Positions 1 to 64,000 of a stretch of DNA of 64,000 bases are shown piece after piece. The position numbers and the translations under genes were made by a program. Under the pieces are notes generated by a model. The model saw nothing but the letters and a program-made list of their open reading frames with translations. It was not told where the DNA came from and searched no databases. How positions within the stretch are numbered: the stretch's first letter is position 1; every line of letters starts with the position of its first letter. Origin of the DNA: Butyrivibrio sp. (GTDB lineage: Bacteria; Bacillota; Clostridia; Lachnospirales; Lachnospiraceae); NCBI GenBank assembly GCA_015056495.1, contig SVGC01000002.1, forward strand, positions 1-64,000, written 5' to 3'.

Positions 1-50
1 ATCAAACTGAGCTCACTATACCCTGTCCTGTGACAGGGGTGAGTTTTGAT
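1..50 (+). terminator. Long imperfect hairpin at the window edge
   Basis: The first 50 bases fold into one hairpin: CCCTGTC at 21-27 pairs with GACAGGG at 32-38, GCTCAC near 11-16 with GTGAG at 39-43, and ATCAAA at 1-6 with TTTGAT at 45-50. It probably ends the transcription unit left of the window, although the T-run is short (TTTTGATTAAT). It shares GTCAGGG-type arms with hairpins at 7941-7976 and 32453-32486, so it may instead belong to a small repeat family. Confidence 0.4.
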
Positions 51-140
51 TAATCGTCAACGAGACACTACACTAGTACATGAGTGGATTTGGCTAAATA
101 ATTCATTTATCGTACTGGAATTTTTTTAAGGATAAATGTT

Positions 141-857
141 ATGTTGAGACTTGTTTGGGTTATTTTGGTATCTATGCCCTTTATTATGTATTATGCATTA
201 CGTGTAACTTATGTTGAAAAACACAGGGACAGTTACGATGAAGCAACCCGCTATAAGATAGCTAGACATATGGTTGCCATTATGAAACATAATGGAGGTA
301 TAAGGACTAAGGCATATGGTGTTGAGAATCTGCCAAAGGATTGCGGATACGTGATGTATGCCAATCATCAGGGAAAATATGATACCTTGGGCATCATCGG
401 TGCTCATGCACAGCCATGTACCATATTGATCGATGAGAAAAGGTCACATCTGATATTTGCAAATGAGTTTATTACTTTACTTAAGGGATGCAGGATAGAC
501 AAATCGGATATAAGAGCACAGGTCAAGGCTATATATCAGATCATTGAGGAAGTGAAAAAAGGAAGACGATATATTGTTTTCCCTGAGGGCGGATATAAGA
601 ATAATCATAACAGCTTGCAGGAATTTCTTCCCGGAGCTTTTAAATGTGCCATCAAGGCCAAAAGTCCGATTGTTCCAGTCGCGCTTATCAATTCATATAA
701 AGTATTTGATCTAAGTTCATTTTCACTTATTCCTGTTACTACACAGGTTCATTTTCTTGAGCCTATTTATTATGAGGAGTATAAGGGACTGTCCTCTGTA
801 CAGATTTCCAATATTGTAAAGGACAGGATCAACGAGACTATTAAAAAATATGCCTGA
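141..857 (+). CDS. PlsC-like 1-acyl-glycerol-3-phosphate acyltransferase
   Basis: A 238-residue LPLAT/PlsC-family acyltransferase. Such enzymes transfer an acyl chain to lysophosphatidic acid in phospholipid synthesis at the inner face of the membrane. The family catalytic block NHxxxxD is visible as NHQGKYD (His76, Asp81), and the phosphate-binding block is FPEGG at 147-151. Residues 4-20 form one hydrophobic N-terminal membrane segment, and the length is normal. The ATG at 141 follows an AAGGA about ten bases upstream. It is the first gene of the window and lies 23 bases from the next one. The family is secure; the exact acyl acceptor is not. Confidence 0.85.
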   Translation: MLRLVWVILVSMPFIMYYALRVTYVEKHRDSYDEATRYKIARHMVAIMKHNGGIRTKAYGVENLPKDCGYVMYANHQGKYDTLGIIGAHAQPCTILIDEKRSHLIFANEFITLLKGCRIDKSDIRAQVKAIYQIIEEVKKGRRYIVFPEGGYKNNHNSLQEFLPGAFKCAIKAKSPIVPVALINSYKVFDLSSFSLIPVTTQVHFLEPIYYEEYKGLSSVQISNIVKDRINETIKKYA

Positions 858-880
858 ATTATTGGTGCTTGAAGGAAAAA

Positions 881-2512
881 ATGTCTAAACAAACTAAGTT
901 TTTATCAATTGCAATCGGCCTTTTACAGGGTATGGATGAATATAAGCATGATGCTGTGGTAAATTCAATGACAGCAGAACGCTTGTATGAAGCTCTTAAA
1001 AGACATGGACTAGAGGATGGACCTTGTGAGCCTATAGAAAACAAGGCTCTTGGCCGAATACTTATAACTGTTTTAGATGAAAATAAAAAAGGTACACCTT
1101 GCCAGGTAAAGTTTTTTAAACTGCTGGAGGGTGAGGGCTTTGATGATTTTGACAGGGTAAATGGCAAGATCACAATGAGCAGATACACAACCTACTATAA
1201 TGGCAGACTCACGGCAGATCTTGAGATTGGCAGATATGTTGTTGAGATATCCAAGGGCAGTGAATATGAGATCATCACTGATCACGTTGATGTTACTGCC
1301 AGTGCTGTTATCTGCAGGGATTATGAGCTTAAGCGTTTTATAGATCTTGGAGCTTTGGGATGGCATGCCGGAGATCTGCATCATCACAGCGTTTACAGTT
1401 CTCCTGTCTGGAAAGGTGATGACCTGGTAGTGGAGTCTGCCAGTGATGTGGCACTGTCGATGATGGCTATGGGACTGACTTATGGATGCCTTAGCGACCA
1501 TCATAATGTTTTTAACCATGATGCCTGGAGAAAAACACAGGCAAAGGATTTTTGCCCCATAGTATCCAAGGAAATATCTACTTCTAACGGACATGTTATG
1601 TCCATGGGAGTTGAGAAAGACGTTATATATGCTATTCCTGATGATGAGCATAGAACAGATGAGTATCTTAGAGGCGAGTTTAGAAGGATAGTACAAGAGA
1701 TCAAAAGCGAAAAAGGTCTTGCACAGCTAAATCACCCTAGGGATCTGCAGAGATCCATTTCATGGAATCCTGATTTCTACAATATGATAGATATTTTTGA
1801 GACTCTGGAGATATGGAATGGTTCTAATCCTATGGAAAAGGGTACGACCAATGATAAGGCTTTAAAGCTCTGGGAGAGTCTTCTTGGCCAGGGACGGTTC
1901 ATTCCGGCTACTGCAGGAAGTGATTGTCACAATACTAAAGCAGATGATTACAATGTGCTTTTTGATGAGATGGTATGTTTGTATCAAAGTCTCAAAGACG
2001 CTGATTATAAAGAAGTTGAAGATGGCGAGGAGCTATATTGTTTCAGACTGATAATGGAGAAGGTCATAAATATTCTTGAAAAATGGGCTGAGACTGACCT
2101 GACTAGTGGTGGAGTAAGGACCTATGTACATCTGGATAATGATTTAGATCCTGAAATTGTTATGGATGCGCTCCGGCATGGATGTTCTTTTTTGACTGAC
2201 GGGCCGATCCTTTTCTTTAAGATCCTTGGAGCCTTTCCGGGTAGTAGGATCAAGATCCATAGTAATGATGTGGAGCTTGAGATAACTCTTTTGTCTAACA
2301 GACCTGTAAAGACATTAGAGATACATTCTGATAAGGGGGCACCTGTTGTATATGATCTTCAGGAAGAGACTCTTACTATGAGCGATGGACGTTTTTATGA
2401 TCACAGCTGCCGTCTGAATATGGATGTTTCAGATATCAATTGGATATATCTGATTGCCAGAGATGATTGTACTAATATGGCGATCACTAATCCGATATTT
2501 TTGGATAAATAA
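881..2512 (+). CDS. CehA/McbA-type metallohydrolase with PHP domain
   Basis: A 543-residue protein whose centre and C-terminal half match the PHP superfamily of metal-dependent phosphoesterases, CehA/McbA type. Metal ligands are recognisable as GDLHHHSVYS (Asp165, His167, His169), SDHHN near 205-209, QLNHP and GSDCHN. The N-terminal ~150 residues look like a beta-rich accessory domain of unknown role. I start at ATG 881, which has GAAGGA five bases upstream, rather than at the in-frame TTG at 869. It is followed within 27 bases by a heparinase-like protein and then a solute-binding lipoprotein, so a role in using or sensing an imported glycan is inferred. The substrate is unknown. Confidence 0.75.
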   Translation: MSKQTKFLSIAIGLLQGMDEYKHDAVVNSMTAERLYEALKRHGLEDGPCEPIENKALGRILITVLDENKKGTPCQVKFFKLLEGEGFDDFDRVNGKITMSRYTTYYNGRLTADLEIGRYVVEISKGSEYEIITDHVDVTASAVICRDYELKRFIDLGALGWHAGDLHHHSVYSSPVWKGDDLVVESASDVALSMMAMGLTYGCLSDHHNVFNHDAWRKTQAKDFCPIVSKEISTSNGHVMSMGVEKDVIYAIPDDEHRTDEYLRGEFRRIVQEIKSEKGLAQLNHPRDLQRSISWNPDFYNMIDIFETLEIWNGSNPMEKGTTNDKALKLWESLLGQGRFIPATAGSDCHNTKADDYNVLFDEMVCLYQSLKDADYKEVEDGEELYCFRLIMEKVINILEKWAETDLTSGGVRTYVHLDNDLDPEIVMDALRHGCSFLTDGPILFFKILGAFPGSRIKIHSNDVELEITLLSNRPVKTLEIHSDKGAPVVYDLQEETLTMSDGRFYDHSCRLNMDVSDINWIYLIARDDCTNMAITNPIFLDK

Positions 2513-2538
2513 GCTTGCTGGGGTATTTTGGGGTTATT

Positions 2539-4185
2539 ATGAAGGAACATTATACTTATATTTTGAAGGGTACTGAGAAAAGAGTAGTAAATTCTTTTCC
2601 TTTTCAGATTTTAGATGAGAGTAAGCCTGATTTTGGAGCATTCGTAGATAAATCGGGCATTGTACAAGCTAAATATACTATTTACAGGGCTTGTTCCATG
2701 ATCGCTCTTTATCTGTGCAGGGACAGCAAGTTTTATCATGATGATAGACTTTATAACAGGATAATGCCTGCTATTGCATATGTGGAGAAGGTGCAGCATG
2801 AAAACGGCCTTTTTGACTATGTTACCTGTAATTTTTATTCTGCACCTGACACTGCATTTATTTTAAAAAAGATGCTGAATTTCTATCTGTATCTTAAGGA
2901 TATAGATAGAGATGACAAGGAAAATGAGATTTATGGCAGATTTGAAAATATAATCAAAAAGGGAGCTTACGGCATCATGGAAGGCGGCTTTCATACGCCT
3001 AACCACAGATGGGTAATAGCTTCTATATTGATGATGTGCTCAAGGCTCTTTAATGAAGAGAAAATGAAAGATGTTGCTGACAGGTATCTGGCTGAGGGCA
3101 TTGATTGTAACGAAGATGGTGAATTTGCTGAAAAGTCAGCAGGCAATTACAATCGCGTCAACAATGACGCCATGATCCTTTTGACTGAGGCTACTGGAGA
3201 TGAGACCTACGAAGAGTGTGCTGTCAGAAATCTTAAGATGATGCTTCAGTATTGGGAGATGGATGGGTCAGTTTTTTCAGCTAATTCTACGAGATTTGAC
3301 AAGGATCTTGTTACATATCCCAAGTATTACTATACCGAATATATGCTCATGGCTCATAAGCATAATATTCCTGAATTTTACCAGATGGCCAATACCATAA
3401 TCGATATAAATAAGGAAAAGGGGCTGCTTGAGCCGGATGTTCTTATATTTTTTATGAGGTATCCACAGTGGAAGGATACTGAATATGAAGAGAGATTTTC
3501 TTACCCTGACTATGAAGTAATGTACAGGGAATCAGGGATCGTACGTGCAAGAAGTGGTAATTACACCTTTACCATTATGAATGGTAAGTCTGATTTTCTA
3601 TATTTTAACCTGGGTACAATGGAACTCATTATGAAGGTGACGGGAAGCTTTTGTGAGCATAGAGCCTTTAGATCAGAGACATTAGACCATAACGCAGGCG
3701 CCTATCATCTTCATCAGACTATGAGGGGCTGGTATTATCTTCCATGGAAAGATGAAAATCGTCCTGCTACCAGTAACTGGTGGGAAATGGACAATGACAG
3801 CCGCGATAAAAAGCTGGGGCCTGATCTGGATATTGATGTATATATATCAGAAAGACCTCAAAAGGATGGACTGGATGTTAGAGTAGTAACGGAAGGAGTT
3901 GAAAACGATCCTTTTAGAGTAGAGGTGGCTGTTTGCGGCGCTACTTTTATGGAAAATGATTATATGGCTTCCTATCTTGATGGCTCCGAGGCTATAACTG
4001 TCAAGGCTGGAAGTACTTTGTTTACTAATAATGTAGATACTTTGACTGTGGGTCCTGGTTTTGGTAATCATCATTTTATGGAAGGAAAAGAGGATTCTGA
4101 AGGAAAGATAAAGGGTGCTACTACCTTGTATTTTACTGATTATACAGGTTTTGATCATACGATTAGTATTATGAGGAGGAATTAA
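2539..4185 (+). CDS. Heparinase II/III-like alpha-toroid protein, function unknown
   Basis: 548 residues with no signal peptide. The first ~290 residues look like a helical (alpha/alpha) toroid with aromatic, His- and Asn-rich stretches such as GGFHTPNHRW and GNYNRVNNDA. The remainder is beta-rich. This two-part plan resembles heparinase II/III-type lyases and related glycoside-active enzymes, but I cannot point to a diagnostic catalytic set. ATG 2539 is preferred to the in-frame TTG at 2515 because GGGG stands six bases before it. The gene lies between a PHP hydrolase and a solute-binding lipoprotein in one unit, which fits intracellular handling of an oligosaccharide. The family assignment is an inference from fold-like features only. 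Confidence 0.5.
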   Translation: MKEHYTYILKGTEKRVVNSFPFQILDESKPDFGAFVDKSGIVQAKYTIYRACSMIALYLCRDSKFYHDDRLYNRIMPAIAYVEKVQHENGLFDYVTCNFYSAPDTAFILKKMLNFYLYLKDIDRDDKENEIYGRFENIIKKGAYGIMEGGFHTPNHRWVIASILMMCSRLFNEEKMKDVADRYLAEGIDCNEDGEFAEKSAGNYNRVNNDAMILLTEATGDETYEECAVRNLKMMLQYWEMDGSVFSANSTRFDKDLVTYPKYYYTEYMLMAHKHNIPEFYQMANTIIDINKEKGLLEPDVLIFFMRYPQWKDTEYEERFSYPDYEVMYRESGIVRARSGNYTFTIMNGKSDFLYFNLGTMELIMKVTGSFCEHRAFRSETLDHNAGAYHLHQTMRGWYYLPWKDENRPATSNWWEMDNDSRDKKLGPDLDIDVYISERPQKDGLDVRVVTEGVENDPFRVEVAVCGATFMENDYMASYLDGSEAITVKAGSTLFTNNVDTLTVGPGFGNHHFMEGKEDSEGKIKGATTLYFTDYTGFDHTISIMRRN

Positions 4186-4188
4186 CGT

Positions 4189-5787
4189 ATGAAAAGAAAG
4201 AGTATTGCCAGAACATTGGCACTTGCTTTAGCAATGGTAATTATGACTGGTTGTTCAAAATCTGAAAATGAAGAAATGCATGCCGTGGATGGTTATTTAC
4301 CTGCGCAGTCATCTACAGAAGAAGAAAATCTCTATGGCGAAGAAGTTACTATAAGAGTAATGGTGTGGGATCGTGGAGATGCTGCTATTGGAACAAATGC
4401 TGAAAATAATGCGTTGACTGACTGGATAAAACAGCAGGTTAGCGATCTTTATAATATCAATGTTGAATATGTTTCAATACCGAGAGTAGAGTCTGATGAA
4501 AAGCTCAATATCATGATGTCTGCTGGAACTGCTCCGGATATAGTATTTACCTACGATCAAGCGCTTTTTTATAATTATGCTTCTAATGGTCAGCTTAATG
4601 AATTATCTGAGGTATATGAACAATATGGGCAGAATATCCAGAACTACTGCGCTGAGGCTCAGGATGGAGTCGGAGATCTTGCAGATGGCAAATATGCTGT
4701 CATGAAGCAGCGCGGAACTGAAAGTGCAAGACATGTTTCATATATCCGTAAGGACTGGCTTGATGAGCTTGGCATGGAAGTTCCGACTACCAAAGAAGAG
4801 CTTGGAGAGTACCTGTACGCTGTAAAGGATGCTGGGCTTGGTACACCTTGGGCTATGAGTGGCAGACAGGATACTGAAAAAATGTATCTTAATTTTGTGG
4901 GTTCTTATGTTGATCTGGAATCTGACAGGGACGCCTACATATATAGTGAGCAATATATGACAATTGCTCCAGGATCCAAAGAAGGATTAAAACAGCTGAA
5001 TGCCTGGTATAATGACGGTCTTATTACACAGGATTTTACTGAAGATACATCAGAAGATAATTTCAAGAGAGCTGTTTCTGAGGGAAAAGCTGGATTTGTG
5101 CTTGATGATGCTACTAATATATGGAGCTGCATTGCAACCCTTAATACAACTATAAATGTGCAACCTACATGGATCCCGATAAACTGTTTTGAAACCTCAG
5201 ATGGAACATACAGAAATCCCTTTGAATATCGACATGCCATGTTTGTTATGATCCCGTCAACTGCTGATGAGGCCAAGACAATAGCTTGTATGAAATATTT
5301 GAACTGGCTTGCTGATCCTGAGGTTGCAGTTCAGGTCAGATATACACCTGATCTTATATATGATTCAAATGGTGTGGCAGTGGAGCCTTCAAGTGCGATC
5401 AAGGAAGAAATTGGTTATCCCGGAACCTGTGATGATCTTTGTATCATGAATCTTAATTTTGAGTGGGTTAATTCTTTTGATATCCTTGCTCAGAGTAATT
5501 ATGATAATCAGGAAAAAGACTGGGCTACAGTTGACTGGTATCAGGATTATTACGAGACCACTTCCATTGGTAAATTCAGATTCCCTACTTATGGCGTTGT
5601 TTCTGATGCAGAATCTACTTATGGAACTGACTTAACGATCAGAATGACCGAATTTGCATATGATTGCATAACAGCTCCGGCTGATGAATTTGATACAGTA
5701 TACGAATCAGGCTATGACGAACTTGTAAACGCTGGCCTTCAAAAGATACTGGACGCCAGAGCAGAATATTTTGATAGCGTGAATTGA
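4189..5787 (+). CDS. Extracellular solute-binding lipoprotein (family 1, sugar type)
   Basis: A 532-residue ABC-importer binding protein. It has a lipoprotein signal with lipobox MTGC (lipidated Cys22), then an acidic linker, then a typical opening strand of the family (VTIRVMVWDRGD). The sequence MMSAGTAPDIVFTYD at about 104-118 is the usual ligand-domain signature of LplA/family-1 binding proteins. ATG 4189 sits three bases after the previous stop and has AGGAGG just upstream. No permease or ATPase gene is adjacent, so it must borrow a transporter encoded elsewhere or act as a receptor. The stop codon lies inside the first copy of a REP-like repeat. Confidence 0.85.
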   Translation: MKRKSIARTLALALAMVIMTGCSKSENEEMHAVDGYLPAQSSTEEENLYGEEVTIRVMVWDRGDAAIGTNAENNALTDWIKQQVSDLYNINVEYVSIPRVESDEKLNIMMSAGTAPDIVFTYDQALFYNYASNGQLNELSEVYEQYGQNIQNYCAEAQDGVGDLADGKYAVMKQRGTESARHVSYIRKDWLDELGMEVPTTKEELGEYLYAVKDAGLGTPWAMSGRQDTEKMYLNFVGSYVDLESDRDAYIYSEQYMTIAPGSKEGLKQLNAWYNDGLITQDFTEDTSEDNFKRAVSEGKAGFVLDDATNIWSCIATLNTTINVQPTWIPINCFETSDGTYRNPFEYRHAMFVMIPSTADEAKTIACMKYLNWLADPEVAVQVRYTPDLIYDSNGVAVEPSSAIKEEIGYPGTCDDLCIMNLNFEWVNSFDILAQSNYDNQEKDWATVDWYQDYYETTSIGKFRFPTYGVVSDAESTYGTDLTIRMTEFAYDCITAPADEFDTVYESGYDELVNAGLQKILDARAEYFDSVN

Positions 5788-5858
5788 GTCACCGGGGACG
5801 TATCAAAATGACTCATTGCGTACAATGAGTCACTGGGGACGTATCAGATTGACTCATT
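5785..5858. repeat. Pair of REP-like palindromic elements
   Basis: Two 31-base units (5785-5815 and 5826-5856) each begin TGAGTCA and end TGACTCA, a 7-base terminal inverted repeat around a core GGGGACGTATCA. They differ at only a few bases and are in tandem. At the junction, TGACTCATTG (5809-5818) and CAATGAGTCA (5823-5832) form a perfect 10-base inverted repeat with a four-base loop. The first unit supplies the stop codon of the upstream lipoprotein. GGGGACG-type repeats of this kind are often scattered through genomes that encode REP-associated tyrosine transposases; no such gene is in this window. Confidence 0.7.
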
Positions 5859-5900
5859 GTCATATATATATTTTTGAAAAAAACTACTTGGAGGTAAGGC

Positions 5901-7925
5901 ATGAATAAATCTAAATTACAGAAAATCGAGTTAGAGGATATTACTAAATATAAAATCCCTTCACATCCTCTTTTTAGCCCTGATGGTAAAAATGTTGCTT
6001 TTCAGGTTACAAGAAGTGATGTCGATAAGAATGAATATCATACTGACATATGGCTATATACAATAGGTGATGATAAGGCAAGACAGGTTACATGGACTCT
6101 GGATGCCGGTATTGTTATCTGGGCTGATAATGAAAATATTATTTTATCCAGACATACTAAAGATGATAAGGCAGGAACAACAAAACTCTATAAATTAAAT
6201 ATATCAGGCGGTGAGGCTAGACCATGGCTCACACTTCCTTTTCCTGTCAATACATTTAAAAAGGTAAACGACAAGCTCTTTGCAGCTCTTGGCAATATCA
6301 AGGCCAGCGACCCTGATGCATACAAGGACAGTGAGGAGACCAGAAAGAAGAAGGAAGAGCAGGAAAAAGAAGATAAGGATTATCAGATAGTTGATGAGAT
6401 TCCTTATTGGTTCAATGGGGCCGGATTTACTAATGGCAGTAGGACAGCTCTTTTTACTGTGGAAATAATTGAAGATGATGGCGCATCTGAAGCTAAAGCT
6501 GCTTGCAAGAGAGTGACACAGCCATATTTTAATGCAAATGATCTGTATGTTAAGGATGAAAAGATCTATTATTGCGGAAATATTGAAAAGTCAAAGCAGT
6601 CAAAGTATCAGAATGTATACGCTTATGATATTAAGACAAAAAAGACAGAAGGTATCTATAAAAAGAATGATCTGTCACTTGGCGGATTGTTTAGCCTGGA
6701 TGGCAAATTGTATGTGTATGCTTCTGATATGAAGAAATATGGTACTAACCAGACCAGTGATATATGCCTTGTTGAAAAGGATAAGATATCTGCAGCCTAT
6801 GTTCCGGAAGTTTCCCTGTATTCTTCAGTTCTGGGAGATACTGCTGAAGGCTTTGGCGGTATCTATGAAGGAGAAAAAGAGTATCTGTCAGTTGCTACTG
6901 TAAGAGATCATAATGCTATTTTCAAGTTTACAGCTGATAAATCCGGTAAAAAGCTTAGTAAGAAGACTATTTGGGAAGAAGACGGTCTTGTGTGCTCAAT
7001 GGATGCTTCCAAAGATGATATAGCTATCATTTACCAGGGATGGGATCATGTGGCAGAGTTTTTTGTAATGGATAAAAAGACAATGAACAAAAAGCGCGTC
7101 ACTTTCCTTAATGATGAAGTAACTGAAGGCAGATATATTGCAAAGCCAAACAGAATAGACTATACCTCTGAAGGACTTGACCTTCGCGGATGGGTACTGC
7201 TCCCTGATGGATTTGATCCTAAGAAGAAATATCCTGCAGTTCTTGACGTTCACGGCGGTCCAAGATGCGTATATGGTGAGACTTTCTTCCATGAGATGCA
7301 GCTATGGGTAGCAAAGGGATACGTAGTATTTTTTACCAATATCAAAGGTTCTGATGGAAGAGGCGATGAGTTTGCTGATATAAGAAATGACTATGGTAAA
7401 ACAGATTTTAAGAACCTTATGGATTTTACAGATGCTGTTCTTGAGGCTTATCCAAATATTGACAAGACTAAGCTATGTGAAACCGGCGGAAGCTATGGCG
7501 GATTTATGACAAACTGGATAATCGGTCATACAGACAGGTTCTGCTGCGCAGCCAGCCAGAGATCAATTTCAAACTGGATCTCATTTTCATTTATTTCTGA
7601 TATTGGAGAGATATTTGGACCTGATCAGTGCGGAGCTGCTAATGCTTTTGGCGATGATAATACCAGGATTTTATGGGATCAGTCTCCTCTGAAATATGCA
7701 GATAAGGTTAAGACGCCTACATTATTCCTTCATAGTGATGAAGATTACAGATGTCCTCTTCCTGAGGGTATGCAGATGATGCAGGCAATTGCAGCAAGAG
7801 GTGTTGAGACCAGAATGTGCATCTTCCGTGGCGAAAACCATGAGCTTTCAAGAGCAGGTAAGCCTAAACACAGAATGAAGAGACTTACTGAGATAACCAA
7901 CTGGTTCGATAAACATACTAAATAA
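5901..7925 (+). CDS. S9 family prolyl oligopeptidase / acylaminoacyl-peptidase
   Basis: A 674-residue cytoplasmic serine peptidase with the usual S9C layout: an N-terminal beta-propeller (about 1-400) made of repeats such as HPLFSPDGKNVAFQ, then an alpha/beta hydrolase domain. The catalytic triad is visible as Ser531 in GGSYGG, Asp615 in HSDEDYRCP and His647 in RGENHEL. These enzymes remove short or acylated peptides and finish peptide breakdown. ATG 5901 has GGAGGT nine bases upstream. It forms a unit of its own between a REP-like pair and a hairpin. The class is certain; the exact substrate preference is not. Confidence 0.92.
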   Translation: MNKSKLQKIELEDITKYKIPSHPLFSPDGKNVAFQVTRSDVDKNEYHTDIWLYTIGDDKARQVTWTLDAGIVIWADNENIILSRHTKDDKAGTTKLYKLNISGGEARPWLTLPFPVNTFKKVNDKLFAALGNIKASDPDAYKDSEETRKKKEEQEKEDKDYQIVDEIPYWFNGAGFTNGSRTALFTVEIIEDDGASEAKAACKRVTQPYFNANDLYVKDEKIYYCGNIEKSKQSKYQNVYAYDIKTKKTEGIYKKNDLSLGGLFSLDGKLYVYASDMKKYGTNQTSDICLVEKDKISAAYVPEVSLYSSVLGDTAEGFGGIYEGEKEYLSVATVRDHNAIFKFTADKSGKKLSKKTIWEEDGLVCSMDASKDDIAIIYQGWDHVAEFFVMDKKTMNKKRVTFLNDEVTEGRYIAKPNRIDYTSEGLDLRGWVLLPDGFDPKKKYPAVLDVHGGPRCVYGETFFHEMQLWVAKGYVVFFTNIKGSDGRGDEFADIRNDYGKTDFKNLMDFTDAVLEAYPNIDKTKLCETGGSYGGFMTNWIIGHTDRFCCAASQRSISNWISFSFISDIGEIFGPDQCGAANAFGDDNTRILWDQSPLKYADKVKTPTLFLHSDEDYRCPLPEGMQMMQAIAARGVETRMCIFRGENHELSRAGKPKHRMKRLTEITNWFDKHTK

Positions 7926-7940
7926 TTGATATATACTTTC

Positions 7941-7976
7941 AGGGTCAGGGGCTTTTAAGATTGAGTCCCTGACTCT
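7941..7976 (+). terminator. Hairpin after the S9 peptidase
   Basis: AGGGTCAGGGG (7941-7951) pairs with TCCCTGACTCT (7966-7976): 11 pairs including two G-T wobbles. There is no proper T-tract after it, so termination may be weak, and it could be a mobile palindrome. Confidence 0.45.
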
Positions 7977-7998
7977 GTTATGAATGGAGCAGGATTGC

Positions 7999-8904
7999 AT
8001 GGATAGATTGGAACTTTTGAATAAGACCAAGCTTTTTGTACTTGATATGGACGGAACATTTTACCTTGGAAACAGGATTCTTGAGGGATCTTTAGATTTT
8101 CTCAGGGCTGTAGAAAAGGCTGGCAAACGCTATGTGTTTTTTACCAATAATTCTTCTCAGTCACCTGAAAAATATATTGATAAGCTGGCTAAGATGAATT
8201 GCCACATTACTAGAGATCAGATCATGACTTCCGGAGATGTGATGATATCTTATCTGGATACTTATTATAAGGGAAAGAGCGTATATCTGCTGGGAACAGA
8301 GCCTTTGATCAAGAGCTTTAAGGATGCGGGTATAAATTTGATCAATGATCAGGTAAAAAATTATAAAGACCAGAAGGCTTCAGAAATTGGTGATCCGGAT
8401 GATGATGATTATCTCTGGTGTGAGAGAAATGCATATGACTATATGGAAGAAGGAATTGTGACTCCGGATATTGTAGTTGTGGGATTTGATAAGACTCTCA
8501 CCTATGAATCCTTAACGAGAGCCTGCAATTATATTAGAAATGGAGCCTTGTTCCTTGCAACTCATCTTGATATTAATTGTCCTGTGGAGGGCGGATTTAT
8601 TCCTGATTGCGGAGCTATGTGTGCTGCTATTACTTTAAGCACCGGCGTTAAGCCTACTTATGTGGGCAAGCCTTTTGCACAGACAGCTGACATGGTAGAG
8701 AGACTTACTGGAGTAGATAAGTCCGGGATCACCTTTGTGGGAGACCGCTTATATACTGATGTTGCAACCGGAGTAAATAACGGAGCCATGGGAGTTCTTG
8801 TTTTATCTGGAGAGGCTACAATGGAAGACGTTGATAAATCTGACGTCAAGCCGGATGCTATTTTTGATTCCATCGGCGAGATGGGAAAACTTATCAGACA
8901 ATAA
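7999..8904 (+). CDS. HAD-IIA family hydrolase (NagD/AraL-like phosphatase)
   Basis: A 301-residue haloacid-dehalogenase-type phosphatase. Motif I is LDMDGT with nucleophile Asp16 and general acid Asp18. FFTNNSSQSP is motif II, and GDRLYTDVATG is the C-terminal metal-binding motif. The large cap between motifs II and III and the total length fit subclass IIA (NagD, p-nitrophenylphosphatase). ATG 7999 is chosen over ATG 7984 because a GAGCAGGA-type site stands just before it. It is likely a housekeeping sugar- or nucleotide-phosphate phosphatase; the substrate cannot be read from sequence. Confidence 0.88.
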   Translation: MDRLELLNKTKLFVLDMDGTFYLGNRILEGSLDFLRAVEKAGKRYVFFTNNSSQSPEKYIDKLAKMNCHITRDQIMTSGDVMISYLDTYYKGKSVYLLGTEPLIKSFKDAGINLINDQVKNYKDQKASEIGDPDDDDYLWCERNAYDYMEEGIVTPDIVVVGFDKTLTYESLTRACNYIRNGALFLATHLDINCPVEGGFIPDCGAMCAAITLSTGVKPTYVGKPFAQTADMVERLTGVDKSGITFVGDRLYTDVATGVNNGAMGVLVLSGEATMEDVDKSDVKPDAIFDSIGEMGKLIRQ

Positions 8905-8907
8905 TTT

Positions 8908-8947
8908 AATCTATTTTTATTATTTTTTATATATGGTAAAATAGATT
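8908..8947 (+). promoter_or_regulatory. Candidate trpS promoter (extended -10) within an inverted repeat
   Basis: TGGTAAAAT at 8934-8942 fits an extended -10 (TGnTAAAAT) about 49 bases before trpS; no good -35 is seen. AATCTATTTT (8908-8917) and AAAATAGATT (8938-8947) are a perfect 10-base inverted repeat that overlaps it, so the site may also act as a weak hairpin behind the HAD gene. The leader is too short for a T-box. Confidence 0.4.
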
Positions 8948-8990
8948 CTTGTGTAGTTATTTTATAAAAGAAACAACGAGGGATTTTAGT

Positions 8991-9992
8991 ATGGAAGAAG
9001 CTAAGAAGAGAATGTTATCTGGAATTCAGCCAAGTGGTGATCTTCATCTTGGTAATTATCTTGGAGCCATCAAGAACTGGGCTGATAGAGTTAACGATTA
9101 TGAATGCTATTATTTTATGGCAGATTTGCATACAATTACAGTCAGACAGGATCCTGCAGAACTTCGTCGCAGATCTTTAAATCAGCTGGCTCAGTACATT
9201 GCCTGTGGACTTGATCCTGAGAAAAATACACTTTTCCTTCAGTCTCATGTTCCGGCTCATACTCAGCTTTCATGGGTGCTTAATTGCTACACTATGTTTG
9301 GTGAGCTTTCAAGAATGACACAGTTTAAAGATAAATCTGAGAAGCATAAGGATAATATCAATGCAGGCCTGTTTACATATCCTGTTCTTATGGCAGCTGA
9401 TATTTTGCTGTATCAGCCTGACTATGTACCAGTAGGAGAAGATCAGAAGCAGCATGTTGAGATCTGCCGTGATATTGCACAGCGTTTCAATGGTATTTAC
9501 GGAGATGTATTCAAGATCCCTGAACCACTTATTGCAAAGCAGGGTGCTCGTATATATGGTCTTTCAACTCCTGGAGATAAGATGTCTAAATCTATTCCTG
9601 AAGGATGCGTATTTATCATGGATGAGCCTGATGTTATCGCAAGAAAGTTTAAGAGAGCCATTACTGACAGTGATACAGAAAACTGCGTTCGTTATGATAA
9701 AGAGAATAAGCCGGGCGTTGCCAACCTGATGAATATCTATTCAACTATAACAGGTAAGTCTTTCGAAGAGATTGAAAAAGAGTTCGAAGGACAGGGCTAT
9801 GGTAAGTTCAAACCTGTTGTTGGTGAAGCTGTAATTGAGCATCTTAGACCAATCCGTGAAGAGGCAGAGCGTCTCATTAAGGATAAGGCTTATCTTGAGG
9901 ATGTTTACAGACAGGGTGCTGAAAAGGCTTCCTATGTTGCAAATAAGACTCTTAGAAAAGTTTATAAGAAGGTTGGTTTCTACCAGCTGTAA
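8991..9992 (+). CDS. trpS: Tryptophan--tRNA ligase
   Basis: A 333-residue class Ic aminoacyl-tRNA synthetase that charges tRNA-Trp with tryptophan using ATP. The HIGH-equivalent motif is GDLHLGN (residues 16-22) after SGIQPS, and the KMSKS loop is exact at residues 197-201. The sequences PVGEDQKQHVE and FTYPVLMAADILLYQ are typical of TrpRS. ATG 8991 has GAGGGA eight bases upstream and gives the standard length; an upstream TTG at 8949 would add 14 residues without a ribosome site. It is monocistronic, with a strong terminator behind it. Confidence 0.97.
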   Translation: MEEAKKRMLSGIQPSGDLHLGNYLGAIKNWADRVNDYECYYFMADLHTITVRQDPAELRRRSLNQLAQYIACGLDPEKNTLFLQSHVPAHTQLSWVLNCYTMFGELSRMTQFKDKSEKHKDNINAGLFTYPVLMAADILLYQPDYVPVGEDQKQHVEICRDIAQRFNGIYGDVFKIPEPLIAKQGARIYGLSTPGDKMSKSIPEGCVFIMDEPDVIARKFKRAITDSDTENCVRYDKENKPGVANLMNIYSTITGKSFEEIEKEFEGQGYGKFKPVVGEAVIEHLRPIREEAERLIKDKAYLEDVYRQGAEKASYVANKTLRKVYKKVGFYQL

Positions 9993-10021
9993 TCGTACAG
10001 ATCCAATAAAAAGATATATGT

Positions 10022-10066
10022 AGAGCATTTTATTTACCATAACTTTGGTAGATAAAATGCTCTTTT
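10022..10066 (+). terminator. Intrinsic terminator of trpS
   Basis: AGAGCATTTTATTTACCA pairs with TGGTAGATAAAATGCTCT, nearly perfectly with a short loop, and is followed by TTTTGC. Confidence 0.85.
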
Positions 10067-10116
10067 GCTTTTGTTATCTAAAATCTTGCAAAATTTACAC
10101 AAAGTCGCGGTATGCA

Positions 10117-10146
10117 TAGACAATCAGATTATCTAAAAATTATAAT
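10117..10146 (+). promoter_or_regulatory. Candidate sigma-A promoter of the RpiB-like gene
   Basis: TAGACA (10117-10122), an 18-base spacer and TATAAT (10141-10146) lie about 40 bases before the start codon. Confidence 0.55.
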
Positions 10147-10186
10147 AAAGATGTTCTATGTAAAAGATATTTTTGGAGGTGGCAAT

Positions 10187-10825
10187 ATGAGAATTGCTTT
10201 AATAAATGAGAACAGCCAGGCGGCTAAAAATGGTGTTATTTATAACGCACTTAAAAAGGTTGCTGATGCACATGGCTTTGAAGTAGTTAATTATGGAATG
10301 TATACAGCAGAGGATGAAGCTCAGCTTACTTATGTTCAGAATGGTATTCTTGCAGCAGTTTTATTAAATTCCGGTGCTGTTGATTATGTAGTAACAGGAT
10401 GTGGTACAGGTGAAGGCGCTATGCTTGCACTTAATTCATTCCCAGGTGTTATCTGCGGACATGTAGAAGATGCTCTTGATGCTTACACATTTGCACAGAT
10501 CAACGATGGTAATGCCATTGCTATTCCTTTTGCAAAAGGATTTGGATGGGGTGGAGACCTTAATCTTGAGTATATTTTTGAAAAGCTCTTCTGTGAGCCA
10601 AGTGGTCAGGGATATCCTAGAGAAAGAGCAGTTCCTGAGCAGAGAAATAAGAAGATCCTTGATCAGGTAAAGACTGTTACTTACAGAAAACTTACAGATA
10701 TCTTAAGAGAGCTTGACAGAGACCTTGTTAAAGGTGCTCTTTCAGGAGAACACTTCAAGGAATATTTTGATGCAAGCTGCAAAGATGCTGAGATCAAAGC
10801 AGTTGTTGATGAGATCCTTGCATGA
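10187..10825 (+). CDS. RpiB/LacA/LacB family sugar-phosphate isomerase
   Basis: A 212-residue member of the ribose-5-phosphate isomerase B / galactose-6-phosphate isomerase family. The family signature appears as YVVTGCGTGEGAMLALNSFPG, with the catalytic Cys in GCGTG, and the N-terminal MRIALINENSQ is the substrate-loop strand. The chain is about 60 residues longer than classic RpiB (~150); the C-terminal extension is typical of a clostridial subgroup. ATG 10187 follows GGAGGTGG at the ideal distance, so the 25-codon upstream extension is dropped. It is probably pentose-phosphate housekeeping, although this subgroup may act on another aldose phosphate. Confidence 0.85.
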   Translation: MRIALINENSQAAKNGVIYNALKKVADAHGFEVVNYGMYTAEDEAQLTYVQNGILAAVLLNSGAVDYVVTGCGTGEGAMLALNSFPGVICGHVEDALDAYTFAQINDGNAIAIPFAKGFGWGGDLNLEYIFEKLFCEPSGQGYPRERAVPEQRNKKILDQVKTVTYRKLTDILRELDRDLVKGALSGEHFKEYFDASCKDAEIKAVVDEILA

Positions 10826-10862
10826 TCATCTGATTTATCATAATTTTATAGTAAAAAAGTGC

Positions 10863-10905
10863 TGCCAGGGCTGTCTGTAAGTCAGATCAGATACCCTGGC
10901 TTTTT
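10863..10905 (+). terminator. Intrinsic terminator
   Basis: GCCAGGG (10864-10870) pairs with CCCTGGC (10894-10900), with further inner pairing (CTGTCTG/CAGAT region), followed by TTTTT. Confidence 0.85.
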
Positions 10906-11014
10906 CAGTTTTTATATATGCTGAGCCAAGAATTATACACAAAGCAGCTCCTTTATGATATTATAAATTTGTTGTGCTTTGAATATTTTAGAGGGTTCTA
11001 GAGGTTTATTAAGT

Positions 11015-11578
11015 ATGGATAAGATGTCTGATCTTTTGGAGATATCGCCTATTGTTGCTGCGGTAAAAGATGACGAGGGATTGAGCCATGCATGCAGGTC
11101 GGACTGTAACGTGGTATTTATCCTATATGGAACTATCGTTGATATTGGACAGATTGTCTCCAAAGTAATTGATAGTGGTAAGGTTGCTATAGTTCATACC
11201 GATCTTGTTTCAGGACTTTCAGGAAAAGAGATAGCTATTGATTTTATATCACAGAATACGAAGGCTCAGGGAATCATATCAACTAAACCGGCCCTTATAA
11301 AAAGAGCTAAAGAACTTGGACTTATTGGCATCCAGAGGTCATTTATCATAGATTCTATTGCATTGACTAATCTAAAAAAACAGATCAGGCAGTATGAACC
11401 GGATGCTATTGAGATATTGCCCGGTATCATGCCGAGGATCATTACTGAGATCAAGAATGATACAAGTATTCCACTTATTGCCGGTGGACTTTTGAGAGAT
11501 AAAAAAGATATCATGGCTGCCCTGGAAGCGGGAGCAGATGCGATATCTACAACAAGTCTTTCCCTATGGGAGGCTTAA
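11015..11578 (+). CDS. glpP: Glycerol-3-phosphate responsive antiterminator
   Basis: A 187-residue protein of the GlpP family, a TIM-barrel RNA-binding antiterminator. In Bacillus it binds glycerol-3-phosphate and stabilises glpD/glpFK leader RNAs. Family features seen are SPIVAAVKDDEGL at the start, HTDLVSGLSGK, GIISTKPALIKRAKELG, EILPGIMPRII and the C-terminal barrel loop PLIAGGLLRDKKDI. ATG 11015 has AGAGG ten bases upstream and gives the family length; the TTG at 10979 is less likely. No glycerol genes are next to it, so its target leaders lie elsewhere. Confidence 0.88.
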   Translation: MDKMSDLLEISPIVAAVKDDEGLSHACRSDCNVVFILYGTIVDIGQIVSKVIDSGKVAIVHTDLVSGLSGKEIAIDFISQNTKAQGIISTKPALIKRAKELGLIGIQRSFIIDSIALTNLKKQIRQYEPDAIEILPGIMPRIITEIKNDTSIPLIAGGLLRDKKDIMAALEAGADAISTTSLSLWEA

Positions 11579-11623
11579 AGCTGTTTTACAGACAGTAACA
11601 AAATTTTGTTATAGGTTGGGGAT

Positions 11624-11648
11624 GGCTTCTTTTGGAAGGAAGCCTTTT
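11624..11648 (+). terminator. Short terminator after glpP
   Basis: GGCTTC (11624-11629) pairs with GAAGCC (11639-11644) and is followed by TTTT. Confidence 0.6.
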
Positions 11649-11678
11649 GGAAATATATAGAAAGAGAAGGTTTTTAAG

Positions 11679-13031
11679 GTGGCATCAAGAAATAGGGAAC
11701 TTAGCAGAGCAGAGCTGCGAGCAAAAAAGAGAAGAACAAAAACTTTTGTTGCAAGACTTGAATTTGGAATGATCATTTTTACACTGACACTGGTAATTGG
11801 CGGAGGAGTTGTTGCTTATAATCAGATTCCCGGAGTTAAGGCTAACAGAGCTATTGCTGCAGGTAATGAATATGTTTATTCAGAAGAATATGAACAGGCT
11901 ATTGATTCTTATGCCGACGCTATTGAACTGGATTCCAGCAAGGTAGAAGCATATTCCAATATGGCTGGTGCTTATCTGAGTATGGATGATACAGAATCAG
12001 CCAAAAATATTTTATATAATGGCTGGGAAAACACTCATAATGAATCACTCTTGAGTAATTATTATGCAGTTATATTGAATGAGGCAGTAAGCAAGATCAA
12101 TGCCGGAGAGGGCGATATCGATACTATTTCCTCAATGGTTTCTGTTTTGGCTGAGAATCCAACCAATGCAGATGCTCTAGAGCTGGTTTCTTCTGCATAT
12201 TCACATGCATGGGGAGAGTATGACGAAAATGGTAATGATGTTACTCTCTGGAGCGGTGATGCATTTACTACTTATGATCAGGTTATGATTTCTCTTATGG
12301 ATACATATGAAGCTACTCCTAGTCAGGAGCTTGGGGAGATAATCACAAAATATGCCACTCCTGCCAGTGCGACTGTATATATCAAGTATTCTGATGTTGC
12401 AGAATATTCTCTTTTACTGGAGAGACTTACTTCTCTTGGATTATCCAATTCTGAGACTGAGTCTTTACAGTCATGCTTTACAGATGCGGAGAGCGTACTT
12501 GGTGTCTTTTCGGATATATTTACTAAAGTGGATGCTGGAGATATTGAGGCTTTAAGAGATTTTGTGGTTTCTGATGAATATGTTGCTCTTAGAGATGTCT
12601 TTTTGAATAATGAAGAAACTGTACTCCAGAATACAACTTATGTTCCGGTCAGCCGCGAAGGACTTGTGCTTGAACAGGATGCTGATACTTGGACTTATAG
12701 ATTTATGGATTATGAAGAAAATCCTTCTACTGCAGGAGTTTTGACTTTATGGGCTAACTTCCTTGAAGATGATGGAATTCAGAGAAATGCTATTTCTTAT
12801 GAACCTAGTTCTGAAGGTGACAGCTATTATCCACATACAACATATACTGTTACTTATTTGTACAGCAATGTTACTATAAATGGTAAATTGACACCAAAGA
12901 TGAATTATCGCCTGTCTACAGTAGTTGAAAGCTCTGCTGAGGAATCTGAAGAGACTATTGTTGTCGATTGGGGCGGAGATAATGAATCAACAATGGATAC
13001 AGAGACTATAGGAAAGAAGATGACTCCTTGA
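11679..13031 (+). CDS. Membrane-anchored TPR protein
   Basis: 450 residues. A basic cytoplasmic N-terminus (residues 1-27, rich in Arg/Lys) is followed by one transmembrane helix at about 30-48. Tetratricopeptide repeats follow at about 57-130 (AAGNEYVYSEEYEQAIDS, DAIELDSSKVEAYSNM), then an acidic extracellular region of ~300 residues with no recognised domain. The topology is inferred from the positive-inside rule. The start is GTG 11679 with GAAGG upstream; no ATG is close. Its stop overlaps the start region of the thiamine pyrophosphokinase gene, so the two are translationally coupled. The function is unknown; TPR proteins of this form usually scaffold envelope complexes. Confidence 0.7.
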   Translation: MASRNRELSRAELRAKKRRTKTFVARLEFGMIIFTLTLVIGGGVVAYNQIPGVKANRAIAAGNEYVYSEEYEQAIDSYADAIELDSSKVEAYSNMAGAYLSMDDTESAKNILYNGWENTHNESLLSNYYAVILNEAVSKINAGEGDIDTISSMVSVLAENPTNADALELVSSAYSHAWGEYDENGNDVTLWSGDAFTTYDQVMISLMDTYEATPSQELGEIITKYATPASATVYIKYSDVAEYSLLLERLTSLGLSNSETESLQSCFTDAESVLGVFSDIFTKVDAGDIEALRDFVVSDEYVALRDVFLNNEETVLQNTTYVPVSREGLVLEQDADTWTYRFMDYEENPSTAGVLTLWANFLEDDGIQRNAISYEPSSEGDSYYPHTTYTVTYLYSNVTINGKLTPKMNYRLSTVVESSAEESEETIVVDWGGDNESTMDTETIGKKMTP

Positions 13032-13033
13032 TA

Positions 13034-13705
13034 ATGGATGGAAAATGCATAATAGTTTCCGCTGGAAGCTTTACACCAATGGATCTTAATTATAAGGAAG
13101 GAGACTTCCTGATTGCATGTGACGCCGGATTTGTTCATTTACAGAATATGGGAATCCTGCCTGATTATATTTTGGGGGATTTTGATTCCCTTTCGCGAAA
13201 GTCACCAATTTATTTGGAACAGTTAAAAGAAATAGAAGAGGCAGATCCTGCCAGGGTTATGCATCTTAATGTCATGAAGGATGATACAGATACAATGCAA
13301 GCAGTAAAACTGGGTCTTTCAAAAGGCTATAAAAAGTTTTATCTGTACGGCTCTCTTGGCGGTAGCAGGTTTGATCATTCTATTTCAAATATTCAGACAC
13401 TTTTATTTATCAAGCATTCCGGGGCTAAAGGCTATATCATGGCAGCTGATGGAATGATGCTGATTGCAGAGAATGAGACTATTTCTTTTAATAGAGGCAT
13501 GACTGGAATGTTTTCAGTTTTTTCCATATCGGATATCTCTGTTGGCGTAACTATTAAAGGCGCCATGTATGGACTTGAAAACGGGATCATGAAAAATGAT
13601 ACTCCAATTGGAGTTAGTAATGAATTTATAATAGATGAGCAGGCTACTGTTACTGTTGAAAAGGGCACATTGCTTATCTGTGTTCAATGGGATAATTATT
13701 TATAA
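13034..13705 (+). CDS. thiN: Thiamine pyrophosphokinase
   Basis: A 223-residue thiamine diphosphokinase that converts thiamine to thiamine diphosphate with ATP. Signature motifs are DYILGDFDS, the Asp-rich DDTDTMQA near 87-94, and GSLGGSRFDHSISN for the nucleotide site. The C-terminal beta-sandwich that binds thiamine is present, and the length is normal. It starts three bases after the TPR gene stop (ATG 13034; TTG 13028 is an alternative overlapping that stop) without a clear ribosome site of its own, so reinitiation from the upstream gene is likely. No thi biosynthesis gene or TPP riboswitch is nearby. Confidence 0.93.
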   Translation: MDGKCIIVSAGSFTPMDLNYKEGDFLIACDAGFVHLQNMGILPDYILGDFDSLSRKSPIYLEQLKEIEEADPARVMHLNVMKDDTDTMQAVKLGLSKGYKKFYLYGSLGGSRFDHSISNIQTLLFIKHSGAKGYIMAADGMMLIAENETISFNRGMTGMFSVFSISDISVGVTIKGAMYGLENGIMKNDTPIGVSNEFIIDEQATVTVEKGTLLICVQWDNYL

Positions 13706-13710
13706 GAATG

Positions 13711-13749
13711 ACATTCTTCATCGTTATATTACGGTGGAGAATGTTTTTC
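13711..13749 (+). terminator. Strong intrinsic terminator after thiN
   Basis: ACATTCTTCATCG (13711-13723) pairs over 13 positions with CGGTGGAGAATGT (13732-13744), two of them G-T, followed by TTTTTCTTT. Confidence 0.9.
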
Positions 13750-13785
13750 TTTAGTTTTTTTATAAGTTTTTAATTTGTTAAGTTG

Positions 13786-13814
13786 TTGTCAATATAGCTT
13801 TGATAGGCTATAAT
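13786..13814 (+). promoter_or_regulatory. Sigma-A promoter of gpmI
   Basis: TTGTCA (13786-13791), a 17-base spacer and TATAAT (13809-13814), 57 bases before the gene: near-consensus. Confidence 0.85.
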
Positions 13815-13871
13815 TCTATGTTGGAAAGAATATAAAATATTATTTTAGCTGAATTTACGGAGGATAAATAA

Positions 13872-15419
13872 ATGAAGGGTTCTAAACCTACAGTTTTAAT
13901 GATTCTTGACGGCTTTGGTCTTAATGACAATCCAGAGGCTAATGCTGTTGCTATTGCAAAGACTCCTGTTATTGATGGACTTATGAGAGATTACCCTTGG
14001 GTAAAGGGAAATGCCAGCGGCCTTGCAGTTGGACTTCCTGATGGACAGATGGGTAACTCAGAAGTTGGACATATGAATATGGGTGCGGGTCGTATTGTAT
14101 ATCAGGAACTGACTCGTATTACAAAATCTATTGAAGATGGTGATTTCTTTACAAATGAAGCTCTTATGGGCGCTGTAGAGAATTGCAAGAAGAATGGTAG
14201 CAGCCTTCACATGTTTGGACTGCTTTCTGATGGTGGTGTACACAGTCACATCACACACCTTTATGGAATCCTTGAACTGGCTAAGAGAAATGGCCTTTCA
14301 AAGGTATATGTTCATGGATTTATGGACGGAAGAGATACACCTCCTAAGAGTGGTATTGATTACGTTAAGCAGCTTGAAGACAAGATGGCTGAGCTTGGTG
14401 TTGGTGAGATTGCATCTATTTCTGGAAGATATTATGCAATGGATAGAGATAACAACTATGACCGTGTTGTAAAGGCTTATGATGCTCTTACAAAGGGTGT
14501 TGGTGTTACAGCAGGTTCTGCTCATGAAGCTATGCAGCAGAGCTATGATAAAGGCGAGACAGATGAGTTTGTTCAGCCTACAGTTATTATGAAGGATGGA
14601 GCTCCTGTAGCTACTATCAAGGACGGAGATTCAGTTATTTTCTTCAACTTCAGACCTGATAGAGCAAGAGAGATCTGCCACTGCTTCTGCGATAATGATT
14701 TTGATAAGTTTGACAGAGAAAAGAGACTTGACCTTTCTTTCGTTACTTTTGTAGATTATGATCCTAACATTCCTAACAAGGAAGTTGCATTTAAAAAGGT
14801 TCTTCTTAATAACACATTTGGCGAATGGCTTGCTTCAAAGGGACTTAAACAGGCTCGTATTGCTGAGACAGAGAAGTATGCTCATGTTACATTCTTCTTT
14901 AATGGTGGTGTAGAGCAGCCAAATGAAGGTGAGGACAGGATCCTTGTTAACTCTCCTAAGGATGTTCCAACATATGACCTTAAGCCTCAGATGAGTGCAC
15001 CTGAAGTATGCGACAGACTTGTAGAAGCAATCAATTCTGATAAGTATGATGTTATTGTTATCAACTTTGCTAACCCTGATATGGTAGGTCATACAGGTGT
15101 TATCGATGCTGCTGTTAAGGCTGTAGAAGCTGTTGATGCATGCGTTGGTAGAGCAGTTGAAGCTATAAAGGTTAAGAATGGCACTTTGTTCATCTGTGCT
15201 GATCATGGTAACTGTGAGCAGATGATTGATTATGAGACAGGTCAGCCTCATACTGCACATACTACAAATCCAGTTCCATTTATTCTCGTTAACTATGACG
15301 AGGGTTACGGTCTTAAGGAAGGCGGATGCCTTGCTGATATTATCCCAACTCTTATAGAGTGCATGGGTGAGGAAGTACCTGCTGAGATGACAGGAAAATC
15401 TCTTCTGATCAAAAAATAA
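13872..15419 (+). CDS. gpmI: 2,3-bisphosphoglycerate-independent phosphoglycerate mutase
   Basis: A 515-residue dimanganese phosphoglycerate mutase that interconverts 3- and 2-phosphoglycerate in glycolysis. The alkaline-phosphatase-fold ends are clear: LMILDGFGLN at the start and ADHGNCEQM near the C-terminus (metal ligands). The phosphoserine loop is GNSEVGHMNMG. Length and domain order (phosphatase, inserted transferase, phosphatase) are standard. ATG 13872 follows GGAGGATAAATAA. A near-consensus promoter and restricted codon choice suggest strong expression. It stands alone, without gap, pgk or tpi beside it, and ends in its own terminator. Confidence 0.97.
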   Translation: MKGSKPTVLMILDGFGLNDNPEANAVAIAKTPVIDGLMRDYPWVKGNASGLAVGLPDGQMGNSEVGHMNMGAGRIVYQELTRITKSIEDGDFFTNEALMGAVENCKKNGSSLHMFGLLSDGGVHSHITHLYGILELAKRNGLSKVYVHGFMDGRDTPPKSGIDYVKQLEDKMAELGVGEIASISGRYYAMDRDNNYDRVVKAYDALTKGVGVTAGSAHEAMQQSYDKGETDEFVQPTVIMKDGAPVATIKDGDSVIFFNFRPDRAREICHCFCDNDFDKFDREKRLDLSFVTFVDYDPNIPNKEVAFKKVLLNNTFGEWLASKGLKQARIAETEKYAHVTFFFNGGVEQPNEGEDRILVNSPKDVPTYDLKPQMSAPEVCDRLVEAINSDKYDVIVINFANPDMVGHTGVIDAAVKAVEAVDACVGRAVEAIKVKNGTLFICADHGNCEQMIDYETGQPHTAHTTNPVPFILVNYDEGYGLKEGGCLADIIPTLIECMGEEVPAEMTGKSLLIKK

Positions 15420-15459
15420 AGAATAACAATATATTGATTGACTTTGATATATGGTTTAA

Positions 15460-15486
15460 GGGAGCTTTTTGAAAGCTCCCTCTTTT
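15460..15486 (+). terminator. Intrinsic terminator of gpmI
   Basis: GGGAGCTTT pairs with AAAGCTCCC (about 15460-15480), followed by TCTTTT. Confidence 0.88.
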
Positions 15487-15532
15487 CATATAAAGACATT
15501 TTCATAAAAAGCTAGGATTTGCGCACCTTTTA

Positions 15533-15603
15533 CGATATTAATAACAATAAAATGCACTAAAACCCTAAAAAGCATTGATTTAATATCGATATAACGATAT
15601 TAT
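15533..15603 (+). promoter_or_regulatory. Promoter with inverted-repeat operator before the hybrid kinase
   Basis: TTGATT (15575-15580) and TATTAT (15598-15603) are separated by exactly 17 bases. The spacer and -10 carry an inverted repeat, TAATATCG (15581-15588) and CGATATTA (15595-15602), with a six-base centre. A third half-site CGATATTA occurs at 15533-15540. This geometry suits a dimeric regulator that blocks polymerase. The rest of 15487-15635 is A+T-rich with nothing else recognised. Confidence 0.55.
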
Positions 15604-15635
15604 ATATTTATCTGGTAAATTTTAAGGGGGCTTTC

Positions 15636-17285
15636 ATGGATATCTCCAATATAAATGTGATCAATGCTTTGGCTTCTAACTATATTCTTATTTATCACGT
15701 TGACCTTGTTAATGATTTTTTGAAGGTCATTTATGACACGCCTGAACAGGGGACTTTTGATATGGACAGGCAGGGTGTATATTCTGTTTTTAATTCCAAA
15801 TATTCACAGGGTAGGATCGATCCGGAATTTATTGAAGAAAGAGAAAGACTGGGCTCGATTGAACATATTATTGAAGAATTGACTCATAAAGAGTCTTTTG
15901 AAATATCTTATACAGTTAACTATGGCAAATGGAGAGTTGTAGAATTCAGAGTTGTAGCAAGGGATGCCAGCGGCAAACCTACTGATGCTCTTATGTGCTT
16001 TAGAAAACTTGATGATGACAGGGCAGAAGCATTCAGGGTAAAAAAAGAAAATGAGAAAAACAGAGAACTTCTTGAAATAGCCCTTCAGGAAGCCAGGCAG
16101 GCAAGCAAAGCTAAGACTGATTTTCTTTCAAACATGTCCCATGATATCAGAACACCTATGAATGCGATCATAGGTTATGCTACTTTGGCAAAAGCCAATA
16201 TCAATAACCCTGATAAAGCCAGTGAATATATAGATAAGACTTTAACTGCCAGTAAGAACCTGATGGAGCTTATTGGAAATATACTGGATATTACCAAGAT
16301 AGAGAGTGGAAGATTCCAGCTGGAGCATGAACCGGATAATATTATTTCTTTAATAGATGAACTTGTAAATGAAGTAAAGCCTTTGGCAGATAAAAAACAT
16401 CATTCACTTAGCCACAATGTGCGTGTGAAAAATCCTGTTGTACTTATTGATAAAAATAAGGTATTTAGGATTTTACAAAATATACTTCTTAATGCTATTA
16501 ACTATACTGATGAGAATGGACAGATTGATATTAAAGTGCTGGAGTATGAGAGCCAGACAAAGGGATATAGCACTTATCAATTTGAGATTTCTGACAATGG
16601 TATAGGGATCAGCGACGACTTCAAAGATAAGATATATGAACCTTTTTCCAGAGAGGATGATGAAAGGGTTGCTTTTGTCAATGGAAGCGGACTTGGTCTG
16701 TCCATAGTCAAGCAGATGATAGAACAGTTTGGTGGCACTATAGCTTTTTCCAGTGAAAAAGAAAAAGGAACCAAATTTATAGTAAGAATCGACCTAAAGC
16801 AACCGTCTCAGGATATTCTCAATAAGATCAATACTTTGACGGAAGCTAAAAATTCAGCTAATAATCATGAAGCTGTTTCGGATGCTATCAGTAATGGCAT
16901 ACTCAGAGACAAGCGCTTTCTTGTTGTTGATGACAATCTTATAAACGTTGATATTCTGTGTGATATTTTAAAGTCTCTTGGAGGTATCACTGAAACTGCT
17001 TCAAATGGCCTTATGGCTCTTGAGATGATCAAAAAACATGATTCTCTGTATTATAATGCAGTGCTCATGGATATGAAGATGCCAATCATGGATGGTGCCA
17101 AAGCTGTCAAAGAGATCAGAAAACTTGGAGATAGCTTTAAATCTGGAATTCCAGTTATAGGGATCAGCGCAAATGCATTTGCAGAAGAAAAAAGAAGAGC
17201 ATTGCAATCTGGTTGTGATGCCTTTTTGGCAAAGCCTATTAACACAAATGAGTTGATATTTATACTAAAAGAGGTAAGTTTGTAA
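15636..17285 (+). CDS. Soluble hybrid histidine kinase with C-terminal receiver
   Basis: 549 residues without any transmembrane segment. Domain order is: an N-terminal ~130-residue PAS-like region (IYHVDLVNDFLKVIYDTP), a helical linker, a HisKA domain with phospho-acceptor His169 (SHDIRTPMN), and a HATPase_c domain with N-box NILLNAINYT and G-boxes SDNGIGIS and GSGLGLS. A receiver domain at about 425-545 carries the phospho-acceptor Asp479 (MDMKMPIMDG). ATG 15636 has AAGGGGG upstream. It therefore senses a cytoplasmic signal and can relay phosphate internally. No partner regulator, Hpt or output gene is adjacent. Its promoter carries an operator-like inverted repeat. Confidence 0.9.
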   Translation: MDISNINVINALASNYILIYHVDLVNDFLKVIYDTPEQGTFDMDRQGVYSVFNSKYSQGRIDPEFIEERERLGSIEHIIEELTHKESFEISYTVNYGKWRVVEFRVVARDASGKPTDALMCFRKLDDDRAEAFRVKKENEKNRELLEIALQEARQASKAKTDFLSNMSHDIRTPMNAIIGYATLAKANINNPDKASEYIDKTLTASKNLMELIGNILDITKIESGRFQLEHEPDNIISLIDELVNEVKPLADKKHHSLSHNVRVKNPVVLIDKNKVFRILQNILLNAINYTDENGQIDIKVLEYESQTKGYSTYQFEISDNGIGISDDFKDKIYEPFSREDDERVAFVNGSGLGLSIVKQMIEQFGGTIAFSSEKEKGTKFIVRIDLKQPSQDILNKINTLTEAKNSANNHEAVSDAISNGILRDKRFLVVDDNLINVDILCDILKSLGGITETASNGLMALEMIKKHDSLYYNAVLMDMKMPIMDGAKAVKEIRKLGDSFKSGIPVIGISANAFAEEKRRALQSGCDAFLAKPINTNELIFILKEVSL

Positions 17286-17435
17286 TTTTCAGTAAAACAA
17301 TCAAAAAAAATTAAAATTAATATTTATAAATATTTTTGATTAAAAATGCTACTAAAAATGAATAAATTTGCCCCAAGATATTGCAATGAAATTTTGCTAT
17401 GATAGAATATTACGGTAGCAAAGCATCAAAAATAC

Positions 17436-17465
17436 TTGACATGAGCATATGTATTATTGTATACA
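17436..17465 (+). promoter_or_regulatory. Candidate promoter of the opp operon
   Basis: TTGACA (17436-17441), an 18-base spacer and TATACA (17460-17465), about 285 bases before oppA. A second, weaker pair lies at 17381-17408 (TTGCAA, TAGAAT, 16-base spacer). 17286-17380 is A+T-rich and shows nothing else. Confidence 0.6.
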
Positions 17466-17471
17466 TTTATT

Positions 17472-17640
17472 AGAACACATTGCATAAAGATGCAAAAACG
17501 TGTACGCCACAGACGGACACATGTTTGCTACTGCTTGACACCAACACTTTAAAAGGCTAAAATCATTTTTGTCTTACTTAATAAATAAAGTGTTTTGGTG
17601 ATTTGAGTGCAATGGAGCGCTTTCATTCACTCTTTTTTTA
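17472..17640 (+). promoter_or_regulatory. Structured 5' leader with intrinsic terminator (candidate attenuator)
   Basis: Between the promoter and oppA the leader can form three structures. The first is a small hairpin around 17497-17525 (ACGTGT with ACACATGT). The second is a long stem, CACCAACACTTTA near 17540-17553 with TAAAGTGTT-TT-GGTG near 17586-17600. The third is a stem GAGTG-AATG / CATT-CACTC at 17605-17632 followed by seven T (17633-17639). The last is a textbook intrinsic terminator located 110 bases upstream of the oppA start, so transcription of the operon could be controlled by readthrough. I do not recognise a known riboswitch class; a terminated small RNA is the alternative. 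Confidence 0.5.
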
Positions 17641-17749
17641 TATCATCAAATTGTCTTTTACTTGAAGACAGTGGGTTTTAAAAATGTTTTGTTGGTATGT
17701 ACATATTTTGATATGTCTACATATAAAAAATAAAAACGGGAGGTAAAAT

Positions 17750-20041
17750 ATGAAAAAGAGAACACTCGCGTCTCTCCTTGCTCTTACAATGGTTGCCAGC
17801 TTAGTTACTGGTTGCGGTAAGACAACAACAGAAGAGACAACAACTCAGACTCAGGAAACTGAGCAGACTTCTACAGACACAGCTGAAACAGCTGCAAGTG
17901 AAGAAGTAGCAGCAGAAGAAGAAACTTCAACTGCTGATCAGCCATCATCAATCCAGTTATTGAATGGCAAAGAATACGGAGAGAATGCTGATTACATTTC
18001 CCTCTATGATAAGTTTGGTAAGCAGATCACTATTGCTGACGTTACAGAAGATGAGACAACAGGTCTTGCATATCTTAATGTAGATGGTGAGACATATGAA
18101 CTTGGTCTTGATTTCTTGACAATGGCTATGGTTTACAATACTTCATATGAAGGAACAGATTTTGCTTCTGAAGATGAAGTATATGCAGAATGGTGGAAAT
18201 ACTACATTACACGTTGGAACTACCTGCTTCCAGAAATTCCACTGTATTCTAATGAATACTATGATATTTACAATGCTCAGATTAAGGGTGTAGAAGAGTA
18301 TCCTACAAACCCATATTGGGATCCGGCTGATGCTCTTATTGATTGGACATCTGAAAAGGAAGATAACTCAATCATCCTTGGAAGTTCAACAGACCTTTCT
18401 GGTAAGTTCAGATATGCTATATTTGGTGCATCAAGTCCTGGATCAGCAGATCTTGATATCCAGAATCTTACAAATGGTCTTGAAATTGTATCTCGTACAA
18501 AAGATGGTGGATATGAAGTAAATGACACTGTTGTTAAGGAATTTGATGAGACAGACAATGAAGATGGTTCTAAGACATACACAGTAACAATCAACGATGA
18601 TCTTCAGTTCTCTGATGGATCAGCTATTACAGCTAAGAACTATCTTTACAGAATCTTAGCATTCTCAACCCCGGTTGCTGCAGAAGCTGCTGCAAAAGAT
18701 CACAAGGCTACAATGAATTTTGTTGGCTATGATTCATTTGCTGCTTATGATGGAACAAATGATGGTGTTGACGGAGCTACTAAATATATCAGCGGTATAA
18801 GACTTATTGATGATTATACTTTCTCATTAACAGTTGATCCTCAGTATCTTCCATATTTCTATTCAATAACATACGCTGCACTTTTCCCATCATATAAGGA
18901 TCTGTGGCTTGGCGATTATGATATTGCTGATGATGGCGAAGGCGTTTATATCGAAGATGGTTTCTATGAAAAAAATGGTGACAGCTATGTAATGGCTTCA
19001 CATATTTCTGATTCTGCTAATAATACAGATACAACATATCCATATTCTGGTCCTTATGTTGTTGAATCTTATGATGCTAGTGATAAATCAGCTGTTCTTG
19101 TTAAGAACGAATACTTCAAGGGTAACTACGAAGGCACTACACCTTCTATTGAAAAGGTTATCTACAAGAAGGTTATTGCTGAAACACAGCTTGAAGACTT
19201 TAAGGCTGGCGGTGTAGATGTTCTTGCTGCTATCACAGGCGGTTCTGCAACAGATGAAGCTATTGCACTTGCAGATAGCTCAAACGGAGCATATGTATAT
19301 ACACACTATTCAAGAGCTGGTTATGGTAAGCTTGGTTTCCGTGCAGACTATGGTCCGGTTCAGTATACAGCAGTTCGTCAGGCAATTGCTTACTGTATGG
19401 ATAGAGCTACATTTGCTAAGGACTTCACAGGTGGTTACGGCGGTGTTGTTGATGGACCATACTATTCAGGTTCATGGATGTACAAAGCAGCTGTAGATCA
19501 GGGTATGCTTCTTGATGCTTATGATACATCTGTAGATTCAGCTATTGCAGTTCTTGAAGCTGATGGCTGGGTATATGATGCTGAAGGTAATGAATACACA
19601 GAAGGTGTTCGTTATAAGAAGATTTCTGGTGAGTATGCTACAGAGAACGACAAGAACTATCAGTCAATCGATGGTGCATATAAGACTGTAGAAATCGATG
19701 GCGACTACTACATGCCACTTGTACTTAACTGGTATGGTACAGCTGATAATGAGTTCTCAGATCTCCTTGTAACAGGTTTCGAGCAGAACGATAATATCGC
19801 TGCAGCTGGATTTGTTGTTCAGAAGACAACTGGTGACTTTGCTCCTATGCTTGATGAACTTGCACAGCAGCAGATTTATGGTTACTACAGCGGAACACCT
19901 ATGTACACATGCTTTAACTTTGCTACAGGTTTCAATTCAGCAGTATATGATTACTCATTCAATATGACAATTGACCCAAGCATGTATGATGATTATTCTT
20001 CATACTACATCAAGGATATGGCAGATATTTATTGGAACTAA
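17750..20041 (+). CDS. oppA: Oligopeptide-type ABC importer, substrate-binding lipoprotein
   Basis: A 763-residue family-5 solute-binding protein (OppA/DppA class). The lipoprotein signal ends in VTGC with lipidated Cys22, followed by a ~45-residue Thr/Glu/Ala linker. Typical family features are DDLQFSDGSAITAKNYLYR, the strand RLIDDYTFSLTV, and YTAVRQAIAYCMDRATFAKD, where the ligand cleft is built. It is about 200 residues longer than E. coli OppA, with inserted aromatic/Asp-rich segments (e.g. around 130-170). ATG 17750 has GGGAGGT upstream. It heads the oppABCDF unit, and the hairpin after it probably gives it higher mRNA levels than the permeases. Peptide specificity is inferred from family only. 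Confidence 0.9.
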   Translation: MKKRTLASLLALTMVASLVTGCGKTTTEETTTQTQETEQTSTDTAETAASEEVAAEEETSTADQPSSIQLLNGKEYGENADYISLYDKFGKQITIADVTEDETTGLAYLNVDGETYELGLDFLTMAMVYNTSYEGTDFASEDEVYAEWWKYYITRWNYLLPEIPLYSNEYYDIYNAQIKGVEEYPTNPYWDPADALIDWTSEKEDNSIILGSSTDLSGKFRYAIFGASSPGSADLDIQNLTNGLEIVSRTKDGGYEVNDTVVKEFDETDNEDGSKTYTVTINDDLQFSDGSAITAKNYLYRILAFSTPVAAEAAAKDHKATMNFVGYDSFAAYDGTNDGVDGATKYISGIRLIDDYTFSLTVDPQYLPYFYSITYAALFPSYKDLWLGDYDIADDGEGVYIEDGFYEKNGDSYVMASHISDSANNTDTTYPYSGPYVVESYDASDKSAVLVKNEYFKGNYEGTTPSIEKVIYKKVIAETQLEDFKAGGVDVLAAITGGSATDEAIALADSSNGAYVYTHYSRAGYGKLGFRADYGPVQYTAVRQAIAYCMDRATFAKDFTGGYGGVVDGPYYSGSWMYKAAVDQGMLLDAYDTSVDSAIAVLEADGWVYDAEGNEYTEGVRYKKISGEYATENDKNYQSIDGAYKTVEIDGDYYMPLVLNWYGTADNEFSDLLVTGFEQNDNIAAAGFVVQKTTGDFAPMLDELAQQQIYGYYSGTPMYTCFNFATGFNSAVYDYSFNMTIDPSMYDDYSSYYIKDMADIYWN

Positions 20042-20092
20042 TTTCTACTAGTATATATTGTAGAATTGTGGTATTATAGGTAACTGACTAAT

Positions 20093-20132
20093 AATCCACG
20101 GTTATGTTTTCAAATATTCATAACCGTGGATT
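20093..20132 (+). terminator. Perfect 14-base hairpin between oppA and oppB
   Basis: AATCCACGGTTATG (20093-20106) pairs perfectly with CATAACCGTGGATT (20119-20132) and is followed by GTTGTCGGTTT, a poor T-tract. It probably acts as a partial terminator or 3' stabiliser that uncouples oppA from the downstream genes. The following ~110 bases are A+T-rich with no further feature seen. Confidence 0.7.
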
Positions 20133-20257
20133 GTTGTCGGTTTAAAGTTAAATTTTCGTTATATAGATATTTTCAGGTTTTAAATTCGAATATTTCTATC
20201 TGTATTAATTTCAGGTAGTTTATTATATAAAGTTTTATTTTTTAGGAGGTTTTGGCA

Positions 20258-21310
20258 ATGGGAAAGTATATCCTTAAAAGATTGGGCTATATGCTTGCGG
20301 TGCTTATAGTTCTTTCATTTATACTATTCCTTATATACAATCTTGTGCCTAATAACAGAGCATACACAGATGCTAAGGCTGAGCTTACGACTCAGAAGAC
20401 TCGTCTGCGTAACGCTACAGAGGCAGAGAAAGATGCTATATTTGAGGACTTGTATGTTGAGTATCAGCGTAGGTATGGAACTGATACAAATAACATGGTG
20501 GTAAGGTATTTGAGATGGGTAGGTCTTATGCCTAATTACTATGGTGAATATTCAGGATTACTTCAGGGTGATTTCGGCTATTCTTATGAGCTGAAGGACG
20601 ATGTTATAAATGTAGTTCAAGATCCGATGAAGAATACGGTATTCATAAATATTTTTGCAACTATTCTTGCACTTGGAATCACAATACCTCTTGGTATCGT
20701 GTGTGCTGTTAAAAAAGGAAGCAAGGGAGATCAGGCAATGCAGATCATAACGATCATAGGTTATTCGCTTCCTACTTTCGTAACATCAATCGTATTTGTT
20801 TGGATATTCTGCTCAATTCTTGGCTGGTTCCCACCAAGTGGTATGAAGACACCTGGTAGTAATTATACTGGCTGGAAGTGGTTTACAGATAGAATGTATT
20901 ATATGGCTCTGCCACTTATTACAATGACATTCTGTTCTCTTGGTTCAATGACAAGATATGTCAGAGCTTCTATGATCGATGCACTTTCACTTGATTGCAT
21001 CAGAACAGCTAGAGCTAAGGGTGTTACAGAAAAAGCAGTTATTTATTCTCATGCATGGAGAAATGCTCTTATTCCTATCGTTACACTTGTAGTAGGATGG
21101 TTCCTTGGTATCTTTGGTGGATCACTTATTTTCGAGAACATCTTTGGTATCAATGGTATGGGTAAGCTGATGATCACATCACTTCGTTCACAGGATTTTG
21201 ATGTTGTTGTGCTGTTACAGCTTTTCTATGTTGCTATTTCTCTTATAGGCAACCTGATAATCGATATAGTATACGGACTCGTTGACCCTAGAGTCAGAGT
21301 TAGCGCCTAA
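20258..21310 (+). CDS. oppB: Oligopeptide ABC importer, permease OppB type
   Basis: A 350-residue inner-membrane permease with about six transmembrane helices. The first (residues 8-28) is followed by a long extracytoplasmic loop of ~110 residues. The ATPase-coupling EAA-type motif is RTARAKGVTEKAVIYSHAWR, followed by NALIPIVTLV. Length is slightly above the usual ~310 because of charged sequence in the first loop (KAELTTQKTRLRNATEAEKD). ATG 20258 is eight bases after AGGAGG; the TTG two codons earlier is rejected. It pairs with the downstream OppC-type protein to form the pore. Confidence 0.93.
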   Translation: MGKYILKRLGYMLAVLIVLSFILFLIYNLVPNNRAYTDAKAELTTQKTRLRNATEAEKDAIFEDLYVEYQRRYGTDTNNMVVRYLRWVGLMPNYYGEYSGLLQGDFGYSYELKDDVINVVQDPMKNTVFINIFATILALGITIPLGIVCAVKKGSKGDQAMQIITIIGYSLPTFVTSIVFVWIFCSILGWFPPSGMKTPGSNYTGWKWFTDRMYYMALPLITMTFCSLGSMTRYVRASMIDALSLDCIRTARAKGVTEKAVIYSHAWRNALIPIVTLVVGWFLGIFGGSLIFENIFGINGMGKLMITSLRSQDFDVVVLLQLFYVAISLIGNLIIDIVYGLVDPRVRVSA

Positions 21311-21327
21311 GGAGCATGGAGACTGAT

Positions 21328-23460
21328 ATGAAGAAAAAGAATTTTTTTGGCCGTTTGTGCGGCTGGGCTAGAAGAGCGTTTTTTGGCGGAAGCAGAGAAC
21401 TTGCTGATTCCGTTGATGTCGAAGAAGTAGTTAGCCCAATTCAGCAGATCATTAGAAACTTCTTCGAAAGAAAACTTGCTGTTGTTGCACTGTGTGTTGT
21501 TATTGGTATGTTCTTACTGGTATTTATCGGACCTTTGTTCATGCCTAATTACTATGACTCATATACTGAAGTTACACAGAAAAATGTAGCTCCAACAATG
21601 AGTATGCTTAGTGTTCCATCAGAACTTAAAAATGATATTAAGATGATCGATAGTTATGGTAGTTTTTCTGTTGGTCTTTCTAATTCAGGTAAAGTATATG
21701 TCTGGGGTGCTACTAAGCTTGGTACAACAGGAATTGATATAAGTGAGATTCCTGAGTCAGTTCAGAATGATACAATAGCTTATGTTGCAGCTGGTATTGA
21801 CCATATTATTGCTATCAGTGAATCTGGTAAGGTATACGGTTGGGGATCCAATAAGCACGGCCAGTATATAACAACAGATGCTGAAGTACTTGAGATGCTT
21901 GAAGAAGCAGAAGAGTCAGTTAGTGAAGAAGAGGAAGCTATCCTTGAAGAATCAGGTGCTGAAGCTTCTACAGATGAGTCTGCAACAGAGGAAACAGCTA
22001 CAGAAGAAAATATTGCTGAAGATAGCGCTGCAGCTGAGATCATAGCTGAAAATGCTGATGCTACAGAAGAGACAACTACAAGCACAACATCATCTTCAGG
22101 TGAAAACATCATCGAAATGCCTGCTGAACTTGTTAATGGTACTATTGATGTAGCTAATATCAAAAAGCTGGTTTGTGGTTATCAGTGTACTGCAATCCTT
22201 ATGAATGATGGAAAGCTCTATATCTGGGGAAATGCTAATGCATACCAGAATATCAGTAGCTTTGTTGATAAGGATGATCTTACTGATATTGATTTTACTC
22301 TTAACTATGTTGTTGGACTTACAGATGCCGGAACTGGTATCTATACTGGTAAGAGAGGCTTATATGACCAATATCGTAGTAATATCAATGAGTCAGCAGT
22401 TGCTGCCAAGACATTCTTAAATGGCAGAACAATTGAAGCTATATATGCTACAAATAATCATATATGCGGACTTCTAAGTGATGGAAGCGTATTCTTTACT
22501 GGTAACTTTTCATCTGATAGTGTAGCAATGCCTACTCTTCACGATGGAGAAACCATTTTACAGTTAACATCCGGAACATATCATTATACAGCTCTTACTT
22601 CTGAGGGAAGAGTATTGTCATGGGGCGGATCAACACTTAACCAGACAGATGTTCCTTCAAATGTAGACGGTAAGACAGCAGCTGTTTACGCTGGTGCTTT
22701 CCAGAGTTATGCAGTTGATGAAAATGGTTCTCTTGTAAACAAGTGGGGACTTAAAGGATATATATTTGGTACTGATGGTTATGGTGCTGATATATTCCAG
22801 CGTATTATCCAGGGTGGTAAGATGACAATGACTATCGGTGCTGTTGCCGTTATCATTTCTACTATCATTGGTATTGTTGTTGGATGTATTTCAGGATACT
22901 TTGGTGGTGCAGTAGATATCATACTGATGCGTGTAGCTGAGATTTTTGCAGCTATTCCTTTCCTTCCATTTGCACTTATCCTTTCAGCTATCATGGCTCA
23001 GATGGATATATCTGAAAATGAAAAGATATTTATCCTTATGGGTATTCTTGGTATCCTGACTTGGACAGGCCTTGCAAGAATGGTTCGTGGACAGGTTCTT
23101 GTTGCTCGTGAAAATGAGTACGTTACTGCTGCTAAGGCTATGGGTGTTAAGGAATCACGTATTGCATTCAGACACATCCTTCCAAATATTGTTTCAATCA
23201 TATTTGTTACACTGACACTTGATTTTGCAACATGTATGCTTACAGAATCATCCCTTAGTTACCTTGGTTTTGGTGTTACATATCCAAGACCTACATGGGG
23301 CAACATGCTTAATGGTGCTAACAATTCAACAATTATTAAAAACTACTGGTGGCAATGGGTATTTACATCTATTTTCCTTGCAGTTACATGTATTTGCATA
23401 AATATTGTAGGTGATACACTTAGAGATGTAATGGATCCAAAATCTGACCGTGATAAATAA
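21328..23460 (+). CDS. oppC: OppC-type permease with inserted seven-repeat RCC1-like propeller
   Basis: 710 residues, against about 300 for ordinary OppC. Residues 1-80 are a normal start: cytoplasmic tail, then TM1 at ~50-71. The normal permease body resumes at FGTDGYGADIF (about 480), with five further helices and the coupling motif TAAKAMGVKESRIAFRHILP. Between them (about 80-475) lie seven RCC1-like repeats, each with an aromatic or small Gly turn and a WG-type end, near residues 106, 151, 279, 320, 370, 411 and 451 (e.g. VAAGIDHIIAISESGKVYGW). An acidic Ser/Thr/Glu linker of ~85 residues follows repeat 2. By OppC topology the insert faces outside. The reading frame is continuous. ATG 21328 has GGAG six bases upstream; ATG 21316 is too close to its ribosome site. 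Confidence 0.9.
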   Translation: MKKKNFFGRLCGWARRAFFGGSRELADSVDVEEVVSPIQQIIRNFFERKLAVVALCVVIGMFLLVFIGPLFMPNYYDSYTEVTQKNVAPTMSMLSVPSELKNDIKMIDSYGSFSVGLSNSGKVYVWGATKLGTTGIDISEIPESVQNDTIAYVAAGIDHIIAISESGKVYGWGSNKHGQYITTDAEVLEMLEEAEESVSEEEEAILEESGAEASTDESATEETATEENIAEDSAAAEIIAENADATEETTTSTTSSSGENIIEMPAELVNGTIDVANIKKLVCGYQCTAILMNDGKLYIWGNANAYQNISSFVDKDDLTDIDFTLNYVVGLTDAGTGIYTGKRGLYDQYRSNINESAVAAKTFLNGRTIEAIYATNNHICGLLSDGSVFFTGNFSSDSVAMPTLHDGETILQLTSGTYHYTALTSEGRVLSWGGSTLNQTDVPSNVDGKTAAVYAGAFQSYAVDENGSLVNKWGLKGYIFGTDGYGADIFQRIIQGGKMTMTIGAVAVIISTIIGIVVGCISGYFGGAVDIILMRVAEIFAAIPFLPFALILSAIMAQMDISENEKIFILMGILGILTWTGLARMVRGQVLVARENEYVTAAKAMGVKESRIAFRHILPNIVSIIFVTLTLDFATCMLTESSLSYLGFGVTYPRPTWGNMLNGANNSTIIKNYWWQWVFTSIFLAVTCICINIVGDTLRDVMDPKSDRDK

Positions 23461-23472
23461 GGGAGTATAACG

Positions 23473-24465
23473 ATGGCTTTATTAGAATTAAAAGATTTAC
23501 ATACCTTTTTTAGAACTAAAAAAGGAATAGTTAGAGCTGTCAATGGTGTATCTTATTCGGTAGATGAAGGAAAGACCATTGGCGTAGTAGGAGAATCCGG
23601 TTCCGGAAAGAGCGTATCTGCGATGAGTATTCTGCAGCTCCTTGATGGAAATGGATATATTGATAGCGGTGAGATCCTTTTCGATGGAAGAGATCTTACT
23701 AAGCTTTCAGAAAAGGAAATGTACAAGGTTCGTGGTAACGATATATCAGTTATCTTCCAGGAACCTATGACAAGCCTTAACCCTGTCTTCACTATTGAAA
23801 GACAGGTTAGTGAGCCTTTCATTATTCACCAGGGTATGAATAAGAAAGAAGCTGCTCAAAAAGTTATTGAGATGCTTTCTGATGTTAAGATTCCTAATCC
23901 TCAGATCGTAGCTAAACAGTATCCTCATCAGCTTTCTGGTGGTATGCGTCAGAGAGTTATGATCGCTATGGCTCTTGCTTGTAAGCCAAAGCTTCTTATC
24001 GCTGATGAGCCTACAACTGCTCTTGATGTTACTATTCAGGCGCAGATCCTTAAGCTTATGAATGACCTTAAGAGAGAATACAATACATCAATCATCTTCA
24101 TTACACATGACCTTGGTGTTATCAGACAGATAGCAGATACTGTTGCTGTTATGTACTGTGGTCAGGTTGTTGAGCTTACAGATGCAGAGACAGTATTCCA
24201 TGTTTCTGAGTATTCTCATCCATATACAGAAGGACTTATGGTATCAATTCCTAGACTTGATACTCCTTCTAACCAGAGACTTGATGCGATACCTGGTGCG
24301 GTTCCTCATCCTCTTAAACTTCCTAAGGGATGTAAGTTTGCACCTCGTTGTAAATATGCAACAGAGAAGTGCTTAAATGAAGAGCCACCTCTTGTTCAGG
24401 TAAGCCCAAATCAGTCAGTAAGATGTTTCTATGCTAGAAAGGAGGATCGTCATGTCACAAAATGA
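23473..24465 (+). CDS. oppD: Oligopeptide ABC importer, ATPase OppD type
   Basis: A 330-residue ABC ATPase that energises peptide uptake. Walker A is GESGSGKS, the Q-loop is FQEPMTSLNP, the signature is LSGGMRQR and Walker B is LLIADEPTTALDVT. The C-terminal oligopeptide-transporter extension contains a Cys set (CKFAPRCKYATEKCLNE, plus RCFYA) that in this family can hold an iron-sulfur cluster. Length and order are ordinary, in contrast to its OppF partner. ATG 23473 follows GGGAG, 12 bases after the permease stop. Its 3' end overlaps the next gene by 14 bases. Confidence 0.95.
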   Translation: MALLELKDLHTFFRTKKGIVRAVNGVSYSVDEGKTIGVVGESGSGKSVSAMSILQLLDGNGYIDSGEILFDGRDLTKLSEKEMYKVRGNDISVIFQEPMTSLNPVFTIERQVSEPFIIHQGMNKKEAAQKVIEMLSDVKIPNPQIVAKQYPHQLSGGMRQRVMIAMALACKPKLLIADEPTTALDVTIQAQILKLMNDLKREYNTSIIFITHDLGVIRQIADTVAVMYCGQVVELTDAETVFHVSEYSHPYTEGLMVSIPRLDTPSNQRLDAIPGAVPHPLKLPKGCKFAPRCKYATEKCLNEEPPLVQVSPNQSVRCFYARKEDRHVTK

Positions 24466-25981
24466 TAAAGTCCTTCTGAAGATTACAAACTTAAAACAGT
24501 ACTTCCCTGTAGGTAAGAAGGGAATGTATGTTAAGGCCAATGATGGTATCTCTCTTGATATCTATGAAGGTGAGACACTTGGTCTTGTAGGTGAGTCTGG
24601 ATGTGGTAAGTCTACATTCGGACGTACACTACTTCAGCTTTATCGTCAGACAGACGGTAGAACAATGTATTATGGAGCTTCTCTTGATGAACTTGCTCCT
24701 AAGTACGTTAAGAAGACAGTTTCACATCTGTCTAAACTTAAGAATAAGATGAATGAGTATCAGGCTGAGTATGAAAAGGCTCAGAAAGAATATGATGAGG
24801 CTTCTGATGATAAAAAGCTTCACCTTCACTCAGATCTTATGGCTAAAAAGAAAACAGCAGAAGATGCTTATCTCAATATTGTAAACCTTGTTGGAGGTTT
24901 TATTGTTGCTGATAATCTTGCTCCTGTTGAAAAGATTTATACTGAGAGATACAATGCTTGTGCTAAGCTTAGCAAAGATATCGAGAAGTATAAGGCTGCA
25001 AAGCTTGATTTTGATGAACTTGATTTTGAAGTAAACAAAAAGGCTGATAATGCTTCAGATAAGTTGAAGACAAAACGTTCATCATGCAGAGCTAAGGCTG
25101 ATACTCTTGCAAAGACTGTTGAGCAGGATAAGGCTGAAATTGCAAAGATTGATTCAAGAATTGAAGAGCTTCGTAACGATTACAAGGGTAATGCCGAGTT
25201 TGAAAAACATGAAGCTAACAGAGATGAGGGTATCGATCTTGCAAGACTTTCATATAATGAAGTTCGTCTTATCAGAGATCAGCTTCAGTATATCTTCCAG
25301 GATCCATATTCATCACTGAATCCTAGAATGACTGTTGGTACATTGATCGGTGAAGGCCTTATGGCTCACAAGTACTGCAAAAAGAACAATGAGAGAATGC
25401 AGGACATGGTTATCAAGACTATGGAAGAGTGCGGACTTGCAGGATACTTTGTTCACAGATTTGCTCACCAGTTCTCTGGTGGTCAGAGACAGCGTATTGG
25501 TATCGCACGAAGCCTTGCTGTTAATCCAAAATTTGTAGTATGTGATGAGGCTGTATCTGCTCTGGACGTTTCTATCCAGTCACAGATATTGAACCTTCTT
25601 CAGGATCTTAAAGAGCAGAAGAACCTTACATACCTGTTCATTACACATGATCTTTCAGTAGTTAAGTATATCTCTGATAGAATTGGTGTTATGTATCTTG
25701 GTAACCTGGTTGAACTTGCAACAGCTGATGATATATTTGCTGCACCAGCTCATCCTTATACTAAGGCTCTTTTGGAATCAATTCCTACAACAGACGACAA
25801 GAAGGATCTTGTTGTTCTTGAAGGAGATATACCTAGCCCGGTTAATCCTCCTAAGGGATGTAAGTTCCATACAAGATGTAAGTATTGCACAGAGATCTGT
25901 GAACATGTTGTTCCAGATTGGGAAGAGGTTTCTCCTAACCACTTTGTTGCTTGCCACCACAAGCTTGTTAAAGAGGGATGA
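24452..25981 (+). CDS. oppF: OppF-type ATPase with coiled-coil insertion
   Basis: 509 residues, against about 320 for ordinary OppF. Walker A (GESGCGKST, 47-55) and Q-loop (FQDPYSSLNPRM, from ~282) are normally ~50 residues apart but here are separated by ~230. The extra ~180 residues (about 80-265) are rich in Lys, Glu, Ala and Asp with heptad-like spacing (KLKNKMNEYQAEYEKAQKEY, TLAKTVEQDKAEIAKIDSRI) and predict as coiled coil. The signature FSGGQRQR, Walker B FVVCDEAVSALDVS, H-loop FITHD and C-terminal Cys set (CKFHTRCKYCTEIC) are intact, so it should still be an active ATPase. ATG 24452 has AGGAGG upstream and overlaps oppD. Confidence 0.92.
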   Translation: MSQNDKVLLKITNLKQYFPVGKKGMYVKANDGISLDIYEGETLGLVGESGCGKSTFGRTLLQLYRQTDGRTMYYGASLDELAPKYVKKTVSHLSKLKNKMNEYQAEYEKAQKEYDEASDDKKLHLHSDLMAKKKTAEDAYLNIVNLVGGFIVADNLAPVEKIYTERYNACAKLSKDIEKYKAAKLDFDELDFEVNKKADNASDKLKTKRSSCRAKADTLAKTVEQDKAEIAKIDSRIEELRNDYKGNAEFEKHEANRDEGIDLARLSYNEVRLIRDQLQYIFQDPYSSLNPRMTVGTLIGEGLMAHKYCKKNNERMQDMVIKTMEECGLAGYFVHRFAHQFSGGQRQRIGIARSLAVNPKFVVCDEAVSALDVSIQSQILNLLQDLKEQKNLTYLFITHDLSVVKYISDRIGVMYLGNLVELATADDIFAAPAHPYTKALLESIPTTDDKKDLVVLEGDIPSPVNPPKGCKFHTRCKYCTEICEHVVPDWEEVSPNHFVACHHKLVKEG

Positions 25982-26023
25982 TACTTTTCCTGAAATGGTG
26001 CTTTAATAATCGTTAGTATATTT

Positions 26024-26053
26024 ATGAAATGCGCACATTGCTGCGCATTTCAT
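26024..26053 (+). terminator. Hairpin ending the opp operon
   Basis: ATGAAATGCGCA (26024-26035) pairs perfectly over 12 bases with TGCGCATTTCAT (26042-26053). The tail is TGTATAT, weak in T. Confidence 0.7.
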
Positions 26054-26141
26054 TGTATATTAATAACTATGATTCAAAGTCGTGAAGAGTCATCAGCAAA
26101 TAGTAATGTTGATTGACTGATTTATGCACGTTGGTGAATAT

Positions 26142-26408
26142 ATGGGTTGGAATAGAAAAGTAGATAGAATATTTAAGTTGAGAAAAGAACAAAAAGATAA
26201 GGATATAACTGAAGCTTCATCAGAAGATATTTATGTTGATGAATATTACAATCCTGATGAGGACAGAGAGCCTATAAATGCTGGCGATAACCTGGAAAAA
26301 GGCGATCTTTTTGCAATGATACTTTCTGCCTGGATCACCATTATTCCTATCAGTTTAGGAATATTACTTTTGATTGTTGGTCTTGCATGGTTACTGCTGG
26401 GCTTGTAA
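26142..26408 (+). CDS. Small single-pass membrane protein, unknown
   Basis: About 88 residues. The N-terminus is strongly basic and then acidic (KVDRIFKLRKEQKDKD, then EDIYVDEYYNPDEDREP). One C-terminal transmembrane helix, about 65-87, ends the chain (ITIIPISLGILLLIVGLAW). It would be a tail-anchored cytoplasmic protein. The start is uncertain: ATG 26142 has a weak GGTGA, and ATG 26124, six codons earlier, has none. It precedes secG by 89 bases. I do not recognise the family. Confidence 0.55.
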   Translation: MGWNRKVDRIFKLRKEQKDKDITEASSEDIYVDEYYNPDEDREPINAGDNLEKGDLFAMILSAWITIIPISLGILLLIVGLAWLLLGL

Positions 26409-26497
26409 TTCTTGATTAGAAATCTTAAATATATTGATTTTACTTAATAAATATGCTAATCTGTTCTAGTGTTTAAATATTTGAGGAGGTCATAGTA

Positions 26498-26743
26498 ATG
26501 ACTGTTTTAGAGATTGTATTAGGAGTTATTTTTATAATAGTATGTTGTGTACTTACTGTAATCGTACTTGCTCAGGAAGGTAAGACACAGGGACTTGGTG
26601 CTATCCAGGGATTTGCTACTGATAATACTTATTGGAGCAAAGCTAAAGGACGTTCTAAAGAAGGCGTTTTAAAGAAGGTTACAGTTGTTATGGCAGTATT
26701 ATTTATTGCTTTAGGAATTGTCCTTAATCTTAGCATGATCTAA
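26498..26743 (+). CDS. secG: Protein-export membrane protein SecG
   Basis: An 81-residue accessory subunit of the SecYEG translocon. It has two transmembrane helices (about 4-22 and 58-78) joined by the conserved cytoplasmic loop with VIVLAQEGKTQGLGAIQG, where the Q-E-G-K and GLG pattern is the family mark. ATG 26498 has GAGGAGGT ten bases upstream. SecG followed by rnr, smpB and ssrA is a common order in Firmicutes; here a serine hydrolase gene sits between secG and rnr. Confidence 0.93.
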   Translation: MTVLEIVLGVIFIIVCCVLTVIVLAQEGKTQGLGAIQGFATDNTYWSKAKGRSKEGVLKKVTVVMAVLFIALGIVLNLSMI

Positions 26744-26757
26744 TTATTAGATTACTG

Positions 26758-26785
26758 AAGGCACTCTTATTGAGTGCCTTTTTTA
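26758..26785 (+). terminator. Intrinsic terminator of secG
   Basis: AAGGCACTC pairs with GAGTGCCTT around a TTATT loop, followed by TTTTAT. Confidence 0.9.
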
Positions 26786-26837
26786 TATCATAGCTTTCCT
26801 ATGATTTTAAAAATTTTAAATGAGAAGGTAAATGGGG

Positions 26838-28016
26838 ATGAAAAAACTTATTGATGAAGCAATATTGAGGGCTATTGAGACTAAAGAAGTTGCCGGAGTT
26901 AACTTTTTAGTATATAAAGATGGTAAAGAACTTATCTATGCTGAAGGCGGTGTTCAGAACATAGATGATAATAAACCTTTTAAGAGAGACACTATATTTA
27001 GATTATTTTCACAGACTAAGCCTATTACTGCGGCTGCAGCAATGATCCTTGTTGAAAGAGGAATGCTTGATCTTACTGATGAAGTGTCAAAGTTTTTGCC
27101 AGCATACAAGAATATTAAGACAATAAAAGATGGTCAGGTAGTTAACTGCAATAGACCAATGCTGGTTAAAGATCTTTTAGATATGACTTCAGGACTTGTG
27201 TATCCTGATATTAATTGTGAAGCTGGAAGACAGACTACAAAAGTCTTTTTAGATCTTGAACATAGGATTGATTCTGATAATCCTATGACTACAAGAGAAG
27301 TGGCAGATCAGCTGGCAGAATGTGTGCTGGATTTTGAACCTGGTTCAAGCTTTAGATATGGTACATCTGCGGATGTGCTTGGAGCTGTTATTGAGGTTGT
27401 TGCAGGTACAAAATTTGGAGATTTTTTACGTGAAGAAATATTTGAACCTCTTGAAATGAAAGATACTGCTTTTTATGTTCCTGAGGACAAGATGGGCAGG
27501 CTTGCTACTGCCTACAGAACATCTACTAATAAAGATGGTGAGACAAGGCTTAAAGAGTATGATTGGAACAATCTTGGCGTACGCAGAGATGCTATCAAAC
27601 CTCCAGCATTTGAATCAGGCGGAGCAGGCCTTCTTTCAACAGTTGATGACTATATGAAATTTGGTCAGATGCTTTTAAATGGTGGTAGTTTTAAGGATGC
27701 ACACATTTTAAAGCCTGCTACAGTTAGATTTATGACAAGTGGAGAATTATCTGCTCGTCAGCAGGTGGCGCTCGAAGACTGGACTGGACTTTGGGGTTAT
27801 TCATACAATAATCTCCTTAGAGTCTGCAAAAACAGCTCAAGATCAAGTTATATCAGCTGTAATGGAGAATATGGCTGGGATGGCTGGCTTGGAGCATATT
27901 TTTCCAATTTCCCTAATGAGAATATGACTATAGTAATGGGTACGCAAAAGGTTGATGGTGGTACTTTTGCTCTTACAAGAAAACTCAGGAATATAGTTCT
28001 TTCTCATGTATTGTAA
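26838..28016 (+). CDS. Serine hydrolase, class C beta-lactamase / esterase fold
   Basis: A 392-residue cytoplasmic protein (no signal peptide) of the beta-lactamase/transpeptidase-like serine hydrolases, nearest to EstB-type esterases. The active-site SxxK is SQTK (Ser58, Lys61), and the Tyr motif is Tyr174 in RYGTSADVLG, replacing the usual YSN. The C-terminal third-motif region lies around DGWLGAYFSNFPNE. Without export it is unlikely to confer drug resistance and more likely hydrolyses a small ester or amide. ATG 26838 has GAGAAGG nine bases upstream; ATG 26832 is two codons earlier and too near the ribosome site. It separates secG from rnr. Confidence 0.85.
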   Translation: MKKLIDEAILRAIETKEVAGVNFLVYKDGKELIYAEGGVQNIDDNKPFKRDTIFRLFSQTKPITAAAAMILVERGMLDLTDEVSKFLPAYKNIKTIKDGQVVNCNRPMLVKDLLDMTSGLVYPDINCEAGRQTTKVFLDLEHRIDSDNPMTTREVADQLAECVLDFEPGSSFRYGTSADVLGAVIEVVAGTKFGDFLREEIFEPLEMKDTAFYVPEDKMGRLATAYRTSTNKDGETRLKEYDWNNLGVRRDAIKPPAFESGGAGLLSTVDDYMKFGQMLLNGGSFKDAHILKPATVRFMTSGELSARQQVALEDWTGLWGYSYNNLLRVCKNSSRSSYISCNGEYGWDGWLGAYFSNFPNENMTIVMGTQKVDGGTFALTRKLRNIVLSHVL

Positions 28017-28067
28017 TTGTTAAGACATATAAGTGTTGATTACATCAAAAATTAAGATTGAGGTTTT

Positions 28068-30407
28068 ATGAGTAAGAATTTTAGACCAAAGGGTATTAAA
28101 AAGAATAATAAAAATAGTAGTAAAAAGAATAAGCTGAATGAGCATAAAAAGGCCATTGATCGCAGCTTTAAGAAATATAGTAAAGAAGATGTTAAGGATA
28201 GGCTTATTTTTGAACATGATGAAGAAAATGAAGGCTTAAGCATTGAAAGCATTACTTCTGAATATGACAATGAAAGACTTATACTTGGCAAGCAGAAGAT
28301 AATGGAGCTCGTATCTCTTCCGGATTATGAGCCTATGAAGGAAAAAGAACTTGCTATTTTGATGCAGGTTGGCCGTGATGACAGAAATCTTTTTAAGAAG
28401 GCTTTGGAAGAGCTTGTGGCTGAGTGCCGGCTGGAAAGGACTCCCAGAGGACGTTTTGCCAAGTCAGAAGGTGGGCTGATCGGTACATTTGTAAGTAATC
28501 AGCGAGGATTCGGTTTTGTTGAAATAGAAGGTCGTGAGGAAGATATTTTTATTCCGGAAGAATATGTTCATGGGGCTTTTCACGGAGATACAGTTCAGGT
28601 TGAACTTCTTGGTACAACAGGCGGTAAAAGAGAAGAAGGTCGTATCAGAAATATTGTTACCAGAAATGTTACGGATGTTGTTGGTACCTTTCAGGGTTCA
28701 AAAAATTATGGCTTTGTAGTTCCTGATAACAATAAGTTTCAAAATGACTTTTTTATACCAATAGAACATAGTAAAGGTGCTGTAACAGGTGATAAAGTAG
28801 TAGTTAAGATCACTGATTATGGTGATCCTATTCATGGACGTAAGCCGGAAGGCAAGGTGTCAGAGATAATCGGCAATATCAATGATCCTGGAGTTGATAT
28901 CTTATCAATTGTAAAAGGATATGATATCCCTTCTGAATTTCCTGAGAGAGTTATGAATCAGGCAATGCGTACTGCTGATTATGTCAGTGCTGCTGATATG
29001 GAAGGCAGAAGAGACCTTAGAGATGTCATGATGGTGACTATTGATGGTGAGGATGCCAAGGATCTGGATGATGCAGTCAGTCTGACCAAAAAGGATGGAC
29101 TGTACTATCTTGGCGTTCATATTGCTGATGTTTCAAATTATGTTCAGGAAAATTCAGCTCTCGACAGGGAAGCAAAAAAGAGAGGTACAAGTGTGTACCT
29201 TGTAGATAGAGTTATCCCTATGCTTCCACATAAACTTTCTAATGGTATCTGCTCTTTAAATCATGGCGAAGACAGGCTTGCAATGAGTTGTCTCATGACT
29301 ATTGATAATAATGGCGCAGTGATCGATCATGAGATCTGTGAGTCTGTTATCAATGTTAATGAGCGTATGACATATACAAGTGTTGCCAAGATACTGGAAC
29401 AGAATGATGAGGAAGAATGCAAGAGATATGAAGAGCTGGTTCCAATGTTTAAGGATATGGCTGAACTGGCAGCTATTCTTCGTGCAAGAAGAGTTGAGCG
29501 TGGATCAATTGACTTTGATTTCCCTGAGACTAAGATCATTTTGGATAAAGAAGGCAATCCTATTGATATCAAACCGTATGAGAGAAATACAGCAACTAAT
29601 CTCATTGAAGATTTTATGCTTATTGCTAATGAGACTGTTGCCCAGCATTTCTCCTGGCTTGAATCACCTTTTGTATACAGAATACATGAACAGCCCTCTC
29701 CAGAGAAAATTGCCAACCTGACAACCTTTATAAGGAATTTTGGATATAATATTCATACCAAGACAGAGGATGTTCATCCAAAGGAAATACAAAAGCTTCT
29801 TGCCAAGATCGAAGGAAGTAACGAAGAGGCTGTAATTACAAGACTTGCACTTCGCAGTATGATGCAGGCTAAATATTCTACAGAATGTACAGGACATTTT
29901 GGTCTTGCATGTGAATATTATTGCCATTTTACATCACCGATCAGAAGATATCCTGATCTGCAGATACACAGGATCATTAAAGATCATCTCCGTGGCAGAA
30001 TGAATGATTCAAAGATTGCTCATTACAATGAGATCCTGCCTGAAGTTGCAAAGCATTCATCTGAAACAGAGAGAAGAGCTGAGGAAGCAGAGAGAGAAAC
30101 AGATAAGCTTAAAAAGGCTCAGTATATGGAATCCAGAGTTGGTGAAGTGTACGATGGTGTCGTTTCCGGTGTTACAAGCTGGGGAATGTTTGTAGAGCTT
30201 TCTAATACTTGTGAAGGACTTATAAGAGCTGCAGATATCGAAGACGATTTCTATGTATTTGATGAATCTGAATATGCCCTTATAGGTGAGAGCACTGGCA
30301 AGAGCTACAGACTTGGTCAGAAGGTCAAGGTCAAAGTAAAAGGTGCTGACAGAATGGCCAGAACAATAGATTTTAGACTTGTTAAAGAAGATAACGGAGA
30401 TAAGTGA
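28068..30407 (+). CDS. rnr: Ribonuclease R
   Basis: A 779-residue processive 3'-5' exoribonuclease that degrades structured RNA and takes part in tmRNA-directed mRNA decay. The order is: a basic Lys/Asn-rich N-terminus, a helix-turn-helix-like region, two cold-shock OB domains (FVSNQRGFGFVEIEG and FQGSKNYGFVVPDN), the RNB catalytic domain with the metal-binding Asp cluster DGEDAKDLDDAV, and a C-terminal S1 domain (GVVSGVTSWGMFVELSN). It is normal in length. ATG 28068 has GAGG upstream. Its stop overlaps the smpB start by one base, coupling the two trans-translation partners. Confidence 0.97.
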   Translation: MSKNFRPKGIKKNNKNSSKKNKLNEHKKAIDRSFKKYSKEDVKDRLIFEHDEENEGLSIESITSEYDNERLILGKQKIMELVSLPDYEPMKEKELAILMQVGRDDRNLFKKALEELVAECRLERTPRGRFAKSEGGLIGTFVSNQRGFGFVEIEGREEDIFIPEEYVHGAFHGDTVQVELLGTTGGKREEGRIRNIVTRNVTDVVGTFQGSKNYGFVVPDNNKFQNDFFIPIEHSKGAVTGDKVVVKITDYGDPIHGRKPEGKVSEIIGNINDPGVDILSIVKGYDIPSEFPERVMNQAMRTADYVSAADMEGRRDLRDVMMVTIDGEDAKDLDDAVSLTKKDGLYYLGVHIADVSNYVQENSALDREAKKRGTSVYLVDRVIPMLPHKLSNGICSLNHGEDRLAMSCLMTIDNNGAVIDHEICESVINVNERMTYTSVAKILEQNDEEECKRYEELVPMFKDMAELAAILRARRVERGSIDFDFPETKIILDKEGNPIDIKPYERNTATNLIEDFMLIANETVAQHFSWLESPFVYRIHEQPSPEKIANLTTFIRNFGYNIHTKTEDVHPKEIQKLLAKIEGSNEEAVITRLALRSMMQAKYSTECTGHFGLACEYYCHFTSPIRRYPDLQIHRIIKDHLRGRMNDSKIAHYNEILPEVAKHSSETERRAEEAERETDKLKKAQYMESRVGEVYDGVVSGVTSWGMFVELSNTCEGLIRAADIEDDFYVFDESEYALIGESTGKSYRLGQKVKVKVKGADRMARTIDFRLVKEDNGDK

Positions 30408-30877
30408 TGGCAGAAGAAAAAAGTGGAAATAAGCTGATAGCCAATAACAAAAAGGCTTATCATGATTATTTCATTGAAGAAAAATATGAAGCAGGTATAT
30501 CACTTGCCGGAACAGAAGTTAAGTCAATGAGACTTGGCAAATGTAGTATCAAAGAGGCATGGATATCTATAGATAAGGGTGAAGCCTATATATGCGGTAT
30601 GAACGTAAGCCCTTATGAAAAAGGCAATATTTTTAATAAAGATCCTCTTCGTGTACGCAAGCTTTTATTGCATAAAGAGCAGATCCGAAAGCTTGATCAG
30701 GCCTCACAGGTTCAGGGATATACCATAGTTCCTTTGGAAGTGTATTTTAACAGAGGTAAGGTTAAAGTTGAAATTGGCCTTGCAAAAGGTAAAAAACTCT
30801 ATGACAAGCGAGAAACAGCTGCTAAGAAGGATCAGCAGAGAGAAGCTCAGAAAGAATTTAAGATGAGCTTTAAATGA
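30407..30877 (+). CDS. smpB: SsrA-binding protein
   Basis: A 156-residue tmRNA-binding protein that brings alanyl-tmRNA to stalled ribosomes. The OB-fold body is clear (NKKAYHDYFIEEKYEAGI, GTEVKSMRLGKCSIKEAW), as is the C-terminal tail KKLYDKRETAAKKDQQRE, which folds in the mRNA channel. ATG 30407 overlaps the rnr stop (TGATG) and has GGAG seven bases upstream; the GTG one codon earlier is not needed. It lies 137 bases before ssrA, the RNA it serves. Confidence 0.97.
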   Translation: MAEEKSGNKLIANNKKAYHDYFIEEKYEAGISLAGTEVKSMRLGKCSIKEAWISIDKGEAYICGMNVSPYEKGNIFNKDPLRVRKLLLHKEQIRKLDQASQVQGYTIVPLEVYFNRGKVKVEIGLAKGKKLYDKRETAAKKDQQREAQKEFKMSFK

Positions 30878-30882
30878 TAATA

Positions 30883-30913
30883 TAAGGGATCACACAGTAC
30901 GGTGGATCCCTTA
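30883..30913 (+). terminator. Hairpin after smpB
   Basis: TAAGGGAT pairs with ATCCCTTA, plus inner CAC/GTG pairing; only a short T-rich tail follows. Confidence 0.55.
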
Positions 30914-30935
30914 CAATTATTAAACTAAAGGTTTA

Positions 30936-30964
30936 TTGTATTGAAAAATCTGATAGTTTATACT
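30936..30964 (+). promoter_or_regulatory. Candidate ssrA promoter
   Basis: TTGTAT (30936-30941), a 17-base spacer and TATACT (30959-30964), about 50 bases before the mature tmRNA end. A hairpin CACGCA/TGCGTG at 30979-30996 lies in the precursor leader. Confidence 0.5.
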
Positions 30965-31013
30965 AATATAATAAGAGTCACGCAGATATATGCGTGTTTT
31001 GACAATTGAATAT

Positions 31014-31365
31014 GGGTCAGTAAAGGTTTCGACAGGGATTTTGAAGCTGGAGAAGCTATCCGCAGGATGGTGCGTTAAACCTCAAATTAAAAATAAACGC
31101 TGAAGATAATTTAGCATTAGCTGCCTAAGGGCAGCTCGTCAGCCCTTGTGCACCTACACATAAGGTAACTGGCGTCGACTTTGTAGGAAACGACTTAGCC
31201 AAAGCTTTGAGGCTATGGGCGTATCATGAAGCTACTGATATGATCCGGGCGTAAACTTCCGTATCATTGAGGGAACAGGGATGCAGAATCCCGAAATAGT
31301 TTACTATGATAGTAGAAGGACAGGGGATGGATTTTTGGACACGGGTTCGACTCCCGTCTGATCCA
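31014..31365 (+). ncRNA. ssrA: Transfer-messenger RNA
   Basis: About 352 bases. The 5' end GGGTCAG pairs with CTGATCC before the discriminator A at 31365, giving the tRNA-like acceptor. The conserved AGGTTTCGACAGGG follows the 5' end, and the T-arm is ACGGG-TTCGACT-CCCGT (31341-31357). The tag reading frame ends in codons for AEDNLALAA and a TAA at 31126-31128, the proteolysis tag type of Clostridia; the exact resume codon is not certain. CCA is not encoded (ACTT follows), so it must be added. It follows rnr and smpB, its functional partners. Confidence 0.95.
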
Positions 31366-31371
31366 CTTGAC

Positions 31372-31422
31372 GAGACATTGGGCGAACCCGTCGGTTCGAC
31401 TCCCACCGGATTGTCTCCACTT
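31372..31422 (+). other. Degenerate tRNA/tmRNA-like 3' half behind ssrA
   Basis: GAGACA (31372-31377) can pair with TGTCTC (31412-31417) as an acceptor stem. Between them, GTCGG-TTCGACT-CCCAC makes a T-arm with one C-C mismatch. GGTTCGACTCCC (31393-31404) repeats the tmRNA T-arm (31344-31355), and TCCACTT (31416-31422) repeats the bases at the tmRNA end (31362-31368). It lies before the ssrA terminator and so is co-transcribed. It may be a partial duplication or the scar of an element once inserted in the tmRNA 3' end. Confidence 0.5.
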
Positions 31423-31466
31423 AAAAGAAGTACAGGATTGATCATTTCTGTACTTCTTTTTCTTTT
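31423..31466 (+). terminator. Intrinsic terminator of ssrA
   Basis: AAAAGAAGTACAG (31423-31435) pairs perfectly over 13 bases with CTGTACTTCTTTT (31448-31460), followed by TCTTTT. Confidence 0.92.
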
Positions 31467-31488
31467 AATATGATTATTGGCACTTTAC

Positions 31489-31517
31489 TTGATTAAAGTG
31501 AAATAATTGTATATAAT
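31489..31517 (+). promoter_or_regulatory. Sigma-A promoter of proB
   Basis: TTGATT (31489-31494), a 17-base spacer and TATAAT (31512-31517), about 90 bases before the gene. Confidence 0.75.
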
Positions 31518-31605
31518 TAGTAACTGTTTGAGAAGCGTTTAAGCTAGAAAAAATATAGTTCTGAAATTCGTTGTAGCGGCGGGTTTCGTAAGAAAGAGAG
31601 TTTAT

Positions 31606-32400
31606 ATGGAACTTAGTAAGAAGCGTATAGTAGTTAAAGTGGGAACTTCTACTATTACAAACGAAAATGGCGGTATAGACATTAAAAATATCGATCATTT
31701 ATGTAGAGCAATTGCTGGTGTAGAAAATATGGGCTATGATGTAGTGCTTGTTTCATCAGGTGCTATTGCAGTTGGCGCCAATAAAATGAGACTTGCTCAA
31801 AAGCCTAAGGAACTTAGACTGAAACAGGCTGCAGCTGCTGTTGGACAGTGCGAGCTGATGCATCTGTATGACAAGCTGTTTAGTGAATATGGCAGAATGG
31901 TTGGCCAGATACTTTTAAATAGTGATGATGTTGAGATCCCTGAGAGAAAAGAAAACTTAAAAAATACCTTTGATGCATTGCTTGAGAATCATATTATTCC
32001 AATAGTTAACGAAAATGACTCTGTAAGCCACGTAGAGATTGAATCTGACAAGAAGCTGTTTTCTGATAATGATATGCTCTCTGCAATTGTTGCTATTTTT
32101 TGCGGAGCTTCAAAACTCATTATTCTATCTGATATTGATGGTCTCTATGATGCAAATCCTACTACAAATCCTGATGCCAAGCTTATAAGCAGAGTAGAGA
32201 ATATCGATGATGACCTTAGAAAGCTTGCTGAAGGCTCTGGCTCTAACAGAGGCACAGGCGGAATGATCACTAAACTTGATGCAGCTGAGCTTGCTACTTC
32301 AAGAGGAATAGACGTACTTATCACTCAGGGCCATAGACCAGAGAATCTGTATGATATTATAGACAAAAAGAAAATTGGTACTTTATTTGTTGGCAAGTGA
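31606..32400 (+). CDS. proB: Glutamate 5-kinase (no PUA domain)
   Basis: A 264-residue amino-acid kinase that phosphorylates L-glutamate, the first step of proline synthesis. The P-loop-like start VKVGTSTITNENGG, SSGAIAVGANKM, the glutamate-binding NENDSVS and the ATP-site stretch LSDIDGLYDANPTTNP are all present. The C-terminal PUA domain found in E. coli ProB (367 residues) is absent, as in several clostridia. ATG 31606 has AAGAGAG-like bases upstream. proA, usually next to it, lies 21 kb further along, so the pathway is split in this genome. Confidence 0.95.
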   Translation: MELSKKRIVVKVGTSTITNENGGIDIKNIDHLCRAIAGVENMGYDVVLVSSGAIAVGANKMRLAQKPKELRLKQAAAAVGQCELMHLYDKLFSEYGRMVGQILLNSDDVEIPERKENLKNTFDALLENHIIPIVNENDSVSHVEIESDKKLFSDNDMLSAIVAIFCGASKLIILSDIDGLYDANPTTNPDAKLISRVENIDDDLRKLAEGSGSNRGTGGMITKLDAAELATSRGIDVLITQGHRPENLYDIIDKKKIGTLFVGK

Positions 32401-32452
32401 TAAGTTGTTATATTATTGAGAAAGTTTCGTAGAAACGAAGTGGTAAGTATCA

Positions 32453-32486
32453 CAAGTCAGGGTCTAAATTTACCTTTGGACCTGAC
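32453..32486 (+). repeat. Hairpin in the 108-base gap after proB
   Basis: GTCAGG-G-TC pairs with GACCTGAC (one bulged G) around an A+T-rich loop, ending ~22 bases before the next ribosome site and without a T-tract. It resembles the hairpin at 7941-7976 in arm sequence. Confidence 0.35.
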
Positions 32487-32508
32487 ATCAAATAATTAGG
32501 AGGAAAAA

Positions 32509-32799
32509 ATGGGAGTTAATTCTATTGATGCAGAGGACGATCAGTTTGCATATCGTTATGACACACAGCTTCTTATAGATCGTAGAGATAAAGATCTTGA
32601 TGAAGATGAGATTGCTGATTATATTACTGAGAATTTTGAGGGCAACAGTCTGATTGCTGCCGGAGATGAGGATCTGGTCAAGATCCACTTTCATACAAAT
32701 GAGCCATGGAAGGTGCTTGAATATTGCAATTCCATTGGTGAGATCTATGATATCGTAGTAGAAGATATGATCAGACAGTCAGCTGGCCTTCAAGGCTAA
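32509..32799 (+). CDS. Stand-alone FakA/YloV middle-domain protein
   Basis: 96 residues matching only the middle domain of FakA/YloV, the fatty-acid kinase with a DAK2 (DhaL-like) domain. The telling stretch is NSLIAAGDEDLVKIHFHTN followed by PWKVLEYCNSIGEIYDI and a final VVEDM. The catalytic DhaL-like domain and the DegV-like C-terminus are both missing. Because ATG 32509 has a perfect AGGAGGA site and a terminator follows, it is a true small gene and not a fragment. Lachnospiraceae genomes often carry such short proteins annotated as 'kinase to dihydroxyacetone kinase'. It has no evident kinase activity of its own; a regulatory or partner role is inferred. Confidence 0.75.
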   Translation: MGVNSIDAEDDQFAYRYDTQLLIDRRDKDLDEDEIADYITENFEGNSLIAAGDEDLVKIHFHTNEPWKVLEYCNSIGEIYDIVVEDMIRQSAGLQG

Positions 32800-32821
32800 A
32801 AAAATATAACTATATTTGTTA

Positions 32822-32870
32822 AAAAAGCATCATGAATTTTAGTAAGAGCCTAAAATTCATGATGCTTTTT
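32822..32870. terminator. Bidirectional terminator between convergent genes
   Basis: A perfect 21-base inverted repeat: AAAAAGCATCATGAATTTTAG (32822-32842) against its complement at 32850-32870, A-rich before and T-rich after, serving both the + gene ending at 32799 and the - gene ending at 32932. Confidence 0.93.
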
Positions 32871-32931
32871 ATGATACAAATAAATATCACTGATTTAATA
32901 AGCAATAAAATCATCAATTTACTGCCAGATA

Positions 32932-33510
32932 TCAGTCATTGAATTCGTTACTGCTATACTTATCATATATCTCAGAAAGGTAAGTTTTTACCATCTCGAT
33001 ATTTGCCATTTTGCGAAGATCATCATTGCCCATCTGGATTGCAATTTCATCTGCAAGGAGCAGCATATCATATACTGCCAGCTTAAATGCGTTACGATCA
33101 GAAGCACCTACATCGATTGACATAAGAGGTGCACCAAGCTTCATTGTAACATATTCATCTGCAATACCTGTTTCCATGATCTTAGTTTCAGGATCATAGT
33201 TAACATAGAGGATGAGCTTTTCTTTTTCGTGCTTCTTAAGAGTAAGAGCTGTCTGGTGGCTGTTCTCCATCCATTCATAGAGATCAGCAGTATCAGGATT
33301 TAATAGATACTGAGTAAGCTCTTCTCTGTGCTTTTCAATATATTGAAGGTATTTGCTGGCGTTAGGACCTGTATAGTTACATTCGAGCTTAACACCGTTT
33401 TCTGTTTTGGCAAGTTTGCATTTTGAAGCAACATCCTTGATCTTTAATGTTGTATCGATATTGCCAATCTGCTTAAATAAGCCTGTTTCAGCTTCCTGTT
33501 TAAATTCCAT
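32932..33510 (-). CDS. Conserved-looking cytoplasmic protein, unknown function
   Basis: 192 residues on the minus strand. There is no signal peptide or membrane segment. It is rich in Lys, Glu and Asp and looks mixed alpha/beta: the N-terminal ~75 residues carry short strands and helices (TLKIKDVASKCKLAKTENGV), and the C-terminal 60 residues are helical (FKLAVYDMLLLADEIAIQMG). The start at 33510 is chosen because AGGAG lies eight bases upstream on that strand; the longer reading from 33555 lacks one. I do not recognise the family. It is divergent from ftsK and shares its upstream region. Confidence 0.65.
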   Translation of the reverse strand: MEFKQEAETGLFKQIGNIDTTLKIKDVASKCKLAKTENGVKLECNYTGPNASKYLQYIEKHREELTQYLLNPDTADLYEWMENSHQTALTLKKHEKEKLILYVNYDPETKIMETGIADEYVTMKLGAPLMSIDVGASDRNAFKLAVYDMLLLADEIAIQMGNDDLRKMANIEMVKTYLSEIYDKYSSNEFND

Positions 33511-33646
33511 ATCAAACTCCTGTTTCTTATCTATAATTAGCTTCTTGTTTAACAAAATCAGACATAGTATAGCATAAAGGTGCTAAAAATGATATACTTT
33601 TAAGAAGTGAAAAAATATAATTTTGTTGGGATGAAACAGGTATAAA

Positions 33647-36436
33647 ATGGCATCAAATAGGGGAAGATCTAAAACAAATAATTCAAACAGAAGAAAATCA
33701 TCAACTCGTAAAAAGCAGACCAAAAGAGAAGAATCTTTAGACTTTGCAGTCAGAAGTGAGATATCCTTGATCTGTTTTTTGGTGTTGGCGATTTTTTTGT
33801 TTATATGTAATTTCAGAGTATGTGGCGCATTTGGTAATGCTATAAGTGATGTGATGTTCGGACTTTTCGGCATCACTGCTTTTGCAATGCCTGTAGCCAG
33901 CTTTATTGCTATAGGACTGATCATATCTAATGGCGGATCAAAAGCTGCCATCAGAAAAGTAGTGTCCGGAATGCTTCTGATCCTGGTTGTTGGAATGGTG
34001 ACTGAGATCATTTCCACAAGACCTTTTATGATGCCTTCCTATGACATTGTGACTATATATAATTCCTGCAGCAGTGAAAGAAGCGGTGGCGGTGCAATCG
34101 GTGGATCCCTTGCATATGCGTCTATCAAATATCTATCAACTGTTGGTACAGTACTCTTGTTATTAGCACTTTCCATCATCTGCATCGTTGTTCTTACTGA
34201 GAAATCTTTTGTTAATGGTGTTAAAAGAGGTGGCCTTAAGATAGCTCAAAGAACAAGAGAAGATGCTGAATTTTACAGAGAAAAGGCAAGAGAACGTCAG
34301 CTTCGTAATCAGGAAAAGAGAGAACGCTTGGAAGAAGAAAAGCGCCTTGCTCTTGAGCAGAAAGAAGATGAAAAAATCCTTAGAATGGATAAAAAGGTAT
34401 CAGGGGTAATGCTTGATACAGCTTTGTCTGATGAAGATGAAGAAGAGCCATATTATCCATCATTGGACGAGGATAAAGAAGATAGTAATTTATTTATTCC
34501 TGATGAAAGTCAGATACATGATGATATACATGAGATCACTATTGCTCATTCCATGCAGACAGACGTAGAACCTGATGGACAGAGAGTTATCAGGACTGAG
34601 CCTGTGATCCATGCATATAATGATCATGATGAGTATGAAGATACTTACGAAGAAGATATTGCTGATGATCAGCCTATTATCTTAGGCACACAGCAAGAGC
34701 CTGAAGCTTATGAAGAACCTGAAGATGATTATGCTTTTCCTCATCCAGAGCCACGTAAAGAGTTTTCTGAAGAGGATTATGCAGGAATCAGCATCCATAA
34801 GGAAGGCGAAGATTATGATGGAGACTATGTAGTACATACTCAGGATTATATAGCTCCTACAAGAAAGAACGATGATGGTGTGCAGACTGCATCTGTAAAG
34901 AAGCAACCGGCAAACACTGATGCATCCTCTGGCACTGATATTGCTGCAGATATCCAGAAGCAGGAAAAGAAAAAGCCTAAGAAATATGTATTTCCACCTA
35001 TTTCTCTTTTGCAAAAGGGTGTTAAAGGGAAAAATGATTCTACCAAGGCACTTAAAGAGACTGCATTAAAACTGCAGGAAACACTTAGTACATTTGGTGT
35101 AAATGTTACTATTACAGATATCAGCCAGGGACCTGCGGTTACAAGATATGAACTTCAGCCTGAAGCAGGAGTGAAGGTAAGTAAGATTGTAAGCCTTACA
35201 GATGATATCAAGATGAATCTGGCAGCTACAGATATAAGAATAGAAGCTCCTATTCCCGGAAAGGCTGCTGTTGGTATTGAGGTTCCAAATAAAGAAAATT
35301 CTACTGTTGCATTTAGAGACCTTTTGGAAAGTCAGGAATACAAGAACTTCGACGCAAGACTTGCTTTTGCAGTGGGTAAGGATATTGGTGGTAAGGTTGT
35401 TGTTACTGATATTGCCAAGATGCCGCACCTTCTTATTGCCGGTGCTACAGGATCAGGTAAATCAGTATGTATCAATACAATCATTATGAGTATCTTGTAC
35501 AAGTCTTCTCCGGAAGATGTTAAACTGATAATGATCGACCCTAAGATTGTAGAACTTAGTGTATATAATGGTATTCCGCATCTGCTCATTCCTGTTGTCA
35601 CAGATCCTAAAAAGGCAGCTGCAGCACTTAACTGGGCAGTGGTTGAGATGACAAACAGATATAAGAAATTTGCTGAGACCGGAGTTCGTGATCTTAAAGG
35701 ATATAATCAATATGTCAAGGCTCATCCTGAAGATGAAAATCTGTCTGTAATGCCACAGATACTTGTTATTGTAGATGAGCTTGCAGACCTGATGATGGTA
35801 TCTGCCAACGAAGTTGAGGATTCTATATGCAGACTTACTCAGCTGGCAAGAGCAGCAGGTATCCATCTTATAATCGCTACTCAGAGACCTTCTGTAGATG
35901 TCATTACAGGACTTATCAAGGCCAATATGCCTAGTAGGATAGCATTTGCAGTGTCCAGTGGTGTCGATTCAAGAACTATTCTCGATATAAATGGAGCAGA
36001 AAAGCTTCTTGGTAAAGGTGATATGCTGTTTTATCCTCAGGGTTATCCAAAACCTGCAAGAATACAGGGTGCCTTTATTTCAGATAAAGAAGTTCAGGAT
36101 GTTACAGACTTCCTGAAAAAACAATCAGATGAATCTGATTATAACGAAGAGATTACAAGTCATATCAATTCCTTTGAAAGTTCATCATCATCTGGTGGCA
36201 CAAGTTCTGGTGACGGTGATAATGATGAGTATTTTACTGATGCAGGAAGACTTATAATCGAAAAAGACAAAGCGTCTATTGGAATGCTCCAACGAGCATT
36301 TAAAATAGGATTTAACAGGGCGGCCAGGATCATGGATCAGCTCTGCGAGGCGGGAGTTGTAGGTGCTGAAGAAGGTACCAAACCACGAAAGATTTTGATG
36401 ACCATGGAAGAATTTGAAAGGTTATCTGCAAGCTAA
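33647..36436 (+). CDS. ftsK: DNA translocase FtsK/SpoIIIE
   Basis: A 929-residue ATP-driven DNA pump that clears chromosomal DNA from the division septum. After a basic N-terminus there are about four transmembrane helices between 40 and 185. An acidic, low-complexity linker of ~260 residues follows (many Glu/Asp/Tyr), then the RecA-like motor with Walker A GATGSGKS and Walker [14 protein letters not shown]. The C-terminal gamma winged-helix domain ([20 protein letters not shown]) reads orienting sequences. ATG 33647 has only a weak ribosome site (ACAGG). Whether it serves vegetative division, sporulation or both cannot be told. Confidence 0.95.
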
Positions 36437-36456
36437 ATTTAAAGAGGAGAATGGCT

Positions 36457-38127
36457 ATGAAAACAGATATTGAGATCGCACAGGAAACTGTAATGCAACC
36501 AATCAAAGAAGTTGCAATGTCACTGGGAATTACTGAGGACGACATTGAATTATATGGTAAATATAAGGCAAAACTGTCCGAAGAATATCTGAAAAAGATC
36601 CAGGGAAACAAAGAAGGAAAACTTATACTTGTTACTGCAATCAATCCAACACCCGCTGGTGAAGGCAAAACAACAATAAGCGTAGGTCTTGGCGATGCAC
36701 TTTCACGTCTTGGCAAGAAGACAGTTATCGCACTTAGAGAACCTTCACTTGGACCATGTTTTGGTGTAAAGGGTGGAGCTGCAGGCGGCGGTTACGCTCA
36801 GGTAGTTCCTATGGAAGATATCAATCTTCACTTTACAGGAGATTTTCATGCTATTACATCAGCTAATAACCTTTTAGCTGCTATCCTGGATAATCATATC
36901 CAGCAGGGTAATGAACTGGGTATTGATACCAGACAGATTGTATGGAAGCGCTGCGTGGATATGAATGACCGTGTTCTTAGAAACATTGTTGTGGGTCTTG
37001 GAAACAAGATCGATGGTGTTGTAAGAGAAGATCATTTTGTTATTACTGTTGCTTCTGAGACAATGGCTATTCTGTGTCTTGCTACAGATATGCAGGATTT
37101 AAAGAATAGACTGTCTAAGATCATCGTAGCCTACACTTATGAAGGCAAACCTGTTACAGCAGCTGATCTTAATGCTGTAGGTGCTATGGCTGCACTTCTT
37201 AAAGATGCTATCAAACCAAACCTTGTTCAGACACTTGAACATACACCGGTTATCATTCATGGTGGTCCATTTGCTAATATTGCTCATGGATGTAACTCTG
37301 TAAGAGCTACCAAAGCCGCTCTTCATCTCGCAGATTATGTTGTAACAGAGGCAGGCTTCGGAGCTGACCTTGGAGCAGAGAAATTCCTTGATATCAAGTC
37401 AAGAGTAGCTGATCTTCATCCTGATGCTGTCGTTCTTGTTGCTACTATTAAAGCTCTTAAATATAACGGCGGAATTGCTAAGGATGAACTTGGTAAGGAA
37501 AACCTTGATGCACTTAAAAAAGGTATCGTGAACCTTGAAAAACACATTGAAAACATCCAGAAATTTGGCGTTCCTGTAGTTGTAACACTTAACTCTTTTG
37601 TTACAGATACAGAAAAAGAAATCGAATTTGTAGAAGAATTCTGCAAGGCTAAGGGCTGTGAATTCTCACTTGCCAATGTATGGGCTAAAGGCTCAGAGGG
37701 CGGAGTAGATCTGGCAGAGAAGGTTCTTTACAGTATTGAAAATAAAGAAAGCAAGTATGCACCTATCTATTCACTTGATCTGTCTATCAAGGATAAGATC
37801 AAAACTATTGCTACAGAGATCTATGGTGCAAGTGATGTTTCTTATACTGCAGCAGCTTCAAAGCAGATTGCAAAGCTGGAGGAACTTGGCTTTGGCAACA
37901 TTCCTGTATGTATGGCTAAAACACAGTATTCACTTTCAGATGATGCTTCTAAGCTGGGCAGACCTGAGAACTTCACACTTGGGGTAAGAGAAGTTTATGT
38001 ATCTGCCGGAGCTGGATTTGTTGTTGTATTAACTGGTAACATTGCGACTATGCCTGGACTTCCTAAGAAACCAGCTGCATACAATATCGATGTAGATGAA
38101 AACGGCAAGATCACAGGATTGTTCTAA
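36457..38127 (+). CDS. fhs: Formate--tetrahydrofolate ligase
   Basis: A 556-residue enzyme that joins formate to tetrahydrofolate with ATP, giving 10-formyl-THF for purine synthesis or acetogenic-type metabolism. The P-loop is [11 protein letters not shown], followed by [19 protein letters not shown], both family hallmarks. Length is standard. ATG 36457 is eight bases after GAGGAG and is preferred to ATG 36451, two codons earlier. It stands 71 bases before folD, forming a one-carbon pair; the 5-formyl-THF cyclo-ligase lies further along on the other strand. Confidence 0.97.
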
Positions 38128-38135
38128 TGAAATAT

Positions 38136-38164
38136 AATGAACACGCATTATTTGCGTGTTCATT
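38136..38164 (+). terminator. Hairpin between fhs and folD
   Basis: AATGAACACGCA pairs with TGCGTGTTCATT, 12 perfect bases, with no strong T-tract; likely partial termination or mRNA-end protection. Confidence 0.6.
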
Positions 38165-38197
38165 TAATGCAAAATATTAAAGTATGGGAGAAATATA

Positions 38198-39052
38198 ATG
38201 AGCGCACAGCTTATAGATGGAAAACTGATTTCAGCTCAGATTAAAGATGAACTTAAGGCAAAGACAGAGGAGCTTTTTGCAAGTGGTAAGAGAGTACCAA
38301 CTCTTGCAGTTATTCTGGTTGGTTCTGATCCTGCTTCACAGGTTTATGTAAGAAATAAAAAGAAGGCATGTGAGTACATTGGATATAAGTCTTTATCCTA
38401 TGAACTTGATGAAAAGACTACTCAGGAAGAATTATTAGAATTGATCGATAAGTTAAATAAAGACCCTGAAGTAGATGGTATTCTTGTTCAGATGCCTGTT
38501 CCAAAGCATATTGATGAAAATGCAGTAATAGAAGCAATCAGCCCTGATAAGGATGTAGATGGCTTCCATCCTGTTAATGTTGGCAAATTATGTACAGGTG
38601 AAAAGGGGTTTGTATCCTGCACACCTGCTGGCATAATCCAGCTTCTTAAGCGTTCAAACATTGATATTACCGGAAAAGAATGCGTTATTGTAGGCAGAAG
38701 CAATATTGTAGGCAAACCTATGATGATGCTGATGCTTAGAGAAAATGCTACAGTTACAGTTACACATTCAAAGACAAAGGATATTGCAGAGGTATGTAAG
38801 AGGGCTGATATACTTATTGTTGCAATAGGTAAAGCTAAATTTGTTACCAAAGATTTTGTAAAAGATGGTGCAGTTGTAATTGATGTAGGCATCAATAGAA
38901 ATGCAGAAACAGGAAAACTGTGTGGAGATGTGGATTTTGAAGAGGTTTCACAGATCGCATCCTATATAACACCTGTTCCTGGAGGCGTAGGACCAATGAC
39001 TATTGCCATGCTGATGTATAATTGTTTTGAAGCTTATGAAATGCATTGTTGA
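38198..39052 (+). CDS. folD: Methylene-THF dehydrogenase / methenyl-THF cyclohydrolase
   Basis: A 284-residue bifunctional enzyme that interconverts 5,10-methylene-, methenyl- and 10-formyl-tetrahydrofolate. The substrate-site motif YVRNKKKACEYIG (Tyr and catalytic Lys) and the second signature DKDVDGFHPVNVG are visible. The dinucleotide fold has CVIVGRSNIVGKPM, and PGGVGPMTIAML closes the chain. ATG 38198 has GGGAG nine bases upstream. It follows fhs and probably shares its transcript, completing the formate-to-methylene branch. Confidence 0.97.
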   Translation: MSAQLIDGKLISAQIKDELKAKTEELFASGKRVPTLAVILVGSDPASQVYVRNKKKACEYIGYKSLSYELDEKTTQEELLELIDKLNKDPEVDGILVQMPVPKHIDENAVIEAISPDKDVDGFHPVNVGKLCTGEKGFVSCTPAGIIQLLKRSNIDITGKECVIVGRSNIVGKPMMMLMLRENATVTVTHSKTKDIAEVCKRADILIVAIGKAKFVTKDFVKDGAVVIDVGINRNAETGKLCGDVDFEEVSQIASYITPVPGGVGPMTIAMLMYNCFEAYEMHC

Positions 39053-39105
39053 TCTTGATCGCAGGCTTTTATCTGATTGAAGTAATATAGGTTTTAGGAG
39101 TAGTT

Positions 39106-40290
39106 ATGATTTGTCCAAAATGCGGGGCTGAAATTCCTGATGACTACATGTATTGCGGCAAATGTGGCCACGAGATACATATTGTCCCTGAATTTGAACC
39201 TGAAGTTGAAAACAAAATAAATGAAACCCTTTTTGGAATTGCCAATGAGTTCTTTAAAGGCGAAGAATTTGAGAACAAACATGGCAAAAAGCCTAAGACT
39301 GGTTTGTTTAACCATAATTCAAGTAATGTATATGGTTTAGTGCTGGCTTTGGTCTTGACCGTAGCTTTGATCATTGCATTAATTGTTGTGTTTGTCAGAG
39401 GAGGCTTTGATACTGATTCTGATACTTATGCGGATTCTACAATATCGGTAGAATATGTAGAAGAAGATGAGCCTGAGACTATGGGAATTGAAACTCCTGT
39501 TTTTTCACTGGACAGTGGAGTGTACGAGGAAGCTGTAGAAATTGCTATCACATCAAATTCAGGTCTTGATATTTACTATACCGTTAATGGTGAAGATGCT
39601 GACAGTCAGAGTATTTTGTACGAAGCTCCTATAGTCCTTGAAGAAGATGGTGAATACGAGATCAGTGCCATAGCTATCGATGATTCTGGAAATAAAAGTG
39701 AAGTTGCCTCTGCGGTTTATACTATTGAGATCGCAGGTCCTAGTGCGCCTGATGTAGTAGAACAAAGCGGCGATTATACACAGAGCACCATGATCGTAGT
39801 TGTTCCTGAAGAAGGCTGCACAATTTATTACACAACAGATGGGACTGATCCAACTCCTTCATCCAATATTTACACATCTCCAATAGCGATGCCTATTGGT
39901 ACAAGCCATTTTGCATTTATAGCAGTCGATCAGGAAAACAATTATAGTGAAATAACATATAGAGATTACCATCTGATCTATACAAGGCTTATTTCGACTG
40001 AACAGGCAGTAAATAGTGTCATAGATACTCTTGTAAGACTTAAATATCTGATAAATGCTGAAGGCAAGGCTATCGGATACAACGGAAATCATTATTATGA
40101 GTATCAGGAGGTTATTGAGATCAATGGCTCCGGAGAATACTATGTTATTGTTGAAAATCATAGAAATAATGATGGTTCCACTTATGCAACAGGACTGTTA
40201 TATGCTGTTAATACTCATGATGGTACAGTTTGCAGGCTTGGTTATGATTCGAGCGGAAAATATACACTTATCACATTATCAAACAGATGA
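39106..40290 (+). CDS. Zinc-ribbon membrane protein with two CHB_HEX repeats
   Basis: 394 residues with an unusual order. An N-terminal zinc ribbon has ligands Cys3, Cys6, Cys17 and Cys20 (CPKC...CGKC). A cytoplasmic segment runs to ~70 and one transmembrane helix spans 71-92. Two chitobiase/hexosaminidase C-terminal-type beta repeats follow outside, about 125-205 (DIYYTVNGEDADSQSILYEA) and 210-290 (TIYYTTDGTDPTPSSNIYTS). A final ~100-residue domain (about 297-394) is unknown. ATG 39106 has TAGGAG upstream. The function is not known; a zinc ribbon inside with Ig-like repeats outside suggests a surface or signalling protein. Confidence 0.8.
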   Translation: MICPKCGAEIPDDYMYCGKCGHEIHIVPEFEPEVENKINETLFGIANEFFKGEEFENKHGKKPKTGLFNHNSSNVYGLVLALVLTVALIIALIVVFVRGGFDTDSDTYADSTISVEYVEEDEPETMGIETPVFSLDSGVYEEAVEIAITSNSGLDIYYTVNGEDADSQSILYEAPIVLEEDGEYEISAIAIDDSGNKSEVASAVYTIEIAGPSAPDVVEQSGDYTQSTMIVVVPEEGCTIYYTTDGTDPTPSSNIYTSPIAMPIGTSHFAFIAVDQENNYSEITYRDYHLIYTRLISTEQAVNSVIDTLVRLKYLINAEGKAIGYNGNHYYEYQEVIEINGSGEYYVIVENHRNNDGSTYATGLLYAVNTHDGTVCRLGYDSSGKYTLITLSNR

Positions 40291-40300
40291 TAGATGAGTA

Positions 40301-40343
40301 TAAAGGCGCTGTGAAGCTTGTAAATAGCTACATAGCGCCTTTA
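40301..40343 (+). terminator. Intrinsic terminator
   Basis: TAAAGGCGCT (40301-40310) pairs with AGCGCCTTTA (40334-40343), with further pairing of AAGCT and AGCT inside. The tail is TTAATTA. Confidence 0.75.
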
Positions 40344-40391
40344 TTAATTACTGTTGCAATTTAACACTTTAATAAACTAAAGAAAAAGTCA

Positions 40392-40420
40392 TTGAAATTA
40401 TATTGTTTTCAAGTTATTAT
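40392..40420 (+). promoter_or_regulatory. Sigma-A promoter of nfnAB
   Basis: TTGAAA (40392-40397), a 17-base spacer and TATTAT (40415-40420), 60 bases before nfnA. Confidence 0.7.
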
Positions 40421-40479
40421 AAGTTTTAAAAGTAAATAATATGGTGAAAAACATATTAAAGCATATCAGGAGGAGCAAT

Positions 40480-41358
40480 ATGTTTAATATTTTAGAGGCT
40501 AATGAGCTGACAACCAACATTATCCAGATGGTGGTTGAAGCACCTAGAGTGGCGCATTCATGTTTACCTGGACAGTTCCTTATCGTCAGAGTTGATCCGG
40601 ATGGAGAGAGAATACCTCTTACTATTTGCGATTATGACAGAGAAAAGGGTACTGTTGAAATCGTAGTACAGGCTGTTGGTGCAGAATCCTATAAGTTATC
40701 AACACTTAAGGCTGGTGACTCATTTACTGATGTAGTCGGACCATTAGGTAAACCATCAGAGCTTTGTGATGAACCGATCGAAGAACTTAAAAAGAAGAAA
40801 ATTGTCTTCATTGCTGGTGGAGTTGGTACTGCTCCTGTATATCCTCAGGCTAAGTGGCTTAAAGAAAGAGGTGTAGACTGCGACGTTATCATCGGTGCAA
40901 GAACAAAAGAGCTTGTAATCCTTGAAGATAGATTTAAGCAGGTAAGTAATCTTTACGTTACTACTGATGATGGTTCATATGGTAGAACAGGTAATGTTAC
41001 TAAGTGCCTTCAGGATCTCTGGGATGAAGGAAATAAATATGATCTGTGTATCGCTATCGGACCTATGATCATGATGAAATTCGTTTGTAAGCTTACAAAA
41101 GAGCTTGGAATCAAGACTGTTGTAAGTATGAACCCTATCATGGTTGATGGTACAGGTATGTGTGGTGCCTGCAGACTTACAGTTGGCGGCGAAGTTAAGT
41201 TTGCATGCGTTGATGGACCTGAATTTGACGGACATCTTGTAGACTTTGATCAGGCTATGAACCGTATGAAACTCTACAAGACTGAAGAAGGCAGATTGTT
41301 CCTTAAGGCAAAAGAAGGAAACACACATCATGGCGGTTGTGGCAACTGCAACGATTAA
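40480..41358 (+). CDS. nfnA: Ferredoxin:NADP oxidoreductase NfnA subunit
   Basis: A 292-residue FAD and [2Fe-2S] protein of the dihydroorotate-dehydrogenase electron-transfer (PyrK-like) family. With NfnB it forms the electron-bifurcating transhydrogenase that couples NADH, ferredoxin and NADP. The FAD-site pattern RIPLTICDYD, the NAD-site GGVGTAPVYPQ and cluster ligands Cys228, Cys231 and Cys243 (GMCGACRLTVGG, FACVDGP) are seen. An extra HHGGCGNCND tail ends the chain. ATG 40480 follows AGGAGGAGCA. The large-subunit gene 52 bases downstream supports NfnA rather than PyrK, since no pyrD is here. Confidence 0.92.
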   Translation: MFNILEANELTTNIIQMVVEAPRVAHSCLPGQFLIVRVDPDGERIPLTICDYDREKGTVEIVVQAVGAESYKLSTLKAGDSFTDVVGPLGKPSELCDEPIEELKKKKIVFIAGGVGTAPVYPQAKWLKERGVDCDVIIGARTKELVILEDRFKQVSNLYVTTDDGSYGRTGNVTKCLQDLWDEGNKYDLCIAIGPMIMMKFVCKLTKELGIKTVVSMNPIMVDGTGMCGACRLTVGGEVKFACVDGPEFDGHLVDFDQAMNRMKLYKTEEGRLFLKAKEGNTHHGGCGNCND

Positions 41359-41410
41359 TAGAGATTTTGGTGTAACCTAAATTCTATTTTACACAGATGG
41401 GAGAACAATA

Positions 41411-42802
41411 ATGGTAACAGATATGTTTAAAAGAGTACCTGTTCGCGAACAGGAACCAAAGGTACGAGCTACAAACTTTGAAGAAGTTTGTCTCGGATAT
41501 AATAAAGAAGAGGCTATGGATGAAGCTAGCAGATGCCTCAATTGTAAGAATCCACAGTGCGTAAAGGGATGTCCTGTATCTATCAATATTCCTGGCTTCA
41601 TTGAAGCAGTTAAAAATGATGATGTTGAAACAGCATACAAGATCATCGGACAGTCTTCAGCACTTCCGGCTGTATGTGGACGTGTATGCCCACAGGAGAG
41701 CCAGTGTGAAGGTAAGTGTGTAAGAGGCTTCAAGGGTGATGCCGTTTCAATCGGTAAGCTTGAAAGATATGTTGCTGATTCTGCCAAGGCTATGGGTCTT
41801 AAGCCTGAAACAGCAAAGGAAAAGAAAGGCAAGAAAGTAGCTGTTATCGGTTCTGGCCCTTCAGGACTTACATGCGCAGGAGACCTTGCAAAGCTTGGTT
41901 ATGATGTAACAATATTCGAGGCACTTCATGAGGCAGGTGGCGTTCTTGTATATGGTATTCCGGAATTCCGTCTTCCTAAGGAAGCTGTTGTTAAAAAAGA
42001 AATCGAAAATGTAAAGGCTCTTGGCGTTAAGATTGAAACTGACGTTGTTATCGGTAAGTCAACAACTATTGATGAACTTCTTAGTGAAGAAGGCTTTGAT
42101 GCAGTATTTGTTGGTTCAGGTGCCGGACTTCCTAAGTTTATGAATATCCCTGGTGAGCAGGCTCTTGGCGTATTCTCTGCTAATGAGTTCCTTACAAGAA
42201 GTAACCTTATGAAGTCTTTCAAAGAAGATTCAACAACACCTATCATGAGACCTAAGAAGTGCGTAGTTGTAGGTGGTGGTAACGTTGCTATGGATGCTGC
42301 CAGAACAGCTCTCAGACTTGGAGCAGAGGTTCATGTAGTATATAGAAGAAGTGAAGAAGAGCTTCCTGCACGTAAAGAAGAAGTAGGACATGCAAAAGAA
42401 GAAGGTATCATTTTTGATCTTCTTACAAATCCTGTTGAGATCCTTGAAAATGAGGAAGGATGGGTTAGAGGAATCAGATGTATCCGCATGGAACTTGGTG
42501 AGCCTGATGAATCTGGAAGAAGAAGTCCTGTTGCAATTGAAGGTTCTGAGTTTGAAATCGAATGTGATGCAGTTATCATGTCACTTGGTACATCTCCAAA
42601 CCCACTTATTTCTTCTACAACAAAGGGTCTTGAGATCAACAGAAGAAAATGTATCGTTGCTCAGGAAGAAAACGGACAGACATCTAAAGATGGCGTATTT
42701 GCCGGTGGTGATGCTGTTACCGGTGCAGCTACAGTAATCCTTGCTATGGGTGCTGGTAAGGCTGCAGCTAAGGGTATTGATGAATACCTGTCAAATAAAT
42801 AA
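41411..42802 (+). CDS. nfnB: Ferredoxin:NADP oxidoreductase NfnB subunit (GltD-like)
   Basis: 463 residues of the glutamate-synthase small-chain family. An N-terminal double [4Fe-4S] domain (ASRCLNCKNPQCVKGCPVS and VCGRVCPQESQCEGKCVRG) precedes two Rossmann folds, the FAD fold with VIGSGPSGLTCAGDLAKLG and the NADPH fold with VVGGGNVAMDAARTALRLG. In isolation it could be called GltD/GltA, but pairing with NfnA just upstream makes the bifurcating Nfn complex the better name. ATG 41411 has GGGAG upstream. A strong terminator follows. Confidence 0.93.
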   Translation: MVTDMFKRVPVREQEPKVRATNFEEVCLGYNKEEAMDEASRCLNCKNPQCVKGCPVSINIPGFIEAVKNDDVETAYKIIGQSSALPAVCGRVCPQESQCEGKCVRGFKGDAVSIGKLERYVADSAKAMGLKPETAKEKKGKKVAVIGSGPSGLTCAGDLAKLGYDVTIFEALHEAGGVLVYGIPEFRLPKEAVVKKEIENVKALGVKIETDVVIGKSTTIDELLSEEGFDAVFVGSGAGLPKFMNIPGEQALGVFSANEFLTRSNLMKSFKEDSTTPIMRPKKCVVVGGGNVAMDAARTALRLGAEVHVVYRRSEEELPARKEEVGHAKEEGIIFDLLTNPVEILENEEGWVRGIRCIRMELGEPDESGRRSPVAIEGSEFEIECDAVIMSLGTSPNPLISSTTKGLEINRRKCIVAQEENGQTSKDGVFAGGDAVTGAATVILAMGAGKAAAKGIDEYLSNK

Positions 42803-42831
42803 GATTAATCGTTTAAATTAATAAAAGATTA

Positions 42832-42875
42832 AAAGACAGTCCTTGCATGTTGCTTGTAATGACTGTCTTTTTTTT
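42832..42875 (+). terminator. Intrinsic terminator of nfnAB
   Basis: AAAGACAGTC (42832-42841) pairs with GACTGTCTTT (42861-42870), followed by TTTTT. Confidence 0.9.
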
Positions 42876-42883
42876 AGTATAAT
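42854..42883 (+). promoter_or_regulatory. Candidate promoter of the MORN gene
   Basis: TTGTAA (42854-42859), an 18-base spacer and TATAAT (42878-42883). The -35 lies in the loop of the preceding terminator. Confidence 0.5.
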
Positions 42884-42946
42884 ATTCTGTATGTGAGGAG
42901 TAAAAAATTAAAAATTCACAAAGAAAAAATTATAAATGAGGCGATC

Positions 42947-43972
42947 ATGAAATCATCTGAAAAATTAAAAATGGCACTTACTGTTGCTGCAGCCGCTTTA
43001 TTACTGCTTGTGATAGTTATTTATGTAGTGAGAGATACAGGTAAAAATAGTTCTACTGATAATATCTCTGTAGAATATATGTCTGGAGATTCTGAAAATG
43101 TTGCAGAAGCTGGAACTAATTCGGATTCTGGCCAGGCAGATACATCAACTGCAGCTACAACTGACAGTGTTACAAGGACAAGCTCTGAAAGTGCTTCTAC
43201 TTTAGTTTCATCCAATGGAACTATTTATAAGGATTCTATTTCTGGCAACTCTTTTTATCCTGATGAGACAGCAGTATTAAAAAATATATATAAAAATGTA
43301 AGCTATGATGTAGAAAGACAGCTTTCTGAACTGGCAAGTTACTTTGAACAGGGCAATGACGCAGCTGTTGTAGATCTTGTTTCTCTTGACAGATATGAGG
43401 CTATGTCTTATTCCCTTACAGGCACCTCTAATTATTATTACTATGGTGAGACTAATAGTGATGGTCTTCCAAATGGTAAAGGACTTGCAGTATACGGAGA
43501 AAACCAGTATTACTATGGCGAATGGGTTGACGGTGTCAGAAGCGGTGCAGGTGGATGGTATCAGTTTTATCCTGACTATGATACCTATGTGGTTTCAAGA
43601 CATCAGTATGTAGGACAGTGGGCTAATGATCTTCCAAACGGACAGGGTCAGGAGCACTATGACTATAATGTAAATTATATGGATGAGAGTTCTTTCTACA
43701 TTCAGAATGTAATAGGCAATTTCGTTGATGGCTATTATGATGGCGAGATTTACCTTATCAGTATTGGGGCAGATGAAAATACCAAAGAGTGGTATGGCAA
43801 TCTTGTAAAAGGTAAATTCGTTGTATATGGAGATCCTGACGTAGAAGGAAGATATCCAGTGCTTCAGGCAAGACTTAATGAGTCTGATTATTTTTGGATG
43901 GTACAGGCCAAACTTGAGAATAATAGAATAAATAATATTATATACAATGGTTCTATGGTAGTAGTAAAATAA
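42947..43972 (+). CDS. Membrane-anchored MORN-repeat protein
   Basis: 341 residues. One transmembrane helix near 9-28 is followed by a Ser/Thr/Asp linker (about 35-100). Two or three MORN repeats then run at about 165-235: GETNSDGLPNGKGLAVYGEN, YYYGEWVDGVRSGAGGWYQF and YVGQWANDLPNGQGQEHYDY. A beta-rich C-terminus follows. The topology inferred from the basic N-terminus puts the repeats outside. ATG 42947 has GAGG six bases upstream and makes a proper membrane anchor; the GTG reading from 42893 is dropped. The role is unknown; bacterial MORN proteins are poorly characterised. Confidence 0.75.
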   Translation: MKSSEKLKMALTVAAAALLLLVIVIYVVRDTGKNSSTDNISVEYMSGDSENVAEAGTNSDSGQADTSTAATTDSVTRTSSESASTLVSSNGTIYKDSISGNSFYPDETAVLKNIYKNVSYDVERQLSELASYFEQGNDAAVVDLVSLDRYEAMSYSLTGTSNYYYYGETNSDGLPNGKGLAVYGENQYYYGEWVDGVRSGAGGWYQFYPDYDTYVVSRHQYVGQWANDLPNGQGQEHYDYNVNYMDESSFYIQNVIGNFVDGYYDGEIYLISIGADENTKEWYGNLVKGKFVVYGDPDVEGRYPVLQARLNESDYFWMVQAKLENNRINNIIYNGSMVVVK

Positions 43973-43999
43973 TATTATGACTGATCGGGGGTTGATCTA

Positions 44000-44626
44000 A
44001 TGGCATATCAGAGTAATGCAGAATTAGCAAAAGATAATCATTCATCAGGAGCTATGCTTATAATTGTTGGTATTATAGGCATAGTGATCGATTTGATCGT
44101 TTTTTCCACGAATCCATTTAATGTACCAGAGTTTAACAGATTCATATCCTGCGGTGTTATGCTGGCATTATTTATCCTGTTCATTGTTATGGGAATATTG
44201 TCACTTAAAACATATAAGATCCTTATTGTCAAAGCTGCAGAAGAGGATAATCTTAAAAAAGAGCTTACTAAATGGTGCGACGATAATCTTACGAAGGAAA
44301 AGATCGCTGTAGAGATCTATGAATTGGAGCATTCTGAGGATGAAGAAGCTGCCGAGTCTGCAGTATCAGAGAACATGGCTGAGACTATCGTAAAAGAAGC
44401 TGATGAAGAAGTGGAGATCATTGCTGATGATGAAGCTGAGCCGGAAGACGACAATCTTCAGGAAGAAGCATTTGACAGGATTGATGAAGCACTGTTTTTT
44501 GCAAGAACAGAAGCAATGAAGAAGATCATCAGTCAAAACTTTATAAATCTTGATTCTGATCTGCTTGATTCATTTGTAGATGAGTATTATGTCAAGGTTT
44601 ATGATGATCAGGAGAGTAATGATTGA
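44000..44626 (+). CDS. Two-helix membrane protein with acidic cytoplasmic domain
   Basis: 208 residues. Two transmembrane helices (about 18-37 and 49-70) form a short hairpin. A ~130-residue, strongly acidic region follows (e.g. ETIVKEADEEVEIIADDEAE) with helical ends (ALFFARTEAMKKIISQNF). I do not recognise the family. ATG 44000 has GGGGG upstream. Its last codons overlap the start of rlmH by four bases, so it heads the rlmH-phoH-ybeY run and may be coupled to it in translation. Confidence 0.65.
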   Translation: MAYQSNAELAKDNHSSGAMLIIVGIIGIVIDLIVFSTNPFNVPEFNRFISCGVMLALFILFIVMGILSLKTYKILIVKAAEEDNLKKELTKWCDDNLTKEKIAVEIYELEHSEDEEAAESAVSENMAETIVKEADEEVEIIADDEAEPEDDNLQEEAFDRIDEALFFARTEAMKKIISQNFINLDSDLLDSFVDEYYVKVYDDQESND

Positions 44627-45105
44627 GTAATATTTCCATATTGTGTGTAGGTAAGATAAAAGAGAAATACTGGAACGATGCTATAGCTGAGTATTCCAAG
44701 CGCCTTTCCAGATATTGCAAGCTCCAGATAATAGAAGTTGCAGATGAGAAAACGCCTGATAATGCGCCACCTGCAATTGAGGAGCAGATAAAACAAAAGG
44801 AAGCCGACAGGATCCTGAAGCATATTGATGATCATGCTTATGTATGTGCCCTGGCTATTGATGGTAAAAAATACGATTCAGTGGCCTTTTCGGATTTCAT
44901 ACAGGATAAGGGATTAAAAGGTTATAGCCATATACAGTTTGTAATTGGCGGATCTCTTGGATTACACGAGAGTATTTTAAAACGCGCTGATAGTCATATT
45001 AGTTTTTCTGATATGACATTTCCACATCAGATGATGCGTGTGATACTTTTGGAACAGATTTACAGGGGATATAAAATAAGTAGCGGGGAACCATATCATA
45101 AATGA
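44623..45105 (+). CDS. rlmH: 23S rRNA (pseudouridine1915-N3)-methyltransferase
   Basis: A 160-residue SPOUT-class methyltransferase that acts on assembled 70S ribosomes. The start ISILCVGKIKEKYWNDAI, the cofactor-site loop QFVIGGSLGLHESILKRAD and the C-terminal MTFPHQMMRVILLEQIYRGY are characteristic, and the size is standard. The start is TTG 44623, supported by AGGAG about eight bases upstream and by the match to the family N-terminus; no ATG is available. It overlaps the gene before and the gene after by four bases each. Confidence 0.96.
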   Translation: MSNISILCVGKIKEKYWNDAIAEYSKRLSRYCKLQIIEVADEKTPDNAPPAIEEQIKQKEADRILKHIDDHAYVCALAIDGKKYDSVAFSDFIQDKGLKGYSHIQFVIGGSLGLHESILKRADSHISFSDMTFPHQMMRVILLEQIYRGYKISSGEPYHK

Positions 45106-46148
45106 GTGACATAACAGAAATTACTTTAACGCTTCCTATGGAGGCAATGCAAAATATTTTTGGCGGAAATGATAGCTATATCAAAAAAATAGAAAATAAT
45201 TTTCATGTAGACATAATCGACAGGGGAGGTGTTCTTCACATCATCGGCGAAGAAGAAAGTGCAGGTAAAGCCTCTGACATCATAAGAGAGCTTGCGACCC
45301 TTTCATCAAGAGGCAGTCAGATTGAAGAACAAAGCGTTGATTATGCAATTTCCCTTAAGGAAGATAAAAAACAAAAGAAGAGTAGTTCAAAGGAAAAAGA
45401 TGATAATATTCTGGTGACGATAGATCAGGATATTATTTGTCATACCATAAATGGTAAGCCTATAAAGCCAAAGACATTGGGACAGAAGAAATATGTTGAT
45501 GCTATCAGAAACAACATGATCGTTTTTGGACTTGGACCTGCTGGTACCGGAAAGACATATCTTGCCATGGCTATGGCTATAACAGCTTTCCAAAAAGAAG
45601 AAGTCAGCAGGATAATCCTTACCAGACCGGCAATCGAGGCAGGCGAGAAGCTGGGCTTTTTGCCTGGAGATCTTCAGAGTAAGGTAGATCCATATCTTAG
45701 ACCTTTATATGATGCTCTTTACCAGATCATGGGAACAGATAATTTCCTTAAGAACATGGAAAAAGGACTTATCGAAGTAGCACCACTTGCTTATATGAGA
45801 GGTAGAACTCTTGATAATGCATACATTATCCTGGACGAGGCTCAAAATACGACACCTGCCCAGATGAAGATGTTCCTTACCAGAATAGGCTTTGGATCAA
45901 AAGTTATTGTTACCGGTGATGCAACACAAAAGGACCTTGCTCCGGATGTAAGATCAGGTCTTGATGTTGCTTCGTCTGTACTAAAAAATATTGATGATAT
46001 AGCTTTTTGTAATCTTACCAGCCAGGACGTTGTCAGACATCCTCTTGTTCAGAAGATCGTCAAGGCTTATGAGGATTACGAAACTAAAGAAGCTAATAAG
46101 AAAAAGAGAAAAAATATTGGTAAGATGGAGCGCAGATCAGGGAGATGA
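45102..46148 (+). CDS. PhoH-like protein
   Basis: A 348-residue PhoH-family P-loop ATPase. The N-terminal ~100 residues carry a KH-like element (SYIKKIENNFHVDIIDRGG), which suggests RNA binding. The ATPase core has Walker A GPAGTGKT, then TRPAIEAGEKLGFLPGDL and Walker B ILDEAQNTTP. It is found next to ybeY in many bacteria and is thought to act in RNA processing or ribosome maturation. The ATG 45102 start overlaps the rlmH stop (ATGA), and its own stop overlaps the next start in the same way. Confidence 0.93.
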   Translation: MSDITEITLTLPMEAMQNIFGGNDSYIKKIENNFHVDIIDRGGVLHIIGEEESAGKASDIIRELATLSSRGSQIEEQSVDYAISLKEDKKQKKSSSKEKDDNILVTIDQDIICHTINGKPIKPKTLGQKKYVDAIRNNMIVFGLGPAGTGKTYLAMAMAITAFQKEEVSRIILTRPAIEAGEKLGFLPGDLQSKVDPYLRPLYDALYQIMGTDNFLKNMEKGLIEVAPLAYMRGRTLDNAYIILDEAQNTTPAQMKMFLTRIGFGSKVIVTGDATQKDLAPDVRSGLDVASSVLKNIDDIAFCNLTSQDVVRHPLVQKIVKAYEDYETKEANKKKRKNIGKMERRSGR

Positions 46149-47350
46149 CAGAAAAACTATCAAAAATAAAGAATAGTACTTTATACATAGTTTTATTTGT
46201 AGTTACTACGCTTATAGTTTTGGGGGCTACCTTTTTTTACGGTAAAGAATTAGAAGATATTGAAAAGATCGTGGTTGTAATGATCCTGTGTTCAGGAATA
46301 AACATTTTCCTGCTTGCGGATACAACAGGTTCAAATGGTTTCAAATATCAGAACTTAAAGAAACAGTGGAGATTCGTATTCTGCTATATTGCAATCTTGA
46401 TCGTGGCTGTGGCACTTCCGCTTATATCTAATGGAGCATGGCCATTCATGGCTTTCTTTGTTTTGCTGAGCCTTTTTTCAAACAGCCTTATAGGAATTGT
46501 TTCTTCTTCAACACTGCTGGTTTTATCAGTAATGCTTGAGCAAAATGGCGGATACAGTGAGTTTTTTATTTACTTTTTGTCAGGTTGTCTTGCAGTTGTA
46601 CTTTTGGACGACCTCCAAAAAACACAGGATGTTGGTTGGCCAATTTTTATTTCACTTCTTATGCAGTTTGTTTTATTTGTAGCCTTCAATATTCTGTTTG
46701 AAAACAAGACATTTACATGGGTTTCGCTGATCGTGCCTATTGTATGTACCATCATAGATGCCATTATCCTGTTGGTGACACTGGGAGCCTTTAGCCAGTA
46801 TATCATCAGAGGAACTACTGATATGTATATGGATATCAATGATCCTGAATATGCACTTCTTGTCCAGATCAAGGAAAAGGATAAGGATGAATATTATAAA
46901 GCTATACATACAGCGTACTTGGCTGAGAGAGCTTCTATGAAGCTTGAACTTAACAGTAGAGCAGTCAAGACCTGTTCCTATTATCACAGGATATCAGTCC
47001 TTAGTGAAGGCAAAAGCTGGGATGATGTGTTACATTATTTTAAAGACAATGAATTTCCGGATGAAGTAATTCCTTTTTTGAATGAATTCTATGATCCAAG
47101 ATCAAAGAGTGGATTTGTAAGCAGGGAAGCTACTGTTGTTAATATCTGTGAAACTGTTGTCAGCTCTATCATGTACCTTATCCGTAAGGATAAAGATACC
47201 AAGATAGATTATGATGAACTGATCGATAAGATAATTCAGCACAAGCTGGATAAAAAAGAGTTCAATCGTAGCAAGCTCTCATTTAGTGATCTTGAGAATT
47301 TGCGCAAGTTGTTAAAGAAAGAGAAGTTATATTATGATTTTTTACGTTGA
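46145..47350 (+). CDS. Truncated, catalytically degenerate PgpH (7TM-HD) homologue
   Basis: 401 residues, in the genomic slot between phoH and ybeY where Firmicutes carry PgpH (YqfF), a ~700-residue membrane c-di-AMP phosphodiesterase. The 6-7 helix membrane region (about 12-225) and the C-terminal family tail (EATVVNICETVVSSIMYLI, KLSFSDLENLRKLL) are retained. The large extracellular 7TMR-HD domain is missing. In the HD domain the first His (His255, HTAYLAERA) remains, but the YYHDIGK motif reads YYHRISV (His281-Arg282), and the later His-His pair is absent. It should therefore not cleave c-di-AMP. The frame is intact, so it is a pseudoenzyme rather than a pseudogene. ATG 46145 overlaps phoH. 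Confidence 0.78.
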   Translation: MTEKLSKIKNSTLYIVLFVVTTLIVLGATFFYGKELEDIEKIVVVMILCSGINIFLLADTTGSNGFKYQNLKKQWRFVFCYIAILIVAVALPLISNGAWPFMAFFVLLSLFSNSLIGIVSSSTLLVLSVMLEQNGGYSEFFIYFLSGCLAVVLLDDLQKTQDVGWPIFISLLMQFVLFVAFNILFENKTFTWVSLIVPIVCTIIDAIILLVTLGAFSQYIIRGTTDMYMDINDPEYALLVQIKEKDKDEYYKAIHTAYLAERASMKLELNSRAVKTCSYYHRISVLSEGKSWDDVLHYFKDNEFPDEVIPFLNEFYDPRSKSGFVSREATVVNICETVVSSIMYLIRKDKDTKIDYDELIDKIIQHKLDKKEFNRSKLSFSDLENLRKLLKKEKLYYDFLR

Positions 47351-47837
47351 GAATGAAGTGGATGCCAAGTTTGATTTTGATATTGAAGAGATTGCCAAGA
47401 CAGTTAGTGCTGCGGTTTTGGAAGAAGAAAAATGTCCCTTTGATGTTGAGATCAATCTGACCATTACTGATGATGATGGTATTCATGAGATGAACAGGCA
47501 GTTCAGGGATATAGACAGGCCTACTGATGTTCTTTCTTTTCCTAATATCGCCTATGAAGAGCCTGGAGTATTTCCAAGTGAAGATGATGAACAGTGGAAT
47601 GATTGTATAGATCTGGATACCGGTGTTATCATGCTTGGGGATATAGTTATAAATGAGAAAAGAGTCAGAGAGCAGGCCTTGGAATATGGTCATTCTGAAA
47701 AAAGAGAATTTGCTTTTTTAGTTGCTCACAGCATGTTGCATCTATGCGGCTATGATCATATGGAAGCAGATGAAGCTAAGGTTATGGAAGATAAGCAGAA
47801 TCTAATTCTTAACGGACTGGGGATCACAAGAGACTAG
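47334..47837 (+). CDS. ybeY: Endoribonuclease YbeY (rRNA maturation)
   Basis: A 167-residue UPF0054 metalloprotein involved in 16S rRNA 3' end maturation and ribosome quality control. The zinc motif is AHSMLHLCGYDHM (three His), preceded by the conserved DRPTDVLSFP. Length is normal. ATG 47334 lies inside the preceding gene (17-base overlap), so translation is coupled. It belongs to the rlmH-phoH-ybeY ribosome and RNA set. Confidence 0.96.
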   Translation: MIFYVENEVDAKFDFDIEEIAKTVSAAVLEEEKCPFDVEINLTITDDDGIHEMNRQFRDIDRPTDVLSFPNIAYEEPGVFPSEDDEQWNDCIDLDTGVIMLGDIVINEKRVREQALEYGHSEKREFAFLVAHSMLHLCGYDHMEADEAKVMEDKQNLILNGLGITRD

Positions 47838-47857
47838 TTTTTGAGTGGGGAAATGTG

Positions 47858-49498
47858 ATGAAAAAAGTTAAAGAAAAAGAAAAATTCAGGTTAAGGCCTG
47901 ACATGCTTTCTAAAGGGGAAATGATAGCTGCATCGATCCTTGTAGGTATCTTATTTCCAATCACCAGAGTATCGGGGACTATGTGCGCGTCATATTTGGC
48001 TATTCCTTTTATCGTATTCTTTTTTGCCTGCGGTGTTTTTCTTGTATGTTTTGAACGGACAGTTTATAAGATGGTGATCTTTAGGACCAAGAGAGATCAG
48101 TATCACAATGCTGAGAGCTTATTTAAGACAGCTCTTTTGGCCTCTTTTTTAAGCGCAGTTTTCCTTTGCATAGTTTTAGGCTTTTTTGCTTATGACATTA
48201 TGGAAGGAATGTTTTTCCTTGAAAGAGGATATATTGTTCTGTGGCTCATTTTGCCAGGAGTCCTTCTGATCAGCGTTCAGGGATGCATAAGAGGGTATCT
48301 CCATGGACTTGGATATACGATACAGAATTTTATAAGTATGCTTATTTTGAGCATTACATCCTTTGCATGTACTTTGATCTTATCTGTTTTTGCTAATTCC
48401 TACGGCGAAAAAGTAAATGCGCTGCTTCATGTAGACTATATTTCAAGGTTTTATACAGCCTGCGTGACTTCAATTGCATTTTCAGTAGGGTCACTCTTCA
48501 GCTTGCTATATATTACTTCTTTTTATGGCACAAAGAAAAAAGAAATATCAGTATACATCAAGACTGGAGCTAATAAATATCTGGATTCCAAGGCAGAGGT
48601 TTTTGATAATCTGAAATATACTTTGCCGGTAATGTTTGCGACACTTTTTGTATTTCTTTTAGATATCAGGCTTTTTATGTCTTTATCAGCTAAAAGCGAT
48701 GATATAACTGGCGGAATAGTTGATCTTGGCCTGTTTATCGGCAAGATCATACCAATACTGCTTGTTTCAGTTTTTATCTTATCCCTTTCTACTGTAAAAA
48801 AGTGGTATCAGATGGAAGCTGCTTTTAAGAAGGATAAAAAAGATATTGCATCAATATTATTTGGTCAGATCATTCATACCTTTATCAGGACTTTTATTCC
48901 TGTAGCGTTCTTTATTATTTTTATGTCTGATCTCATATTGGAACTTATATATGGTAGCAGTGAAAAAGCAGAAGCTTCTCTGCTGGGCTTTTTTGCACTT
49001 TTTGTTTTTATTTTTAGCGTATTTGTATTTTTTATGTGGTTTGTTGTAAGGCTGGAGCACATGATGCTTAATATTATAGGCGTTTTATCATTTGCTGTTT
49101 TACATACGCTTAGTAGCCTACTTCTTATTTCGGTAATGGGTAAAGGATTGCATGGTATTGCCTTATCTTTTATGCTGTCCATGCTGGTCTATGATATTGT
49201 ATTTTTCAAGATCATCAGCTCTATGCTGGATTTTGCCTTTGAAGATATTTATAAACCTTTGATAGTTTTGGTGGGCAGTATTGTTGCATGTCTGTTTGCT
49301 TTGATATTAAAGAATGCGCTCAGGTATGTTATAGGCGAGATACTTACTATGGCAGTATGCGTGATAGTTTCATATGTGGTCTATGTTGGTGTACTGGCTT
49401 ATATGAGAGGAATAGAGAGATATAGTCTTAGTAAACTACCACTTGGTAATTTTTTTATCAAACTCACTAATATGAGTTCAAGGAGACTAAGTGAATAA
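47858..49498 (+). CDS. MOP-superfamily flippase (SpoVB/MurJ-like)
   Basis: A 546-residue integral membrane protein with about 12-14 helices, similar in layout to SpoVB/polysaccharide-export flippases of the MOP superfamily, which flip lipid-linked cell-wall or glycan precursors. Helices are long and Phe/Ile/Leu-rich. QGCIRGYLHGLGYTIQNFIS (helix 4-5 region) and KGLHGIALSFMLSMLVYD resemble the repeated GxG..A segments of the family. The match is looser than for canonical SpoVB, so the substrate is open. ATG 47858 has GTGGGG upstream (the GTG one codon before is not needed). Its end overlaps the next gene by eight bases. Confidence 0.7.
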   Translation: MKKVKEKEKFRLRPDMLSKGEMIAASILVGILFPITRVSGTMCASYLAIPFIVFFFACGVFLVCFERTVYKMVIFRTKRDQYHNAESLFKTALLASFLSAVFLCIVLGFFAYDIMEGMFFLERGYIVLWLILPGVLLISVQGCIRGYLHGLGYTIQNFISMLILSITSFACTLILSVFANSYGEKVNALLHVDYISRFYTACVTSIAFSVGSLFSLLYITSFYGTKKKEISVYIKTGANKYLDSKAEVFDNLKYTLPVMFATLFVFLLDIRLFMSLSAKSDDITGGIVDLGLFIGKIIPILLVSVFILSLSTVKKWYQMEAAFKKDKKDIASILFGQIIHTFIRTFIPVAFFIIFMSDLILELIYGSSEKAEASLLGFFALFVFIFSVFVFFMWFVVRLEHMMLNIIGVLSFAVLHTLSSLLLISVMGKGLHGIALSFMLSMLVYDIVFFKIISSMLDFAFEDIYKPLIVLVGSIVACLFALILKNALRYVIGEILTMAVCVIVSYVVYVGVLAYMRGIERYSLSKLPLGNFFIKLTNMSSRRLSE

Positions 49499-50720
49499 GA
49501 AGATTGTTATTATTGGCGGCGGTGCTGCAGGAATGAGCGCCGCCATATTTGCATTTAGAAATGGTGCAAGAGATATCTGTATAATTGAAAAGGGAGATAG
49601 TCTTGGTAAAAAGCTGTCTATGACAGGCAATGGAAGATGTAATCTCTCCAATTTGAACATGGATGGAGATATGTTCAATGCTGCAGCAAGAGATAGAGTT
49701 AATGCTGCTCTTGCTGCTTTTGATGTAAAAGACACTTTGACTTTTTTCAGGTCTTTAGGCGTCGTGATTAAAAGTGAAGATGGATATCTTTATCCGGTAT
49801 CAGGCCAGGCCAGGACTATTGTTGATGCTCTTAGTGATGAGATATTCAGAAACAAAGAATATATTAAGGTCAGGTTTCATGAACAGTTAAAGGAAATTAC
49901 ACCCAAGGATAATGGATTTGTTGTCCGCACTGACAAAGGTGAAATGTCCTGCGACAGCGTGATACTAGCCACAGGAGGCCTTGCCGGTCCAAAATCCACT
50001 CTTTCTACAGGAGATGCTTATTATATCTGCAAAAAGCTTGGCATGAATGTAAAAGAGACCTTTCCGGCTCTTGTGTATATTACCTCTGACCTTCCGGAAC
50101 TGCCTAAAGATAACGGAGTCAGAATAGATGCCAAGATTGATTTCCTTATTGGAAGTGAAGTGATCGCATCTGAAACAGGGGAAGTGCAGTTTACCAAAAA
50201 AGGCATATCCGGAATCCCTGTTATGCAGGCAAGTAGTGAGATTGCCAGACATCTGGCTGCAGGCAGAGTAGTGGATGCAGTGTTTGACTTTTTCCCTCAA
50301 ATGGACGATGAAAGCTATGATAAAATGGTTGCAGATATGCTTTCGCTTGAGAAAAACAGGACTGTAGGTGATTTCGTAAAGGGATTATCTAATATGTCCA
50401 TAAATGATATGATCTTGAGCAGGATGAAATTTAATCCTGAGATGAAGGTCAAAAATATCTCTGATAGTATGTTAAAAAGTATCATAGATAATTACCGACA
50501 CTTCAAGATTGGTATTGCAGCTGTTGGTGATTATCAGGCAGCGCAGGTGACAGCTGGTGGCATTAGCCTTGGGGACCTTGATGAGAATATGCAGTACAAA
50601 AAGATAAAGGGCATATATGTCATAGGCGAGCTGTGCGATGTTAACGGCAGATGTGGTGGTTATAACCTTCAGTGGGCGTGGTCAAGCGCTTATCTTGCAG
50701 GTATGGACGCTGCAAAGTAG
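49491..50720 (+). CDS. HI0933-family flavoprotein (NAD(P)/FAD-dependent oxidoreductase)
   Basis: A 409-residue FAD protein of the HI0933/YhiN family. The dinucleotide fold opens the chain (VIIGGGAAGMSAAIFA), followed by the family block GKKLSMTGNGRCNLSN. The C-terminal FAD motif is GELCDVNGRCGGYNLQWAWSS. The reaction is not established for most members; some are annotated as aminoacetone oxidase. Start GTG 49491 overlaps the flippase stop and has AAGGAG at a good distance. It is followed by another flavoprotein 22 bases later. Confidence 0.9.
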   Translation: MNKKIVIIGGGAAGMSAAIFAFRNGARDICIIEKGDSLGKKLSMTGNGRCNLSNLNMDGDMFNAAARDRVNAALAAFDVKDTLTFFRSLGVVIKSEDGYLYPVSGQARTIVDALSDEIFRNKEYIKVRFHEQLKEITPKDNGFVVRTDKGEMSCDSVILATGGLAGPKSTLSTGDAYYICKKLGMNVKETFPALVYITSDLPELPKDNGVRIDAKIDFLIGSEVIASETGEVQFTKKGISGIPVMQASSEIARHLAAGRVVDAVFDFFPQMDDESYDKMVADMLSLEKNRTVGDFVKGLSNMSINDMILSRMKFNPEMKVKNISDSMLKSIIDNYRHFKIGIAAVGDYQAAQVTAGGISLGDLDENMQYKKIKGIYVIGELCDVNGRCGGYNLQWAWSSAYLAGMDAAK

Positions 50721-50742
50721 GATTTATAAAGGAATAATAGAA

Positions 50743-52476
50743 TTGATCAGAATAAATCAGATAAAAATAGCAAATAGTAAAAAAACATTTATACAAAATA
50801 AAGCCGATATGGATAACCTTATTGGTATCTTGAAGAATAAGGTTGCCAAAGAGCTTAAGATTGATGCATCAGATATTGGAAATCTGGAGCTTGTAAGACA
50901 TTCCATTGATGCCAGGAAGAAGCCTGAAATCTACGATATCTATATGGTTGATGTGACTCTTTTAAAGGGTAATGAAGAAAAGGTTTTGAAAAAGGCCAGA
51001 TGCAAAAATGCTGATATTATCAAAAAGGAAATCTTTAAGTTTCCTTCAGAAGGCAGTCTTGAGCTTAAGAACAGACCGGTTGTGGTAGGTGCCGGCCCTG
51101 CAGGGCTATTTTGTGCCTATGAGCTGGCTCTTCATGGATATAAGCCTATTTTGCTTGAACGAGGCGCAGATGTGGATTCCAGACAGGAGGCTGTTAACAG
51201 ATTCTGGAAGACAGGTGTTTTGGACACCACAAGTAACGTACAGTTTGGAGAAGGCGGTGCCGGTACTTTTTCCGATGGTAAATTAAATACTATGGTCAAA
51301 GATAAAGACGGCAGAGGAAAAGAAGCACTGAAGATATTTGTTGAGCACGGTGCTTCAGAAGATATCCTCTATGAAAGTAAGCCACATATTGGTACTGATG
51401 TTTTGGCCAAGGTTGTAAAAAATATCAGAGAAGATATCAAAAAGCTTGGTGGTGAAGTTTATTTTAATACTCAGGTAACAGGTCTCGAACTTGAAAAGTG
51501 TGACAGACCTGACACTATTGAAGAAGCTGCTGCCAGTGACCTTCCTTTTTACAAGATCACCGGTGTGAAAACTCCGGATAGATCATATAAATCAGAAACA
51601 GTAGTTCTTGCAATCGGGCACAGTGCAAGAGATACCTTCTATACTCTAAATGATCAGGGCGTATTTATGGAGCCAAAAGCTTTTGCTGTGGGCTTTAGAG
51701 TAGAGCATCCTCAGACTTTGATCAATAAATCACAGTATGGAATTGAAAATCCTGAGACTCTTCCTCCATCACCTTATAAGGTTGTTTCAAGGGCTTCAAA
51801 TGGAAGAGGTGTCTATTCATTTTGTATGTGTCCTGGAGGCTATGTTGTCAATGCTTCTTCGGAAGAGGGTATGCTTGCGGTTAATGGTATGAGCTATCAT
51901 GACAGGGCTGGACATAATGCAAACAGTGCTATTATTGTTTCTGTAACGCCAGAAGATTTTGGGCAGCCGGGACCTCTTGCGGGTGTAGAATTTCAGAGGA
52001 GGTTGGAAAAGAAGGCTTTTGAAATAGGCTCAGGAGACGTTCCTGTAGAATACTTCGATGATTTTAAGAAGGGCCTTGAGCATCTGAAAAATGGTGAAAA
52101 AGATTACAGTCTTGGAGATATGCGTCATACCGATAAGGAAGATCGTAATAAGCCTCAGATCAGGGGCAAGTATCGCTTTGCCGATGTTCACAATATCCTT
52201 CCTTTAGAATTGACTGCTTCCTTTGCAGAGGGAATGGACAATTTTGGACACATGATCAAAGGTTACGATAATGATGAGGCTATTATTGATGGTATTGAGA
52301 GCCGTACCTCATCACCGGTTCGCATTACCCGATCAAAAGATTATCAGTCTCTTAATGTACATGGATTATATCCATGTGGTGAAGGCGCAGGATATGCAGG
52401 CGGTATAACGTCAGCAGCTATGGATGGAATAAAAGTAGCTGAAATCATTGCTATGAACTTTAAAGCACTTAAGTAG
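50743..52476 (+). CDS. COG2509-type FAD-dependent dehydrogenase
   Basis: A 577-residue flavoprotein. An N-terminal ~100-residue domain (IRINQIKIANSKK) precedes an FAD-binding fold with VVVGAGPAGLFCAYELALHG and RGADVDSRQEAVNRFW. The signature QFGEGGAGTFSDGKLNT and the C-terminal PCGEGAGYAGGITSAAMDG fit uncharacterised FAD-dependent dehydrogenases. Start TTG 50743 is chosen because AAAGGA stands nine bases before it and the N-terminus then matches the family; earlier in-frame starts lie inside the previous gene. The substrate is unknown. It closes the long co-directional run that began at 44000. Confidence 0.88.
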   Translation: MIRINQIKIANSKKTFIQNKADMDNLIGILKNKVAKELKIDASDIGNLELVRHSIDARKKPEIYDIYMVDVTLLKGNEEKVLKKARCKNADIIKKEIFKFPSEGSLELKNRPVVVGAGPAGLFCAYELALHGYKPILLERGADVDSRQEAVNRFWKTGVLDTTSNVQFGEGGAGTFSDGKLNTMVKDKDGRGKEALKIFVEHGASEDILYESKPHIGTDVLAKVVKNIREDIKKLGGEVYFNTQVTGLELEKCDRPDTIEEAAASDLPFYKITGVKTPDRSYKSETVVLAIGHSARDTFYTLNDQGVFMEPKAFAVGFRVEHPQTLINKSQYGIENPETLPPSPYKVVSRASNGRGVYSFCMCPGGYVVNASSEEGMLAVNGMSYHDRAGHNANSAIIVSVTPEDFGQPGPLAGVEFQRRLEKKAFEIGSGDVPVEYFDDFKKGLEHLKNGEKDYSLGDMRHTDKEDRNKPQIRGKYRFADVHNILPLELTASFAEGMDNFGHMIKGYDNDEAIIDGIESRTSSPVRITRSKDYQSLNVHGLYPCGEGAGYAGGITSAAMDGIKVAEIIAMNFKALK

Positions 52477-52483
52477 AATAATT

Positions 52484-52543
52484 AATGCCTCCTGGTATTT
52501 AGCATTTGTCTTTACTATTGCTAAATATCCGGAGGCATTTTTT
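52484..52543. terminator. Bidirectional terminator
   Basis: AATGCCTCC...TATTTAGCA pairs with TGCTAAATA...GGAGGCATT over about 18 positions with a small mismatch, followed by TTTTT on the + side and A-rich on the other; it serves the convergent genes on both sides. Confidence 0.88.
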
Positions 52544-52573
52544 ATGATTTAGCAAATTTCTCCGATATGGATA

Positions 52574-53146
52574 TTATCTTTGGATTATTTTGCTTTCAGT
52601 TATTATCATTTTTGGCTTGATATCTGAATCCTCTGTTGGAAGGACTTCATCAAACATTTGACAGTCATAGGATAGGGCGATTGTCTGTATCTGAGGTCTA
52701 TTCTGGAGATATCTGTCGTAGAAGCCGCCGCCATAGCCGATTCGGTTTAAGGTTTTGTCAAAAGCAGTTCCCGGCATCAGCATAAGGGTTGATTTATCAG
52801 TATTAGAAGCTGAAATAAAATTGTCATCAATAGGTTCAGGAATTGACATAGCATTTTCTTCCAGATCATCTATACTGTCTATTTTGGCAAATTCCATTTT
52901 GCCATTTTTAGCATCTGTTATCTTAGGACAATAGACTTCTTTGCCATCCTGCAAGGCTTTATCTATAATGCCATAGGTTTCAACTTCTGTTTTGTAACTG
53001 CAATAAACAAGAATGTTAGAAGCTTTCCTGTAAGATTCCATGCTAAAAAGTTTTTCAGCAATAGCCTTGCTTTTAATGGTTATTTCAATATGAGATAAAC
53101 TGTTTCTTTTCGCAATTGCATTTTTTCTATACTCTTTTTTATTCAT
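52574..53146 (-). CDS. 5-formyltetrahydrofolate cyclo-ligase
   Basis: A 190-residue MTHFS enzyme, converting 5-formyl-THF to methenyl-THF with ATP. Motifs are the N-terminal KKEYRKNAIAKRNSLS, VYCSYKTEVET, and the ATP/folate loop LMPGTAFDKTLNRIGYGGGFYDRYL. Length is standard. It lies on the minus strand between convergent and divergent neighbours, so it is its own unit. It fits with fhs and folD in the same window, which supply and use the folate forms it salvages. The ribosome site is weak. Confidence 0.94.
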   Translation of the reverse strand: MNKKEYRKNAIAKRNSLSHIEITIKSKAIAEKLFSMESYRKASNILVYCSYKTEVETYGIIDKALQDGKEVYCPKITDAKNGKMEFAKIDSIDDLEENAMSIPEPIDDNFISASNTDKSTLMLMPGTAFDKTLNRIGYGGGFYDRYLQNRPQIQTIALSYDCQMFDEVLPTEDSDIKPKMIITESKIIQR

Positions 53147-53310
53147 AACAATTGGATTATATAAAAAAATATCGTTTTAGAAAAGACCAATTTAGTTGAA
53201 TTTTGAGCCTCATTATGGTTATATAAATAAGTACGCAAACCCTTGATGTATATATGATTGAATTGTTTTATTTTTTTATATAAATGCGCATAGAAGAAGG
53301 AGGGTAGTTA

Positions 53311-54558
53311 ATGGTAGATCTTAATCAATTAGGGGAAAAGGCATTTAAAGCTAAGTATGAATTACAGGGTTTATCTACAGACATAAAAAACAAGGCACTT
53401 GCTGTTGTTGCAGACAGCCTGGTTCAAAATGCTCCAAAAATTCTTGAAGCAAACAGTATAGACCTTGAAAATGCTGTTAAAAATGGAATGTCACAGGGAA
53501 TGCAGGATAGACTAAGGCTTGATGTTAAGAGAATAGAAGCTATGGCTGAAGGAATCCGTCAGGTGGCAGCTCTTCCAGATCCTGTTGGAGAAGTCATTGA
53601 AGAGTTTGAAAGACCAAATGGTCTTAAGATATCCAAAGTCAGAGTTCCAATGGGTGTTATAGGTATCATCTACGAATCACGTCCTAATGTAACAGCTGAT
53701 GCCTTCAGCCTTACATTTAAAAGCGGCAACTCCACTATTTTAAAGGGTGGAAGTGATGCTATCAATTCCAATTCAGCAATCACAGATGTTATAAGAGATG
53801 CTTTGGCATCTTGCAGTATCACTCCGGATGCTATCTTGCTCATAAGAGATACTGACAGAGAAGTTACAAGACAGTTTATGAAGCTGAATGAGTATGTTGA
53901 TGTGCTTATTCCAAGAGGCAGTGCAGGTCTTATAAGAAGCGTTGTTGAAAATAGTACCATTCCTGTAATTGAAACTGGTACAGGCAACTGCCATATTTAC
54001 ATTGATAAGGACGCTGATCTTGATAAGGCTTTGCCTATCATAATAAATGCCAAGACCCAGAGGATCGGTGTCTGCAATGCTGCAGAATCATTAGTTGTTC
54101 ACAGGGATATTAAAGACAGATTTTTACCTCTTTTAGATAAGGCATTTAAAGAAAATCATGTAGAGATACATGGGGATGAGGAAACTGTAAAACTTATTCC
54201 TGATGCAATTGTTGCAACTGATGAGGATTATGGAAAAGAGTATCTTGATTACAAGATCTCTGTAAAGACTGTTGATAGTGTAGAAGAAGCTATCGCTCAT
54301 ATCAACAAATATAATACAGGTCATTCTGAAGCCATCATCACAGAAAATGATGAAGCTGCTTCTAAGTTTTTGGCAGGGGTTGATGCAGCCTGTGTATATG
54401 TTAATGCATCAACAAGATTTACTGACGGATTTGAGTTTGGCTTTGGAGCTGAGATCGGTATCAGTACTCAGAAACTCCATGCAAGAGGACCTATGGGTCT
54501 TAAGGAACTCACATCCTATAAGTACAGAATAATAGGAAACGGACAGATTAGAAAATAA
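53311..54558 (+). CDS. proA: Glutamate-5-semialdehyde dehydrogenase
   Basis: A 415-residue aldehyde-dehydrogenase-fold enzyme, reducing glutamyl-5-phosphate with NADPH in proline synthesis. The catalytic Cys lies in TQRIGVCNAAESLVV. The sequences VPMGVIGIIYESRPNVT, LKGGSDAINSN and the final RGPMGLKELTSYKY are family marks. ATG 53311 follows GGAGGG. It is separated by 21 kb from proB. Its TAA stop overlaps the ATG of the next gene (TAATG), so a class II aldolase-like protein is coupled to it. 53147-53310 upstream is A+T-rich with no promoter I can fix. Confidence 0.96.
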   Translation: MVDLNQLGEKAFKAKYELQGLSTDIKNKALAVVADSLVQNAPKILEANSIDLENAVKNGMSQGMQDRLRLDVKRIEAMAEGIRQVAALPDPVGEVIEEFERPNGLKISKVRVPMGVIGIIYESRPNVTADAFSLTFKSGNSTILKGGSDAINSNSAITDVIRDALASCSITPDAILLIRDTDREVTRQFMKLNEYVDVLIPRGSAGLIRSVVENSTIPVIETGTGNCHIYIDKDADLDKALPIIINAKTQRIGVCNAAESLVVHRDIKDRFLPLLDKAFKENHVEIHGDEETVKLIPDAIVATDEDYGKEYLDYKISVKTVDSVEEAIAHINKYNTGHSEAIITENDEAASKFLAGVDAACVYVNASTRFTDGFEFGFGAEIGISTQKLHARGPMGLKELTSYKYRIIGNGQIRK

Positions 54559-55652
54559 TGGGAAACACAGAGAAGGATTTACTTGAAATCAAGAAAGAAA
54601 TTATTGACGCAGGTCTTGAATTACTTGAAAAAGGACTGATCGTCAGAACATGGGGTAATATCAGCTGCAGAGTTGATAAGAAACATTTTTTGATAACACC
54701 TAGCGGTATCAAGTACGAGGATCTTACACCTGAAAAAATAGTACTTGTAAATATGGCAGATCTAAGCTATGAGGGTGATGTTAAGCCTTCAAGTGAATTT
54801 AAAGTACATGCTGCCTGCTATAAAGCAAGAAAGGATGTTAAATTCATAGTCCATACTCATCAGGTATATGCTACAGTTGCCGGTGCTCTTGGCAAAAGAG
54901 AACTAAGAACTGAATATAATGATGAAAGATATATAGTACCTTGTGCTGCTTACGGTTATCCGGGTTCAGATGCTCTTGCAGATAATGTTGGAAGAGCAGC
55001 CAAAAAGTATGGGGAAGCAGATACTATAATCATGGCCAATCACGGAGCTGTCTGCTTTGGGGAAGACAGTAAGAGTGCCATAGCTGCTGCTGAAAAGCTT
55101 GAAGTTGCCTGCAACAATTATCTTATTGATGTATGCAAGATCGATATGGGACATGGTCTTTCTGAAGGTTATTCAAGTCATCTTGAAAATGGCAAAATCG
55201 TATTTGACGTTACTGATGTTCCAGATAGGATCAAAAAGATACACAGTCATATATATGCCAAGAGAAAAGACGTAAAATACATAGTCCACAATAAATCTGA
55301 GGCTGTTATGACTATTTCCAGGAGAGTAAATCAGATGAGACCTCTTTTGGATGATTTTGCACAGCTCATTGGTGTTAAGGTCAAGATACCTATCAATGAT
55401 CATGGAAGAGATGGCAATAATATTATTGTAAAAAAGAATGTTAATGCGGTTTTTGTTCTGAATGATGGAGCCTATTGCCTTGGATCTACACTGGATGATG
55501 CTCAGGCTGTTTCAATAGTACTTGATAAGGGATGTCTTGCACATCTGGCTGTTTTAAGATATGGAGAAGGGCATTTCCTTTCCACTCTTGATTGCATCAG
55601 AATGAACAGATTTTACAGGAAATCATATTCAAAGCTTGCCAATACTAAGTGA
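54558..55652 (+). CDS. Tandem class II aldolase/adducin-like protein, second copy degenerate
   Basis: 364 residues made of two related halves. The first (about 1-205) is a class II aldolase/adducin domain with metal-site pieces VHTHQ and MANHGAVCFGED. The second (about 220-350) repeats the pattern: RKDVKYIVHNKSEAVMTI against RKDVKFIVHTHQVYATV, and VLNDGAYCLGSTLDDAQA against MANHGAVCFGEDSKSAI. The metal His residues are replaced there (HTH to HNK, NHG to NDG). One active and one structural or regulatory domain is inferred. The substrate is unknown; the family acts on phosphorylated sugars such as fuculose or ribulose phosphates. It is coupled to proA by a one-base overlap. Confidence 0.82.
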   Translation: MGNTEKDLLEIKKEIIDAGLELLEKGLIVRTWGNISCRVDKKHFLITPSGIKYEDLTPEKIVLVNMADLSYEGDVKPSSEFKVHAACYKARKDVKFIVHTHQVYATVAGALGKRELRTEYNDERYIVPCAAYGYPGSDALADNVGRAAKKYGEADTIIMANHGAVCFGEDSKSAIAAAEKLEVACNNYLIDVCKIDMGHGLSEGYSSHLENGKIVFDVTDVPDRIKKIHSHIYAKRKDVKYIVHNKSEAVMTISRRVNQMRPLLDDFAQLIGVKVKIPINDHGRDGNNIIVKKNVNAVFVLNDGAYCLGSTLDDAQAVSIVLDKGCLAHLAVLRYGEGHFLSTLDCIRMNRFYRKSYSKLANTK

Positions 55653-55789
55653 TCCAAACTTTTGGAAAGTAATTTTGAAAAAATTCAAAAATTTATAAAT
55701 TGTCTGATAACTGTATTTAAACATTGTTAAATTTATGATAAACTTTAATTTGAGATTGGCTACCGATAAAGGTAGTAAGGAGGCAAGTT

Positions 55790-56848
55790 ATGGCAGGCAA
55801 GGATAAATACGTTGCTTATATTGCAAGTTATACAACAGGTACAGGCGCTAAATTTGGTATTCGTATCTATGATGTAGATATGAAGGGTGGTCGCCTTAAA
55901 GAAAAGGAGAAGGTTGAAATAACCAACTCTTCATATATTGGTATTTCACATAATGGCAAGACTCTTTATTCTATTACAGACCTTGGAGTAGAGTCTTATC
56001 ATATTGAAGAAAACGGTTCACTTACATTTTTGAATGAAGCATCCATAAATGGTATGCGTGGATGTTACCTTAACATGGATCAGGAAGATAAGTTCCTGGT
56101 TACAGCAGGTTATCATGATGGTAAGATAACAGTTCTTCGACTGAATGAGGATGGCAGTATCGGTGAGATCACTGATGAGAAGTTCCATAAGGGACTTGGT
56201 ATTGCAGGTGGTCGTAACCATATTCCTCATGTTCAGTGCTTGAAGGTTTCTAAGGATAATAAGTATTTGTGCGCAGCAGATCTTGGTATGGACAGAGTAG
56301 TTATCTATTCCTTTGACCATGAAAATGGAACTATCAAGGAAGTTGATGTAATACACTGCGATCAGGAATCAGCTCCAAGACACATGCAGTTTTCTAGAGA
56401 CGGTAAATTTTTATACATCGTTCATGAACAGAAATGTTCAATAGAAGTATATTCATACAAGGATAATAATGGAACACCTGATTTTGAGAGAATTCAGACT
56501 GTATACAATACTCAGGAAAAAGATACAACAGGTATTGCCTGCAGTGCACTTTCATTCTCTGAGGATGATAAGTATCTTGTAAGCTCTACAGCTGGCGAGA
56601 ATAATGTCATCATCTATTCTGTAGATAAACAATACGGTGGTCTTAATCAGATACTGGCTCTGCCTATTGCCGGAGAATATCCAAAGGATGCAGCGCTGTT
56701 CCCTGATAACAAGCATCTTGTTTCGCTTAACCATGAGTCAAACACACTTACATTCTTTAATGTAAATATGGAAGCTGGAACACTTGTAATGAATGGACCT
56801 GAACTTCCTGTTGATCAGCCTAACTGCATTGTCTTCCATAAATTATGA
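55790..56848 (+). CDS. Lactonase-family beta-propeller protein
   Basis: A 352-residue seven-bladed propeller of the 6-phosphogluconolactonase (Pgl/YbhE) type. Blade repeats such as ISHNGKTLYSITDLGVESY, VSKDNKYLCAADLGMDRVVI and FSRDGKFLYIVHEQKCSIEV recur about every 50 residues, and the HVQCLKVSKD and PRHMQFSRDG strands match the family. The role is either pentose-phosphate lactone opening or a related lactone. ATG 55790 has AAGGAGG upstream. The 137 bases before it are A+T-rich without a firm promoter. It lies 16 bases before aroC, so the two likely share a transcript. Confidence 0.85.
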   Translation: MAGKDKYVAYIASYTTGTGAKFGIRIYDVDMKGGRLKEKEKVEITNSSYIGISHNGKTLYSITDLGVESYHIEENGSLTFLNEASINGMRGCYLNMDQEDKFLVTAGYHDGKITVLRLNEDGSIGEITDEKFHKGLGIAGGRNHIPHVQCLKVSKDNKYLCAADLGMDRVVIYSFDHENGTIKEVDVIHCDQESAPRHMQFSRDGKFLYIVHEQKCSIEVYSYKDNNGTPDFERIQTVYNTQEKDTTGIACSALSFSEDDKYLVSSTAGENNVIIYSVDKQYGGLNQILALPIAGEYPKDAALFPDNKHLVSLNHESNTLTFFNVNMEAGTLVMNGPELPVDQPNCIVFHKL

Positions 56849-56864
56849 TTAAAGGGGACAAGGT

Positions 56865-57971
56865 ATGTCAGGGTCTAGTTTTGGGAATGTATTAAAAATC
56901 ACTACATGGGGAGAGTCTCATGGCGCAGCTGTTGGAGTAGTAATTGATGGTTTTCCTGCAGGGATGGAGATATGTGAAGAGGATATTCAGAAATATCTTG
57001 ATCTCAGGAAACCTGGACAGTCTGCAATTTCAACACCTAGAAAAGAAGCTGATAAAGTGGAGATACTTTCAGGAGTTTTTGATGGTAAAACAACAGGAAC
57101 TCCTATATCTTTGCTTGTAAGAAATACATCTCAGCATTCTGCGGATTATAATGATATAGCAACTTATTACAGACCGGGACATGCTGATTATACATTTGAT
57201 TCAAAATATGGTTTTAGAGACTACAGAGGTGGCGGAAGATCTTCCGGTCGAGAGACTATCGGAAGGGTGGCTGCAGGTGCTCTGTGTCTAAAACTTCTTG
57301 AGCAGATGGGTATTGAGGTCTATGCCTATACCCGTTCTATAGGTAATGTAGTCATCGATGAAGATAATATGGATCTGAATAAGGTATATCAGACTGTGAC
57401 CAGAATGCCTGATGAAGAAGCTGATAAGAAGGCTATTGCTCTTATTGAAGAGTGCAAGAAGAACCTTGATTCTGTTGGCGGCTCCATTGGCGTTATAGTG
57501 ACCGGAACTCCTGCAGGAATCGGTGATACAGTATTCAATAAGCTTGACGCTCTTTTGGCTGATGCTCTTATGGGAATCGGCGCTGTAAAAGCTGTTGAGG
57601 TAGGCGATGGCATTAAAGTATCTCAGAGCTATGGAAGCGACAATAATGATGCTTTTTGCATTTTAGATGGTAAGGTTAGTAAAAAGACTAATCATTCCGG
57701 TGGTATCCTTGGCGGTATGAGTGATGGATCTGATATAATCCTTCGAGCTTATTTCAAACCAACACCTAGTATTGCCAGAGATCAGGAGACTGTTAATAAA
57801 AACGGTGAAGATATTAATATAAATATCAAAGGCCGTCACGATCCTGTGATCATGCCAAGAGCTGTTGTAGTTGTTCAGTCTATGGTTGCTATCACGCTTC
57901 TTGATGCAATGCTTCTTAATATGTCAGCCAAAGCTGATAATGTGATCCGTTTTTATAAGTCAATTGACTGA
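56865..57971 (+). CDS. aroC: Chorismate synthase
   Basis: A 368-residue FMN-dependent enzyme that makes chorismate from EPSP, the last common step of aromatic amino acid synthesis. Signatures: [21 protein letters not shown] at the start (first motif), [14 protein letters not shown] and the active-site [23 protein letters not shown] 56865 has AAGG close upstream. No other shikimate gene is adjacent; it follows the lactonase-type gene in the same unit. Confidence 0.97.
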
Positions 57972-58054
57972 TCTATATATCAGGAGCTGATTTTGATGTA
58001 TTTTAATCAATGTTACTACGTATTATTTTAAACGAATATTTGTACTAGAATATT

Positions 58055-58113
58055 AGCAACATGTCAAAACTCTTTTGCCGTAAGGCCTACAGAGGAGGGC
58101 ATGTTGCTTTTGT
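58055..58113 (+). terminator. Structured terminator after aroC
   Basis: AGCAACATG (58055-58063) pairs with CATGTTGCT (58100-58108), then TTTGTTTT. Inside, CTCT/AGAG and a GCC-GTAA-GGC hairpin with a GNRA-type loop make a more elaborate fold than a simple terminator. Confidence 0.75.
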
Positions 58114-58214
58114 TTTAGTTGGTGCTTTTTTATAAAAAAAGTCTTTAAAAACAATGAAAAAATGGTAATATAGTATATATGTGTTTATAGTCGTGATATG
58201 AGGGGAAGACGATA

Positions 58215-59342
58215 ATGAACATTGCGGATTTGTCCATGAAGACATCCTTTAAAGAAAGGGTGCTTTCTGGTTTTAAGAAATTTACAAGAAAACATAAATA
58301 TTTAGCTGTTCCAGCGCTTGGGATTACTGTGGTGATACTGACTTTTTATAATATATTGCTTTATTTTTACAGTAATTTTAAGCGTTATATGTGTTTAGCC
58401 AGTGTGCTTTTTTTCTTTATAGCCAGCAGTAGTTTTTCGTATCCATCACTTTCTTTAAATGTCAGTTTTGTTTCCAACTCAAGCATTGATGAAAGAGAAT
58501 ATGATACAGTATCATCTGATGAGCTCTTACCGGCAGATGCTGTTAATGATACAGTAGTTCTTGCTGAAGTAGAGGAGATCGATCCGGCTCTTTCAGCTGC
58601 TCCGGAGAAGACACATATCGATGATATTGATCTTGAAGGAGAGGATGGTGTGATCGAGACTATTTCTCTGGAAGATTTTGTCGTAACTGAGAGTGATAGT
58701 GATGAGAACACTATAGAGGAACAGAGTACTTCTGAAGATGCTGATGGAGCACAGTCCTGCACCTTTAGTAAGGATGATTGGAAGCTTATTCTGGTAAACA
58801 AGCAGCATCCGATCCCTGAGGATTATGAATTCCCACTTGGTGATCTTAATTCTAATATGCATTGTGATCAGCGTATCATTTCAAGCCTTTATGATATGTT
58901 CAAAGCTGCCAGTGCAGATGGAGTCAATCTCATAATCTGTTCTCCTTATCGTAACAGATCAAGACAGGAGATGCTGTTTTCAAATAAGATCGATTATTAT
59001 ATGGAAGCCGGTTTTTCTTATATGGATTCATATAACCTTTCATCTCAGGCAGTTACAATTCCTGGCGCCAGTGAACATCAGATAGGTCTGGCAATTGATA
59101 TTGTCAGTGATTCCTATTCCGCACTGGATGAGAGATTTGGAGAGACTTTGGCCGGTAAATGGCTTGCTCAGAACAGTTATAAGTATGGTTTTATTGTAAG
59201 ATATCCTGCTGGTAAGGAAGATATTACCAGTATAGAATATGAGCCATGGCATTTCCGTTATGTCGGAGTAGACGCAGCTACAGTTATTCATGAGGAAAAT
59301 ATATGCCTTGAAGAATTCTGGAGCGAATATTTATATGACTGA
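58215..59342 (+). CDS. VanY-type D-alanyl-D-alanine carboxypeptidase
   Basis: 375 residues. One or two membrane segments near 34-55 and 60-78 anchor it. A ~110-residue acidic linker follows (many Asp/Glu/Ser), then a VanY peptidase domain (about 190-370) with zinc motifs SEHQIGLAIDI and the catalytic/His pair in YEPWHFRYVG. It should trim the terminal D-Ala of peptidoglycan stems outside the cell. ATG 58215 has GAGGGG upstream. No van regulatory or ligase genes are near, so it is a housekeeping wall enzyme and not a glycopeptide-resistance operon. It ends ten bases before tgt. Confidence 0.9.
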   Translation: MNIADLSMKTSFKERVLSGFKKFTRKHKYLAVPALGITVVILTFYNILLYFYSNFKRYMCLASVLFFFIASSSFSYPSLSLNVSFVSNSSIDEREYDTVSSDELLPADAVNDTVVLAEVEEIDPALSAAPEKTHIDDIDLEGEDGVIETISLEDFVVTESDSDENTIEEQSTSEDADGAQSCTFSKDDWKLILVNKQHPIPEDYEFPLGDLNSNMHCDQRIISSLYDMFKAASADGVNLIICSPYRNRSRQEMLFSNKIDYYMEAGFSYMDSYNLSSQAVTIPGASEHQIGLAIDIVSDSYSALDERFGETLAGKWLAQNSYKYGFIVRYPAGKEDITSIEYEPWHFRYVGVDAATVIHEENICLEEFWSEYLYD

Positions 59343-59352
59343 TGGAGAGCAT

Positions 59353-60534
59353 ATGTACAAAGTATTGAAAACATCCGGTAGAGCCAAGAGAGCTGTACTG
59401 GAAACAGTTCACGGAACTATTCAGACACCTGTTTTTATGAATGTTGCAACTGTTGCAGCTATTAAAGGCGGTGTATCTACTGAGGATCTGGAAGAGATAG
59501 GAACTCAGGTGGTTTTATCCAATACCTATCATCTTCATTTAAGACCCGGCGATGACGTAATATATAAAATGGGCGGATTGCATAAGTTCATGTCATGCAA
59601 TAAGCCCATTCTTACTGACTCAGGCGGATTTCAGGTATTTTCACTTGCGCAGAATCGAAAGATCAAAGAAGAAGGCGTATATTTCAGATCTCATATTGAT
59701 GGCCACAAGCTGTTCATGGGACCTGAAGAGAGTATGCGTATACAGTCCCATATTGGTTCTACAATAGCTATGGCTTTTGATGAATGTCCATCTGCCAGGG
59801 CTGAGCATGAATATGTTCAGATGTCTGTAGACAGGACTACAAGATGGCTTGAGCGTTGCAAAAAGGAAATGGACAGACTTAATTCCCTTCCGGGAACAGT
59901 CAATCCACATCAGATGCTTTTTGGAATCAATCAGGGAGCAATTTTTGATGATATCAGGATCGAGCATGCCAAGACTATTTCACAGATGAATCTTGACGGA
60001 TATGCTGTAGGCGGCCTTGCAGTAGGTGAGACACATGAGCAGATGTATCATGTGCTTGATACTGTTGTTCCATACCTTCCTCAGGATAAACCTACATACC
60101 TTATGGGTGTTGGAACTCCTGCCAATATTTTGGAAGCGGTAGAACGCGGTATAGACTTTTTTGATTGCGTATATCCTAGTCGTAATGGTCGTCACGGACA
60201 TTTATATACAAAGCGTGGACATATCAATCTTTTAAATGCCAGATATGAGCTTGATAATACACCTATCGAAGAAGGATGTAATTGTCCGGCATGTCGCAGA
60301 TATTCCAAGAGCTATATAAGACATCTGCTTAAGTCAGGGGAGATGCTTGGAATGAGACTATGCGTTCTTCATAATCTGTATTTTTATAACCATATGATGG
60401 AAGATATCCGTACAGCACTTGATGAAGACAGATTTGATACTTTCAAGAAGGATATGCTTGAAAGTATGATGGAATTTGATAAAGACGATAATGTTGGAAA
60501 ATATGATATTGCTAAAGGATGGAAGAAAGGTTGA
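59353..60534 (+). CDS. tgt: tRNA-guanine transglycosylase
   Basis: A 393-residue enzyme exchanging guanine-34 for preQ1 in GUN-anticodon tRNAs, towards queuosine. The catalytic Asp lies in LTDSGGFQVFSLA and the nucleophilic Asp in FDCVYPSRNGRHG. Zinc ligands are the Cys set in CNCPACRRYS and a later His in VLHNLYF. ATG 59353 has GGAGA five bases upstream; the in-frame ATG 59335 and the longer reading overlap vanY and are less likely. tgt followed by yajC is a conserved order. Confidence 0.96.
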   Translation: MYKVLKTSGRAKRAVLETVHGTIQTPVFMNVATVAAIKGGVSTEDLEEIGTQVVLSNTYHLHLRPGDDVIYKMGGLHKFMSCNKPILTDSGGFQVFSLAQNRKIKEEGVYFRSHIDGHKLFMGPEESMRIQSHIGSTIAMAFDECPSARAEHEYVQMSVDRTTRWLERCKKEMDRLNSLPGTVNPHQMLFGINQGAIFDDIRIEHAKTISQMNLDGYAVGGLAVGETHEQMYHVLDTVVPYLPQDKPTYLMGVGTPANILEAVERGIDFFDCVYPSRNGRHGHLYTKRGHINLLNARYELDNTPIEEGCNCPACRRYSKSYIRHLLKSGEMLGMRLCVLHNLYFYNHMMEDIRTALDEDRFDTFKKDMLESMMEFDKDDNVGKYDIAKGWKKG

Positions 60535-60536
60535 TT

Positions 60537-60556
60537 CTTGATTAAATTTAATCAAG
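60537..60556. repeat. Perfect 20-base palindrome after tgt
   Basis: The bases from CTTGATTAAA to TTTAATCAAG read the same on both strands. With no T-tract after it, it could be an operator for the yajC promoter 34 bases further on or simply a 3' hairpin for tgt. Confidence 0.5.
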
Positions 60557-60589
60557 ATAATGTGATTTCATTTAATTAAATATTGTCTC

Positions 60590-60618
60590 TTGTAATCAAA
60601 TCTTATTTTGTGTATGAT
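60590..60618 (+). promoter_or_regulatory. Sigma-A promoter of yajC
   Basis: TTGTAA (60590-60595), a 17-base spacer and TATGAT (60613-60618), about 38 bases before the start codon. Confidence 0.7.
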
Positions 60619-60656
60619 TTATAAGTGATTATTTAAGATACTTGGAGGCTTACGAA

Positions 60657-61025
60657 ATGAGTAATTTTGGTGTTTTATTAGCAGCTGATACTGCTACTGC
60701 AGCTACATCAGGATCAACTTTGATGATCGTTGTTATTTATATTCTGATTTTTGCTGCATTTTATTTCTTTATGATCCGTCCTCAGAGAAAGAGCGACAGA
60801 CAGAAGGCTCAGACAATTGCAGCCCTTGAAGTTGGCGATAGTGTTCGTACAACAGGTGGCTTTATTGGAACTGTTATTGATATTAGTGACGAGGCTGTTA
60901 TAGTTGAATTTGGTAATAACAAGAATTGCCGTATTCCTATGGTCAAGGAAGCTATTGTAGAGGTTGAAAAGCCTCAGGATGCAGTTATTAAAGAAGAGCC
61001 TGCAAATGAAAAGAAGAAAAAGTAA
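60657..61025 (+). CDS. yajC: Preprotein translocase subunit YajC
   Basis: A 122-residue single-pass membrane protein accessory to SecDF. One helix at about 21-41 is followed by the family motif FFMIRPQRKSDRQ and a small cytoplasmic beta domain (VGDSVRTTGGFIGTVIDISD). The tail is Lys/Glu-rich. ATG 60657 is eight bases after GGAGG, and the TTG five codons earlier is rejected. No secD/secF follows; a terminator and leuB come next. Confidence 0.95.
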   Translation: MSNFGVLLAADTATAATSGSTLMIVVIYILIFAAFYFFMIRPQRKSDRQKAQTIAALEVGDSVRTTGGFIGTVIDISDEAVIVEFGNNKNCRIPMVKEAIVEVEKPQDAVIKEEPANEKKKK

Positions 61026-61056
61026 TTATATTTTTTCCGAGTAAATTGATTTTTTA

Positions 61057-61097
61057 AGACGCTGCGTTAGGCTTTCGAGCTCTGATGCAGCGCTTTT
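61057..61097 (+). terminator. Intrinsic terminator after yajC
   Basis: GACGCTGCGT pairs with ATGCAGCGC (mismatch tolerated), with an inner GCTTTCGAGC hairpin, followed by TTTTT. Confidence 0.75.
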
Positions 61098-61128
61098 TAC
61101 AAGAATAATAAATATGGGAGAAAATGGT

Positions 61129-62223
61129 ATGAAGATGAATATTACGTGTATTCCAGGTGATGGAATAGGTCCGGAGATCGTGACCGAAGCAAAAAAGGTT
61201 CTTGATAAAGTAGGGGATAAATTTGGTCATGAACTTGTTTACACAGATGTTTTGATGGGAGGCTGCTCTATAGATAAATATGGAGTTCCTCTTACAGATG
61301 AGACTATTGAAATAGCCAAGTCTGCTGATGCTGTCCTTATGGGCTCAATTGGCGGTAACACTTCTACATCGCCATGGTACAAGCTTGAGCCTTCACTCAG
61401 ACCAGAAGCTGGTCTTCTTAAAATTCGTAAAGCTTTAAATCTGTTTGCCAATTTAAGACCTGCATTCCTGTATCAGGAGTTAAAAGATTCCTGTCCTTTA
61501 AAAGAAGCTACAGGTGAAAAGGGATTTGATCTTTTGATCATGAGAGAACTTACAGGTGGTCTGTATTTTGGAGATAGAAAGACAGAGGAAATCGATGGCG
61601 AAAAGATTGCAACCGATACACTTGTTTATAAGGAAAGTGAGATCAGAAGAATCGCTATCAGAGCCTTTGATGTTGCTATGAAGCGCAGAAAGAAAGTTAC
61701 AAGTGTTGATAAAGCCAATGTTCTTGATTCATCAAGACTCTGGAGAAGTGTTGTCAATGAAGTTGCCAAGGATTATCCTGAAGTTGAGCTTGAGCATATG
61801 CTTGTTGATAACTGCGCTATGCAGCTTGTAAAAGATCCTTCACAGTTTGATGTTGTTTTAACTGAGAACATGTTTGGAGATATTTTATCTGACGAAGCCA
61901 GTATGATCACAGGATCTATCGGCATGCTTCCAAGTGCCTCTCTTAATGAGACAAGTTTTGGTTTATATGAGCCTAGCCACGGAAGTGCGCCTGATATTGC
62001 TGGTATGGATATTGCCAATCCTATTGCTACAATCCTTTCAGCGGCTATGATGCTCAGATATTCATTTAATTTAAGTAAAGAGGCTGATGCCATTGAAAAT
62101 GCAGTTACCTCGGTACTGAAAGAAGGCTATCGTACCAAGGATCTTATGCCTATCCAGGATAGAGATAAGTTTACTGAGTGCGGATGCCGAAAGATGGGAG
62201 ATTTGATTGCAGAAAGAATCTAA
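61129..62223 (+). CDS. leuB: 3-isopropylmalate dehydrogenase
   Basis: A 364-residue NAD-dependent beta-decarboxylating dehydrogenase of leucine synthesis. The start [13 protein letters not shown], the substrate loop [16 protein letters not shown] (whose Leu/Ala pattern marks isopropylmalate, not isocitrate), the catalytic [12 protein letters not shown] and the NAD-site HGSAPDIAG are all present. ATG 61129 has GGGAG eight bases upstream; ATG 61114 is five codons earlier. leuA, leuC and leuD are not next to it. A membrane glycosyltransferase-like gene overlaps its 3' end, and ilvD follows that. Confidence 0.96.
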
Positions 62224-63931
62224 AAACCAACAGGATTATTTTTTGAATATATTGAGTAAACTACCTGGTAAGCCGGAATCAATTGCGGTAACATTGTTTA
62301 TTCTTGCAATGGCAGCATATTATTTTTGGAGATTGATATATCTGACTCCCTGGTATGATGAATTGTATACTTACTATACTTTCATCAGTAGAGGACCGGT
62401 CTATGCAGCTATACACTGGCCTGTTCCTAACAATCATGTAGGCTATTCAGTATTATCAGCTATCCTTGATCTGTTTGGCAATTCCTACATAGGTCTTAGA
62501 GGCGTCAGCTTTATCTGTGCTGTAGCCAATCTTATATTGATATATAAGATTGCCGGAAAGTATATGTCATACTGGATGCCATTTGCAACGGTATTGATCT
62601 ATTCGGGATTTAGAATAGTCAATGATCTGTCTGTTCAGGGAAGAGGTTATTCTCTTTCTACGACATGTTTTCTTGTGGCTATTCTCTGCATGTCAGATAT
62701 ATGTATGTTGGGTAATGTTAAAAAGTCCACTTTTGTGATCTTTGTAATATCCCTTTCATACGGATTATACACGGTTCCTACCAGTGTATATTGGGTTATA
62801 CCTCTATGTATTGCAGGCGGAATTTACCTTTTGATCAATGGTTTCAGGATCGGTAAACTCAGTGATAAGAGCTTTTGGGTAAGTTCTTATATTATCAGAT
62901 TAAAGAGTCTGATCATTTCCGGTGTTGTAGCTGCAGTTATTACTGTCATGCTTTATTCAATAATATGGCTGGCAATTGGCTGTAATTATTTAACAGATGA
63001 TCCTACAAGTACTTATTATGGAAATGGCCATTTTTACACACTTTTACATGCTCCATTTTTGTCCTATGCTACAGGTATTCATTTAATGACTTCCACTTCA
63101 TACATACAGGGCAGTGGCAGAGATGGCATACTTCTTAATATGCCAGAATATTTTGTATATCTGTTTAATTACTTTTTGAATGGTTTTGGGGTAGTTTTGT
63201 TTGTGGCTGTTCTGATCGCACTTATCATTTTACTGGTGCAGTGCATCAGACATTTTCAGTATAGTAAGACCTTACTTAATCTGATCTATATATGTTGTAT
63301 TTTATTTGTTCCAATAATGCTTTTTTTACAGGGCAATCTGCCATATCTGTATTTGAGGATATTTTCTTATATGGCGTTCCTTGTGGCATTTGGAATTACT
63401 AATATTTTCGAATTTATTATCAATCATAGTAATAAGTTATATAACCGAAAAAGAGGCTATGATAAAGAACCTGAGGGAACAGATATCATATACACAGATA
63501 TAGTTGATATCAAGCTTTCGGATGATAATAAATGGTATGAAACTGCTGGCGTTTATATTCCGTTTGCATTTGTAGCGATTTGTTTTTGCCTTCTGTTTTT
63601 ATTTGGGGATTATCATGGACAGCTTGGCGAAAGAGAGCATTATCTGTATGAAGCGTTATCTATGGCAGATGTAGATTTACGACAGAATATCTGTGTGACA
63701 GATTTTGAAGAACAGTATCTTCTTAAGTTTGCATATGATATCGATTGTGAAAATACTGTAATTGAAGGCTCCGATATGGTCATCATTGATAAATGCATGA
63801 TCAAGGAGAATTATGATGGAGCTGATGCTTATTTGTATTTCACTAATCATGATTCCATTCCATGGGATTATATAAACAATGCGCTTATAAAAAAATATGA
63901 AAATGAAGAATTTGTTTTATATGTAAAATAA
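62207..63931 (+). CDS. Polytopic glycosyltransferase-like membrane protein (GT39/ArnT type)
   Basis: 574 residues with about 11 transmembrane helices (first near 27-45, last near 445-465) and a soluble C-terminal ~110-residue part. The first loop has [10 protein letters not shown], matching the acidic catalytic motif of GT-C glycosyltransferases that use lipid-linked sugars (PMT/ArnT-like). This is inference from fold and motif; the acceptor is unknown. TTG 62207 has GGGAG six bases before it and overlaps leuB by 17 bases; TTG 63 bases short of that reading's first helix (62243, AGGA upstream) is the alternative start. It sits between leuB and ilvD. Confidence 0.72.
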
Positions 63932-63954
63932 AAAGGTAGAAGGAGATTTAGGTT

Positions 63955-64000
63955 ATGAATAGTGATCGTGTACTTAGAGGTTTGCAGCAGGCACCTCACA
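63955..64000 (+). CDS. ilvD: Dihydroxy-acid dehydratase, first 15 codons only
   Basis: The window ends inside this gene. The visible N-terminus MNSDRVLRGLQQAPH matches the start of IlvD, the iron-sulfur dehydratase of valine and isoleucine synthesis. ATG 63955 has AGGAGA eight bases upstream. leuB-(membrane protein)-ilvD on one strand suggests a branched-chain amino acid operon that continues beyond the window. Confidence 0.75.
   Translation, partial: MNSDRVLRGLQQAPH

Follow-up and report, generated by a model that had tools for sequence, protein, structure and literature searches.

A predicted RCC1/BLIP-II-type propeller within the OppC permease of a Butyrivibrio Opp importer and its possible role in docking a circularly permuted OppA

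The opp operon and its propeller-bearing permease

The window under study, a stretch of 64,000 nucleotides from Butyrivibrio sp. (contig SVGC01000002.1 of assembly GCA_015056495.1), carries an opp operon in the order A-B-C-D-F, with oppC lying between oppB and oppD. The same order is found in those relatives that were read for all five genes and have enough flanking sequence (L158-L173 were read for OppA, OppC and OppF only). The features of the operon are the following.

17750..20041, plus strand: oppA, 763 aa, a circularly permuted substrate-binding lipoprotein of the SBP_bac_5 family (evidence: Pfam, crossing matches, lipobox and model)
18107..18340, plus strand: OppA residues 120-197, equivalent to the C-terminal end of an ordinary OppA (42% identity to L112 566-634)
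18365..20038, plus strand: OppA residues 206-763, equivalent to the part that comes first in an ordinary OppA (37% identity to L112 42-551)
20252..21310, plus strand: oppB, permease subunit, 352 aa (BPD_transp_1, 131.4 bits); an ATG at 20258 is also possible
21328..23460, plus strand: oppC, propeller-bearing permease, 710 aa from the ATG at 21328; alternative start at 21316
21472..21540, plus strand: OppC TM1 (residues 49-71), a helix at 49-71 in the model, with OppC_N at 36-89
21565..22761, plus strand: predicted seven-bladed RCC1/BLIP-II-like propeller inserted in OppC (residues 80-478), from Pfam, repeat profile, model and fold match
21637..21708, plus strand: blade 1 (104-127), three strands in the model, and repeat profile
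21775..21846, plus strand: blade 2 (150-173), model and repeat profile
21868..22113, plus strand: linker of acidic, low-complexity sequence separating blades 2 and 3 (residues about 181-262), from alignment A1, low model confidence and dN/dS of 0.18-0.51
22159..22233, plus strand: blade 3 (278-302), model and repeat profile
22279..22350, plus strand: blade 4 (318-341), degenerate, with strands at 318-323 and 328-332 and a two-residue third; profile borderline
22432..22503, plus strand: blade 5 (369-392), model and repeat profile
22555..22626, plus strand: blade 6 (410-433), model and repeat profile
22681..22749, plus strand: blade 7 (452-474), model and repeat profile
22762..23457, plus strand: OppC permease core (residues 479-710)
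23473..24465, plus strand: oppD, ATPase subunit (ABC_tran and oligo_HPY)
24431..25981, plus strand: oppF, ATPase subunit, 516 aa (ABC_tran and oligo_HPY); an internal start (MSQN...) is possible
24698..25225, plus strand: OppF insert of about 170 aa, lysine/glutamate-rich, about residues 90-265, between the Walker A segment and the Q-loop

Compared with the solved importers E. coli OppBCDF (8z21) and DppABCDF and M. tuberculosis OppABCD (8j5s), the window system is an Opp importer with three unusual parts, namely about 400 residues inserted before the permease segment of OppC, a permuted OppA and the insert in OppF. The five solved OppC and DppC proteins that were matched are 287-302 aa long, with the permease segment beginning at residue 63-83. 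A first-pass annotation, made from the letters alone, had caught the propeller and missed the permuted OppA, the OppF insert, the loss of the lipid anchor in relatives and the wide spread of the system.

The oppC gene is a single unbroken frame (21316-23460) of 714 aa, or of 710 aa if begun at the ATG at 21328, where most Butyrivibrio copies of the protein begin (MKKK). That this permease reads through 710 residues uninterrupted, as first proposed, is borne out by the open frame and by its Pfam domains, with OppC_N at residues 36-89 (43.2 bits, above the cut-off of 23.9) and BPD_transp_1 at residues 515-705 (105.7 bits, above 26.4), and the permease segment indeed takes up again at an FGTD motif near residue 480. 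The best of the NCBIfam whole-protein models, Opp4C (NF045476), scores 294.2 bits, below its cut-off of 350, and the protein is a distinct, insert-bearing OppC subfamily. An artefact or frameshift as the origin of the fusion is ruled out by the same fusion in many MAGs and in strain-titled records, which comprise Butyrivibrio sp. AE3009, Su6, MC2021 and AE2015, B. proteoclasticus P18, Acetatifactor muris DSM 23669 and Lachnospiraceae bacterium YSD2013.

Within the inserted segment, the Pfam model RCC1_2 matches five stretches with 104.3 bits (cut-off 22) and RCC1 reaches 31.5 bits (cut-off 21.7), while the whole-domain model WD40_RLD (PF25390) stays under its cut-off with 116.7 against 150 bits; RCC1_2 was found in all 26 family members at E 0.001. 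A genome search with the Pfam RCC1 model gave no match in the window's own genome and likewise none in 14 control genomes, and was therefore disregarded. To judge the single repeats, each blade was scored by a profile built with that blade left out, with the 99th percentile of shuffles as the threshold. Blades 1, 2, 3, 5, 6 and 7 of the window exceed this threshold and blade 4 falls narrowly under it (5.4 vs 5.6); across the family, blades 1, 2, 3, 5 and 6 pass in 26/26 members, blade 4 in 15/26 and blade 7 in 17/26. The AlphaFold2 model of OppC has seven blades, six of them with three strands of at least three residues, the third strand of blade 4 being only two residues long. The mean pLDDT of the propeller is 78-95 in ten-residue blocks from residue 91 on, linker excluded, and block means of 35-86 put the transmembrane part at low to medium confidence. 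BLIP-II is the best fold match of the propeller. The seven RCC1-type repeats of the first-pass annotation thus reappear as seven predicted blades, six of which score above shuffles; the span then given, 21565-22750, fits the propeller domain, and the structure prediction suggested at that time returned a complete propeller and not an unclosed one. Taken together, the model, the profiles and the fold match make it well supported that OppC carries a full seven-bladed propeller of RCC1/BLIP-II type between TM1 and TM2. By homology with solved OppC and DppC it would lie outside the cell, in line with the topology argument made earlier.

The acidic linker, also recognised at first reading between repeats 2 and 3, is confined within alignment A1 to the Butyrivibrio group (four rows), and its residues 209-258 have a pLDDT below 50 in the model. 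Antisense to it runs a 127-aa open frame (21780-22163, minus strand), which is probably a by-product of the skewed codons of the linker.

Spread of the propeller and selection on it

A search of named genomes yielded 43 loci from Butyrivibrio, other Lachnospiraceae, Oscillospiraceae, Christensenellaceae and Clostridia MAGs, and by their titles many of the named records stem from rumen and gut. The 32 full-length relatives that were aligned, out of 44, share 53-86% identity with the window OppC. With the propeller profile, matches were obtained in 17/392 genomes of the order and 15/391 of the class (E 1e-20, own genome included), in 11/79 of the genus (E 1e-15) and in 58/398 of the phylum (1e-15). 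Among the 58 phylum matches, 14 are full-length, with at least 276 bits and frames of 555-718 aa, a count that takes in G483 and the window's own genome; the remaining 44 are weaker, partial matches, most of them in frames of quite different sizes.

As these loci were collected via propeller searches, a search with the permease core only, blind to the propeller, served as an independent check. Applied to 291 class genomes, it gave 13 matches of at least 362 bits, their frames spanning 609-718 aa and the next best match scoring 290 bits, and all 13 carry the propeller. The full-length gene is present in three of 36 further genomes of the genus; for the others, the top matches are to different OppCs, at about 40% identity or lower. 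Homologues without the insert or with a broken frame, which the first-pass annotation had named as the case against the fusion, did not turn up: neither the 291 class genomes nor the 36 genus genomes showed a copy of this OppC that lacks the propeller or has a disrupted frame.

Twelve lower-scoring loci (L180-L191) have no match to the propeller profile; several of them bear other inserts at the same place, and L187 bears none. Inserts of about 120-350 aa at the TM1-TM2 position were seen in the OppCs of L005, L008, L016, L024, L180-L183, L185, L186 and L188-L190, and ten of these proteins (L005, L008, L016, L024, L180, L181, L182, L185, L189 and L190) have only permease Pfam domains at E 0.001. 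Such varied inserts mark the segment as a recurrent insertion place, of which the propeller is one clade's version. Two unusual architectures were also encountered: L191:1915-3588 (minus strand) joins in one frame an OppC-type permease and, after it, an ABC ATPase domain, an OppC-OppD fusion, and L121:7684-10314 encodes an OppC of 876 aa with 11 RCC1-type repeat matches where five to seven are usual; a duplication may have given it a second propeller.

In a tree of the OppC core plus OppD (101 rows, quick LG+G4, no bootstrap, 14 near-copy loci omitted: L002-L004, L009-L015, L018 and L020-L022), the 77 rows that carry a propeller all fall into a single clade (SH-aLRT 100), the label needing one change, with the warning that long branches meet at the outgroup. 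The loci are non-independent and several are near-copies (e.g. L048 and L172), so that counts are not events. On present data, the propeller was inserted into OppC once and then kept.

Between Butyrivibrio copies, dN/dS is about 0.02-0.09 for blades 1-2, 0.09-0.15 for blades 3-7 and 0.02-0.04 for the permease core, against 0.18-0.51 for the acidic linker (seven pairs, six of which gave a value for blades 1-2 and six for the linker; dS is in part saturated). The propeller blades are under purifying selection.

The permuted OppA and its lipid anchor

The window OppA is recognised by SBP_bac_5 with 110.6 bits, above the Pfam cut-off of 32.4, and does not follow the canonical chain order, as its matches to canonical OppAs cross. 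Residues 145-197 match the C-terminus (507-556) of PDB 9p48 (562 aa), while residues 229-300 match, weakly, 21-88 and residues 434-607 match 177-343 of the same chain. In BLAST, crossing matches were obtained with all seven canonical OppAs taken from other propeller operons; with that of L112 (639 aa), window residues 205-745 align to 42-551 at 37% identity and residues 120-197 to 566-634 at 42%. Rotation of the window protein restores a colinear alignment with L112 and L171. The AlphaFold2 model of OppA (mean pLDDT 76.6), compared with solved OppAs in chain order, is covered over about residues 180-760 by only the first part of the solved chains; 1ola aligns over 1-441 of 517 residues and its C-terminus is left over, as expected if the N-terminal part of the model supplies the C-terminus of the chain. 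We therefore consider the circular permutation of the window OppA well supported.

Across 78 propeller loci, OppA is permuted in 40 and canonical in 26; the moved segment was not found in four (L055, where OppA is cut by the contig end, L121, L124 and L125), and no OppA was found in eight. The permuted-OppA rows (41, with 5 unassigned) form one clade inside the propeller clade (SH-aLRT 100), the label again needing one change, and this nesting makes it most likely that the propeller came first and the permutation later. Eight genomes of the genus have 703-718 aa OppC frames like that of the window; the presence of the canonical-OppA form in G1190, G1194 and G1195, inside the window's own genus, hints at horizontal spread. 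A separate arrangement is found at L192:9919-14434 (minus strand), where two adjoining OppA genes lie upstream of a propeller OppC, both canonical with the tail segment at the C-terminus.

The lipobox of the window OppA is VTGC at residue 22. The anchor cysteine is retained in 34 of 42 permuted OppAs (L069 being ambiguous, and L038 and L072 having apparently atypical lipoboxes), while the remaining eight (L039, L040, L054, L059, L060, L067, L068 and L071) have a signal peptide of cleavable type with no cysteine at the expected place. In L040, L054, L059 and L068, where the start is shown, a GGAGG-type ribosome-binding site lies upstream of the anchorless OppA. All 26 canonical OppAs have a lipobox, that of L115 being atypical; anchor loss is thus seen only inside the permuted clade, where the cases cluster in few branches. 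Where there is no outer membrane, an unanchored binding protein should be lost by diffusion unless something retains it. Low-complexity repeats (APETT, AEQP) that differ in length among relatives were noted in OppA linkers past the lipobox (L053:2115-4511, L061:1787-4204 and L073:2001-4469).

Possible functions of the propeller

Fold, distribution and permutation being well supported, we offer as a working hypothesis, and tentatively, that the operon encodes all parts of a type I peptide importer (OppABCDF) and that its propeller may act as an extracellular dock that holds OppA. According to this proposal, a BLIP-II-like propeller would have entered OppC at its extracellular TM1-TM2 segment and been retained there; it would bind a lobe of OppA and keep it above the OppB/OppC entrance, as MalF-P2 does for MalE. 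An OppA held by the transporter would be free to change its own anchoring and chain order, and in the window's sub-lineage it would then have become circularly permuted, with several members later losing the lipid anchor. That the substrates are probably peptides is suggested by the SBP_bac_5 and oligo_HPY domains and by a Peptidase_M3 gene (Pfam) within the fetched stretch of 17/78 propeller loci, such a gene being absent from the window.

We infer both the contact between propeller and OppA and the retention of OppA from position and precedent. The P2 domain of MalF is not a propeller and sits at a different position in the permease. It is likewise an extracytoplasmic domain grown from a permease subunit, and it is in direct contact with MalE (PMC3150292, in excerpt); the propeller-OppA contact, by difference, is a proposed one. 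In E. coli DppB, the sister subunit of DppC, the TM1-TM2 region forms a scoop motif that enters the cleft of DppA (PMC12136057, in excerpt), and the OppC insert, at the equivalent place, would lie at the docking face for the binding protein. The scoop position and the MalF-P2 precedent together lead us to favour a dock for OppA. The permutation too has a natural parallel in TpMglB-2 of Treponema, the permuted glucose-binding protein of an ABC system (PMC4990184, in excerpt), which belongs to the sugar-binding cluster B, whereas the window OppA is an SBP_bac_5 protein (cluster C) with canonical relatives inside the same transporter clade. Among the titles and abstracts surveyed, we found no description of an RCC1-OppC fusion or of a permuted OppA, and no paper of the collection searched combines RCC1 and OppC.

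Co-divergence of propeller and OppA was assessed by partial correlation of distance matrices given the other subunits in 56 operons. The propeller-OppA pair gave 0.83 (Pearson) and 0.50 (Spearman), compared with 0.82 and 0.64 for OppB and OppC core, which are known partners, and with -0.03 and -0.07 for the propeller and its own permease core. With OppB split into outside and membrane parts, propeller-OppA stood at 0.73 and 0.40 vs 0.22 and 0.20 for the outside part of OppB and OppA, where the scoop contact is known, an order that is reversed in the canonical clade alone (0.37 and 0.30 vs 0.47 and 0.34). The separation of the permuted from the canonical clade accounts for most of the signal. 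In the permuted clade, where known pairs are recovered (OppB-OppC core 0.91, OppD-OppF 0.82), propeller-OppA gave 0.66 and 0.24, or 0.32 and 0.06 without the outlier L107; in the canonical clade it gave 0.32 and 0.25, with propeller-OppB as high (0.26 and 0.36). As the non-touching pair OppA-OppD reaches 0.42 by rank, near the 0.50 of propeller-OppA in all 56 operons, the test is not specific, and shared fast evolution or rate shifts of two outside domains could yield the same signal. The distance matrices thus lend the docking proposal partial support. BLIP-II is a free inhibitor that binds beta-lactamases, whereas the window propeller is built into a permease, and by this analogy, which speaks against docking of OppA, it could bind another protein. 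The anchor cysteine kept by 34 of 42 permuted OppAs and the clustering of the losses likewise count against docking.

If the propeller does dock OppA, a bolder version, which we consider rather doubtful, is that this Gram-positive importer has a permease with its own receptor, OppA being a near-permanent subunit thereby freed for permutation and, in some species, for anchorless secretion, with the OppF insert as the inner half of the device. The family offers a natural series from OppC without propeller, over propeller with ordinary OppA and with permuted OppA, to propeller with anchorless permuted OppA. With it, two questions become open to test: by what means an ABC importer of a cell lacking an outer membrane recognises its binding protein and keeps hold of it, and what gives rise to circularly permuted binding proteins. 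Its placement in a permease would also give the BLIP-II-like fold a new role.

RCC1-type propellers are binding folds, and the propeller might itself capture the incoming ligand (some solute, for instance a peptide) at its face or within a central pocket and pass it to OppA or the channel. BtuG2, a seven-bladed propeller in stable complex with the cell-surface transporter BtuB, does so for vitamin B12 in its central cavity (PMC10404256, in excerpt). Unlike the window propeller, BtuG is a lipoprotein of its own that sits on a TonB transporter of the outer membrane. The M3 peptidase genes would make a supply of peptides plausible. We consider this unlikely, since an importer with its own OppA has no need of a second capture protein and the greater part of the domain, blades 3-7, is more variable than blades 1-2.

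Rumen and gut are rich in substrate-degrading surface proteins, and with many records coming from there and a protein-binding propeller as the best fold match, the domain might instead recruit a third partner to the importer, such as a protease of the cell surface, a polymer of the wall or some other protein of the envelope. The search for a partner gene found none, the sole neighbour scored, the M3 peptidase, lying near only 17 of the 78 loci, and we judge such recruitment improbable.

The OppF insert, which splits the ABC_tran match and by its composition is probably helical, is present in 71/72 propeller loci with OppF (shorter in L115, L119, L120 and L123; some OppFs are cut by contig ends) and absent from the non-propeller Opp operons (0/9 and 0/12, 0/21 in total). 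E. coli DppC pairs with DppF (PMC12136057, in excerpt), so by homology propeller and insert would belong to the same transporter half, one outside and one inside. That the two form one cross-membrane gate or sensor, by which ATP hydrolysis would respond to the loading of OppA or to a signal from outside, is nevertheless quite improbable: L118 has the propeller without the insert, propeller and OppF distances are hardly linked (partial correlation 0.19 Pearson, 0.10 Spearman), and both features may merely share one ancestor. Least probable of all is a tolerated ancestral insertion with no present function, which the different inserts that other OppCs hold at this site would allow and against which stand the purifying selection on the blades (dN/dS 0.02-0.15 vs 0.18-0.51 in the linker, dS partly saturated), the presence of the propeller in scattered genomes across the phylum and the lack of any propeller-less clade member among those found.

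Around the operon, promoter- and terminator-like sites are no commoner than in shuffles. Downstream lies a gene for a beta-lactamase-family (PF00144) serine hydrolase (26832-28016), which was considered as linked to the propeller because BLIP-II binds beta-lactamases, and between it and the operon a small frame at about 26498-26743, which we take to be SecG-like. Directly upstream of oppA, positions 15636-17285 encode a histidine kinase with a receiver domain (HisKA, HATPase_c and Response_reg).
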